From Bacteroidales bacterium (lineage in GTDB: Bacteria > Bacteroidota > Bacteroidia > Bacteroidales > UBA932): a DNA stretch of 45,396 nt. A program made the position numbers and the translations under genes. This document shows, one piece after another, positions 1-45,396 of this stretch. The stretch is from NCBI GenBank assembly GCA_017544265.1, contig JAFYEM010000005.1, forward strand, positions 1-45,396. Direction: 5' to 3'. A model generated the notes under the pieces. The model was not told the DNA's origin and ran no database searches. It was given only the letters and a program-made list of their open reading frames with translations. Every line of letters starts with the position of its first letter. Position 1 is the first letter of the stretch.

Positions 1-2
1 AT

Positions 3-140
3 AACGACACCGGAGAGGATACAAAAATCGAGGACCGTCCTGCCTCATGGGGCAATCACGGCGAGTACCGCCTTCTCTCCGACAATCCTAATACCAATTT
101 CTTCCTTGTCAAGTCTTCCGTCGTGACGGGGATGAAATGA
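3..140 (+). CDS. 3' end of an unidentified protein (partial)
   Basis: An open frame enters from the left edge and ends at TGA 138-140, giving 45 residues that end in SSVVTGMK. The composition (many Asn, Asp, Ser; no low-complexity run) looks like real protein, and the other two plus frames are less protein-like. No family can be named from this tail. It converges on groEL, with only the palindromic repeat at 159-223 between them. Confidence 0.55.
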   Translation, partial: NDTGEDTKIEDRPASWGNHGEYRLLSDNPNTNFFLVKSSVVTGMK

Positions 141-158
141 TCTCGCTACATAACAAGA

Positions 159-223
159 CTGCCGAAGGCAGGCACCTGCGGACTTAATTGGGTGTCAATA
201 CCGCAGATGCCTGCCTCCGGCAG
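159..223. repeat. Long palindromic repeat, copy 1 (possible groEL terminator)
   Basis: A 65-base imperfect palindrome. The arms begin CTGCCG and end CGGCAG, with only two mismatches over about 23 paired positions. The loop holds CTTAATTGGGTGTCAAT. It lies just past the groEL stop and just past the stop of the convergent partial gene, so it could terminate both. A second copy with the same loop is at 2357-2422, beyond the other end of groESL. Confidence 0.75.
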
Positions 224-237
224 TTATAGCAGCTATA

Positions 238-1866
<1,629 letters not shown>

Positions 1867-1893
1867 TCACATTTATAAATCTTAATACATTCT

Positions 1894-1935
1894 GCACTTT
1901 GCGGAGTATTGACACTATTTTTCGCGGAGAAAAGT
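1894..1935. repeat. groES-groEL intergenic direct repeat, unit 1
   Basis: A 42-base unit starting GCACTTTGCGGAG and ending GCGGAGAAAAGT. It is repeated 58 bases further on with two differences (40 of 42 identical). It carries TATTGACAC, the same octamer ATTGACAC that sits in the loops of the palindromes flanking the operon. Confidence 0.85.
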
Positions 1936-1940
1936 AATCA

Positions 1941-2006
1941 TATAACATTGCGCACTTTGCGGAGCATTGACACTTTTTTTCGCGGAGAAAAGTGCACAAT
2001 GTTATA
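1941..2006 (-). promoter_or_regulatory. Hairpin between groES and groEL
   Basis: TATAACATTGcGCACTT (1941-1957) is complementary to 1990-2006 with one mismatch in 17 pairs. The structure includes the groES stop codon at 2002-2004. In the minus-strand mRNA this would be a strong stem between the two cistrons. It could act as an RNA processing or stability element, or as partial attenuation; which one is inference. Confidence 0.6.
1952..1993. repeat. groES-groEL intergenic direct repeat, unit 2
   Basis: Second copy of the 42-base unit (two substitutions relative to unit 1). This copy lies inside the long hairpin at 1941-2006. Confidence 0.85.
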
Positions 2007-2268
2007 AAATAGCGAGAATGTCGCTCTGTTTTACGATAAGGTATTTCTTGCCTTCGAAGGATACTTCGGTTCCGGCATATTTGCCATAAAGAACAGTCTC
2101 GCCGACTTTCACCTCCATGGGCTCATCTTTCTTGCCGGGGCCGGCGGCTATGACAAGTCCCTGCTGCGGTTTTTCTTTTGCTGTGTCAGGAATATAAAGG
2201 CCTCCTGCGGTCTTTGCTTCGGCCTCTTTGGGCTCGATTAGGACTCTGTCCTGTAAAGGTTTGATCAT
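2002..2268 (-). CDS. groS: Co-chaperonin GroES (10 kDa)
   Basis: Heptameric lid of the GroEL chaperonin. The 88-residue product has the family signature [20 protein letters not shown] at the N-terminus, the mobile-loop stretch [13 protein letters not shown], and the C-terminal [13 protein letters not shown]. First gene of the groES-groEL operon. The upstream region carries a palindrome built from TGACA/TGTCA but no CIRCE-type inverted repeat. Confidence 0.97.
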
Positions 2269-2324
2269 GGTTTTATGTGTTTTTAGTAATTTTCCGGCGA
2301 AAGAAAATTCAACACCTGTGCCAT

Positions 2325-2349
2325 TGACAGAATTACTGACATTTTGTCA
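2325..2349 (-). promoter_or_regulatory. Candidate operator upstream of groES
   Basis: Three TGACA/TGTCA half-sites in 25 bases: TGACA 2325-2329, TGACA 2337-2341 and TGTCA 2345-2349. The last two form a 13-base perfect palindrome with a 3-base centre. The site is 57-81 bases before the groES start, where a heat-shock regulator could act. No known operator name is claimed. Confidence 0.4.
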
Positions 2350-2356
2350 CTTCATA

Positions 2357-2422
2357 CTGCCGTAGCCAGGCATCTGCGGGCTTAATAGGGTGTCAATGCC
2401 CGCAGATGTCTGACTTCGGCAG
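2357..2422. repeat. Long palindromic repeat, copy 2
   Basis: A 66-base palindrome related to 159-223. It has the same CTGCCG/CGGCAG ends and the same loop pattern CTTAATnGGGTGTCAAT, but differs at several arm positions while staying largely paired. It lies between the divergent groES and miaB genes, so it cannot simply be a terminator for either. Confidence 0.75.
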
Positions 2423-2430
2423 TCCTGTTG

Positions 2431-2473
2431 TGTCACGAAATCACTGCGAGGGCACTGGAGGTATTTCGTGACA
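2431..2473. repeat. Inverted repeat upstream of miaB
   Basis: TGTCACGAAAT (2431-2441) and its perfect complement ATTTCGTGACA (2463-2473) are separated by 21 bases. The right arm ends 20 bases before the miaB promoter box, a fitting place for an operator. The last 17 bases recur exactly at 21001-21017. Confidence 0.55.
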
Positions 2474-2493
2474 GAGGCAAGAAAAAAATTTTG

Positions 2494-2501
2494 TATATTT
2501 G
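2494..2501 (+). promoter_or_regulatory. miaB promoter -7 box
   Basis: TATATTTG matches the Bacteroidota -7 consensus TAnnTTTG. Only six bases separate it from the miaB ATG, so the mRNA is probably leaderless or nearly so. Confidence 0.65.
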
Positions 2502-2507
2502 CATGTT

Positions 2508-3830
2508 ATGCATAGAAAGAAGGTTTACATCGAGACATACGGCTGCCAGATGAATGTCAGCGACTCTGAAGTGGTTCTGTCAATTCTGCAGGATGCGGGA
2601 TATGACAGGACCCTGGAAATGGATGGCGCGGATCTGATTCTGGTGAATACCTGCTCCATCCGGGACAATGCCGAGCAGAGGATCTGGGGACGGCTGGAGC
2701 AGATGCACTCACCCCGACGGAGGGGCGCCGCGGTGGGCATTCTCGGATGCATGGCTGAAAGGCTGAAAGACAAGCTAATCGAATCCGGAAAGGTGGATCT
2801 CGTCGCCGGACCGGACGCCTACAGGAAACTGCCGTCGCTGCTCGAGAACCTCAGCCCGGGGAATCCCAGGATAGACGTGCTGCTTTCCCACGAAGAGACC
2901 TACGCAGACATAGTCCCTGTCAGGACAGACCGCAACGGAGTCTCCGCATTCATTTCCATAATGAGAGGATGCAACAATGTCTGCTCCTACTGCGTGGTGC
3001 CCTACACCCGCGGAGCAGAGCGTTCCAGGGACCCGGAAACCATAGTCGCCGAGGCCCGGGACGTATTCAGCAAAGGATATAGGGAAGTAACCCTGCTTGG
3101 CCAGAATGTGGATTCATACCTATGGAAGAGTGCCCGGGAGACAGTCAATTTCGCGGAACTGCTCCGCCGCGTCGCCGCGACAGACCCGCTGCTGAGAGTG
3201 CGCTTCGCCACCTCCCATCCCAAAGACATAAGCGACGAAGTCATAGACACGATGGCTTCCACGCCGAATATCTGCCGACACATACACCTTCCTGTCCAGT
3301 CCGGCAGTTCCAGGATGCTGGAATTGATGCGGCGCAAGTACGACAGGCAGTGGTATCTGGAACGGGTGAGGAAAATCCGCGAGGCCATGCAGGACTGCGG
3401 ACTTACCACCGACGTGATTGCCGGATTCTGCAGCGAAACAGAAGAAGACCACGCCGAGACTCTCTCCCTCATGGAAGAAGTCGGATTCGACTGGGCCTTC
3501 ATGTTCGAGTACTCCGAACGGCCCGGGACACTCGCCGCAAGGCACTATCCCGACGACGTTCCCCCGGAAGTCAAGAAACGCCGCCTCAATGAAATAATAG
3601 AGCTGCAGAACCGAAAGAGCCTGGAAAGCTACCGCGCCGATATCGGCCGCGAACTGGAGGTCCTGGTGGAGGGGCCGTCGAAGAGAAACGGCAGGGAAAT
3701 GTGCGGCAGGGCCTCCTCCTCCAAAATGTGCGTTTTCCCGGGTCAGAATCTCAAGCCCGGCGACTACGTTACGGTAAAAGTTATTGACGCGACATCCGCT
3801 ACCTTAATTTGTACACTTATGAACCGGTAG
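2508..3830 (+). CDS. miaB: tRNA-2-methylthio-N6-isopentenyladenosine synthase MiaB
   Basis: A radical-SAM methylthiotransferase that adds a methylthio group to i6A37 of tRNAs reading UNN codons. The 440-residue product has all expected parts. The N-terminal UPF0004 domain has cluster cysteines C13 (ETYGCQMN), C49 and C81. The radical-SAM motif RGCNNVCSYC places C155, C159 and C162. A C-terminal TRAM domain follows (about 375-440). GCQMN and the overall length favour MiaB over RimO or MtaB. I chose the ATG at 2508; the TTG at 2499 lies inside the promoter box. glpK follows after 33 bases. Confidence 0.95.
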   Translation: MHRKKVYIETYGCQMNVSDSEVVLSILQDAGYDRTLEMDGADLILVNTCSIRDNAEQRIWGRLEQMHSPRRRGAAVGILGCMAERLKDKLIESGKVDLVAGPDAYRKLPSLLENLSPGNPRIDVLLSHEETYADIVPVRTDRNGVSAFISIMRGCNNVCSYCVVPYTRGAERSRDPETIVAEARDVFSKGYREVTLLGQNVDSYLWKSARETVNFAELLRRVAATDPLLRVRFATSHPKDISDEVIDTMASTPNICRHIHLPVQSGSSRMLELMRRKYDRQWYLERVRKIREAMQDCGLTTDVIAGFCSETEEDHAETLSLMEEVGFDWAFMFEYSERPGTLAARHYPDDVPPEVKKRRLNEIIELQNRKSLESYRADIGRELEVLVEGPSKRNGREMCGRASSSKMCVFPGQNLKPGDYVTVKVIDATSATLICTLMNR

Positions 3831-3863
3831 TTAAGGAAGAATGAAAAAATTAATAATTAAAGA

Positions 3864-5342
3864 ATGAAACAGTTCATATTGGCACTGGACCAGGGAACAA
3901 GCTCTTCGAGAGCGATAGTCTTCGACAGGAGCGGAGCCATACGGAGCGTGGCCCAGAAAGAATTCACACAGCATTTCCCCCAACCCGGCTGGGTGGAACA
4001 CGACCCCATGGAAATATGGTCCTCCGAGGCGTCGGTCATCGCCCAGGCCATCACCGAAATCGGCATCAACGGCCTTGACATCGCGGCAATCGGCATCACC
4101 AACCAGCGGGAAACAACCATAGTCTGGGACGCCGAAAGCGGAATTCCCGTCTATAACGCGATAGTCTGGCAGGACCGCCGCACCTCGGAGTTCTGCGATT
4201 CAATACGTAATCACACAGAGGAAATCCGCCGCAAGACCGGACTTATAATTGACGCCTATTTCAGCGGTACAAAAATAAAATGGATTCTGGACAACGTGCC
4301 CGGAGCCAGGGAAAAGGCCGAAAAGGGCCAGCTCCGCTTCGGGACCGTGGACAGCTGGCTGGTTTGGCAGCTGACCCGCGGCGAGGTCCATGTGACCGAC
4401 GTCTCCAACGCCTCCAGGACCATGCTTTTCAACATCAACACCCTGGAGTGGGACAAGGAGCTCCTGGATTTCTTCGGCATCCCCATCTCCATGATGCCGC
4501 AGGTCAAATCCTCATCCGAGGTCTATGGACACACGAAGACCACCATCTTCGCCCACGAAGTGCCCATCGGAGGCATCGCCGGCGACCAGCAGGCTGCGCT
4601 TTTCGGCCAGATGTGCACCGCTCCTGGCAGCGTAAAGAACACCTACGGCACCGGCTGCTTCCTGCTGATGAACACCGGCGAAAAACCCATACTCTCCCGG
4701 AACAACCTACTCACGACAGTGGCGTGGAAAATCGGCGACAAGGTGAATTACGCCCTGGAAGGGTCCATTTTCGTTGGCGGCAGCGTGGTACAGTGGCTCC
4801 GCGACGGACTCGGCGTAATCCGTTCCTCCTCCGAAGTCGAAGCCCTCGCAAGAAGCGTGGAAGACAACGGCGGTGTCTATTTCGTGCCGGCCCTGACCGG
4901 CCTCGGCGCCCCATACTGGGACCAGTATGCCCATGGCACCATCACCGGGATCACCCGAGGCACAAGCGCGGCCCATATAGCACGCGCGGCCCTGGAGGGC
5001 ATCGCCTTCCAGACCATGGACATAGTCAGCGCCATGGAGAAAGACGCCGGCGTGAGCCTCAGCGAGCTCAAGGTCGATGGCGGAGCATCGCGCAACAACC
5101 TGCTGATGCAGTTCCAGGCCGATGTACTCGGAGCGGACGTCATCCGCCCCGAAGTCACCGAGACCACAGCCCTCGGAGCCTGCTATCTCGCCGGACTCGC
5201 AGTCGGATTCTGGAAAGACATAAATGAAGTCAAGAGCCAGTGGAAAGCCGAACATACCTTCTCTCCAGAAGCCGCATCCGATAAGGTCAAAGAACTTAAG
5301 GATGGCTGGGCAGATGCCATTTCAAGAACACTTACAAAATGA
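3864..5342 (+). CDS. glpK: Glycerol kinase
   Basis: Phosphorylates glycerol to sn-glycerol 3-phosphate using ATP in the cytosol. The 492-residue FGGY-family protein shows the N-terminal phosphate loop [16 protein letters not shown], the substrate-region stretch [27 protein letters not shown] in the hinge, and the C-terminal ATP-binding [19 protein letters not shown]. Length and motifs fit GlpK rather than a xylulose or rhamnulose kinase. No glpF or glpD is adjacent. Its stop overlaps the next start as ATGA, the first of three such couplings in a row. Confidence 0.96.
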
Positions 5343-5803
5343 AAATCAAACGGTTGATATCCGCCGTAATTATTGCGGTACTGCTGACAGGCTGTTCCGG
5401 GCTCAGGAAAGTCCAGGATATTTCCCTCACATCCTGGGGCGTTAAATACCTGGTGCCCACCTCGGCCCGCAGCGTGGATGCCGTGCTGCTGCTGGGAATA
5501 GACAATCCCACCTTCGCCTTCACGGTTTCAGATGTGGAAGGCACCCTGAAACGCAACGGCATCCCCGTGGTCTATTTCAAAGCCGGCGAAGTCGAAGTGA
5601 AGGCCAGGACATCCACAGTGTATGAACTTCCGGGCAGCGCTATGCTCGCGGACAAAACATCCATCCTGGACCTTCTTTCCATCGCTGCAAGGAGCAATTA
5701 TGACGGGCTCACCGTGGACGTGGCGCTCAAGGTCAAGCTCAAAAGCGGACTCGGCACCACCCTCAACTACAAAGACATAGACGTAACCAGATTCACCCAA
5801 TGA
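5339..5803 (+). CDS. Small lipoprotein, LEA type 2-like
   Basis: A 154-residue lipoprotein. A hydrophobic N-terminal helix ends in a lipobox LLTGC with Cys19 as the probable acylation site. The rest is one beta-rich domain ([23 protein letters not shown]) resembling the WHy/LEA type 2 fold found in many Bacteroidales lipoproteins. It overlaps glpK and the next gene by ATGA at each end, so it is translationally coupled. The function is unknown; the fold assignment is from pattern only. Confidence 0.7.
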
Positions 5804-6273
5804 GACGCATTCTGACTATTGCCATACTGCTTGCCGCCAGCTTTGCCGGCGCCGCTGCACAGTCCTTTCAGGATTCCCTTATTTCCAGGCCCGCCGTGGA
5901 CAGCACCCTCGTGGGCCGGGACATTTTTGACGTGATTGCATCCGACGGAGTCCATCTGAACCAGTCACAGTCAATCCGGGCCGCATTCGCGCAATACGCC
6001 GCAAGAGGTTCCTCAAGGACTATCCAGGGCTACCGCATACGTGTCTATTACGACAACGACCACGAAGCCCGCGGCCGCTCTGAAGCAGTCGCCCGCGCAG
6101 TAAAGGGACGTTTTCCGGAATACAGCGTGTACCGCAGCTACGAGAGTCCCAATTTCAAAGTCACAGTCGGAGATTTCCGCACAAAGGACGATGCCCTGAG
6201 GCTCTATAACGCGCTCAAGAGCATATATCCTTCCGCATTCATAATCAAGGAAAACATCAACTTCCCCCAATGA
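5800..6273 (+). CDS. Secreted SPOR-domain protein
   Basis: A 157-residue protein with a cleavable signal peptide ([22 protein letters not shown]). The C-terminal half (about 78-155) resembles a SPOR domain: YRIRVYYDNDHEARGRSEAV, then VTVGDFRTKDDALRLYNALK near the end. SPOR domains bind glycan strands of peptidoglycan that lack stem peptides, so a periplasmic, wall-associated role is likely. It sits between the LEA-like lipoprotein and the MATE exporter with ATGA overlaps. Confidence 0.75.
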   Translation: MRRILTIAILLAASFAGAAAQSFQDSLISRPAVDSTLVGRDIFDVIASDGVHLNQSQSIRAAFAQYAARGSSRTIQGYRIRVYYDNDHEARGRSEAVARAVKGRFPEYSVYRSYESPNFKVTVGDFRTKDDALRLYNALKSIYPSAFIIKENINFPQ

Positions 6274-7634
6274 CCCGCGGGTCCAAGGACATACTGCTGG
6301 AAAGATTACGTGGCGGAGGCCACTTGTCGATGGGCGAAAGCGCAAAGCTTTCGCTTCTTTTGAGTTATCCCGCGATACTGGCCCAGCTTTCATCCATAGT
6401 CATGCAGTACATAGACACTGCCATGGTCGGCCATCTCGGAGCTGCCGCGGGAGCGTCCATAGGCCTTGTATCCACCTGCATCTGGCTTTTCGGCGGTTTC
6501 GCGATGGCATGCAGCAGCGGCTTTTCCGTACAGGTGGCCCACCTCTGCGGCGCCAGCGATTTCAAGGGAGCCCGCGAAATCGTACGCCAGGGGCTTGTAT
6601 GCGCGCTTATTTTCAGCTGCTTTCTCGCTCTTGCCGGACTCGCCGTCGCCGGACCTCTCCCCCGATGGATCGGAGGCCCGGAAGACGTCGTGGGAGACGC
6701 CTCAGTCTATTTCGGGATAATGTCCATTGCCCTTCCCGCCCTCCAGATAGATTTCATCTGCGCATCCATGCTTCAGGCCAGCGGAAACATGAAAGTTCCG
6801 AGCATTCTGAACATTATGATGTGCGTCCTGGACGTGGGATTCAACTACATCTTCATATATTTGCTGGACATGGGTGTCACAGGAGCCGCAATCGGCACCT
6901 GCTGCGCCGAGCTGATATGCGCCGTGGCCATGCTGCTCGCTCTGTTAAGAGGTTCGAAAGAACTCAGTCTAAGGCATGAAAAAGGCAGTTTCGCACCCAG
7001 CCGGAAAGTCGTACAGAAAGCCCTGCACATCAGCGTCCCGATGGGACTCCAGAACATTCTTCTCCGCGGAGCGCATATCGCCAGCACCGTAATAGTCGCA
7101 CCGCTCGGGACAGTGAGCATCGCAGCCAACGCCTTCGCCATAACCGCGGAGAGTTTCTGCTACATGCCCGGCTACGGAATAGCTGACGCCGCGACCTCGC
7201 TGGTCGGCCAGAGCTGCGGAGCCGGAAGAAAAGACCTCGCCCGCCGCTTCGCCTGGATAACGACATCAATGGGAATGGTCATAATGACATTAACAGCCGC
7301 CCTCATGTGGATTTTCGCGCCCCAGCTGATGGGCATGCTGACTCCCGACGCGGCCGTCATAGAGCTCGGGGCGAAAGTGCTGCGCCTGGAGGCCTTCGCC
7401 GAGACCATGTACGCCGCGTCAATTGTGGCCTACGGCGCCTGCGTCGGCATCGGCGACACCAAGATCCCGAGCATCATGAACTTTACGTCCATGTGGATAG
7501 TCCGGATTATCCCTGCCGCGATACTGACTCCGAAAATCGGCCTTATGGGCTTCTGGATTGCGATGTGCGTAGAACTGAACTTCCGGGGAATTATTTTTCT
7601 TGCAAGGATTGCGCGTCGCAGTACTTGGAAATGA
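6270..7634 (+). CDS. MATE family efflux transporter
   Basis: A 454-residue inner-membrane protein with about twelve hydrophobic segments in two halves. It has the family features QYIDTAMVGHLG in helix 1-2, SLVGQSCGAGRKDLARR in the second half, and GIGDTKIPSIMNF. MATE proteins exchange Na+ or H+ for cationic compounds; the substrate cannot be read from sequence. Last gene of the glpK run, overlapping its predecessor by ATGA. Its last 44 bases overlap the end of the convergent TPR gene. Confidence 0.92.
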   Translation: MTRGSKDILLERLRGGGHLSMGESAKLSLLLSYPAILAQLSSIVMQYIDTAMVGHLGAAAGASIGLVSTCIWLFGGFAMACSSGFSVQVAHLCGASDFKGAREIVRQGLVCALIFSCFLALAGLAVAGPLPRWIGGPEDVVGDASVYFGIMSIALPALQIDFICASMLQASGNMKVPSILNIMMCVLDVGFNYIFIYLLDMGVTGAAIGTCCAELICAVAMLLALLRGSKELSLRHEKGSFAPSRKVVQKALHISVPMGLQNILLRGAHIASTVIVAPLGTVSIAANAFAITAESFCYMPGYGIADAATSLVGQSCGAGRKDLARRFAWITTSMGMVIMTLTAALMWIFAPQLMGMLTPDAAVIELGAKVLRLEAFAETMYAASIVAYGACVGIGDTKIPSIMNFTSMWIVRIIPAAILTPKIGLMGFWIAMCVELNFRGIIFLARIARRSTWK

Positions 7635-9591
7635 CCCTGTAGGAATCCGCGATACCGAGTTCGCCGGCCCTGGAAAGGTCTATGCAGCCTTTTTCCTTGT
7701 CTTTGAGATAGATCAGCACCAGACCGCGGTTGAAATAGGCCTCCCCCATCCAGGGATAGAGCGATATCGCGCGGTCGTAGCTTGAAATAGCCTCCACATA
7801 ACGCGCCGAAAGACAGTAGATATTCGCCAGGTCGAAGTGGATATACGGTATGCTTCCGAGGATGGATGCAGCCTTCTCAAGATCTTCAATAGCCTCGGAA
7901 TAGTCGTAGCTGCCGGTAATCCTCTCCCGCACGCGGGCCTTGGTACTCCCCTTGTCGTCCATGGACAGAGTACGGACATTTGATTCAATCGACGCGATAA
8001 AGTCTATCATCTCCGCCCTCAGCACGCCGCGGTTCATGTAATAGAAGGCCTTGTAAAGCTGCTCGTAGCGGTCGTCCACGGGCGCATCTACGGCCTCGTC
8101 ATAGCGGGCCATGGCACCGGAGAACTGCTTGTCGCCAAGTTCCTTCAGGGCAAGCAGGAAGGCTCTTTCCTGGAATTCTCCCGAGCCGTAAAGCACCTGG
8201 TCGGTTTCATCCTGCGGAAGGGCTTCGGTATCCTTGTCGTCAGTTATAACCACCGGCAGGGGCAACGAGGACATGAAGCGATCCAGCAGAGGATTCTCAT
8301 AGCGGCGCTGCAGGGCGTAGTTTCCGTCGTTGCGTTCCGCTGCGAGCGCGAAGCGGAACATAGGCTTCAGATTTATATCCACGTCGCGGTACTGAAGATG
8401 CTCGTCATCGAAGTCTTTCTTGGCGAAATCCGCGTCCAGGGCCAGCAGTGAGCTGAATCTGCCGGTGGTATCCGCCAGGGCATTCCCGCTTTCCTGATAC
8501 TCCCGGACCTTCTTCTGGGCAGTCTTGTAATCTTCCCTGGACGCCCTTCTCATGCCCAGCTGAAGTTCCACCCAGGAACGGTTCAGATAGGCCTTGGCAA
8601 AGTCCGGATAGAGTTCAATCGCCTTGTTGTAATCCGCCAGCGCGTCGTCATAGCGGCCCATGCTGACAAAAAAGCCAGCCCGGTTGTAATACGCCAGCAC
8701 ATTGCCCGGATTAATGTCTATAACCCTGTCCATATCCTCCAGCGCGGAAGGATAGTCCCCCGCCTGTGCAAGTACCAGCGCCCGGTTGTAAAGGGTAAGG
8801 GCATTGCCGGGCTCATGCTCCAGCACGCGGTCGAAATCCGCCTTGGCGTCCGAGAGCCGTTCCTTCTCGAAATAGAGAATGGCGCGGTTGAAATAGGCAA
8901 AGGTCGATGTGGAATCCAGTTCTATAGCATGGGTAAAGTCTTTGAGTGCATCCTCGCTGTTTCCCCTGAGGGCCTCCAGGCGGCCGCGCCGTACGAATCC
9001 TTCAGGCTCGAAACGGTCCAGCTTGATGGCCTTGTTGTAATCATTCACAGCCTTCAGCGTATCGCCCAAAAAGAGATATGCCGCTCCCCTGTTCAGGTAG
9101 GCGGAAGGGTCCTTCGGCTCCTTCCGGATGTAATAGTCGAAATCTTTGACTGAAAGGTCGAACTTCTGCGAAAGGAAGTAGGTGATTCCCCTGGTAAAAT
9201 ACAGTCCGCTGAAGCCGGGACGGAGACTTATCGCCTTTTCCAGGTCGGACAGGGCCGCATCATAGTCCCCGAAGCGGCTCTCGGTAATGGCCCGGTAATG
9301 ATATCCCGAAGTAAAAACCGGATTCAGCCTGACAGCTGTGTTGAAGTCTTCTTTCGCCCCCCTGACATCCCCAAGGTTGTATTTTGTGATTCCCCTGAAA
9401 AAGAAGGTGAGGTGGTCGGTGGTATCCAGCCGGGCCAGAATATTGAAATTCTGCAGCGCTTCGGACAGCTTTCCGTCCGCAAGGGCATTGCGGCCTCTGA
9501 AGGAGAACACATCCTTGTCATACTGAGCCCACGCCTCCACTGAAAGTGAAAACGCAAGGATAAGCAGCAATATCTTAAAGAATTTTGACAA
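7591..9591 (-). CDS. Secreted tetratricopeptide repeat protein
   Basis: A 666-residue protein with a signal peptide (FFKILLLILAFSLSVEAWAQ), so probably periplasmic. From about residue 30 to 345 it is a run of roughly nine TPR units with the typical A..(N/D)Y.(K/R)AI.L.P spacing. A less regular middle (about 345-530) follows, then two or three more TPR units near the C-terminus. TPR arrays mediate protein-protein contacts; no enzyme motif is seen. The start is TTG at 9591, overlapping the end of the upstream M28-like gene by 17 bases, so the two are probably cotranscribed. Confidence 0.88.
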   Translation of the reverse strand: MSKFFKILLLILAFSLSVEAWAQYDKDVFSFRGRNALADGKLSEALQNFNILARLDTTDHLTFFFRGITKYNLGDVRGAKEDFNTAVRLNPVFTSGYHYRAITESRFGDYDAALSDLEKAISLRPGFSGLYFTRGITYFLSQKFDLSVKDFDYYIRKEPKDPSAYLNRGAAYLFLGDTLKAVNDYNKAIKLDRFEPEGFVRRGRLEALRGNSEDALKDFTHAIELDSTSTFAYFNRAILYFEKERLSDAKADFDRVLEHEPGNALTLYNRALVLAQAGDYPSALEDMDRVIDINPGNVLAYYNRAGFFVSMGRYDDALADYNKAIELYPDFAKAYLNRSWVELQLGMRRASREDYKTAQKKVREYQESGNALADTTGRFSSLLALDADFAKKDFDDEHLQYRDVDINLKPMFRFALAAERNDGNYALQRRYENPLLDRFMSSLPLPVVITDDKDTEALPQDETDQVLYGSGEFQERAFLLALKELGDKQFSGAMARYDEAVDAPVDDRYEQLYKAFYYMNRGVLRAEMIDFIASIESNVRTLSMDDKGSTKARVRERITGSYDYSEAIEDLEKAASILGSIPYIHFDLANIYCLSARYVEAISSYDRAISLYPWMGEAYFNRGLVLIYLKDKEKGCIDLSRAGELGIADSYRVISKYCDAQSLQEK

Positions 9592-10567
9592 GATAATTGA
9601 AAATCAGTATTATACGCTTTTTCAATACAGGAATGTCCAGACTGTCCGGGGTGTCCTGCGGCTTATTGTTGAGCATGGTAATCCCGGAAGTGAACATCAC
9701 CGAAGGGACCCCTGCATCCAAAAAGGGTGCCTGATCGGAAACCTTGCGGAAAAAGAGCTTGGTAAAGTCCTTGCTGCCGTAATAGTCAAAGCCCAGATCC
9801 AGCCTCACCCCGGAACGGTTCGCGCCAAGGAGCGCGTCCCGACGGCCTCCGCTCTCGTCAGAAAGCATCAGCAGATAGTCCTTCCGAAGTTTACTAATGG
9901 GCGAAAGGCTGCTTCCGACCTGGTCTATATTTATCAGCAGGTCTATATCTGCAAGGGAGATGGCCTTCCCGCTGGAGGGGTCCGTAAGGCTGCCGCTGCG
10001 CAGCTGGTCCAGAAGATGCTTAGCCCCGCCGAGATTGCGGTTTTTCGCATCCAGGGCCACCAGGATAAGGCCTTTCCCATAGACCTTGCCGAGACGGTTC
10101 ATGCGCGCTACCATATCGCCGACGGTCAGCATGGCGACTACGCCGGAGGCATTGCTGTCCGCGCCCGGATAGAAATTGCCGCCGAGGTGCCCGTGACCGT
10201 CATAATGGGCGGTTACGACAATATAATGGCCGACGTCGGAAAACCCGGGGATTATGCCCATCACGTTGTGGGCGGCATTCTCTCCGGCGCTGAACGTATG
10301 GAAATAACTGTTTCCCAGGGGTTTGACTCCTGCGGCTTCGAATTTTCGCGCCACCATGGAAGCGGCTCTGACCGAACCGGGACTTCCGGTCCTGCGGCCC
10401 TCGCAGAGGCTGTCGGAGAGGAATTCCACCTCGCGGAGAAGTTCCTTCTCGGTAACTATGTTTTCAGCATTTCTCGGACTGATTACATATCCCCTCGGAA
10501 GCGCCGAAAGCGTCCCCGCAGAGATCAGCAATACTGCCGCCAAAACTGCAACTCTCAAAAATTTCAT
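9575..10567 (-). CDS. M28-fold peptidase homologue with degraded active site
   Basis: A 330-residue secreted protein with an M28 aminopeptidase fold: signal peptide 1-22, then VTAHYDGHGH (H121, D123), PGADSNASG (D137) and NIDQVG (D215). The usual catalytic and zinc-binding Glu-Glu pair is replaced by Lys175-Asn176 in ALDAKNRNLGG. The final histidine region reads MLNNKPQDTPDSLD, with Asn where His is expected. It is probably not an active metallopeptidase, perhaps a binding protein. The start is the ATG at 10567; an upstream ATG (10582) would place the TACTTTTG promoter box inside the coding region. Confidence 0.82.
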   Translation of the reverse strand: MKFLRVAVLAAVLLISAGTLSALPRGYVISPRNAENIVTEKELLREVEFLSDSLCEGRRTGSPGSVRAASMVARKFEAAGVKPLGNSYFHTFSAGENAAHNVMGIIPGFSDVGHYIVVTAHYDGHGHLGGNFYPGADSNASGVVAMLTVGDMVARMNRLGKVYGKGLILVALDAKNRNLGGAKHLLDQLRSGSLTDPSSGKAISLADIDLLINIDQVGSSLSPISKLRKDYLLMLSDESGGRRDALLGANRSGVRLDLGFDYYGSKDFTKLFFRKVSDQAPFLDAGVPSVMFTSGITMLNNKPQDTPDSLDIPVLKKRIILIFNYLVKIL

Positions 10568-10571
10568 CCTG

Positions 10572-10579
10572 CAAAAGTA
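10572..10579 (-). promoter_or_regulatory. Promoter -7 box of the M28-like gene
   Basis: TACTTTTG on the minus strand, four bases before the chosen ATG. This implies a leaderless transcript. It lies back to back with the plus-strand box at 10602-10609. Confidence 0.55.
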
Positions 10580-10601
10580 CATAAAATCTCAATAATTTCT
10601 G

Positions 10602-10609
10602 TACATTTG
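10602..10609 (+). promoter_or_regulatory. Promoter -7 box of the phosphoesterase gene
   Basis: TACATTTG, a match to TAnnTTTG, 13 bases before the first in-frame ATG (10623) and 19 before the preferred ATG (10629). Confidence 0.6.
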
Positions 10610-10628
10610 TCAAAACACACAGATGTAT

Positions 10629-11684
10629 ATGAAGAAAATAATTCTTGCAGCTTTACTTCTTTTGGGGGTATCGGTACTGCTCAGCGCAAAGTCAGTCAAA
10701 AAAGAAAAGGCGGAGAAAGTTGAAACCGGGCCTGAGGTAGCCGCCCGGCTCCACTACAACGAGAACGGAACATTCAAGATTCTCCAGCTGACGGACACTC
10801 ATGTAATTGCCGGAGATCCCCGTTCTGAAAGGACAATGCAGAACGTGAACGCCGTCCTGGATGCAGAGAAGCCCGATTTCGTAATCCATACCGGCGATAT
10901 TGTCTATGGAAAACCCGCCAGGGAATCAGCCCTTATGCTTTTGCAGCTGCTGGTGGACCGGGGCATTCCCTTCGCAGTTGCGCTCGGTAACCACGACAGC
11001 GACTTCGACCTCTCACGGGAGGAAATCTACGAACTCGTCCGTTCCGTACCCGGCAATGTGAACACTCCCGCCAAAGAATCTCTCAGCGGATATTCAAACG
11101 ACATACTCACCCTCAGCGGAAAGAATGGGCTGGAAAGGGTATTTTACCTATTCGACAGCGGCAACCGGGACTATCTGAACGGGTATAAAAGCTGGGGTTA
11201 CGTCCATATAGACCAGATTCTGTGGTACCGCGACGCGGGAAATTATTTCAAGAGCCTGAACTCCGGGAATCCTGTGCCGTCTCTCGCATTCATGCATATT
11301 CCGCCCCAGGAATACCGCCAGGCCATTCACGACAACTCCAAGAACGTGCGCTACCTGAGCGGCAACTTCGGCGAGGAACCGGCCACGCCCACCTTCAACA
11401 GCGGCCTTGTCACGGTAATGCGCGAGCAGGGCGACATAGAGGCCATCACCACCGGACATGACCATAACAACGATTTCGTCATGCTCTGGAGAGGCCTCTT
11501 TTTAATCTATGGACGATACGGCGGATGCGACACTGTCTATAACGACCTCAAGCCAAGCGGCGCCCGCGTATTCGAATTCACCGAAGGACAGGCCGGATTC
11601 CGCACATGGATACGGCTCGCTGACGGGCGCATCGAGCAGGACTTCGTCCTCACTCCCGGTATGAAAACCCTTTCAGGTCAGTAA
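10629..11684 (+). CDS. Secreted calcineurin-like metallophosphoesterase
   Basis: A 351-residue protein with a signal peptide (MKKIILAALLLLGVSVLLSA) and a full set of metal-binding motifs in order: QLTDTH, HTGDIVYG, LGNHDSD, FMHIPP and TGHDHNND. These define a two-metal calcineurin-type phosphoesterase of the purple acid phosphatase-like group (Dcr2/YkuE-like). It is exported, so the substrate is probably an extracytoplasmic phosphoester. A second ATG at 10623 would add two residues. It converges on the M6 protease gene with two bases between the stops and no visible terminator. Confidence 0.9.
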   Translation: MKKIILAALLLLGVSVLLSAKSVKKEKAEKVETGPEVAARLHYNENGTFKILQLTDTHVIAGDPRSERTMQNVNAVLDAEKPDFVIHTGDIVYGKPARESALMLLQLLVDRGIPFAVALGNHDSDFDLSREEIYELVRSVPGNVNTPAKESLSGYSNDILTLSGKNGLERVFYLFDSGNRDYLNGYKSWGYVHIDQILWYRDAGNYFKSLNSGNPVPSLAFMHIPPQEYRQAIHDNSKNVRYLSGNFGEEPATPTFNSGLVTVMREQGDIEAITTGHDHNNDFVMLWRGLFLIYGRYGGCDTVYNDLKPSGARVFEFTEGQAGFRTWIRLADGRIEQDFVLTPGMKTLSGQ

Positions 11685-11686
11685 AA

Positions 11687-13543
11687 TTACTGAGCCGTAA
11701 CGATAAGCTCGAGGATCTTGGTTCCGCCGCCGGCAAGGGTGAGTTCCGCTTCAATCAAGTGCTCCCCGGCGCTGAGCCGGACCGAGGGTCCCTGGAAGGG
11801 CGAAATCGTTATGACTCCCCCGATAGGCTCATCATCCAAATACCACTGAACCGAACTCACCGGCTGCGCCTGACTCAGTTCGAGTTCCGGAGTGAAATTA
11901 CTCCCGGCGTTGTAAATCCCGTTGCCCGGATTGGCGATAACGTTATAGTTCAGCACAGTGGAAGGCACTGTAGCATAGAGCGTTACCTGATTGTTGGAGT
12001 ACGAGATGTTTGATAGCTGGATTTCAGAATCCACCCCGTTCCAGCTCCTGGCAGTGTAGGAATTCACCCTGCTATTGCCCGAACCCGAAGGAAACGGAAT
12101 CTTCACATCGTTAGAGTCGTCGTAGTAATATCGCTGGTACTGGGAATAATACGTGTAACCGAACATCAGATTCGACTGGTCTGCTGAAGGAACTATGTAG
12201 CAGCAGGGATGGGAACCATTCTCGTTGATAGAATTGTATTGCTCCCAGTTACTCCAGAGGGACGAGGCTTGCTTGCTGATGGTATTGCCGTCATTATCCA
12301 GTACGGAAACACTTCTGGACGATTTGTCCACATGGGTGACAATCAGGCCGTTGGCGGGAAGCCCTGCATCCCAGCCATTGGAGCCACGGCACTCATAGAC
12401 GAAATACTCCCCGTCCTTGTCGGTAGGCGTCTTGTACGCGATATTGTTGCTGACGCTGGGGATGGTGTAGTTTCCGCTCGAGGAGAACTCCCTGAAAGCG
12501 TCAGCTTCATTGATCCAGCCAAGCAAGATGCGCTCCTCTACCGTAAAGTAAGGCGGAGTCCTGCCGTCATTGTTGTAAGAGCCGCTGTCCATTGTCGAGA
12601 AAGAGAACATTGCGGCACTCAAGCCGTTTTCCGCATAATCCACATCGTAAAAATCCGGAAGTCCCATAGCGTGGCCGAACTCGTGGCAGGCCGTACCAAT
12701 GCCGCACATTGTTCCAGCCCTGTCGCCATTGCCGATAAGTTCATTGGTGCAGGCGTATTTGTCAATTTTCTTGCCATCAAGCGTAGTGCTGATTCCTCGG
12801 GCAGACAGTTCCCATTGATGTGGCCATATCGAGTCTTCGTCGTCACTGTCAGCTTCGCCGTAGCCGGCGTAGTACATAAATACAAGGTCAACCTCGCCGT
12901 CAGAATCATTGTCAAACTGAGCGAAATTCACGCTTGAATTAAGGGCGTCGCAAGCATCCCTGACAGCATATCCGGGTTTCTTGTCATTACCATTGCTGTC
13001 ATTCCCTCCATAATAGGCCTTATTGTTGTTGAGGGTAACAGGCCCATAGACATCGAAGATAGGTTCAAATTTGCCGCCGGAATTATCATAATAGAAATCC
13101 CTGGCCGAGCCGGTGCCGCCGTTGACGGAGTAGCCATTCTGGTTAAGGAGATTGCTGAAATCGCTTTGAGCCGTTGAACTCTGGAACGACAAGTCAGAGA
13201 ACTGCACGAGAATAACGAGGAAATGCTTCTGCCCCGAAGCTATTCCGGTCTTGGCCGGAGAGCGGCGGGCGCGGTTCACCGCCTGACGGCGGATTGCAGC
13301 CGCGGCGCGACGAGCGTTCAGTTTGGATGCGGACACCGGACGATAGAAGCCATCCGCATCCTTCTCAACGATCTGTCCCGAAGAGTCACTTACCCAGTGG
13401 AAGAACTCATCTCCGTGTTTCTGAATCATAATGACGCTGCCGTCAGGCTGTGTGGCACGGATAAATCCATGCCTGGCCGGAACGGCTTGGGCAAGAGAAA
13501 AGCAGCAAAGGGCTGCGAGAATCGTTACAATTATCTTTTTCAT
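11687..13543 (-). CDS. Secreted M6-family zinc metalloprotease
   Basis: A 618-residue protein of the immune-inhibitor-A (M6) group. Signal peptide 1-20 and a pro-region rich in Arg/Ala (about 75-95) precede the catalytic domain. The zinc motif HEFGHAMGLPDFYD places HEFGH at 287-291. FDNDSDGEVDLVFMYYAG (210-227) is the usual Asp-rich, probably calcium-binding loop ahead of it. The C-terminal 110 residues form a beta-sandwich, probably a binding or sorting domain. It starts six bases after the upstream lipoprotein gene, so it is the last cistron of the secreted cluster. Likely substrate: extracellular protein. Confidence 0.93.
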   Translation of the reverse strand: MKKIIVTILAALCCFSLAQAVPARHGFIRATQPDGSVIMIQKHGDEFFHWVSDSSGQIVEKDADGFYRPVSASKLNARRAAAAIRRQAVNRARRSPAKTGIASGQKHFLVILVQFSDLSFQSSTAQSDFSNLLNQNGYSVNGGTGSARDFYYDNSGGKFEPIFDVYGPVTLNNNKAYYGGNDSNGNDKKPGYAVRDACDALNSSVNFAQFDNDSDGEVDLVFMYYAGYGEADSDDEDSIWPHQWELSARGISTTLDGKKIDKYACTNELIGNGDRAGTMCGIGTACHEFGHAMGLPDFYDVDYAENGLSAAMFSFSTMDSGSYNNDGRTPPYFTVEERILLGWINEADAFREFSSSGNYTIPSVSNNIAYKTPTDKDGEYFVYECRGSNGWDAGLPANGLIVTHVDKSSRSVSVLDNDGNTISKQASSLWSNWEQYNSINENGSHPCCYIVPSADQSNLMFGYTYYSQYQRYYYDDSNDVKIPFPSGSGNSRVNSYTARSWNGVDSEIQLSNISYSNNQVTLYATVPSTVLNYNVIANPGNGIYNAGSNFTPELELSQAQPVSSVQWYLDDEPIGGVITISPFQGPSVRLSAGEHLIEAELTLAGGGTKILELIVTAQ

Positions 13544-13549
13544 AGCCCT

Positions 13550-15226
13550 TTACTTTTTAATGATAACTCCGTGTGTGCCATCGCTGAGCCAGACCTTCGG
13601 GCCGTCTTCCTTTATGATTTTCATGGTATAGTTCTCCGACAGGACATTGGTTGAGCCGCGGCGCCAGTTGATGGTAATGGAAATATTGCCGTCGCCTTTT
13701 AAATAGCCTTTCTTATAGCCGGTGATTTCAAGCTCCTCCACCTCGGAAGGATCAATCAGGGTATAAGTCTGGAAACCATACTCGTCGTATGAGCGCGTCA
13801 CCTGGTCCGTCCCGGGGTTATATTCCCATTCGAGACCGCTTCCAAGATAGCAGCCATAGACAGTCTCTTGAAGAAGCGGATCTTCTGCTGATGAGCCGCT
13901 GCCGCCATCGTGCCGAGTAATGATGACATTGTCAATAAATGCCCTCTTTGTACTCGTTCCGATTTTAACGGTAGAGGTACTTGTTGCAGCGTCAAAATCC
14001 AGCGAATAAGCTGTGTCCGTAGTAGTCGGTGTGATCTCTTTGGTAACATCTCCCACAGTTACTTGTACATTTCCGTTATCGGTACCATATTTAAGTACAT
14101 TGAGCGTTACAGTAAAACTGTTCGAAAGATCCAGTGACTTGGAAGTGATATAGCCACTGGCGGAGGAGGAACCTAATTTTACGCCGCCGTACCGACTCGT
14201 ATAGGCTTTTGAAGTAGAACCGCTGAAATTCGAGAACTTAGATGAGCTGAATTCCGAAGAAGAATCGCTTGTAGTGTTATTATCAAATTCTTCGCTCAAT
14301 ACTACAACATCGCCGCCGCTGCCGCCGCTGCCGGCCGCCGTGAAATCCGTATCGACGGACATATCCACAGAAAAGACGGCCACTACACCGGGCTGGAGCT
14401 GATAATTATCTCCGTCAAACAAGATGAACTTAGAATAGGTCCCGGCATCGGTAATGAGCGATACTTCCCACACCTGGTCGGACATATCCACTGGGGCGCA
14501 GCCGAACCAGATATTTTCAGCGTGATTGGTGTTGATGGTCAGCGTGGACGACGCGCCATAGTCGATGAGCTCGTGGCTTACGCATTTCCAGTACCAGTCG
14601 CCGACAAAAGGCTCGGTGGCAGTTATTTCCAACGCCCTGACAGTCTGTCCGCTGAGATCGAGTCCGGTAATGGAGACGCAGCAATAGGCGGTCAGGTGGT
14701 CGAAATAAAGGTCCACGTCGCTCGCATCGACCTGACTGCTATATGCAGTACTGCTGGCGGCTATTATCAGGGCTCTCTCGTCCGGAGATCCGGCCGAAGG
14801 AGTCTGCTCCGAAGGGATGCTCACCTTCCACGCCTCGCGGCTTGGGCTGAGTGCCTTCGCCACGGAGGACGGCGACACGGAATAATAGGTGTAAGGCGCG
14901 CTGAATCCGCTGAAATCTATGGTCGCGCTGAAAGTAGCACTGCGGAAATCCTCTGAAGTAGTGACCGCCGCCGCCGTCGCGCTGCCATAGTTAAGCGAAA
15001 GCTTCACCTCGCTGTCGTTGCTGGTCCATAGGGTCGGCCAGGTTTCGCCGTCCTTCTGGCCGAACTGAGCCTTGGTCTGAGATCCCGTTGCCCGGAAAGT
15101 AACCGTCCGGACAGTGGAGGACTCCTCCTGCTGCGCAGCAGGCTCCACCACCTCTCGGGAACACGCAAGGGCGGCAGCTCCTGCGAGCGCCGCCCCTGCG
15201 AAAAATCTAAATATCTTCTTTGTCAT
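13550..15226 (-). CDS. Modular fimbrillin-like lipoprotein
   Basis: A 558-residue lipoprotein with lipobox AALAC and Cys22. About 40-290 resembles the fimbrillin N-terminal domain (SKFILFDGDNYQLQPGVVAVFSVDMSVD). A GSGGSGG linker near 300 leads to a galactose-binding-like beta-sandwich rich in Ser/Thr (GGVKLGSSSASGYITSKSLD), then a C-terminal beta domain (KVWLSDGTHGVIIKK). It starts on the stop of the nuclease gene (TAATG) and ends six bases before the M6 protease gene. A surface-exposed adhesive or substrate-binding role is inferred from the fold only. Confidence 0.78.
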   Translation of the reverse strand: MTKKIFRFFAGAALAGAAALACSREVVEPAAQQEESSTVRTVTFRATGSQTKAQFGQKDGETWPTLWTSNDSEVKLSLNYGSATAAAVTTSEDFRSATFSATIDFSGFSAPYTYYSVSPSSVAKALSPSREAWKVSIPSEQTPSAGSPDERALIIAASSTAYSSQVDASDVDLYFDHLTAYCCVSITGLDLSGQTVRALEITATEPFVGDWYWKCVSHELIDYGASSTLTINTNHAENIWFGCAPVDMSDQVWEVSLITDAGTYSKFILFDGDNYQLQPGVVAVFSVDMSVDTDFTAAGSGGSGGDVVVLSEEFDNNTTSDSSSEFSSSKFSNFSGSTSKAYTSRYGGVKLGSSSASGYITSKSLDLSNSFTVTLNVLKYGTDNGNVQVTVGDVTKEITPTTTDTAYSLDFDAATSTSTVKIGTSTKRAFIDNVIITRHDGGSGSSAEDPLLQETVYGCYLGSGLEWEYNPGTDQVTRSYDEYGFQTYTLIDPSEVEELEITGYKKGYLKGDGNISITINWRRGSTNVLSENYTMKIIKEDGPKVWLSDGTHGVIIKK

Positions 15227-16746
15227 TAGAAACTACCCCAATTATTGCCACTTACCGAGTTAATGTTGGAATACGACTGGAATGAAGACCAACTCGTATT
15301 GCTCTCCGCCGTCTCCTCGATGCTGTCCGGCAAGTTGTGGAACAAATTCAATCCCGTCCAGGTCTCAATCTGGTTCACGCTTACTACATAGTTGGCGTAT
15401 GCACTGTCCGAGTACTCCTTATGTTCGAAGAAGAAACCGATTGTGGATGCCGCAGTAACGTTTCCATTACCATCACGCTTTACCTTCAGAAGGGCCTTCC
15501 AATAATAATTAGGAATGGGCAGACTTGCAGGATTCGCGCTGGACGACGCGCCAGTCAGGTAATTGATAGTCTCGCTGCCTCCGACCTTGCGGTAAAGCGG
15601 TCCGGTGACGACATACACGGTATCTACGGAACTTGTCAGATTACGTACAGCGCCCTCTAGGGAACTCCAGATGCTTCCATTGAATTTATTCTGAAGCTGA
15701 GGAGTCTGGTTTGTCGAGTAGTAAGTCTGAAGGTTCATTGTGTCATCGCTCTTTCGGCTTGCGTTCGGAATCTGATGACCCCGGGCGTACTGGGACGCGC
15801 CGTACATCGTGCCGTAAGCGTTGCTGACAATATTGATCTGCTTATTGTTCGCAATATTCGGATTATAGCGCCAGCTCGAAGTACCTCCGCTGCCGCTGGT
15901 ATGCGCTGCGGTCAGAGGATAGGCGACCCACATTGACGCATAGTAGTTATAGTTGTAACTGTAACTATAGTTCCTGTTCGTCCCTGCGGTGCTTCCGCTG
16001 CCATAGAACTTACCAACAAAGTCCTCGTTCCCTGTCACCTCCGGAAGTTCCAGCCAGCCTCCTGTAGTAGGAGTAGTCTGCTGGGCAGCGGTAGTGAAGG
16101 TCAGGGTATTCGAAGCCCAGCAGTCCACATACTGATTCTGCGCCTCATCCCACTCTGTCACGTATGCCTGGAAGCTGTAGGTAGTGCTCGGTTCCAGAGA
16201 GCTTATCACCATAGAGAAGTTCCCGGAAGTCCCGGTCGTACTGCCAAGGCCGGAAGGTGTAATCCAACTGCCGTTTCCCTTCTTGTAGCGGAAACCACGG
16301 TCGTATATCGTGCCGGTAGCGCCGCTGAAAGAGGCATTCAAGGTCGCCTGGCTGGAGGAGACACCGCTTGCAGCATTTGTCGTTACCGTCGCTGTAGCTA
16401 CAGCTTTGGTGGTGAAGGAGTACTCCGTGCCGTAGAAGGTCTCACTATTAGAAGCATAATCACCCGTACCGCTTACGGTTACATAGGCCTTATAATAATA
16501 AGGAGTGTTTGCAGTAAGACCTGAAAGGCTAGCGCTGAAACTACCGTTGCTATTGGTCGCTGGTAAAGTCTCAGTAAGGTTTCCGGAGGAGGTTCCCCAT
16601 TTGAAACCTACCGCCGTCGGCGTCGCACTCGCTCCGGAGTAGGAGCCCGACAGGGTTGCCCCTGTCGAACTCAAACCCGAAACCGAGTTACTCGTCGTTA
16701 CTGAAGCTGTGGGCTCTTCACCCCCGGCGCCGCCGCCGGATCCGCT
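15226..16746 (-). CDS. Secreted DNA/RNA non-specific endonuclease module, no signal peptide of its own
   Basis: The open frame begins directly after the TGA of the upstream gene, in the same frame. Before any possible start it codes a Ser/Gly linker (SGSGGGAGGEEP). The first start-like codon is TTG at 16674, giving 482 residues without a signal peptide. Counting from that TTG, there are two fibronectin III-like domains (about 1-90 and 95-197), then a complete NUC1-type nuclease: QYARGHQIP with RGH at 298-300, TNQTPQLQNKFNGSIWSSLE (metal-binding Asn), VVTGPLY, and near the end IETWTGLNLFHNLPD. The catalytic residues look intact. The frame continuity suggests a nuclease part of a longer lipoprotein separated by one nonsense codon. 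Confidence 0.85.
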   Translation of the reverse strand, partial: SGSGGGAGGEEPTASVTTSNSVSGLSSTGATLSGSYSGASATPTAVGFKWGTSSGNLTETLPATNSNGSFSASLSGLTANTPYYYKAYVTVSGTGDYASNSETFYGTEYSFTTKAVATATVTTNAASGVSSSQATLNASFSGATGTIYDRGFRYKKGNGSWITPSGLGSTTGTSGNFSMVISSLEPSTTYSFQAYVTEWDEAQNQYVDCWASNTLTFTTAAQQTTPTTGGWLELPEVTGNEDFVGKFYGSGSTAGTNRNYSYSYNYNYYASMWVAYPLTAAHTSGSGGTSSWRYNPNIANNKQINIVSNAYGTMYGASQYARGHQIPNASRKSDDTMNLQTYYSTNQTPQLQNKFNGSIWSSLEGAVRNLTSSVDTVYVVTGPLYRKVGGSETINYLTGASSSANPASLPIPNYYWKALLKVKRDGNGNVTAASTIGFFFEHKEYSDSAYANYVVSVNQIETWTGLNLFHNLPDSIEETAESNTSWSSFQSYSNINSVSGNNWGSF

Positions 16747-19700
16747 TCAATTGGAAGGAGTATAGGTAATTCTAAACTCTACCTGAGAATTATTCGCATT
16801 AGTTACCTGATACCAGAAACTGTTTGCATTACTTGGCAATGAACTAGAGCAATCGTAAACATGATCAAGAGTTGACAATGTTTCCGTATAGGTATTAGCA
16901 GCATTTGCGTTGTACGAAGAAATCGCTGAACTGCTAAAATTAACGCCTACACTAACCTTGGCAGATGCACCTTTGTTTGCATAAATCTCAAACTTTGTTA
17001 TAATGCCAGGGACAGTTGCATGAATATTCTTGCCATTCTTGCCAATTAAAATAGCAGATGAAGTGAATTTATTGTCTCCCGACGATGATTGTGATTTAGC
17101 ACCGTCAGAGAATGTTACGCTTACTCCATCATATGTTTTTGTAGTCGTTCCGGTTGTTGCTGTAGATGTCAGTTGGGATCCATCAATAATTAAAACAACC
17201 GGTTCTGGATTGCTACCACCACTCCCTGCCAATTGAGAGATGGAAATCGTAATCGAATTACCACCTGAAACAGCAAGGGTAACACTACCGGAACGGGCAG
17301 AGCCAGTGTTGGCTGCGACACTATATGTAAGTGTACCACCACTAACGCTTGCGGAAGTAACAATTGTGCCGTCAGGGGTAACAGTTACGTCGGAGTCCGA
17401 AGCGTTGGTAAGAGAGTAAACTCCCGATTCCGAAGCGTTGGTTACGCCATCGGCCGAAACCCCAGTTATGCTTGACTTCAGAGCGGTGATAGACTTGGCA
17501 TTAGGATCAACGTATTCCTCAATGCTCGTAACAAGGATATCGAAATTCGAATGTGATGTGCTATATGCATAGACATAGCCATAAATCTCGACATCCTTTC
17601 CATCGGTGGCGTTTTCGGCTGCAGAGAGGTAGAGTGCTGTATTACCTGTTGTGGTAATGTTCCTTCCGCTCTGAGAACCAATAGCGTGCACATAGACAGC
17701 TGTTGAAGGATTAGCAAATGCACTCTGAATGGCAGATGCCTGGCTGTCAATCTCAACTGCAGTACCGTGATTTACAGTTGCGGTTCCGCTGCCAGAGAAT
17801 GTAGGAGCATTAAACTCATACACATCATTGTATACTGTGGTAGATCCGCTCACTGTACGCACATCACCGGCAGAAAGGCCATGACTGCTCTTATATGCAT
17901 ACATCTTACCGGTTGCATCGCCAATAATCAGAGCACTGCCCTTGACAGCGTAGACAAGGACATCAGGAACTTCATATGTGCCAGCACCACCTGCGAGGAC
18001 GTCGGCTATCGTAGTGACGGGGATCAGAGCAAATGTTGCGCTAACCGTTACAGGACTTGCCGGCATGGTGAATTTATTGTTGGTAACAGTCACTTCGTTA
18101 TCAGAACCATCGACAACGCTGAGCTGATCAAGAGCATAATCGCTATCAGGAGTAACATTCAGGCTGATCTCCTCTCCTTCAGCAGCATAAGGAATGGCAG
18201 TGACTGTTCCATTGGTGGTAGAGTTGACATTGATAGCATAATAAGTCTCTTCTGCCACTTCACTGTCATCATAGCTGGACTTCGTTGCAAATGCTTTGAT
18301 TGTCTTCTGCTGAGAACCGGAAATAGATACTGATGAAAGATATGCCGTGGATGATGTGCTGGGAGTCGAACCATCAAGGGTATAGTAGATTGCCGCGCCA
18401 TCAGTAGAACAGGCAATGGAAACATCGCTGCCGGAAATGCTTATCGTCGGAGTCGCGACTTTAGGGGTAGCAGGCGTACCAGCTTCTGCATTTACTCCCC
18501 AAACCACGAAGCGTTTCGCGATGGATGAAGTGAACGTAATATCAGTATCGGCCGAAATGTCGGAAAGTTCAAGGACAAAATAGAAGTCTTCAGGGTTACC
18601 AGCAAGAGCGAAAGGACTATTGCCGGAAATACCTGAATCAGCTGTAAGAGCAATTGAATCAGGAGAAACAGTTGCTCCGCTTATATTAAGCGAGAGACCC
18701 TTGACACCGTTCCAGGCTGCTGCGTGCAGGTGGAGTTTGGTGGTTCCTGCAGGAACAGTAACGCTCATACTTCCACCCTTGCTACTGGTGCCAACCTTGA
18801 TAGCATCTTCACTATTGACAGTTGCAGAAGAACCATTTGTTCCGGCAGTAAGCGTCACATTGCTGGTTTCAATCACAGAATAATCGGTGACGCCAGTAAT
18901 CGTGTACTGAGCAGTAGCGACCTCAGAGTTAGCCATACCTTCCTTCACTGCGATAGCCTTGATGGTAGTCGTAGCAGTAATGGTGACGCTGTTACCCTGG
19001 GTGCTGGAAGTGGTGGGAACGGAGCCATCGGTGGTGTAGTAAATCGTAGCACCGCTGGTGGCGCAAGAGATGGAGACTTCAGTTCCGGAAGCGACTTCGC
19101 CTGCAGCAGGGCTGAAAGTAGGAATAGCAACCTGCTCCATAGCTGTAGCAGGAACAAGGACGATTGCGTTGTAGCCTGAACCAGTGTAGAATGCGAAATA
19201 AGCATTGCTTGTATTCCTGGCAAGGATGCGGGTAGCATCAGCAGCCACATAAATCTTATATGTACCATCGCCGTTGTCATCAATACCCATCAGGCACTTG
19301 GTGGCATCGTATGAGTTCTCGTCAACAAGGTCTGCAGAGTTACCAGATGTCCAGCCAATAAAGTTGCTGCCATTCTTGATAGTATAACCACTGCCGCTTG
19401 TTGCGATTGTCCAAACCAGAGATGCGTCACCAGAATAACTTGAGGTGCTACCAGAGTAATCAACAGAAGCGATACGGGTCCCGGATGCTTCACCCTTAAG
19501 GGCATAATAATTACCGCTATTCTGGGCAAGAATGACATAGTCACCATCAAGAGAAGTAACATCCTCAGGAGAAATGCCGGACATGTTGACACCGGTGTTG
19601 TTCAGCCAGCCTTCCTGGAACTTGATGCTCCTGCCGACAGGAACGGTGATTTCCTTGGTGTAGCTCTTGTTGTCGGTAGTGTAAGCAACGACAGTGAGTT

Positions 19701-20505
19701 TCTCACCTTCAGCAATCTCTGCGCCCCAGGAAGTGAACCAAACGTCCATGCTGGTGCCGGAAAGCGGAGTGGCATAGAGAACCTCAATTGAGTTATCGGT
19801 GCCGTAAACCTCAAGTCCTTCACCGGCGGTAAGGTTGAAATGACGGCCACCGGCAAGTTGCTTGCCTTCGGCGGTAATCTTGACCTTATTGATTTCAACA
19901 CTTGAAGCGAAGTTCTTCAGGGTGATCTTGTTGAGAGCGGTCCCTCTGAGGAAAGAAGCTTCCCAATCGGTCTGCACAGTGGCGAAGGTCTCTGGCTTTG
20001 CTACCATAATGTATGCGGCGGGGTCGTAGGAAGAAGCCGTTGCATTCTGGATGGCAGGAAGGTTTACCTTGTAGTTGGCTGCGTTGGTGTTGCTGCTGGC
20101 TACAGCAGCAGATGCAGGGTAGAGACCCTGATACTTATACTCACTTGCCGTTTCAGGAGTCACGCTGAACTCGAACAGAGCCTCGGGATCGCCGTCGAAA
20201 AGATCGGCCGATGCATCGGTGCTGGTTGCGAAAGTAGGTTTCTCACCTGCGGTAAGGGCAAGTATCATATACTCATCGGTTCCCCAGAGAATGGAGTTGG
20301 CCGTTCCCTGATAAGTATCGATGTAGGTCTTGAGTTCAGGTTCCTCACCTTTGATTTCATCTGCAGTGGCATGGACCCTGATCGTTATAGCATTCTCGTT
20401 GGGAGCCTGCTCTTTGTCGTTGATGTTCTCGAGTTCCCTGGAGCAGGAAACAACTGTAAGGGCAGCAACTGCTGCACCGGCTAAAAATTTAAGAGTTTTC
20501 TTCAT
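16747..20505 (-). CDS. Giant modular lipoprotein (fimbrillin-like, chitobiase-type and BACON domains)
   Basis: A 1252-residue lipoprotein with lipobox VVSC (Cys21). Rough layout: fimbrillin-like 35-310; a lectin-like beta domain 318-455; a chitobiase C-terminal-like module 462-535 (ATIYYTTDGSVPTTSS); a beta-sandwich 540-676; a second chitobiase-type module 685-755; an InlB-type repeat 757-826; an OB-fold-like domain 830-998 of the kind seen in secreted nucleases; a BACON-like domain 1005-1093; a GSGGSNPEP linker; and a final beta-sandwich to 1252. It ends at a TGA after which the same frame runs on into linker and nuclease. The 50-residue ORF upstream and a TAAATTTG promoter drive it. Confidence 0.8.
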   Translation of the reverse strand: MKKTLKFLAGAAVAALTVVSCSRELENINDKEQAPNENAITIRVHATADEIKGEEPELKTYIDTYQGTANSILWGTDEYMILALTAGEKPTFATSTDASADLFDGDPEALFEFSVTPETASEYKYQGLYPASAAVASSNTNAANYKVNLPAIQNATASSYDPAAYIMVAKPETFATVQTDWEASFLRGTALNKITLKNFASSVEINKVKITAEGKQLAGGRHFNLTAGEGLEVYGTDNSIEVLYATPLSGTSMDVWFTSWGAEIAEGEKLTVVAYTTDNKSYTKEITVPVGRSIKFQEGWLNNTGVNMSGISPEDVTSLDGDYVILAQNSGNYYALKGEASGTRIASVDYSGSTSSYSGDASLVWTIATSGSGYTIKNGSNFIGWTSGNSADLVDENSYDATKCLMGIDDNGDGTYKIYVAADATRILARNTSNAYFAFYTGSGYNAIVLVPATAMEQVAIPTFSPAAGEVASGTEVSISCATSGATIYYTTDGSVPTTSSTQGNSVTITATTTIKAIAVKEGMANSEVATAQYTITGVTDYSVIETSNVTLTAGTNGSSATVNSEDAIKVGTSSKGGSMSVTVPAGTTKLHLHAAAWNGVKGLSLNISGATVSPDSIALTADSGISGNSPFALAGNPEDFYFVLELSDISADTDITFTSSIAKRFVVWGVNAEAGTPATPKVATPTISISGSDVSIACSTDGAAIYYTLDGSTPSTSSTAYLSSVSISGSQQKTIKAFATKSSYDDSEVAEETYYAINVNSTTNGTVTAIPYAAEGEEISLNVTPDSDYALDQLSVVDGSDNEVTVTNNKFTMPASPVTVSATFALIPVTTIADVLAGGAGTYEVPDVLVYAVKGSALIIGDATGKMYAYKSSHGLSAGDVRTVSGSTTVYNDVYEFNAPTFSGSGTATVNHGTAVEIDSQASAIQSAFANPSTAVYVHAIGSQSGRNITTTGNTALYLSAAENATDGKDVEIYGYVYAYSTSHSNFDILVTSIEEYVDPNAKSITALKSSITGVSADGVTNASESGVYSLTNASDSDVTVTPDGTIVTSASVSGGTLTYSVAANTGSARSGSVTLAVSGGNSITISISQLAGSGGSNPEPVVLIIDGSQLTSTATTGTTTKTYDGVSVTFSDGAKSQSSSGDNKFTSSAILIGKNGKNIHATVPGIITKFEIYANKGASAKVSVGVNFSSSAISSYNANAANTYTETLSTLDHVYDCSSSLPSNANSFWYQVTNANNSQVEFRITYTPSN

Positions 20506-20516
20506 GGCGCAGTAGT

Positions 20517-20669
20517 TTAAAAATCACCATTTTCATTAGTGTCAGTGTCATCATAATGGCCGGCACCTCCCGTATGGTAGCCATCAGGATTACTCAGAAT
20601 ACTCCCCTCGAATCGTACCACGAGGGACTCGCAGCTGGGCTGCTGATAAATGAGCTTAGTTTTTGTCAT
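20517..20669 (-). CDS. Small ORF (50 aa) preceding the giant lipoprotein
   Basis: ATG 20669 to TAA 20517, 50 residues, ending 11 bases before the lipoprotein start. It begins MTKTKLIYQQPS and has no signal peptide. Its first half carries Y-x2-P-x6-V-R-x-EG-x2-L, the same spacing as the 49-residue ORF at 44228-44377, which also precedes a fimbrillin-like lipoprotein. The second half is rich in Asp, Asn and Gly and ends GDF. Similar tiny genes are common next to lipoprotein genes in Bacteroidales, but no function is known to me. Confidence 0.7.
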   Translation of the reverse strand: MTKTKLIYQQPSCESLVVRFEGSILSNPDGYHTGGAGHYDDTDTNENGDF

Positions 20670-20735
20670 AATGTATTGAATTTAAATTAAATAACACTCA
20701 ACCAACTAATGGAAAAAAGCTACGTCAGCCGGCTC

Positions 20736-20758
20736 TTAAGGGCTAGAACAGCCCTTAA
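20736..20758 (-). promoter_or_regulatory. Leader hairpin upstream of the small ORF
   Basis: TTAAGGGCT (20736-20744) pairs perfectly with AGCCCTTAA (20750-20758) around a 5-base loop. In the minus-strand mRNA it lies about 65 bases before the small ORF, and a T6 run follows about 19 bases after the stem. An attenuator is possible but the T run is not directly adjacent. Confidence 0.4.
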
Positions 20759-20797
20759 AATCACTACTAACTACGCATAATATTCCCATTCAGCCGG

Positions 20798-20805
20798 CAA
20801 ATTTA
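20798..20805 (-). promoter_or_regulatory. Promoter -7 box of the lipoprotein-nuclease-protease cluster
   Basis: TAAATTTG on the minus strand, preceded by TTG with a 20-base spacer (Bacteroidota -33/-7 layout). The leader to the small ORF is about 125 bases. Confidence 0.65.
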
Positions 20806-21000
20806 GGCATTACTTTCTTCTTATACAAGATTTATCGACAATCTTTTCAATAAATTATCAACAACTTTTCAACAGTCAAACATAACCCTCGGATTATCAG
20901 ATAATACCCTTTTATATATAGTGCGATATTTGGGACAAATTGTTAGTTTTCTTTTCAACGAAAATTGTGGATTTTTGACATGGGGCTCTGGAGAATGCTG

Positions 21001-21017
21001 GGAGGTATTTCGTGACA
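21001..21017. repeat. 17-base exact repeat shared with 2457-2473
   Basis: GGAGGTATTTCGTGACA occurs here and at 2457-2473. At the first site it includes the right arm of an inverted repeat; here no left arm is seen. Confidence 0.6.
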
Positions 21018-21129
21018 TGTGGCACCGCAGCCGCGCGGTAGCGATGCGCGGCAACTACGGCCAGGACGCTCCGCCGAGCTCGGTGAAGCGGCTCGCTCCG
21101 CGCCTGCCCGTTGCCGTCAACAACGGCGG

Positions 21130-21183
21130 CGGTGACGTTCCGGGGGGCATAGACCCCCTGAACAGCCCCACGGGGCGTCACCG
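21130..21183. repeat. Variable-arm GC-rich repeat, copy 1
   Basis: Outer arms CGGTGACG (21130-21137) and CGTCACCG (21176-21183) pair perfectly. The 38-base core between them folds as two side hairpins, GGGGG-catagaCCCCC type and CCCC-a-GGGG type. The core differs by one base from copy 2, but the arms are different and still self-complementary. Confidence 0.8.
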
Positions 21184-21203
21184 GCGCGGGGAACGACGGC
21201 AGT

Positions 21204-21257
21204 TGGCAGGGTTCCGGGGGGCATAGACCCCCTGAAAAGCCCCACGGGGCCCTGCCA
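21204..21257. repeat. Variable-arm GC-rich repeat, copy 2
   Basis: Arms TGGCAGGG (21204-21211) and CCCTGCCA (21250-21257) around a core 37/38 identical to copy 1. The tandem pair lies beyond the tRNA-Gly terminator. Confidence 0.8.
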
Positions 21258-21306
21258 GATGACGGCGGGCGGTGGAGGGAAACCTCCCGTCGAAATGACA
21301 GAAAAT

Positions 21307-21352
21307 CCCCGGTCTGGAGCCGGGGCGCAGGGGCCGGGGATGAAGACCGGGG
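21307..21352 (-). terminator. Terminator of tRNA-Gly
   Basis: On the minus strand CCCCGGTCT (21352-21344) pairs with AGACCGGGG (21315-21307), followed by ATTTTC. It begins six bases past the tRNA 3' end, as expected for a single-tRNA transcription unit. Confidence 0.65.
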
Positions 21353-21357
21353 AAGGG

Positions 21358-21430
21358 AGCGGAACGCGAGGTTCGAACTCGTGACCTGCGGCTTGGGAAG
21401 CCGCCGCTCTACCAACTGAGCTAGTTCCGC
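21358..21430 (-). tRNA. tRNA-Gly (anticodon CCC)
   Basis: A 73-base cloverleaf. The acceptor stem is GCGGAAC (21430-21424) with GTTCCGC (21365-21359); the discriminator is U. The D arm is GCTC..GAGC. The anticodon stem GCGGC/GCCGC holds the loop TTCCCAA, so the anticodon is CCC (21397-21395) reading GGG. The T arm is CGAG-TTCGAAC-CTCG-like. CCA is not encoded. It has its own promoter and terminator. Confidence 0.95.
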
Positions 21431-21494
21431 GTTTTGCCTGAGAATCGAACTCTGCCGGAGCCTGATGCCCGCAGCTCGGATTCGGGGCGGACTG

Positions 21495-21502
21495 CAAATA
21501 TA
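21495..21502 (-). promoter_or_regulatory. Promoter -7 box of tRNA-Gly
   Basis: TATATTTG on the minus strand, with TTTG 19 bases upstream of it (inside the end of the amidase gene). This is a full Bacteroidota promoter match. The predicted 5' leader is about 55 bases. Confidence 0.7.
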
Positions 21503-21512
21503 GGAAAAAAAA

Positions 21513-24425
21513 TTATTTCGACAAAAATTTGAGCGTTTCATCCACCACCTTTCCGAGGGCAGAAGGATTATCCACAATCTCCAGCGGGAAGCCGAAGGAA
21601 ACCGCCTTGCCGGAGCAACCCACCGAGGCCGGAATTCCAGTGTCGCGATAACGCATCAGAACAGTGGACCCGGGGCCGGAAGGAGAAAGCCCGTCAGGAT
21701 GCTCGACTCTATAGAAATTCCGGTTCCATTCATTATTATAATGCAGCCGTAAAGAAGGAGAGAACACCCCGCAGCCGGAAACATCCCCCTTGCGGCTGCC
21801 GAAACCAGTCAGAGTCTTGTATCCGAACACCTCCGTAAGGAAAGGGACATCCTCAGGAGTGATGTCCGAAGCGATATAGGCACCTGAAATTATCAACTTG
21901 CCGCCGGCAGATGAATAGGCCCTGAGCAAATCCTTCAGGGAAGGAGAAAAAACCGCGAAGCGCTCGGGACCGCCGGGAAGAGAGCAGCGGCGCTGCTTGC
22001 CACAGATTATGTCCATCACGGAACAGGCCGAAAGGCTCATTTCCCCAAGCGCACCGACAGAAGATGAACAGAAAGCATACCCGGCATCGAAAATCGCCTT
22101 TCCATGGACGTATGGATAGTCAAAGGTATTGCCTCCGATGACGCTGCCCGCCATATCCGGATAGGAACCGCCGAAGCCGGGATCAGAATTCGAAGTCCAC
22201 TCGGCAGAACGGTCGAACTGATACTGTTCCCCGCAGTAGGAAATATCCCTGATCCACGGCACCCCGCTGTCCATATTGTCCATAAAGCCGGCATAACTGC
22301 CGGTGTCTATGACCTGAGGCCCGCTGACCCTGGTAAAATTATTGACAACCATAACCGTCCCCTTCGTACGCGAAGGAACTCCCGCGCTCAGCGTTTCAGA
22401 AGGGAAACTCACGCCCCCGTCATTGCAGGCAAGAATTCTGAAACTGTAAATATGCCCTTTGTCTATAGGAACGTTGACACTGTAACGTCCGGACGCTGAA
22501 CGCTTGACTCCCGAGACCGGCTGATCGTCAAAGCCCCTGCCGTCCAGCCGCGTCTGAATCCGGAACGAATGGGCAGCAGCAGTCGGTTCGAGCGAATCCT
22601 CCGGACTCACCCAACTCAGATTCACACTCTTTCCGTCGGGCGAAAGCTCAGCCGCGAAACTCTCCACGGGAAGCGGAGCCACGGCATATTTGACGCCATA
22701 GCGGGCACTCAGATACTTCAGCACACCCTTATAGACAGACCTCGAAGCAGCGAACTGGAAAGAAGGGTCCAGGCCGTACTGCATGTCGGAGAAATTCTGA
22801 TGCGAAAGCAGTTCCAGCAGCAGCGCAGGCACGGAAGTAGTGCGCGATTCACTGTAAGAACGGTCCCAGGTACCTCTGCGGGCCCAGTCGGGATTGAACT
22901 GCGAGCGGATATCATCCACGATCTGGCTCTGTACCATATCCACAAGCGTCCTCGACGTAAGCCGGGACTCGCCGGAGGGCAGTTCCTCCTTGTTGTCGCA
23001 TTTGGAAGTATAGATGACGAGAGTGCCCACGGTCGTGGAATCAGGAGTCACCCCGGCATCGCTGTGGAAAGCAATACTCATGTCTATGGGGACCTTCAGC
23101 CCGGGCGCCTTCGGATTGACGGAAGAGCCGCCGCTCAGACGGGAAGTCCAGGCGCCGCGCCCGGCATAGTCGCGCGTATAGTCATTGTCCCAATCGTTAA
23201 AAAGCGACGCGGGAGTGCCGGAAAAGAGCATGGAATACATGGCTCCTTCCGCAAAGCACGGCAGTCCGGATGTGCCGCCGCCACGGTCTATCTTACCCAT
23301 TCCCCCGCCTATGCGCACCGCATCAGCAGTAATGGAGGAACCCGCAGCGACCCAGTGGCCGGAAGGAATCTGGTTGTCCAGGACCACCTCCGAGGAAGAG
23401 TCCATGTCGAAAGTCCCGAGATATATCCACATTCCGCCGCCCATCTTCTGGTTGACTATAAATTCGGTTTCACCACCAAGGTGGCGGACAGTATAACGCA
23501 CGGCCGGGGAACTGTCCGCAAGAGTCTTATAGGAAATATAGACAGCATACTCGCCGCGGGGCAGTCCGGAAGCGCTCCAGATTGCAGTCGCAGAAACCTT
23601 GTCACGCTCGGCCGAAGCAAGCCTGACAGTGCCCATCGAAAAAGGATTCTCATCGGCAGTATAGACTTCTTTCTTGTCCGCAAAACCAGCACCGGCATCC
23701 TTCCACGCCCCTTTTTCAGTGTATTTACCAAGCAGCCGGACACCCTCGGGGCGCTCCTCGAACGCCGGGTCGTTGTCCGCTATCAGCTCAACGCTGTTGA
23801 CATCCCTCTCACGAGGAGTGAACACATAGGCCCCCGCATTTTCCAGCATCGGGATAAGGTAGTTCAGGACATAGCTCTGGGTATAGACATCCTCCAGGGT
23901 GCGGAAGATAGGCCCCCTCTGCCAGCGCCACAGTTCCCCGTCGAAATAACGGCCGTGGCTCTGCCAGACGGCCAGCTGACGTCCGGCGAGCCCCCGCTTG
24001 GGAAGATGCGCTCCGACCCGGGTAACAATCGCACGGCGCTTCGGAGCCTCAACCCGGAAATCGAATGCTGCAGGATTACCGTTTCTCCCGCGTTCAGGCA
24101 CCGCCAGGGTGGAGACATCGGTCTTGCCGCCGAAAATGATACCGAGAGTATATCCCTTGGGAATAAGTTCCTCCATGTAATCGCGCAGCGATTCGAGACT
24201 CTCTTTCCTCCAGGGATAGTCAGACAGGTCCTGGGAAAAATAAAAATCCAGTTCGGTATCCCTCTTGAGGACCTTCTGGAGAGACAGGGCAGTCTTTACG
24301 GTGGTCTCCCTCTTGAGACGTTCCCTTAAAGTATCCACCTGCACCCGGAAGTCGGAAGCCTTCTGGGCGGAGGCAAGGGACGAAAGCGACAGCGCAAATG
24401 CGAATAAAAACAGCCTCAACCTCAT
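21513..24425 (-). CDS. Secreted amidase-fold protein with inserted golvesin-like domain
   Basis: A 970-residue protein with signal peptide 1-20. The catalytic fold matches N-acetylmuramoyl-L-alanine amidases (Amidase_3): WQSHGRYF (H157), TLEDVYTQ (E179), IAFHSDAG (H454) and PALLLELLSHQN (E538) supply the metal ligands and the catalytic Glu. A golvesin C-terminal-like beta-sandwich (about 255-378, AIWSASGLPRGEYAVYISY) is inserted between E179 and H454. A fibronectin-like domain (about 585-690) and a C-terminal alpha/beta domain (about 695-970) follow. Such proteins are often labelled xanthan lyase in databases; cleavage of a wall glycan-peptide bond is more consistent with the motifs. Last gene after ABC exporter and vanZ-like, overlapping by ATGA. 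Confidence 0.82.
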   Translation of the reverse strand: MRLRLFLFAFALSLSSLASAQKASDFRVQVDTLRERLKRETTVKTALSLQKVLKRDTELDFYFSQDLSDYPWRKESLESLRDYMEELIPKGYTLGIIFGGKTDVSTLAVPERGRNGNPAAFDFRVEAPKRRAIVTRVGAHLPKRGLAGRQLAVWQSHGRYFDGELWRWQRGPIFRTLEDVYTQSYVLNYLIPMLENAGAYVFTPRERDVNSVELIADNDPAFEERPEGVRLLGKYTEKGAWKDAGAGFADKKEVYTADENPFSMGTVRLASAERDKVSATAIWSASGLPRGEYAVYISYKTLADSSPAVRYTVRHLGGETEFIVNQKMGGGMWIYLGTFDMDSSSEVVLDNQIPSGHWVAAGSSITADAVRIGGGMGKIDRGGGTSGLPCFAEGAMYSMLFSGTPASLFNDWDNDYTRDYAGRGAWTSRLSGGSSVNPKAPGLKVPIDMSIAFHSDAGVTPDSTTVGTLVIYTSKCDNKEELPSGESRLTSRTLVDMVQSQIVDDIRSQFNPDWARRGTWDRSYSESRTTSVPALLLELLSHQNFSDMQYGLDPSFQFAASRSVYKGVLKYLSARYGVKYAVAPLPVESFAAELSPDGKSVNLSWVSPEDSLEPTAAAHSFRIQTRLDGRGFDDQPVSGVKRSASGRYSVNVPIDKGHIYSFRILACNDGGVSFPSETLSAGVPSRTKGTVMVVNNFTRVSGPQVIDTGSYAGFMDNMDSGVPWIRDISYCGEQYQFDRSAEWTSNSDPGFGGSYPDMAGSVIGGNTFDYPYVHGKAIFDAGYAFCSSSVGALGEMSLSACSVMDIICGKQRRCSLPGGPERFAVFSPSLKDLLRAYSSAGGKLIISGAYIASDITPEDVPFLTEVFGYKTLTGFGSRKGDVSGCGVFSPSLRLHYNNEWNRNFYRVEHPDGLSPSGPGSTVLMRYRDTGIPASVGCSGKAVSFGFPLEIVDNPSALGKVVDETLKFLSK

Positions 24426-24817
24426 CTGGAACGCGTTTTATTATGGACCAAAACTGCAACCAGCGTACTGAGGACCGCCCCGACGGAATCCGCCGCCAGG
24501 TCCAAAGGTTCACCCTGCCGCCAGGGAAGGAAATACTGCGCTATCTCAGAGCCCGCGGCTACCGCCATGGCTGCGGAAAAAGCAAAAACCAGCAGCCATG
24601 CCACCTTCTTCTCCGACATGTCCCTGCGGTAGAATGTAAGATATGTCAAAACCACCGAGGGGGAAAAAATGAGGAAATGGACAAGTTTGTCCATGGATAT
24701 ACCCAGCACGTCCTTGGGAATATCAGGGGATGAAGAGAACTTTCCGAAAAGCAGCACCAGCACCGCACAGATATACAGCGCCCATACCACCCACGCTATG
24801 ACCCTGCCTTTTTTCAT
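24422..24817 (-). CDS. VanZ-like membrane protein
   Basis: A 131-residue protein with four hydrophobic segments and the VanZ-family pattern: MDKLVHFLIF in the second helix region and SEIAQYFLPWRQGEPLDLAADSVGAVLS near the end. VanZ-like proteins are linked with envelope processes and teicoplanin resistance in some bacteria; the activity here is unknown. It overlaps the ABC gene stop (TGATG) and the amidase start (ATGA), so all three are coupled. Confidence 0.85.
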   Translation of the reverse strand: MKKGRVIAWVVWALYICAVLVLLFGKFSSSPDIPKDVLGISMDKLVHFLIFSPSVVLTYLTFYRRDMSEKKVAWLLVFAFSAAMAVAAGSEIAQYFLPWRQGEPLDLAADSVGAVLSTLVAVLVHNKTRSR

Positions 24818-26667
24818 CAGAGAGCCTGCATGTCGTTTAGTTTCTTGTAGTATCCGCCAAGGGCAGTAAGCTGCTCGTGGCGCCCCCTCTCCACGATTTC
24901 GCCATCCTTCATGACTATGATTTCATCGGCATTCTTGATTGTCGAAAGCCGGTGGGCGATTGCAATGGTAGTGCGGGAAGTCATAAGACGGTCCAGGGCC
25001 TCCTGCACGCTGCGCTCAGATTCCGTGTCCAGCGAAGCAGTCGCCTCGTCCAGGATGAGGATAGGCGGGTTCTTAAGTATGGCGCGTGCGATAGACAGTC
25101 TCTGCCGCTGGCCGCCGGAAAGCTTTATTCCTCGGTCGCCGATATTGGTTTCGTAGCCTTCCTCCTTTTCCATGATGAACTCATGCGCGTTTGCGACCTT
25201 CGCGGCCGCGACAACATCCTCCATGGTCGCACCCTCGACACCGAAAGCGATATTATTGAATATGGTGTCGTTGAAAAGGATGGGATCCTGGTTCACATTC
25301 CCCATGAGGGAGCGCAGGCTATGGAGAGAAACGTCGCGTATATCGTGCCCGTCTATGGTAATGGAACCGCCGGTGACATCATAGAAACGCGGCAGCAGGT
25401 CCACGAGAGTGGATTTTCCTGCACCCGACTCCCCTACTATCGCTATGGTCTTTCCCTTCGGTATGTCGAACGAAATGTTCTTCAGTATCTGGCGGGAGCC
25501 GTCGTAGGTAAAGTCCACGCCATGAATGGAAATCTTGTCCGAGAAGCCGTCGAGCTTGACCGCATCCGCCTTTTCAGGAAGCGTATTCTCGGCCTTCAGA
25601 ATCTTGTTTATACGGTCCATGGACGCCAGTCCGCGGGGAATATTGTAGGTTGCCTTGGACAGTTCCTTGATAGGCGCGATTACCGAATAGAGGATAATCA
25701 TGAAGAAGATGAAAGTCGGCGCGTCTATGAACTTTCCGCCGAAAATACCCTTGCCGGTAATTATCATGGATCCGCCGAAGGCAAGCACTATCATAATCAT
25801 TACCGTACCCAGGAATTCACTCACCGGATGCGCCGATGCCTGGCGGGTGTTCACCCGGTTCACGCGGCGGCGGTACTGCTCGGTGACATCGGAAAACCGA
25901 TTGCCCATCTTGCGCTCCGCATTGAATGCTTTGATGATACGCAGGCCTCCGAGAGTCTCCTCGACCTGAGAAATAGTCGCGCCCCAGAGCTGCTGGGCCT
26001 GGCTGGAACTCTTCCGGAGAGTCTTTCCGATACGGCCCATCACCCACACGAAGGGAGGGACGAATACCACAGTGAAAAGAGTCAGTTCAGGACTGATGTA
26101 GAGCAGCGCAGAGAAGTAGAGTATAATCAGGATAGGGTCCTTGATGAGAATTTCTATGGAGGAGGTGATGGAACTCTCCACCTCGCCTACGTCTCCGGTC
26201 ATCCTGGACAGTATGTCGCCTTTCTTTTCTTCCGAGAAGAAGCCGAGAGGCAGTGACAGCAGCTTGTTGTACAGGCTCACGCGGATGTCGCGGACTATTC
26301 CGGTGCGGATCGGAATCATGATTGCGCTGGAACCGAAATAGCAGGAAGTCTTCAGCAGAGTCATCACTCCCAGCAGGCCGCACAGAAGCATAAGCGCATT
26401 TACGGCCCCGTGCTCCGCCATGAAAGAAGTCACGTACCAATAGACATTGTTGATGAGAATATCCTTGAATGCCATTCCCTCCGCGTGCCAGTCCATGAAA
26501 ACATACTCCGTACCTCCGATATTGAACAGTATGTTCAGCATCGGAATCACGAAGGAAAATGAAAATATGTTGAAGACGGCGGAGAATATGTTCAGGAATA
26601 TCGAACCGCCAAGGTATGGCAGGTACGGCGTAGCGTACCTTCTCATCATTTTTAGGAAATCTCTCAT
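24817..26667 (-). CDS. ABC transporter, fused permease and ATPase (MsbA-like)
   Basis: A 616-residue half-transporter. Six membrane helices occupy about 1-345. The nucleotide-binding domain follows, with Walker A GESGAGKST, Q-loop NVNQDP, signature KLSGGQRQRLS, Walker B PPILILDEATAS and the H-loop AHRLS. This is the exporter architecture of MsbA and lipid or multidrug exporters. It is first in an operon with vanZ-like and amidase genes, which suggests export of an envelope component, but the substrate is not readable. The promoter box lies six bases before the ATG. Confidence 0.95.
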   Translation of the reverse strand: MRDFLKMMRRYATPYLPYLGGSIFLNIFSAVFNIFSFSFVIPMLNILFNIGGTEYVFMDWHAEGMAFKDILINNVYWYVTSFMAEHGAVNALMLLCGLLGVMTLLKTSCYFGSSAIMIPIRTGIVRDIRVSLYNKLLSLPLGFFSEEKKGDILSRMTGDVGEVESSITSSIEILIKDPILIILYFSALLYISPELTLFTVVFVPPFVWVMGRIGKTLRKSSSQAQQLWGATISQVEETLGGLRIIKAFNAERKMGNRFSDVTEQYRRRVNRVNTRQASAHPVSEFLGTVMIMIVLAFGGSMIITGKGIFGGKFIDAPTFIFFMIILYSVIAPIKELSKATYNIPRGLASMDRINKILKAENTLPEKADAVKLDGFSDKISIHGVDFTYDGSRQILKNISFDIPKGKTIAIVGESGAGKSTLVDLLPRFYDVTGGSITIDGHDIRDVSLHSLRSLMGNVNQDPILFNDTIFNNIAFGVEGATMEDVVAAAKVANAHEFIMEKEEGYETNIGDRGIKLSGGQRQRLSIARAILKNPPILILDEATASLDTESERSVQEALDRLMTSRTTIAIAHRLSTIKNADEIIVMKDGEIVERGRHEQLTALGGYYKKLNDMQAL

Positions 26668-26673
26668 AACTTA

Positions 26674-26681
26674 CAAAGATA
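26674..26681 (-). promoter_or_regulatory. Promoter -7 box of the ABC transporter operon
   Basis: TATCTTTG on the minus strand with TTTG exactly 20 bases upstream, a textbook Bacteroidota promoter. The ATG follows after six bases (TAAGTT), so the transcript should be leaderless. Confidence 0.75.
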
Positions 26682-26742
26682 TATAATTACCTCCGAAAAA
26701 ACAAAATCATAGCGGTGCTTTGCAACTATGGATATTTTTGAC

Positions 26743-26750
26743 TAACTTGC
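26743..26750 (+). promoter_or_regulatory. Weak promoter -7 box of the POT transporter gene
   Basis: TAACTTGC resembles TAnnTTTG with two mismatches near the end, 24 bases before the ATG. It is the best candidate in the short divergent region. Confidence 0.35.
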
Positions 26751-26774
26751 GAGGTTGAATTAAAATTTTCGATT

Positions 26775-28457
26775 ATGTTCAAAGGTCAACCTAAGGGCTT
26801 GTTCGCCCTTGCACTTGCAAACACGGGCGAGCGTTTCGGCTACTACACGATGCTCGCCATATTCCTGCTGTTTCTCCAGGCCAAATTCGGTTTCTCCGCA
26901 GCTGCGGCCGGACAGTTCTACGCGATTTTCCTCGCGGCTGTCTATTTCATGCCCGTCGTGGGCGGCTGGCTGGCTGACAAGATAGGCTACGGCAAATGCG
27001 TCGTGACCGGCGTGTCGATAATGTTCACCGGCTATCTCTGCCTCGCCATCCCGACCGACGCCTTCGCGGCCAAGGGCTTCGCGCTGACGCTGATGATAGG
27101 CGCGCTGCTGCTGATTGCGGTGGGAACCGGCCTTTTCAAGGGCAACCTGCAGGTGCTCGTGGGCAATCTCTATGACGATCCGAAATACGGAGCGAAACGC
27201 GACAGCGCCTTCAGCCTTTTCTACATGGCCATCAACATAGGTGCAATGTTCGCCCCGACCGCCGCGACAGCGCTCACCAACAGCCATCTCGCCAAAGCCG
27301 GACTCATCTACAAGGCCGATATCCCCGCCCTTGCACACCAGTATCTTGGCGGAACTCTCGCGGACACCAGTCTGCTGGAAAGCCTGAAAGCCGCAATGCC
27401 CGGCGAGTCGATAGCGTCCATGGACCTCGGCGCATTCAGCCAGTACTATATCAACAATCTCTCCACTGCCTATAACCTCGGCTTTGCCGTGGCCTGCGTG
27501 TCGCTGATTCTTTCGATTGCCATCTATCTGGGCTGCCGCAGCTGGTTCCGCCACGCGGACGTGAACGCAAAGCAGGCGGCCTCCGCCGGCGGCGCACCTG
27601 TAGTGGAACTCACTCCCAAGCAGACCAAGGAGCGAATTGTCGCGCTCATCTGGGTTTTCGCCGTCGTGATTTTCTTCTGGATGGCCTTCCACCAGAACGG
27701 CTCTTCGCTGACTTATTTTGCACGTGACTATACCCAGAGCACAGTAGAGGGGCCCCTGAAGATAGGATTCAACATCTGGGCGCTGGCCCTTATCGCAGCT
27801 TCCGTCTATACCCTTTTCGGAACATTCCAGAGCGAGAGCAGCAACAGCAAGATTATCTGCGGGGCCGTCACGGTGGCCCTGTGGGCGGGCGCAATCATGC
27901 TCTACAAGGGCATGGCACCTGTAATCAGCATACTTCCCCAGCAGTTCCAGCAGTTCAACCCCTTCTTTGTCGTAGCTCTTACGCCTGTTTCCATGGCCGT
28001 TTTTGCAGCCCTCGCAAAGAATGACAAAGAGCCCTCGGCTCCAAAGAAAATCGGGCTCGGCATGTTTGTGGCAGCAGTAGGATACCTGATCATGCTCGCC
28101 GCATCAAATGGCCAGCCGGCCCCCTCAGATCTGCATTCTGTGGGCGGCGTATCCCCCGACCCGGTGGTTCCGACCTATCTGATTTCCACTTATCTGGTCC
28201 TTACTTTTGCTGAACTCCTGCTCTCCCCTATGGGCATTTCCTTTGTCTCGAAGGTCGCCCCTCCCAAGTACAAGGGCCTGATGATGGGACTATGGTTCGC
28301 CGCAACTGCAGTGGGCAACTATCTGAGTTCCATTCCGTCCATGCTCTGGGACAGGGTTCCGCTCTGGATTAACTGGAGCGTCCTGATGCTGCTCTGCGTC
28401 ATCTCCGGAATCGTAATGTTCGCGATGCTCAAGAAACTTGAAGCAGCCACAGCATGA
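26775..28457 (+). CDS. POT-family proton-dependent oligopeptide transporter
   Basis: A 560-residue inner-membrane protein with about 12-14 helices. The family signature is present as NTGERFGYYTMLAIFLL in helix 1 (the ERFxYY motif that couples protons), followed by GGWLADKIGYGKCVVTG and, in helix 5, FSLFYMAINIGAMFAP. It imports di- and tripeptides with protons. Its stop overlaps tldD as ATGA, so peptide uptake is cotranscribed with TldD/PmbA proteolysis genes. Confidence 0.92.
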   Translation: MFKGQPKGLFALALANTGERFGYYTMLAIFLLFLQAKFGFSAAAAGQFYAIFLAAVYFMPVVGGWLADKIGYGKCVVTGVSIMFTGYLCLAIPTDAFAAKGFALTLMIGALLLIAVGTGLFKGNLQVLVGNLYDDPKYGAKRDSAFSLFYMAINIGAMFAPTAATALTNSHLAKAGLIYKADIPALAHQYLGGTLADTSLLESLKAAMPGESIASMDLGAFSQYYINNLSTAYNLGFAVACVSLILSIAIYLGCRSWFRHADVNAKQAASAGGAPVVELTPKQTKERIVALIWVFAVVIFFWMAFHQNGSSLTYFARDYTQSTVEGPLKIGFNIWALALIAASVYTLFGTFQSESSNSKIICGAVTVALWAGAIMLYKGMAPVISILPQQFQQFNPFFVVALTPVSMAVFAALAKNDKEPSAPKKIGLGMFVAAVGYLIMLAASNGQPAPSDLHSVGGVSPDPVVPTYLISTYLVLTFAELLLSPMGISFVSKVAPPKYKGLMMGLWFAATAVGNYLSSIPSMLWDRVPLWINWSVLMLLCVISGIVMFAMLKKLEAATA

Positions 28458-29887
28458 TTCACTCCCGGGAGCACTACCTGAATCTTTTCGCAGTCAGCGA
28501 AGAACTGCCTCGTAAGATTATCGCCGAAGCTCTTCGCAGCGGCGGCTCCTGGGCTGACCTGTATTTTGAAAACACCACCTACACCTCCCTGATGCTCCGC
28601 GACGGGGAGGTGACTTCCGGCGGCTCGCATCTGGATTTCGGAGTCGGAATCCGGGTACTTTCCGGCGAAAAGACCGGCTACGCCTACACCGAAAGCACTC
28701 TTGAAAAAGACCTGAAGGAGGCCGCCAGGACCGCAGGTGCGATTGCGGTTTCGGCCGTTTCGTCCGACATTCCTACGCCCTGCGCCTTCCGGGGCGAGCC
28801 GAATCCCGCCGCCGACCGGTACCCCGTACAAAAGCACTGGAGGACCACTCCCGCGACTGAACTGAAGGAGGTTCTGGAGAAACTTGAAAAGGCAATCCGC
28901 CGGCGCGAGCAGAGGGTCGTGAAAGTTATCGGCAGCCTTGCCTGCCAGGTCACCGACGTGCTGATGTACAACTCCCTCGGCGAGTTGAAATATGACACCA
29001 GGCCCATGGGCAGCCTCAGCGCCACCGTGATTTTTTCAGACGGCGGCAAGGTGGAGAACAAAACCGCATCCAGAAGTTTCCGGACTGGGGCCGAGATGCT
29101 TTCCGATTCACTGGTAGAGGAACTTGCAGAGGAGGCCGTAAGGAATCTGGACGCACGCTTTGCAGCCATACGCCCGAAAGGCGGGAAGATGAGCGTGGTA
29201 ATGGGCGCCGGGGCTTCCGGAATTCTGCTTCATGAGGCCATAGGTCACGCATTTGAAGCTGATTTCATACGAAAGGGCCAGTCTATTTTCACCGGCCGTA
29301 TGGGAGAGCTTATCTGCGACAGCGCAATAAATGTCATTGACGACGCCACCATCAAGGGAAACCGAGGTTCTCTGAACTACGATGACGAAGGAGTGCCCGG
29401 ACAGCGGACGATGATGGTCACCGAAGGCCGCCTCACCTCATTCCTGCACGACCGCATAAGCGCAGCCCATTTCGGTGTCCGGCCCACGGGAAACGGCCGC
29501 AGGGAGTCGTTCCGTTATCCCCCGATTCCGCGCATGAGGGCGACCTATATGGAAAGCGGCCCCGCACGGGCGGAAGACATAATCGCGGAAGTTTCCGCAG
29601 GGGTCTATGTGGACGAATTCTCCAACGGACAGGTCAAGATCGGAGAAGGCGATTTCACCTTCTACGTAAAGAGTGGCTACCTGATTGAGAACGGGCGGCT
29701 TACGGCCCCGATAAAGGATATCAACATAATCGGCAACGGCCCCCAGGCCCTCGCCGGGATAAGGGCGGTCGGAAACGACGCCAGAATAGACAACGGCACA
29801 TGGATTTGTGGGAAAGAGCAGTCCGTTCCGGTTTCCTGCGGCATACCGACAGTCCTTGTGGACTCATTGACAGTGGGCGGAGAATGA
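28454..29887 (+). CDS. tldD: Metalloprotease subunit TldD
   Basis: A 477-residue catalytic subunit of the TldD/TldE (PmbA) heterodimer, a zinc protease that cleaves unfolded peptides and in E. coli matures microcin B17 and degrades CcdA. The zinc motif is visible as LLHEAIGHAFEADFIRKG (HExxxH), followed by the conserved NYDDEGVPGQRTMMV and the C-terminal NGPQALAGI. Length is as in E. coli TldD. It is coupled to the POT gene upstream and pmbA downstream by ATGA overlaps. Confidence 0.95.
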   Translation: MIHSREHYLNLFAVSEELPRKIIAEALRSGGSWADLYFENTTYTSLMLRDGEVTSGGSHLDFGVGIRVLSGEKTGYAYTESTLEKDLKEAARTAGAIAVSAVSSDIPTPCAFRGEPNPAADRYPVQKHWRTTPATELKEVLEKLEKAIRRREQRVVKVIGSLACQVTDVLMYNSLGELKYDTRPMGSLSATVIFSDGGKVENKTASRSFRTGAEMLSDSLVEELAEEAVRNLDARFAAIRPKGGKMSVVMGAGASGILLHEAIGHAFEADFIRKGQSIFTGRMGELICDSAINVIDDATIKGNRGSLNYDDEGVPGQRTMMVTEGRLTSFLHDRISAAHFGVRPTGNGRRESFRYPPIPRMRATYMESGPARAEDIIAEVSAGVYVDEFSNGQVKIGEGDFTFYVKSGYLIENGRLTAPIKDINIIGNGPQALAGIRAVGNDARIDNGTWICGKEQSVPVSCGIPTVLVDSLTVGGE

Positions 29888-31230
29888 TAGATTCAAATGA
29901 CATAAAACTGCTTGACGACTGCCTTGCGTATGCAAGGGAAAAGGGCGCTTCGGCACTTCGCCTCACCCTCACCGAGAACGACCAGCAGCTCGTGGGGGTG
30001 CTCGACGGCGAGATAGACAAAATCTCCATGTCGATGGACCGGAGCCTCGGCATTTCCATGTTCGCAGACGGCCGATTCGGTACTTTCTCGACCAATCTGA
30101 TCACCCGCGCAGGCGTCTTTTCCATGATAGACAAGGCCCTGGAGATGACCCGGATGATGACTCCCGACCCACAGCGCCGCCTTCCGGACAAGTCCCGCAA
30201 GGTGACGACGGCCCTCAGCGGCACGGAAATGGGACTGCTGGACTTTTCCATAGACACGCTGACAGCGGACAGCCGCCGCGAAATGGCCCTTTCAAGCGCT
30301 TTGTGGGGGCGGAAGAATGACTTCGAGAAAGGTTTCAGCGTCATTTCCGAGGAAGGTGAATACTCGGACAGCATAAGCGACACAGTAACCGTGGACTCGG
30401 AGGGGCTTTTCTGCCGCCATCGCGAAACCTCATTTGAAATCGGATATGAAACCACCGTCGAGGACAGCTCCGGAAACCGTTTCAGTGCTTACTGGTGGGA
30501 TGCCTCCCCCAGCCTGGACGGGATAGTGCCGGCTCTTAAGGACTGCTCCGCCGAAGCCATTCTAAGGGCGGCCGACCAGATTGGCCCCAGGAGTATTCCA
30601 AGCGGAAAATACAATGTCGTTTTCGAAAATGAATGCGCCTCCCGGCTTCTCAATCCGATTCTGACGGCCCTCGGCGGCTATAGCATACAGCAGGGGAATT
30701 CATTCCTGGCCGGAAAGGCGGGCGAGAAGGTTTTCGGAAGCAATTTCAGCGTAATTGACCGCCCCGCCGAAGTGGGGAAATACGGCTCCAAACTATATGA
30801 CAGCGAGGGCGTCGCTACGAGGACCATGCCCATTGTGGAAGAGGGTGTGGTACGCAACTACTTCCTCAATACATATATTGCCGGGAAAATGGGAGTCTCC
30901 CCGACCATCGAGGATGTCACCAGACCTTCGGTAGCTCCATTCGGAGGCTGCCCCGACCTGGACGCAATCCTGTCTGCCGTCGGCCGCGGAATACTCGTGA
31001 CCGGCTTCAACGGCGGCAACAACAACTCCACCTCCGGAGACTTTTCCTACGGCATCGAGGGTTTCCTTTTCGAAGGCGGCAAAAGAATCCATCCAGTCAG
31101 GGAAATCGTGCTGACCGGTAATTTCACAGACCTTTGGAATTCCCTCATTTTCGCCGGTGAAGACCCCCGCCGTGCCATGACCAGGCAAATTCCGACAGTA
31201 GCTTTTAAAGACCTATATATCAGTGCCTAA
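29884..31230 (+). CDS. pmbA: TldE/PmbA family protein, partner of TldD
   Basis: A 448-residue protein of the same fold as TldD but without a HExxxH motif, as usual for the PmbA/TldE subunit. The C-terminal part has the family stretch LYDSEGVATRTMPIVEEGVV and the ending VRNYFLNTYIAGKMG. I chose ATG 29884, which overlaps the tldD stop as ATGA; an upstream start at 29800 would only add out-of-frame-like residues over tldD. The next gene starts at a GTG inside its last codons. Confidence 0.92.
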   Translation: MIDSNDIKLLDDCLAYAREKGASALRLTLTENDQQLVGVLDGEIDKISMSMDRSLGISMFADGRFGTFSTNLITRAGVFSMIDKALEMTRMMTPDPQRRLPDKSRKVTTALSGTEMGLLDFSIDTLTADSRREMALSSALWGRKNDFEKGFSVISEEGEYSDSISDTVTVDSEGLFCRHRETSFEIGYETTVEDSSGNRFSAYWWDASPSLDGIVPALKDCSAEAILRAADQIGPRSIPSGKYNVVFENECASRLLNPILTALGGYSIQQGNSFLAGKAGEKVFGSNFSVIDRPAEVGKYGSKLYDSEGVATRTMPIVEEGVVRNYFLNTYIAGKMGVSPTIEDVTRPSVAPFGGCPDLDAILSAVGRGILVTGFNGGNNNSTSGDFSYGIEGFLFEGGKRIHPVREIVLTGNFTDLWNSLIFAGEDPRRAMTRQIPTVAFKDLYISA

Positions 31231-31801
31231 GTTGTATATCATATCCGGCTGCAACGGTGCCGGCAAGACCACGGCTTCCTATACCCTCCTGCCCGGAATG
31301 CTGGAATGCAGCGAATTTGTCAATACCGACGAGTTCGCAAAGAGCCTCTATCCCTGCGACCCCGACCGCGCGATGATCGACGCAAGCCGGCTGATGCTCC
31401 AGAAAACCTGGTATCTGTTCGGACGGCGGAAAGACTTCGCAATCGAAACCACGCTCGCCACAAGAGCCCTTGTAAAAATGATTAAAAAGGCGCAGGAACA
31501 GGACTACTACGTCACCGTCCTCTATCTGTGGCTGGATTCACCCGAAAGGGCGATTTCAAGAGTCAGGGCGAGAGTTTCCGCCGGAGGTCACAACATTCCC
31601 GAAGAAACAATAATAAGGCGCTACCACGTTGGCCTGGATTACTTTTTCAACCTGTATATGAACCTTTGCGACCACTGGATCCTGGCGGACAATTCCGAAC
31701 CGCCGCTTTCACTGATCGCAGAAGGCGGCAAGAAAGGGACTACAGTAATGAACGAAGAACTGTTTTCCATTATACGAAGCAGCATGAAGGATGTCAAGTA
31801 G
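31223..31801 (+). CDS. Zeta toxin-like P-loop kinase
   Basis: A 192-residue P-loop protein. Walker A is GCNGAGKT (9-16). FVNTDEFAKSLYP fits the zeta-family substrate-binding segment, FAIETTLATR fits its conserved Glu-Thr-Thr, and RVRARVSAGGHNIPEETIIRRY is the typical Arg-rich lid. Zeta toxins phosphorylate UDP-N-acetylglucosamine, but related stand-alone kinases exist. The start is GTG, overlapping the end of pmbA. No epsilon-like antitoxin is adjacent, so a toxin role is not supported; a housekeeping kinase is possible. Confidence 0.82.
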   Translation: MPKLYIISGCNGAGKTTASYTLLPGMLECSEFVNTDEFAKSLYPCDPDRAMIDASRLMLQKTWYLFGRRKDFAIETTLATRALVKMIKKAQEQDYYVTVLYLWLDSPERAISRVRARVSAGGHNIPEETIIRRYHVGLDYFFNLYMNLCDHWILADNSEPPLSLIAEGGKKGTTVMNEELFSIIRSSMKDVK

Positions 31802-32951
31802 GACAGCAATAGTTATTCTGAACTGGAACACCAGAAACTATCTGGAAAAGTTCATCCCCCCGCTTTTGGAATCAGTGGAAGGGCTTGATGCCTTCGTCGC
31901 AGTTGCAGACAGCGGTTCCACTGACGGGTCGATTGAACTGCTGACAGAGTCTTTCCCCTCGGTCGTGCGAATTCCCCTCGGGGAGAATTTCGGCTTCACA
32001 GGCGGCTACAACAGGGCCCTGAGTGAAGTGGAAGCAGACTATTTCATCCTTCTGAATTCCGACGTTGAGGTGCCACGGGGCTGGCTGCCGCCCCTTGTGG
32101 AGTGGATGGACAGCCATCCCGACTGCGGAGTATGCGGCCCGAAACTACTCAGTTTCAACGAGCGCAGCCGTTTTGAATATGCCGGCGCCGCCGGCGGCAT
32201 GCTGGATTTTTTCGGCTATCCCTACTGCCGCGGCCGGGTGCTTTCCCGCACCGAAACCGACAGCGGCCAATACGACACCCCCGCCGGAGTACTGTGGGTG
32301 AGCGGCGCCGCTATGATGGTACGTAGCAGCCTGTGGAAGGCGCTCGGAGGCCTGGACGGGCGCTTTTTCGCCCACATGGAAGAAATCGACTTCTGCTGGA
32401 GGGCGCAGCTCGCCGGATGGTCCATAGACCTGGTTCCCGCGTCATCTGTCTATCATATCGGCGGCGGCACCCTGCCATCTTCTTCCCCCGACAAACTGTT
32501 CTTCAACTACCGGAACAATCTTCTGCTGCTGGAAAACAATCTTGCCGCTACGCTGCATTCAGCCTTCCGCGCCCGGGTCAGAATTCTCTTCCGAATGTTT
32601 CTCGACCTTGCCGCCGCCCTTATATATCTGCTGACCCTCCGCCCTTCCTCCTCCAAAGCCGTCCTGCGTGCCCACAAAGACTACCGACTCCTCCGGAAGT
32701 ATAAAGCCCATCTGCCACAATCACCTGACACCACTGAAGCGGCAGAAGACAGGGGCTGGGGGGCATCGACCACCTATAAAGCCCATCTGCCACAATCACC
32801 TGACACCACTGAAACGGCAGAAGACAGGGGCTGGGGGGCATCGACCCCCTATAAAGCCCCACGGCCCCTGTCTTCTGCCGAACAAGCAAATGCAGGAGTA
32901 AAGGGTTTCGGAGGATTGTTAATTTTTAAGTATATTTGCAGCATCTTCTAG
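31791..32951 (+). CDS. Family 2 glycosyltransferase with repeat-derived tail
   Basis: A 386-residue protein. Residues 5-245 form a GT-A domain of the rhamnosyltransferase-like group: VILNWNTRNYL, ADSGSTDGS, GENFGFTGGYNRAL, LLNSDVEVP and HMEEIDFCWRAQLAGW. A hydrophobic stretch (about 270-285) may bind the membrane. From about residue 304 the tail is not normal protein: it is a 25-residue unit (YKAHLPQSPDTTE..) read nearly twice, then a third start, encoded by the tandem repeats at 32700-32880. It starts within the end of the zeta-like gene. It probably adds a sugar to a cell-surface glycan. Confidence 0.88.
   Translation: MSSRTAIVILNWNTRNYLEKFIPPLLESVEGLDAFVAVADSGSTDGSIELLTESFPSVVRIPLGENFGFTGGYNRALSEVEADYFILLNSDVEVPRGWLPPLVEWMDSHPDCGVCGPKLLSFNERSRFEYAGAAGGMLDFFGYPYCRGRVLSRTETDSGQYDTPAGVLWVSGAAMMVRSSLWKALGGLDGRFFAHMEEIDFCWRAQLAGWSIDLVPASSVYHIGGGTLPSSSPDKLFFNYRNNLLLLENNLAATLHSAFRARVRILFRMFLDLAAALIYLLTLRPSSSKAVLRAHKDYRLLRKYKAHLPQSPDTTEAAEDRGWGASTTYKAHLPQSPDTTETAEDRGWGASTPYKAPRPLSSAEQANAGVKGFGGLLIFKYICSIF
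32700..32849. repeat. 75-base tandem duplication inside the glycosyltransferase gene
   Basis: Two near-identical 75-base units (32700-32774 and 32775-32849), each starting TATAAAGCCCATCTGCC, plus a third start at 32850. 75 is a multiple of three, so the reading frame is kept. The 3' part of each unit is the left arm and beginning of the variable-arm repeat. Confidence 0.9.
32815..32880. repeat. Variable-arm GC-rich repeat, copy 3 (inside coding sequence)
   Basis: Arms CGGCAGAAGACAGGGG (32815-32830) and its perfect 16-base complement (32865-32880) enclose a core with GGGGGGCATCGACCCCCT and AAAGCCCCACGG. The core matches copies 1 and 2 closely, while the arms are unrelated in sequence. A left half-copy (32740-32785) lies in the previous tandem unit. 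Confidence 0.8.
32931..32938 (+). promoter_or_regulatory. trkA promoter -7 box
   Basis: TATATTTG, inside the last codons of the glycosyltransferase gene and 21 bases before the trkA ATG. Confidence 0.6.
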
Positions 32952-32959
32952 ACATTGAT

Positions 32960-34330
32960 ATGAAAATAGTTATAGAAGGCGCCGGGGAAGTTGGTTCCCA
33001 CCTTGCCAAGATGCTCTCCGCAGAGGGCGGTGAAATAACGGTAATCGATGACGATGAGGCCCGCATCGCCCATATCGGCAGCACCGCCGATGTAGTCGCT
33101 ATCCTCAGCGAATGCTCCTGCATAGAAACATACAGGAGAGTGGGCGTTCCCAAAGCCGACCTGTTCATCAGCGTCAACCCCCATAAAATCCAGTCCGTAA
33201 ACATGATAAGCGCCGCAATTGCAAAGCAGCTCGGCGCCAAAAAGGTCATCGCCCGTATCAGCAGCGAAGAATACCTCAGCGCTGCCAACAAAGCCGTACT
33301 GTCCAATCTCGGGATAGACCTGATGTTCTTCCCCGAGAAGATTGCCAGCGACGAGATCATAGACATGCTCCGCGACACCGCTTCCACAGAGTCCATGGAC
33401 TTCGCCAGCGGAAAACTCCGCCTCGCAGTGTTCAAAATCGACGATGAGACCTCGCCCATCCTGGACATGAACGTGATTGAGATTGCCCGTTCAATAGCCG
33501 AACTCGACCCCAAAGCAGGATTCCGCATCATCGCGATTTCCCGCAAGGGCGAAACCATAATTCCCCGTTCGGAAACCAAAATAAAGTGGGGCGACCACCT
33601 CTATATCATCTCCATCCGCGAAGGCATAGACCTGATTGCCAGATTCTTCGGCAAGAGCAACAATGTCATTTCCAAAGTGATGATCCTGGGCGGCAGCGAA
33701 GTAGGCGAAATGACAGCCATGCGGCTCTCCGGGATGAAACTCGATTCCGTCAAAATCATAGACATAAACAAACAACGCTGCCGCGAACTGAGCGAGATTC
33801 TGCCCGACGAGGTGGATGTAGTCAATGGCGACGGCCGGAATTCGGATTTTCTGCTGGAAGAGGGACTGAAAGAGTGCGATGCCTTCATTGCTGTGGCCGG
33901 AGATGACGAAGTGAATATACTCGCCTGCGTAGTAGCCCGCAAGTTCGGCGTTGAAAGGGTTATCGCCCAGGTGGAAAATCTTGAGTATGTTTCGCTGGCG
34001 GATGAGATGGGTGTGGATGCAGTAATCAACAAGAAACTCATCACCGCAAGCCGGATTTTCAAATTCACCCTCGGGGACAAAGTCCGCTTCGTTCGCTATA
34101 TGCGAGGCACCGATGCGGAGGTAATGGAATACACCGTGGCTCCGGGCAGTCCGATAACGAAACATCAGCTGATGGACCTGGACTTCCCCGCCGACGCCAT
34201 CATCGGAGGAGTCATACGCGGAAGCGAATCCTTTATCGCAGTGGGCAACACCCACATCGAACCCTACGACCGCGTCGCGGTATTCGCCCTCCCCTCCGCA
34301 ACGAAAGCGGTGGACCGTTTCTTCAAATAA
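32960..34330 (+). CDS. trkA: Potassium uptake regulatory protein TrkA
   Basis: A 456-residue cytosolic regulator of Trk/Ktr potassium uptake. Two tandem RCK units are visible: the first Rossmann motif GAGEVGSHLAKML with DDDEARIAHIG, the second LGGSEVGEMTAMRL with DINKQRCRELSE, each followed by a TrkA-C subdomain (for example DAEVMEYTVAPGSPITKHQL). NAD or ATP binding gates the membrane subunit. I chose ATG 32960; a TTG eight codons upstream lies in the promoter box. No trkH is next to it. Confidence 0.93.
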   Translation: MKIVIEGAGEVGSHLAKMLSAEGGEITVIDDDEARIAHIGSTADVVAILSECSCIETYRRVGVPKADLFISVNPHKIQSVNMISAAIAKQLGAKKVIARISSEEYLSAANKAVLSNLGIDLMFFPEKIASDEIIDMLRDTASTESMDFASGKLRLAVFKIDDETSPILDMNVIEIARSIAELDPKAGFRIIAISRKGETIIPRSETKIKWGDHLYIISIREGIDLIARFFGKSNNVISKVMILGGSEVGEMTAMRLSGMKLDSVKIIDINKQRCRELSEILPDEVDVVNGDGRNSDFLLEEGLKECDAFIAVAGDDEVNILACVVARKFGVERVIAQVENLEYVSLADEMGVDAVINKKLITASRIFKFTLGDKVRFVRYMRGTDAEVMEYTVAPGSPITKHQLMDLDFPADAIIGGVIRGSESFIAVGNTHIEPYDRVAVFALPSATKAVDRFFK

Positions 34331-34347
34331 TCAAGCGGAAACCTCTG

Positions 34348-34800
34348 TTACAGAACCTCCTGCACGGCGGAGGCGGCCTCCTCGTAGGTATAACCCCGGG
34401 AAAGAATGAAACGGAGCAGTTTCAGCCGGATTGCCGGATCACCTTGCAGAGAGGACGCCTTGGCTGCCGCAAGACGGGAAAGCCGCGCCGAAGCTTTGGG
34501 TGATTCGATTTCCCCGAGCGCATCGTCAATCACAGACCTGTCTATACCTTTGGCGCGGAGCATCGCAGATATTTTCACGCGGCCCCAGCCGCTGATGGAG
34601 GATTTTTCGCGGACATAGGCGCCGGCATAGCGACGGTCATCGACATAGCCGTCCGCAAGCAGCGACGCGACCACCCTTTCGGCAGCATCCGCATCCCCTT
34701 CGAGGGCCTTGAGAGCCTTGCGCCGTATGTCCGCGGTGCAATACTCCGCCCGGGCGCACTGGCGTTCAAGCCGCTGCAGTATGATTTTCTCAGAAATCAA
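34348..34800 (-). CDS. recX: Regulatory protein RecX
   Basis: A 150-residue, helix-rich protein of the RecX family, which binds RecA filaments and inhibits them. Characteristic segments are DGYVDDRRYAGAYVREKSS, GWGRVKISAMLRAKGI and RFILSRGYTYEEA. The start is TTG at 34800, overlapping the stop of the patatin gene; no ATG lies near the N-terminus. recA is 3.5 kb away on the other strand, with its own promoter, so the two are not cotranscribed. It converges on trkA with 17 bases between. Confidence 0.9.
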   Translation of the reverse strand: MISEKIILQRLERQCARAEYCTADIRRKALKALEGDADAAERVVASLLADGYVDDRRYAGAYVREKSSISGWGRVKISAMLRAKGIDRSVIDDALGEIESPKASARLSRLAAAKASSLQGDPAIRLKLLRFILSRGYTYEEAASAVQEVL

Positions 34801-37183
34801 AGCCGACGGAGAAATAGACCCCGACTTTCCGGGTCAGAGTGGAATAATGGACATTGGCCCTGAGCGGCCCGACAATTGAATTATAGGCGTACTCAAGTCC
34901 CCAGCCCCAGATATCCAGACCGTTTTCGAAAGAGTCGAACGAGTCGAAATCATGGGCGTAGTTCACCGTAGCCGTTATAAAGTTGTTGCGGAAGAAGCGG
35001 TATCTCAGGTCCGCCCTGGCGATTATGATATTATCTCGCCGGATTGCCGCGTTATTGAGTCCGATAAAAGGAAGTTGCTGGTCTATGTAACGGCCCGGAA
35101 TCTGACCGCCGAGCACGTTGGTGAACGTGACCGGAATATCCTTTCCGAAGGTGAACCGCAACGCCGCAGAAGGGATAATAGTAAAGTGCTTGCCTATGGG
35201 AACGACAATCTTTCCGTCCGCCGAAAGCACGCCGAAACGGAATTTGGAACCACCCGCGAGACTGTGGACATACTGGCCTTCAACGCCGAAAGAACGGCCT
35301 CTGGTAGGGAAATAACCCTTGTCCGTGTCGTCCGCGCGGAGAATCACGAAAGGAGTTATGTAGTCGAACATGCCGGTCCGGAGGTCAAAGTCACCCACGA
35401 AATTCTCGGAATACAGACGGTCTATGTAGAAAAGGTCATTCCGGACACCGTAGCGCGCCATAAGCTTGGACTTGTAGGTGGAAGAGAAGAATACCTCCTG
35501 GCGGAAATCCATATAGGCGAGGTTGAAACGGTTGTCGCCCATGGAGAAATTATTCCTGTCCACCCACTTGAAGGAAGTGGCGACATGCAGGGTAGGAAGC
35601 CGGTATGAATTCAGCTTGTACTCCAGCCCCAGATAGGGGTTAGGACCGATTTTTCCGGTGAACGATATCGACGAGCCCTGCAGCGAGTTAGTCCAAAGGC
35701 CGACGTTAACCAGCACGTTCACTAGTTCTTCGGTGTCCACCCTCAGTCCGAGGCCGAGTTCATGGACAGGACCTTTCTTGCAGTCAATCTTCAATTTATA
35801 AGGTTCCTGGCTGCCCACCACTGAATAACTCACATTGTCGAAGGCAGTGGTCCCGTAGATAAACGCAACCACCTTTTCAGCGTCCTCGCGTGAAATACTG
35901 TCGCCGGGGCGTATGCCGATCTGGGATATGATGAACTGCTTCTCCTTTTCAGTGACTCCGGTAAACTCGATCTCTTCTATCTTCACGGGAGTAATATTGA
36001 TATCCGTCGCAGGTGCAGGCCTGCTGGCTGGTTTATATCTTCCGATACGGCGCCGCACGGCCTCGAGTTCCGGCAATTTTTCCCTCGCCGCCTTGTAGCC
36101 CCGCAAAAATATGGTGTCTATGGACTCCTTGTCGAAACTGAGCATATTGAATCCTTTCAGATCCGGCTTCACGGTGACATCCGGAATTTCGATATTGCGG
36201 GCGAAGGAATCGCCGGAGAGCATATCGACACTCTGCCAGAAGATGTCCATGACATTTCGGATTGCGGTTATGTCCTTTGAGGCATTAGACAGGTCCACGC
36301 CGATTATTATGTCCGCACCCATCTGGGCCGCCAGGTCGGTGGGGAAATTATTACGCATGCCGCCGTCCACAAGCACCATTCCGTCCTCACGGACGGGAGT
36401 GAACACGAAGGGTATGGACATTGTGGAACGCAGCGCAGTGACTATATTGCCCTTATGCCACACCTTGGCCTTTCCCGTCACGATATCCGTCGCGACGCAT
36501 ACGAAAGGTATGGGCAGGTCCTCCAGAAAGTCTATGTCGCCTGTGTAACCGACCGCGGTGGACGCGAACAGGCTGCGCACGTTCTGACCGGTAATATAGC
36601 CGGAAGGCAGCGAGCCCAGCAGGTTCTCCTTGACAAGATAGGCCGGGTTGGACGCGTCAGCTGACAGGTTCAGGGTCTTCTTTCCACTAATGTATCTCAA
36701 ATCGGAGTCTATCATCTCCTGATAGTCCTTCTTGTTGTAGAAGAACGGAAATGAAAGCGCATATTTCTCCTTGTATTTGACTCTCTCGTAAGGAATATAT
36801 TCCCTCGGAATCTTGTCGGACATCATTTTCGACCAGTCCAGCGAACGAATCAGCGAATCCATCAAATCAGGAGTGTATCCGAGCGCATAGAAGCCACCCA
36901 CAAGACCGCCTACGCTGGTGCCGAGAACCATATCGACCGGTATCCCGAGCGAGTCCAGGGCCTTTATCGTGCCTATATGCGCGGCTCCTTTCGCCCCTCC
37001 GCCGCCAAGCACGAGGGCGACAGTCGGACGGTGCCTGCGGATTTTGTTCATCTTGGCGTTTATCTTCTTCAGCGCAGCGACATCTTCAGGGTTGTCCATG
37101 TCGAAACCCGAAGAATTCGAATCCTGCGCCCACGACAAAAGCGCCGTGAGAGACATTATTAATATTAGCAGCAGCCGCTTCAT
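34790..37183 (-). CDS. Patatin-like phospholipase fused to POTRA and outer-membrane beta-barrel (PlpD type)
   Basis: A 797-residue protein from ATG 37183 (a TTG one codon upstream is also possible). Signal peptide 1-20. The patatin domain (about 54-350) has the oxyanion loop GGGGAKG, nucleophile Ser90 in GTSVGG and catalytic Asp273 in DGGMRNNFP. A POTRA-like segment (about 375-460, IEEIEFTGVTEKEKQFI) and a C-terminal 16-strand-like barrel ending GVYFSVGFDF follow. This is type Vd secretion architecture, as in Pseudomonas PlpD and Fusobacterium FplA; in Bacteroidota the patatin domain may stay attached. Its start overlaps the rlmN stop (TGATG). Confidence 0.93.
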   Translation of the reverse strand: MKRLLLILIMSLTALLSWAQDSNSSGFDMDNPEDVAALKKINAKMNKIRRHRPTVALVLGGGGAKGAAHIGTIKALDSLGIPVDMVLGTSVGGLVGGFYALGYTPDLMDSLIRSLDWSKMMSDKIPREYIPYERVKYKEKYALSFPFFYNKKDYQEMIDSDLRYISGKKTLNLSADASNPAYLVKENLLGSLPSGYITGQNVRSLFASTAVGYTGDIDFLEDLPIPFVCVATDIVTGKAKVWHKGNIVTALRSTMSIPFVFTPVREDGMVLVDGGMRNNFPTDLAAQMGADIIIGVDLSNASKDITAIRNVMDIFWQSVDMLSGDSFARNIEIPDVTVKPDLKGFNMLSFDKESIDTIFLRGYKAAREKLPELEAVRRRIGRYKPASRPAPATDINITPVKIEEIEFTGVTEKEKQFIISQIGIRPGDSISREDAEKVVAFIYGTTAFDNVSYSVVGSQEPYKLKIDCKKGPVHELGLGLRVDTEELVNVLVNVGLWTNSLQGSSISFTGKIGPNPYLGLEYKLNSYRLPTLHVATSFKWVDRNNFSMGDNRFNLAYMDFRQEVFFSSTYKSKLMARYGVRNDLFYIDRLYSENFVGDFDLRTGMFDYITPFVILRADDTDKGYFPTRGRSFGVEGQYVHSLAGGSKFRFGVLSADGKIVVPIGKHFTIIPSAALRFTFGKDIPVTFTNVLGGQIPGRYIDQQLPFIGLNNAAIRRDNIIIARADLRYRFFRNNFITATVNYAHDFDSFDSFENGLDIWGWGLEYAYNSIVGPLRANVHYSTLTRKVGVYFSVGFDF

Positions 37184-38205
37184 CAACTTGTCTGTTTATG
37201 CCGGCCCGCAAGAAGACCGCAGGCCGCAAATATATCTTCTCCCCTCGAGGCCCGGATAGTCGCGGTGACACCGCGCGAAGAAAGCCTCTTACGGAAATCT
37301 TCCATCACTTCCCCGGAAGAACTCTCGTACGGGAAATCCGGAATCTTGTGGAAACGGATCAGGTTCACCCGGCATTCCAGGCCGCGCAGCATTCTGGCGA
37401 GTTCATCGGCATGCCGGGGACTGTCGTTCCAGCCGCCGAACATGGTGTACTCGAAACTGACCCTGCGCTGCCCGGTGAAATCGTATCGCCTTATAAGTTC
37501 CATGATTTCGCGGGTACTCCAGGCCTTTTCCACGCCCATGAGTTCCGCACGCTGCTCCGGGAAGGGATTGTGCAGGCTGACGGCCAGATGGCACTTCGTC
37601 TCGTCCAGGAAACGCTTCAGCACAGGCAGCACGCCAATAGTGCTCAGGGTTATCCGCTTCGGACTCCAGGCAAAGCCCCAGGGCGAGGTGAGGACCTCGA
37701 GGACCCTGCGGACATTATCCCAGTTGTCCAGCGGCTCACCCATGCCCATGAACACCGTCCCGGTGAGTTCAGCAGCCTCATCGACGCTCAGGAACTGGTT
37801 CAGTATCTCCGCTGCAGAAAGGTTCCCGTGGAAGCCCTGCCTTCCAGTCATGCAGAACTTGCAGCCCATCTTGCAGCCCGCCTGGGATGAAACGCAGAGG
37901 GTCTTGCGCTCAGCGTCCGGAATCATCACCGACTCCACCGCCATCCCCTCACTGGTACTGAAAAGATACTTCTTCGTTCCGTCCGCAGACTCCGCCACTG
38001 CGGCAGGGGCCTCACGACCGGTTGAAAACTGCTCTGAAAGCGCCTCCCGCCCCGCTTTGGGAAGATCCGTCATATCGTCAAAAGACATGGCACGGCGCTG
38101 ATAGAGCCACTTTGCAAGCTGCCCGCCGGCATATTTCGGCAGGCCTGCGCGCAACGCAAGCTCCTTCAGTTCATCGGGTGTCAGTCCCAGCAACGGCGTT
38201 TTCAT
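37183..38205 (-). CDS. rlmN: 23S rRNA (A2503-C2) and tRNA (A37-C2) methyltransferase RlmN
   Basis: A 340-residue radical-SAM enzyme. The cluster motif SSQAGCKMGCKFCMTG gives C111, C115 and C118. The catalytic C-terminal Cys is in FAACGLLAG (about C329), and GMGEPLDNWDNV is the family glycine-rich motif. It methylates A2503 of 23S rRNA and A37 of some tRNAs. I chose ATG 38205; a TTG seven codons upstream overlaps the promoter box. First gene of an operon with the patatin-barrel and recX genes. Confidence 0.96.
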   Translation of the reverse strand: MKTPLLGLTPDELKELALRAGLPKYAGGQLAKWLYQRRAMSFDDMTDLPKAGREALSEQFSTGREAPAAVAESADGTKKYLFSTSEGMAVESVMIPDAERKTLCVSSQAGCKMGCKFCMTGRQGFHGNLSAAEILNQFLSVDEAAELTGTVFMGMGEPLDNWDNVRRVLEVLTSPWGFAWSPKRITLSTIGVLPVLKRFLDETKCHLAVSLHNPFPEQRAELMGVEKAWSTREIMELIRRYDFTGQRRVSFEYTMFGGWNDSPRHADELARMLRGLECRVNLIRFHKIPDFPYESSSGEVMEDFRKRLSSRGVTATIRASRGEDIFAACGLLAGRHKQTS

Positions 38206-38223
38206 AGACACAATTTTTCTTTG

Positions 38224-38231
38224 CAAAAATA
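38224..38231 (-). promoter_or_regulatory. rlmN promoter -7 box
   Basis: TATTTTTG on the minus strand, 18 bases before the rlmN ATG. It lies head to head with the recA promoter. Confidence 0.55.
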
Positions 38232-38267
38232 CGATAAAAAATTGGCAGTTTTATAGACTTATTTTTA

Positions 38268-38275
38268 TAACTTTG
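38268..38275 (+). promoter_or_regulatory. recA promoter -7 box
   Basis: TAACTTTG, a TAnnTTTG match, with TTGG about 23 bases upstream. The leader to the ATG is about 45 bases. No LexA-type palindrome is evident. Confidence 0.6.
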
Positions 38276-38324
38276 CAAAACACGGGACAATTCCGTCCCG
38301 GGGACTTATTAAATTAATGATATT

Positions 38325-39359
38325 ATGGCTAAAGTAGTTGAAGAACAAACCGGCGGAGGTCTTAATGCCGCCAAATTGAAGGCGTTGCAAGCCACAATCG
38401 ACAAGATTGAGAAGGATTTTGGAAAGGGAACGATTATGACTCTTGGCGAGCAGCCGGAGTGGGACGAAAGCCAGGTCATTCCCAGCGGGTCCATCGCACT
38501 GGACCACGCTCTGGGCATAGGGGGATACCCCAAGGGCAGGATCGTGGAGATCTACGGTCCCGAGTCCTCGGGCAAGACCACCCTTGCGATTCACGCTATC
38601 GCGCAGGCCCAGAAGAAAGGCGGCATCGCCGCCATGATAGACGCGGAACACGCATTCGACCGTTCCTATGCGAAATCTCTCGGGGTGAACCTCGAAACTC
38701 TGCTGATTTCCCAGCCGGACAACGGGGAGCAGGCCCTTGAGATTGCGGACAACCTGATTCGCAGCGGCGCGGTTGATATCGTTGTTATAGACTCCGTAGC
38801 TGCCCTCACTCCGAAAGCTGAAATCGAAGGCGAAATGGGCGACAACAAAGTCGGACTCCAGGCCAGGCTGATGAGCCAGGCGCTGCGCAAACTCACCGCG
38901 AACATTTCCCGCACCGGAACCCTCTGCATTTTCATCAACCAGCTCCGCGAAAAAATCGGTGTCATGTTCGGCAATCCTGAAACCACCACCGGCGGCAACG
39001 CACTCAAGTTCTACGCATCCGTGCGTCTGGACGTTCGCCGTACCACCCAGATAAAGGACGGCGACGAAGCTCTCGGAAACCGTACCAGGGTGAAAGTTGT
39101 AAAGAACAAGATGGCTCCGCCTTTCCGCAAGGCCGAGTTTGACATTGTCTATGGCGAAGGCATCTCACGAAGCGGAGAAATCGTGGACCTCGGCGTGGAC
39201 TTCGGGATAATCACCAAGAGCGGCTCCTGGTTCAGCTACGGCGACTCCAAACTCGCACAGGGACGCGAAGCCGTCAAGAAACTGATGGTGGACAACCCCG
39301 AACTCGCGGAAGAAATCGAAGCTAAAATCCGCGAAGCCCTCAAGGCTGTCAAAGATTAA
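38325..39359 (+). CDS. recA: Recombinase RecA
   Basis: A 344-residue DNA strand-exchange ATPase for homologous recombination and SOS signalling. Walker A is [10 protein letters not shown], Walker B is [12 protein letters not shown]. The L1 region and the L2 loop [21 protein letters not shown] are present, as is the C-terminal domain with [20 protein letters not shown]. Length is standard and there is no intein. The start is the ATG at 38325. Confidence 0.98.
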
Positions 39360-39389
39360 TTCCGGTTTGGAATTCTTGCAAGAAAACCG

Positions 39390-39397
39390 TAACTTGG
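39390..39397 (+). promoter_or_regulatory. Promoter-like box before the alpha-galactosidase gene
   Basis: TAACTTGG (one mismatch to TAnnTTTG) ends four bases before the ATG, so any transcript from it would be leaderless. Read-through from recA (42-base gap) is an alternative. Confidence 0.35.
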
Positions 39398-39401
39398 CGG
39401 T

Positions 39402-41597
39402 ATGAAAAAAATTATTCTTTTCGCCGTCGTTGCGGTTTTCTCGTTTTTGCCCCTGACTGGACGGGCGCAGTTCGTTCTGGACACTGATAATTCCAGCTTT
39501 GTGCTAAAAGCCGAAAAAGGGCAGGCTCCGCTTTTCCTTTACTATGGCGCCCTTCTGGACAAGGGCGACCTGCAGGCTGTCCTCTCCGGCGGACACAGCC
39601 ATAGTGCCTATCCGACAAGACTGACGGACACCTCCGCACCGGAGGCGCTCAGCGTGGAAATGCCGGACGGAAACATGACTGCCAAGCTTTGCGTTGAAAG
39701 TGTCTCCGAAGGCAGCTGGGAAGGAGGGAAAGAATTGACCATCAACTGTTCGGACCCTCTGTATCCGAATTTCAGCGTCGCCCTTCACTATCGCAGCTAC
39801 AGCTCCGAGAATATGATTGAGACCTGGACCGAGATACGCAACGGCGGCCGAAAGCCGATGACTCTGCACCGCTTCGATTCCGGTTTCCTTCCCATAAGCG
39901 AAGGGAATGTCTGGATGACTTCCCTGCACGGAGGATGGGCCGCCGAGGCCGAACTGGTCTCGGAGCCGCTCCGGAAGGGCACCAGGGAAATCAGCGCCCA
40001 CACCGGAGTCAAGAATTCAGACATAGCCCACAGCGAAGTCCTTTTCTCCCTGGACGGAGAGCCCTGCGAAAACAGCGGACGCGTAATTGGAGCAGCCCTT
40101 TGCTACGCCGGGAACTTTGAACTCAGGGTCATTACGCGCGATGACGGCGTGCACCGCTTCTTCGCAGGAATCAGCCCCCGCGACTCCTGGTACACCCTCG
40201 CAAAAGGTGAAACTTTCACCACCCCGAAGCTCGCCCTGACCTGGAGCGACGAAGGCCTTGTCGGAGCGTCCCGCAACTTCCACCGCTGGGGACGCAAATA
40301 CCGCCTGCACGGCGGCGGAGTGCCGGGTGACATACTCCTCAACAGCTGGGAGGGGGTCTATTTCGACATAAATGAAGCCGAAATGCATAAGATGGCCCGC
40401 GACATCGCTTCCATCGGAGGCGAGCTGTTTGTAATAGACGACGGCTGGTTCGGCAGCGAAAAATATCCCCGCGACCATGACCGCCAGGGGCTGGGCGACT
40501 GGACTCTTCTGAAAAACAAACTACCCCACGGCCTCCAGGGTATGGTCGATGAATGCAGGAAGGAGGGCATTAAGTTCGGCATCTGGGTGGAGCCGGAGAT
40601 GGCCAACACCACAAGCGTACTCTACGAAACCCACCCGGACTGGATAATCAATGACAATGGAAGAGAGGTGATTACCGGCCGCGGCGGCACCCAGGTGGTG
40701 CTGGACCTGTGCAACCCCGCAGTCCAGGACTATGTCTTCGGCATAATAGACGGCGTGATGAAGCAGGCCCCGGGCATCTCCTACATCAAATGGGACTGCA
40801 ACAACCACATGCGCTCTCCCGGTTCTCCCTACCTTAAAAATCAGAATCACCTGTATATTGAATACATGAGAGGCCTCGAAAAGGTGCTCGAACGCGTCAG
40901 GGCGGCCTATCCGGACATCACCATCCAGCTCTGTTCCAGCGGCGGCGCCCGTGTCAACTGGGGTCTTCTCCCCTGGTTCGATGAATTCTGGACATCCGAC
41001 AACACCGACGCCCTGCAGCGCCTGCGTATCCAGTGGAGCACTTCCCTCTTCTTCCCGGCAGAGGCAATGGCCTGTCATGTAAGTGCTTCCCCGAATCACC
41101 AGACCGGCCGGATCATTCCGCTGAAGTACAGGATAGACGTCGCCATGAGCGGACGGCTGGGCTTCGAACTGCAGCCATCGACGCTGAGCGAAGAAGAAAG
41201 GGAGCTTTGCCGCAATGCAGTTTCCGACTACAAGAAAATCCGTCAGACAGTACAGTGCGGAGACCTTTACCGCCTGGTGTCGCCTTTCGACGACAAAGGG
41301 CTCTCCTCCCTTCTATATGCCAGCGAGGACAAATCCCAGGCTGTGTTCTTCTGGTGGCGCACTGTCTATTACCGCGGACAGCACGCCGGGAACGTCCTGC
41401 TCAAAGGAATAGACCCGGAGCGGCATTACAAGATTACTGAACTTAACAAAGCCCCGGGCGAACCCGTCTCTGAACTCGACGGGAAGACCGTTTCAGGGCG
41501 CTACCTTATCTCCAACGGATTCTTCTTCCCAGAGAAAAACTCCTATCATGGCAGCAATGACTGGCACAGCCACGTCATACTGCTTGAAGCTGAATAA
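39402..41597 (+). CDS. Secreted alpha-galactosidase, glycoside hydrolase family 36
   Basis: A 731-residue enzyme with signal peptide (MKKIILFAVVAVFSFLPLTGRAQ). An N-terminal beta-sandwich (about 25-300) precedes the (beta/alpha)8 barrel. The nucleophile is D465 in YIKWDCNNH and the acid/base is D533 in FWTSDNTDALQR. LINSW-type and WVEPEM motifs (GIWVEPEM) are typical of GH36. It hydrolyses alpha-1,6-galactosides such as raffinose or plant galactomannan side chains, probably in the periplasm. The SDR gene follows after 20 bases and may be cotranscribed. Confidence 0.94.
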   Translation: MKKIILFAVVAVFSFLPLTGRAQFVLDTDNSSFVLKAEKGQAPLFLYYGALLDKGDLQAVLSGGHSHSAYPTRLTDTSAPEALSVEMPDGNMTAKLCVESVSEGSWEGGKELTINCSDPLYPNFSVALHYRSYSSENMIETWTEIRNGGRKPMTLHRFDSGFLPISEGNVWMTSLHGGWAAEAELVSEPLRKGTREISAHTGVKNSDIAHSEVLFSLDGEPCENSGRVIGAALCYAGNFELRVITRDDGVHRFFAGISPRDSWYTLAKGETFTTPKLALTWSDEGLVGASRNFHRWGRKYRLHGGGVPGDILLNSWEGVYFDINEAEMHKMARDIASIGGELFVIDDGWFGSEKYPRDHDRQGLGDWTLLKNKLPHGLQGMVDECRKEGIKFGIWVEPEMANTTSVLYETHPDWIINDNGREVITGRGGTQVVLDLCNPAVQDYVFGIIDGVMKQAPGISYIKWDCNNHMRSPGSPYLKNQNHLYIEYMRGLEKVLERVRAAYPDITIQLCSSGGARVNWGLLPWFDEFWTSDNTDALQRLRIQWSTSLFFPAEAMACHVSASPNHQTGRIIPLKYRIDVAMSGRLGFELQPSTLSEEERELCRNAVSDYKKIRQTVQCGDLYRLVSPFDDKGLSSLLYASEDKSQAVFFWWRTVYYRGQHAGNVLLKGIDPERHYKITELNKAPGEPVSELDGKTVSGRYLISNGFFFPEKNSYHGSNDWHSHVILLEAE

Positions 41598-41617
41598 TTT
41601 TTTAAAACAATAACATT

Positions 41618-42421
41618 ATGGCAAATTTATTTTCCCTTGAAGGCAAAAACGCCTGGATTACAGGAGCTTCCTACGGTATCGGTTTCAACATCGCCAAGGC
41701 TTTCGTCGCCGCCGGCGTCAAGAACATTATCTTCAACGATATCAACGAAGCCGCACTGGAGCGCGGTCTGGCGAACTACAAAGAGGCCGGAATCGACAAT
41801 GTCCATGGCTATGTCTGCGACGTCACCGACGAGGTTGCCGTGAAAGCGCTGGTGGAGAAAATCCACGCGGAGGTTGGCCAGATAGACATTCTTGTCAATA
41901 ATGCCGGCATCATCAAGCGTATCCCCATGCACGAGATGGAGCGCCGCGAGTTCCAGCAGGTCATCGACGTGGACCTGGTGGCTCCGTTCATCGTTTCCTC
42001 CGCAGTCCTTCCCGAGATGATGGAGCGCCGCGAAGGTAAAATCATCAATATCTGCTCTATGATGTCTGAACTCGGCCGCGAGACTGTGAGTGCCTATGCG
42101 GCAGCCAAGGGCGGCCTGAAGATGCTCACACGCAACATCTGCTCCGAATACGGAGAATACAATATCCAGTGCAACGGCATCGGACCCGGCTACATTGCAA
42201 CGCCCCAGACCGCTCCCCTGCGCGAAAAACAGCCGGACGGCAGCCGCCATCCTTTCGACAGCTTCATCTGCGCGAAAACCCCCGCAGGACGCTGGCTTGA
42301 ACCTTCCGAACTCGGCGGCCCGGCAGTATTCCTCGCCTCCCATGCCTCCGACGCAGTGAACGGCCACATCCTCTACGTGGACGGCGGCATCCTCGCCTAC
42401 ATCGGCAAACAGCCCAAATAA
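41618..42421 (+). CDS. SDR-family oxidoreductase, gluconate 5-dehydrogenase-like
   Basis: A 267-residue classical short-chain dehydrogenase. The cofactor motif is TGASYGIG (15-22), with NNAG at 94-97, and the catalytic triad is Ser147, Tyr160 and Lys164 (YAAAK). The C-terminal region LASHASDAVNGHILYVDGG is typical. Overall similarity in pattern is to gluconate 5-dehydrogenase or 2-deoxy-D-gluconate 3-dehydrogenase (KduD) groups, which act on sugar acids. Placement after an alpha-galactosidase supports a sugar role. The exact substrate is uncertain. Confidence 0.88.
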   Translation: MANLFSLEGKNAWITGASYGIGFNIAKAFVAAGVKNIIFNDINEAALERGLANYKEAGIDNVHGYVCDVTDEVAVKALVEKIHAEVGQIDILVNNAGIIKRIPMHEMERREFQQVIDVDLVAPFIVSSAVLPEMMERREGKIINICSMMSELGRETVSAYAAAKGGLKMLTRNICSEYGEYNIQCNGIGPGYIATPQTAPLREKQPDGSRHPFDSFICAKTPAGRWLEPSELGGPAVFLASHASDAVNGHILYVDGGILAYIGKQPK

Positions 42422-42436
42422 AAGTCGAGAAACACT

Positions 42437-42462
42437 CAGGGCGGCCCGAGCGGGCCGCCCTG
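42437..42462. terminator. GC-rich terminator hairpin after the SDR gene
   Basis: CAGGGCGGCCC (42437-42447) pairs perfectly with GGGCCGCCCTG (42452-42462) around a 4-base loop. It is 15 bases past the SDR stop and between convergent genes. No long T run follows. Confidence 0.6.
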
Positions 42463-42483
42463 AAGAGTTAAGACAGAACTCTT
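42463..42483. terminator. Second hairpin between convergent genes
   Basis: AAGAGTT (42463-42469) pairs with AACTCTT (42477-42483). It follows directly on the GC-rich hairpin and is just past the stop of the minus-strand lipoprotein, so it may serve that gene. Confidence 0.45.
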
Positions 42484-42487
42484 AAGA

Positions 42488-44209
42488 TTAATTGGGGAGT
42501 TTCAAGTATTTCACTTTACCTGTATGGTCATTCAGAACGATTAAATACTTCATTCCTCCGATACACCAGTTATCAACACCATAATAACTATTATGAGTCG
42601 CACCGACTCCATTATATTCTGTGGTAGAGAGACTAGAGTCAGTACCCCATAAAGCATCCACCCAGAATGTCACATAATGAGTATCAGTATTGGTATACTC
42701 ATAAGTCCAAAGACTCTTATTATAGGAGTCTTGGGTCATTGCCAGACCATCATTGGAGTTATTAATCTTGACATAAACAGCAGTGTGACTGGCAGTTGAT
42801 TGATAGTCCTCATTAAAATAATTATATGTCGCCGCGGAACCATCGGAAGGAATCGTCATGATTAAGGAAGAAGAACCTGTGTCAGAATCTTGTGCACCGG
42901 GCCCAAAATTACCACCATTCGTGTCAGAACCTGTTCCGATGGTTGAAGCCCAATAGGGGTTGTAGCAGACTTTATACTGACCCTTCTGGCCGATGACATA
43001 ATACTTTCCATCATAGGTCTTGCTCAGAGTAGTCGAAGCATCGCTGAGGTTCCATGAATTTTCAGTTCCTACAATATAGAAGACCGAGACATCGGACTCT
43101 GCATCCACGGAAGCCTCAGCAGTGGTGTAATCAAAAGAGATTGTGTATACGCCCAGGTCATCGGACACTTTCGCAGCTTTAGACGTTCCGTTGAGTACCA
43201 GTGTGGCCGGCAAGGAGGTAATATCAGCTCCAGTCGCGCCATATACATACGTATTACCAGACATTTCCACTGCAACCCTAAAGTACTGACTTCCCAATGA
43301 AGTTAACTTCAGGGAGGCGACACCATTATTAACTGTCATAGGAGCATCTGTACCGCTCCAGCCTGTCATATTACTGTAAAGATAGACATTTGGAGATACG
43401 GACAATTCCTTCATCTTGAAATAGCTATTCCTCTGGACAGTCAAAGATTTGATTTTATCAAAAAGTAGGACGTTTTCGTCTTTTAAAGAAACATAAAGGT
43501 CGCGAGTGGCTGTATTCAGGACGGGTAAAAACACGGTCTTATGGCCCCAGGATGTCAAATAAATATCCACATTGTCAGCAAAAGAGCCAGAATAAGAAGG
43601 AACCTCATCTGTTGACGAATTACTGTCATGATCAATAAAACTAATAACACCATTACCTCCGAGCGATCCAGAAACTTGCTGAATGTATATTTTATTAGCT
43701 GCACAGGGGATATCTGCAAATGGAATCTGAACAGTTCCGCAGACATACTTGAATTTCAGTTCGGTACGGTCAGAGCCAACTTTTGCAGCCAGGATAGGTT
43801 CTGCATCGGGGGCATCTGCAGTATTGAAGACCTTGGGGGTGAAGTCAACTGTAGTAGCTGCGGTCAGCCTGTCTGCAGGATAAACTATAATTGCGCCTTC
43901 CGGAATACCATCATTATCGTCAGTAATGGTTCCTGAGAAGATGGCATTGGCTCCATCAATGTTGCTTGGGGTAAGAATAACCTTCTCACCGCCAGTGGTA
44001 TAGACTGCTGCGCGGTCTGAAGAGGCCCATGTAAAACCAGAACCGCTCAAAGATGACTTTATGTCCTGTTTTTCAACGGAAACGGAGAAAGAAACTGTCT
44101 TTCCAGATATCTTAGTCTCTTCCGGAGTGTTCTTGTCAGCAATGTTTGCTTCTTTTGAGCAAGCTGTAAGTGCTGCAACGGCAGCGAGAATGTAAATATA
44201 CTTTTTCAT
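42488..44209 (-). CDS. Fimbrillin-like lipoprotein with SusE/SusF-like C-terminal domain
   Basis: A 573-residue lipoprotein from ATG 44209 (a second ATG at 44221 adds METT). Lipobox ALTAC with Cys17. About 30-265 resembles a fimbrillin N-terminal domain (VSFSVSVEKQDIKSSL.., DNVDIYLTSWGHKTV). About 275-375 and 376-460 are beta-sandwiches; FYIVGTENSWNLSDAS resembles the starch-binding SusE/SusF type. The C-terminus ends HTGKVKYLKLPN. Base composition is clearly more AT-rich than the upstream core genes. It is preceded by a 49-residue small ORF, the same arrangement as at 20.5 kb. A surface glycan-binding role is inferred. Confidence 0.75.
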   Translation of the reverse strand: MKKYIYILAAVAALTACSKEANIADKNTPEETKISGKTVSFSVSVEKQDIKSSLSGSGFTWASSDRAAVYTTGGEKVILTPSNIDGANAIFSGTITDDNDGIPEGAIIVYPADRLTAATTVDFTPKVFNTADAPDAEPILAAKVGSDRTELKFKYVCGTVQIPFADIPCAANKIYIQQVSGSLGGNGVISFIDHDSNSSTDEVPSYSGSFADNVDIYLTSWGHKTVFLPVLNTATRDLYVSLKDENVLLFDKIKSLTVQRNSYFKMKELSVSPNVYLYSNMTGWSGTDAPMTVNNGVASLKLTSLGSQYFRVAVEMSGNTYVYGATGADITSLPATLVLNGTSKAAKVSDDLGVYTISFDYTTAEASVDAESDVSVFYIVGTENSWNLSDASTTLSKTYDGKYYVIGQKGQYKVCYNPYWASTIGTGSDTNGGNFGPGAQDSDTGSSSLIMTIPSDGSAATYNYFNEDYQSTASHTAVYVKINNSNDGLAMTQDSYNKSLWTYEYTNTDTHYVTFWVDALWGTDSSLSTTEYNGVGATHNSYYGVDNWCIGGMKYLIVLNDHTGKVKYLKLPN

Positions 44210-44227
44210 AGTCGTTTCCATTTTAGC

Positions 44228-44377
44228 TTACCATTCAACATCCTCATGATAGTCCGCTGCCTCTACCGAGGTATTTGCAGCACTCTTGGGGATTTCGGAA
44301 GTGTAGAAGAGGCATCCTCCCTCCATCCTGACTTCGATTTGATTCGCGGCGGGAGCGCTGTAAAACTGTTTTTTCAT
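44228..44377 (-). CDS. Small ORF (49 aa) preceding the fimbrillin-like lipoprotein
   Basis: ATG 44377 to TAA 44230-44228, 49 residues, starting MKKQFYSAPA and ending HEDVEW. No signal peptide. It carries Y-x2-P-x6-V-R-x-EG-x2-L with the same spacing as the ORF at 20517-20669, and likewise has an acidic end closed by an aromatic residue. The lipoprotein start lies 6 to 18 bases downstream. A weak promoter-like TATCTTCG sits at 44463-44456. Function unknown. Confidence 0.7.
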   Translation of the reverse strand: MKKQFYSAPAANQIEVRMEGGCLFYTSEIPKSAANTSVEAADYHEDVEW

Positions 44378-44720
44378 AATTGTTATTTTGTTTTTTATTT
44401 GATATTTCCAATCATTTCACGGGGTCGGCCAAAGCGAGCCATAGTCCCGAGCTTGCGAAGATAATAAATTAATTGATACGTTGTTACATATTATCCTTAA
44501 TAATTGCATCATTTACAGGGTTTTATGTCCGACTCTGCGCCCGAGGTCCGGGCACTTTTTGGAGACCTCGGGCAAAAACGAACGCCAGTCTGCGTGATAA
44601 TAGCGGGAAAACGGCAAAAAACGTCGGGAGCGGTTGGCGGCCTGACGGCCCGGAGCCTTGGCTACAAGACAAAAAGAGAGGGTGACTATCGGTCTCTCGA
44701 CTTTTTAGTCTCCTTTCGTC
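44378..44720. other. Non-coding region between the lipoprotein locus and the recombinase
   Basis: About 340 bases without a convincing gene. The part next to the small ORF is AT-rich and probably holds its promoter. GCCCGAGGTC (44539-44548) and its perfect complement (44564-44573) form a 10-base inverted repeat. AAAAAGAGAG..CTCTCgaCTTTTT (44671-44706) is an imperfect stem ending in a T run, just before the recombinase frame. Two short overlapping open frames here have no recognisable protein character. Confidence 0.5.
44539..44573. repeat. 10-base perfect inverted repeat near the recombinase
   Basis: GCCCGAGGTC and GACCTCGGGC separated by 15 bases. It is in the spacer between a recombinase and a surface lipoprotein locus, where recombination sites are often found, but no partner copy is seen in the window. 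Confidence 0.5.
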
Positions 44721-44723
44721 TGG

Positions 44724-45396
44724 ATGACTGGACTTGAAACAAAGACCTTTCAAGACATCAATGTAAAATACCTTAAGGGGTATATGGATTTCTGCACTGA
44801 TAACGGAAACTCCGACTCCACTATAAAAATACGCCTGGGCGAAATCAGGAGAATCTTCAACATCGCCATTCGAGATGGCGTAGCTTCGCAGGAACTCTAT
44901 CCCTTCAGCAGCGGAAAAGAAGACGGAAAAATACGCATTCCCAAGACTGCGCCAACCAAGACCGACCAGTACCTTACGCTGGACAGTATGCGGAAATTGG
45001 CCAATACCCAGATGAAAAACCATGTTTCGGAACGTACCCGTCATCTGTTTCTCTTTTCGTATTACTGCCGGGGAATGAACTGGAAAGATATGGCGCTGCT
45101 GTCCAAGTCAAGCTTCCTCCCCATGGTGGTAACGGATGAAAGCACAAAAGAATCCAAAGAGGTGACGATGATGGAATACCGCCGCTCAAAGACCAAAGGT
45201 GAATTCCTAATCCAGATTACTCCCAACATACAGCGGGAATTGGATTGGTTTGCTAAGAATACGGTTCTGTTTGAAGACTATGCCTTGCCCATCATAAGCG
45301 TTGAAGTGCCTTCCGAGAGACTGGATATGTACATAGCCAAAATCCGTCAGCGCTTCAATGCCTCCCTGAAGAAGATTGCCAAGCAGCTGAAGTTCC
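44724..45396 (+). CDS. Tyrosine recombinase, N-terminally short and cut by the window edge
   Basis: At least 224 residues from ATG 44724. KTFQDINVKYLKGYMDFC and IKIRLGEIRRIFNIAIRDG are the last helices of a phage-integrase SAM-like (core-binding) domain. The catalytic domain starts with YLTLDSMRKL; CRGMNWKDMALL carries the first catalytic Arg, and YRRSKTKGEFLIQI the beta-hairpin Lys region. The His, second Arg and Tyr lie beyond the window. An in-frame TAG at 44706-44708 rules out an upstream extension, so the usual N-terminal arm-type domain and first SAM-like helices are absent. It could be a truncated remnant or a short invertase. Confidence 0.75.
   Translation, partial: MTGLETKTFQDINVKYLKGYMDFCTDNGNSDSTIKIRLGEIRRIFNIAIRDGVASQELYPFSSGKEDGKIRIPKTAPTKTDQYLTLDSMRKLANTQMKNHVSERTRHLFLFSYYCRGMNWKDMALLSKSSFLPMVVTDESTKESKEVTMMEYRRSKTKGEFLIQITPNIQRELDWFAKNTVLFEDYALPIISVEVPSERLDMYIAKIRQRFNASLKKIAKQLKF

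Follow-up and report, generated by a model that had tools for sequence, protein, structure and literature searches.

Eukaryotic viruses offer well-known cases of stop-codon readthrough that relies on a dedicated 3′ RNA structure, among them the alphavirus UGA stem-loop and the gammaretrovirus pseudoknot, with a stop-to-structure spacing of about 8 nt. The bacterial SECIS places a hairpin directly downstream of a UGA, and to our knowledge selenocysteine is the structured UGA case known in cellular bacterial genes. Phage Qβ, in the account given in PMC8067240, reads through the UGA of its coat protein to produce A1, with insertion of tryptophan at a frequency of about 1 in 15. For E. coli at large, the portions of PMC11126739 and PMC5289835 on this subject describe TGA as the leakiest stop and a T following it as lowering readthrough, the former also reporting tryptophan as the residue inserted.

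The locus described here lies in a 45,396-nt stretch of a Bacteroidales genome (GCA_017544265.1, contig JAFYEM010000005.1; hereafter the window), in which one in-frame TGA separates a large lipoprotein from a nuclease. The reading we favour, with a probability of roughly 0.88 on comparative sequence grounds, is programmed, structure-stimulated UGA readthrough that yields the lipoprotein and, as a minor form, a nuclease-bearing version. Like the viral examples, the locus has a stable 3′ RNA structure several nucleotides past the stop, but those depend on eukaryotic ribosomes and their release factor, whereas here the genes are bacterial and chromosomal and the structures are tandem simple hairpins. 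As with A1, a leaky UGA would yield a structural protein in a minor form that is extended at its C-terminus, but A1 belongs to a phage rather than a cell, the extension here is an enzyme, and the passages of PMC8067240 dealing with A1 mention no family of conserved 3′ hairpins. The general leakiness of UGA in E. coli is unprogrammed, while here a conserved element accompanies a conserved functional domain past the stop. No report of such a lipoprotein–UGA–hairpin–nuclease readthrough was found in the literature searched.

The arrangement occupies a single frame of the minus strand, from an ATG at 20505 through the TGA at 16749–16747 and on, without interruption, to a TAA at 15228–15226 (1252 aa, the stop and 506 aa), with the following parts:

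16747..20505, minus strand: lipoprotein ORF of 1252 aa ending at the TGA, the predicted main product (ORF reading; lipobox by eye)
16750..16752, minus strand: AAT codon preceding the stop, NAN class (A at −2 in 95/96 loci)
16747..16749, minus strand: UGA, candidate readthrough stop (TGA in 103/103 comparable loci; one further locus TAG)
16724..16739, minus strand: hairpin H1, CCGGCG-GCGG-CGCCGG, first core pair 7 nt past the UGA (alignment, compensatory changes)
16711..16723, minus strand: hairpin H2, GGGU-GAAGA-GCCC, abutting H1 (alignment; pairing in family 1, covariation in family 2)
15988..16746, minus strand: Ser/Gly linker and two FN3-like units, in frame past the UGA (frame reading; without Pfam match)
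15325..15987, minus strand: NUC1/Endonuclease_NS domain (DNA/RNA non-specific endonuclease) with RGH motif (PF01223, E 7.4e-36)
15226..15228, minus strand: TAA ending the readthrough frame (frame reading)

The initial annotation proved accurate on the dividing TGA, its frame and both ends, on the intact NUC1 nuclease behind it (the PF01223 match covers residues 254–474 of the 506-aa part), and on the want of a good start for that part, whose first candidate is a TTG at codon 25 and first ATG codon 179. The lipoprotein bears a lipoprotein-type N-terminus, MKKTLKFLAGAAVAALTVVSC, as judged by eye, together with CHB_HEX_C_1/Fn3_assoc and Flg_new_2 domains (Pfam), and the linker SGSGGGAGGEEP follows immediately 3′ of the TGA. 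The two units behind the linker gave no Pfam match at 0.01, so that their label "fibronectin-like" is interpretive. The nuclease matches extracellular endonuclease 1g8t, which we take to be the Serratia enzyme, with an E-value of 1.6e-17, and the last A of the terminal TAA is the start of the next lipoprotein gene (TAATG). An Rfam search over 15000–21000 returned two sub-threshold matches, neither at the joint, and PADLOC found nothing on the two window proteins.

The same build, namely a long lipoprotein frame, a stop and, in the same frame, a nuclease part that lacks an export signal of its own, was read at 103 loci (96 plus seven read later) from Candidatus Cryptobacteroides, the genus of the window, and Alistipes/Tidjanibacter. 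The element occurs in one or two copies per genome, and the window's own genome holds a second, diverged copy of the TGA-split arrangement. The proposal of the initial annotation that a GGA-to-TGA change created the stop fails on this account, since the same stop at the same kind of joint recurs in all these loci and in the diverged second copy. The first listing of the element contained 49 rows, of which 36 were accepted and 13, with three mismatches each, were dropped; 12 of the latter showed no nuclease match, either in frame or elsewhere on that strand of the locus, and one (L089) had its nuclease in another frame. A later listing of 55 rows contributed 30 loci, 10 more that were read and 15 at loci already read. 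The 103 include two imperfect loci, L117 (a second TGA within the element) and L354 (73 aa past the stop), and two cut by contig ends (L107 and L108, both G423); left outside are L224/L374, L423, L426, L427 and L430, each with TGA at the stop column and a broken nuclease frame. Searching with the nuclease profile, without regard to the stop, retrieved at least 30 new loci of this build, 30/30 with TGA among the matches listed, leaving out close matches with a frame of at least 700 aa (fused by frame length) and the contig-cut G417 and G335. The loci are phylogenetically non-independent, and the TGA moves together with the nuclease module. The C-termini before the stop fall into 84 clusters (crude ungapped 40% cut, 96 loci).

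A long, in-frame and protein-conserved extension, which is one criterion of programmed readthrough, was found in the nuclease matches and dN/dS values given below. Past the stop, the median length of open frame is 382 aa (69 loci), compared with 13.5 aa behind the 146 control ORFs that had more than 900 nt behind them. Nine of these 146 were open for at least 250 aa, and the control openings of at least 150 aa that were inspected were mostly next genes or antisense frames. A specific leaky stop in a specific context, a second such criterion, was likewise observed. The initial annotation had suggested comparing orthologues for a sense codon or a conserved stop, and the stop is conserved: TGA occupies it at 103/103 loci against 52/219 control genes in the same stretches, the sole TAG being at one further locus outside the 103 (L272, Tidjanibacter, cut by the contig start). 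An A at −2 precedes it at 95/96 loci (86/219 controls), and U at +4 is found at 3/96, compared with 14/52 control TGA genes. A homologue of the window's last domain that ends a protein without nuclease (L040) stops at TAA, and another lipoprotein with a related segment (L041) at TAG.

A strong hairpin follows the TGA, its core mostly starting 7 nt downstream as read from alignments, often with a second hairpin behind it. The hairpins, the main clue at this joint, are missing from the initial annotation. Several sequence families exist, among which compensatory base changes alter the encoded amino acids. In family 1 (41 sequences), 99.6% of H1 cells are paired, with compensatory changes at two pairs, and 91.5% of H2 cells; 13 double-change cells were counted against 2.2 in shuffles (0/500 as high; slid controls at most 6). 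Family 2 (14 sequences), with strong covariation in H2, gave 23 against 6.5 (0/500; slid controls at most 3), and family 3 has three pairs with double changes. Weaker measures were matched more often by shuffles, namely pairs with a double change in family 1 (22/500 as high) and pair types in family 2 (67/500). RNAalifold recovers H1 and H2 unaided. Owing to the high GC content downstream of the stop, fold z-scores are modest, averaging −1.7 (42/69 loci below −1.5; controls −0.66). When the best hairpin was searched for freely, its offsets scattered over 0–10, as outer pairs lengthen the stem. The hairpin is weak in the G016 copy (−4.9 kcal/mol) and weaker or more distant in L134 and in Alistipes, where the main stem starts about 10–16 nt from the stop by eye. 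Conserved 3′ RNA structure at entry-channel distance, also a criterion of programmed readthrough, was thereby found. An intrinsic transcription terminator (hairpin plus U run) was rejected, TTTT occurring within +20..+70 at only 2/80 loci.

Such a hairpin could instead be a DNA recombination joint for swapping the last lipoprotein domain, with the TGA merely part of the moving module, as L126 and L129 illustrate by a clean last-domain swap ending at the TGA (96.7% identical up to −462, 97% from +7). A recombinase site should, however, retain its sequence, whereas the compensatory changes retain pairing and alter sequence; moreover, TGA has been kept over TAA although nuclease synonymous sites are saturated in 759/2926 pairs, and each genome has only one or two copies. 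We regard a purely recombinational role as very unlikely, but domain swapping and readthrough can both be true.

The nuclease profile was matched in frame at 93/96 loci (one of them truncated), with RGH, the catalytic motif of NUC1/Endonuclease_NS, in 85/93 and [RK]GH in 91/93, so that profile and motif both place the part in PF01223; two other readings gave the same identity in 27/27 and 9/10, the tenth being truncated. In the 24 nuclease pairs with dS below 0.80, dN/dS ranged from 0.06 to 0.32, values that show purifying selection among close pairs. Over all 532 pairs with dS below 1.5 the median was 0.45 and the maximum 0.87, a rise attributed to saturation (77 of the then 80 loci, L107, L108 and L117 left out; distant pairs unused). 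These counts bear on the possibility of a dead gene or an assembly error, in which a nonsense change severed a once-fused nuclease. Fused lipoprotein–nuclease genes without an intervening stop do exist (the tree took a chosen subset of 17 fused forms, two being the same gene, and 7 separate forms), and in at least seven TGA-element copies the nuclease part is broken or doubtful (L117, L354, L224=L374, L423, L426, L427 and L430), so that it is lost at times. Yet the same stop recurs in 103 loci, with purifying selection beyond it in close pairs and two copies in one genome, which refutes severance unless all are artefacts; general decay after the stop and lack of recurrence, the marks of a pseudogene, were not seen, a few single copies being broken further downstream. 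Among the three options of the initial annotation, programmed readthrough is strongly supported, and recent nonsense mutation and assembly error have a negligible probability.

A further alternative makes the nuclease a separate cistron, translated by re-initiation or internal initiation past the UGA, the common frame being a matter of history. A TTG, GTG or ATG does lie somewhere in the linker at 74/93 loci, including the TTG of the window, but none precedes the domain at 19/93 and no ATG does at 48/93. The same frame is retained in all 103 counted loci, and re-initiation needs neither TGA nor hairpin. Nucleases equipped with a start and signal of their own, which the initial annotation had named as evidence against a joined product, were found, but only as other genes: 27 among the 62 nuclease places read have an own start, following in-frame stops that are TAA in 12, TAG in 3 and TGA in 12, with only a short same-frame stretch upstream in 24/27 (exceptions L207, 487 aa; L217, 340 aa; L230, 186 aa). 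Those of the same genus mostly carry an export signal, which the nuclease part lacks; peak 15-aa hydropathy in the first 60 aa past the stop is 1.41 versus 3.23 in a separate-gene example. Independent initiation is on balance very unlikely. Beyond the genus, the close nuclease subfamily is seldom encountered (6/393 genomes order-wide at 1e-58, the window's own included), and phage origin was rejected, 12 phage records giving partial nuclease matches of which none covers 80% of the query.

Special decoding of UGA, by selenocysteine or a dedicated suppressor tRNA, is suggested by the UGA and immediate hairpin, which resemble a bacterial SECIS in outline. Unlike a SECIS, however, the joint is a linker and not an active site, and no selenocysteine genes were found: selB and tRNA-Sec each exceeded the cut-off in 0/36 genomes, the weaker selB matches in all 36 being taken for other GTPases and the four best tRNA-Sec matches being tRNA-Leu. 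Selenocysteine insertion was rejected on these grounds. The initial annotation had also pointed to TGA recoding through tRNA content, which did not hold up: no TCA anticodon is present among the 41 tRNAs of the near-complete relative G016 (five read from neighbouring loci), and the tRNAs recovered for the window's MAG, tRNA-Trp itself not being among them, include no UGA suppressor. Codon reassignment was rejected as well, with TGA the ordinary stop of 52/219 control ORFs, and special decoding, already disfavoured, can practically be dismissed.

Under programmed readthrough, termination at the UGA would be the outcome for most ribosomes and would free the surface lipoprotein. The distance of about 7 nt would place H1, in many cases backed by a stacked H2, where the mRNA enters a ribosome whose A site is occupied by the UGA. 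From there it may slow RF2-dependent release or make it less favourable, which would let a near-cognate tRNA, tRNA-Trp being the likeliest, decode the UGA in a minority of cases. The extended product would be the same lipoprotein with FN3-like units and the NUC1 nuclease, so that a set fraction of the surface protein would bear the nuclease. We infer the readthrough event, its rate, the inserted residue and the surface location from sequence; the dose may depend on RF2, on Trp-tRNA or on the growth state.

The joint (NAN-UGA-N6/7-tandem hairpins) is quite probably a portable RNA "stop-but-leak" device general to Bacteroidales, by which swappable surface-lipoprotein domains are made in excess while a set fraction of them is fitted with a nuclease. 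It would be the first UGA readthrough family in cellular bacterial genes that is conserved, driven by RNA structure and independent of selenocysteine. In that case gene callers would overlook the enzyme domain in these gut-bacterial surface proteins, and a stop codon beside a hairpin need not end a gene. About a hundred natural variants, with their sequence families and compensatory pairs, form a set from which to learn how a hairpin can prevail over RF2 in bacterial translation. Alistipes sp. CHKCI003, the record of which is titled as an isolate, carries the arrangement, which may therefore be testable in culture.

In the window, one reading frame on the minus strand is split by a single TGA codon and remains open as far as a TAA codon, as proposed in the initial annotation:

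20505 to 16747, minus strand: lipoprotein ORF of 1252 aa, with ATG at 20505 and its end at TGA 16749-16747
from that TGA to 15226, minus strand: extension of 506 aa in the same frame, ending at TAA 15228-15226

The 506-aa part begins with SGSGGGAGGEEP, contains two FN3-like units (assigned by eye) and closes with an Endonuclease_NS (NUC1) domain (PF01223, E 7.4e-36), for which the best sequence match among solved structures is 1g8t, an extracellular endonuclease (E 1.6e-17). The view that this part lacks a good start also held, with the first TTG at codon 25, the first ATG at codon 179 and no start close to the TGA. Comparison with relatives points to programmed readthrough of the UGA at this joint (probability about 0.88), given the poor fit of the rival explanations, the traits of UGA leakiness and a hairpin at the presumed mRNA entry of the ribosome. 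We infer, as we do the size of the effect and the inserted residue, that a minority of surface lipoproteins, in a set proportion, would bear the nuclease, which might perhaps help to use extracellular DNA as food or to clear it, or act against rivals.

Such split loci were found by several surveys. A protein search in 81 genomes was followed by reading 16 of the closest loci. Some encode an uninterrupted lipoprotein-nuclease fusion, two have the nuclease as a separate gene, and six carry a stop at the joint seen in the window. This stop was TGA in the window and in all six, and a near-identical TGA-N6-TCCGGCGGMGGCGYCGGGGGTGA stretch was present in four of these seven joints, though the upstream proteins end differently. 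A pattern search for this element (the TGA with its downstream hairpins), allowing three mismatches so that TAA or TAG would also be detectable, returned 49 rows in 45 of 400 genus genomes. Thirty-six were accepted as elements. The remaining 13 all had three mismatches, and a later reading found no joint ahead of an in-frame nuclease in any of them. The 39 loci assembled (the window, 35 further element loci and three variant loci) all have a complete upstream ORF of 423-1411 aa with a lipoprotein-type start (loose pattern), ending at TGA. An in-phase nuclease frame of 277-532 aa follows in 36; in two more, both from genome G423, it runs off the contig end, and in L117 a second TGA within the element breaks it.

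Independently of the element, a profile built from 27 nuclease domains was run against 400 genus genomes, and close matches with a frame below 700 aa were fetched. Among the matches listed, the 62 nuclease places read comprised 30 new split loci, with a long same-frame upstream ORF, a nuclease without its own signal and TGA as the stop in 30/30; 27 own-start nuclease genes, most of which encode a TM or signal segment, preceded in frame by TAA (12), TAG (3) or TGA (12); four without an upstream stop within the stretch; and one (L224) that carries the TGA but has a one-base break in its frame. The own-start genes form an internal control, by which the TGA bias appears only where readthrough would be needed.

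Among 80 related loci read in a survey including named genomes, 44 were split with TGA, 21 were fused and four fused or cut; the rest were own-start genes except Tidjanibacter L272. Of the 44, 11 had not come up before, among them one Tidjanibacter locus (L314) and three with Alistipes in the title: L296, L305 and L312 (isolate CHKCI003). Candidatus Cryptobacteroides choladohippi carries the same locus as contig G225:C22, which comes from a genome in the window's genus. L272, the only non-TGA joint seen, has TAG near locus position 324 with the same kind of linker, and its upstream part is cut since the contig begins 0.3 kb upstream of the joint. A covariance model of the second hairpin family, built from 14 sequences, gave 55 rows in 48/400 genomes, the reading of which added 16 TGA loci; PF01223 was found in nine of ten downstream proteins tested, the tenth (L354) being truncated at 73 aa. 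The window's own genome contributes one of these 16 on its contig C56, where TGA at 49465 separates a 1333-aa lipoprotein from 535 aa with NUC1; two genes of this type, differing in hairpin family, thus occur in this genome. A late check of unread rows added seven TGA loci with an in-frame nuclease (L351, L421, L422, L424, L425, L428, L429), all with NAN as the codon before TGA, and four other TGA copies with a broken nuclease frame (L423, L426, L427, L430). Together with L117, L354 and L224/L374, the latter are the element copies with a broken or doubtful nuclease (second stop, truncation, frame break), and the lipoprotein frame ahead of the stop is long in all except L423 (24 aa).

With L272 set aside, TGA stands at 96/96 split loci and at 103/103 with the late additions. 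The 219 control ORFs of at least 250 aa from the same stretches end in TAA (100), TAG (67) or TGA (52). A precedes at -2 in 95/96 split loci vs 86/219 controls, and T follows at +4 in 3/96 vs 14/52 control TGA genes. In L040, a nuclease-free protein whose C-terminal domain is homologous to the last domain of the window ends in TAA, and a lipoprotein with a related segment (L041) ends in TAG. PMC11126739 describes UGA as the stop codon that leaks most in E. coli, with less readthrough when T follows and with Trp as the residue mostly inserted; the element has these leaky-UGA traits, the hairpin being extra.

Re-initiation after the UGA could in principle yield the nuclease, but it leaves the common frame and the TGA unexplained, together with the 19/93 loci without ATG, GTG or TTG ahead of the domain. 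Selenocysteine insertion was rejected, as selenocysteine genes were not found in the 36 genomes searched, and so was a dedicated UGA-reading tRNA: the tRNA content, suggested earlier as a check for TGA recoding, included none among the tRNAs of the near-complete relative G016.

Programmed readthrough would also be aided by RNA structure. The 45 nt 3′ of the stop reach an MFE of -12 kcal/mol or lower in 68/69 loci vs 44/218 controls, which is partly G+C content (mean z -1.7 vs -0.66). RNAalifold on 35 family-1 sequences predicts tandem hairpins, H1 from 7 nt past the UGA and H2 directly behind. The distance of such a hairpin should match the mRNA entry of the ribosome, and H1 would be positioned there while the UGA is read. 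Across 41 family-1 sequences, a single H1 pair takes the forms G-C, G-U, U-A, A-U and C-G, and another C-G, A-U and U-A; cells with both sides changed number 13 vs 2.2 after shuffling (0/500 shuffles as high; no slid control above 6), and a weaker measure, pairs with double change, gives 22/500. Family 2 has 23 such cells vs 6.5 (0/500 shuffles as high; no slid control above 3), with covariation in three of four H2 pairs, one as U-A, C-G, A-U and G-C, and 67/500 by the weaker measure of pair types. Family 3 forms a single long hairpin at the same distance from the UGA, with three double-changed pairs. Because hairpin changes alter the encoded amino acids (e.g., SGGGAGG to SVGGDGG), the thing conserved after the UGA seems to be RNA rather than peptide. 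Two weak points are the poor hairpin of the G016 copy and the Alistipes-titled loci, where very strong, unrelated hairpins have their main stem beginning about 10-16 nt past the stop, not 7. Rfam gave no family at the window joint. Searches of open-licence PMC literature listed no bacterial chromosomal genes with a conserved readthrough, other than for selenocysteine, that involves a 3′ structure, and a report may exist elsewhere; the mechanism class is known, and this variant is new as far as our searches go.

The nuclease has dN/dS of 0.06-0.32 in the 24 pairs with dS below 0.80, and up to 0.87 in wider pairs with dS near saturation. On a tree built from 102 nucleases, with a chosen subset of the fused and separate forms, the three arrangements (split, fused and separate) are intermixed, with 9 changes by parsimony. 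Loci L126 and L129, otherwise near-identical, have had the entire last lipoprotein domain exchanged, the swap ending at the TGA (-462 to +7); the region around this TGA would be a domain-swapping hot spot. By these results, TGA and hairpin are part of the nuclease module, against which upstream domains are exchanged. Clustering the 40 aa that precede the stop, by a crude ungapped cut, separates the 96 loci into 84 groups. The AT-rich last lipoprotein domain of the window (38% GC at 16850-17149; 38-42% over 16850-17300, below its surroundings) agrees with recent domain exchange.

At 15224-15228 on the minus strand, the lipoprotein gene that comes next (13550-15226) has an ATG whose A is also the last base of the nuclease TAA, and this gene may therefore be translationally coupled to the readthrough. 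The neighbours include an M6-family metalloprotease (11687-13543) and, at 21513-24425, a protein that matches golvesin-C and, below cut-off, amidase_3; together they may form a cluster of exported enzymes.
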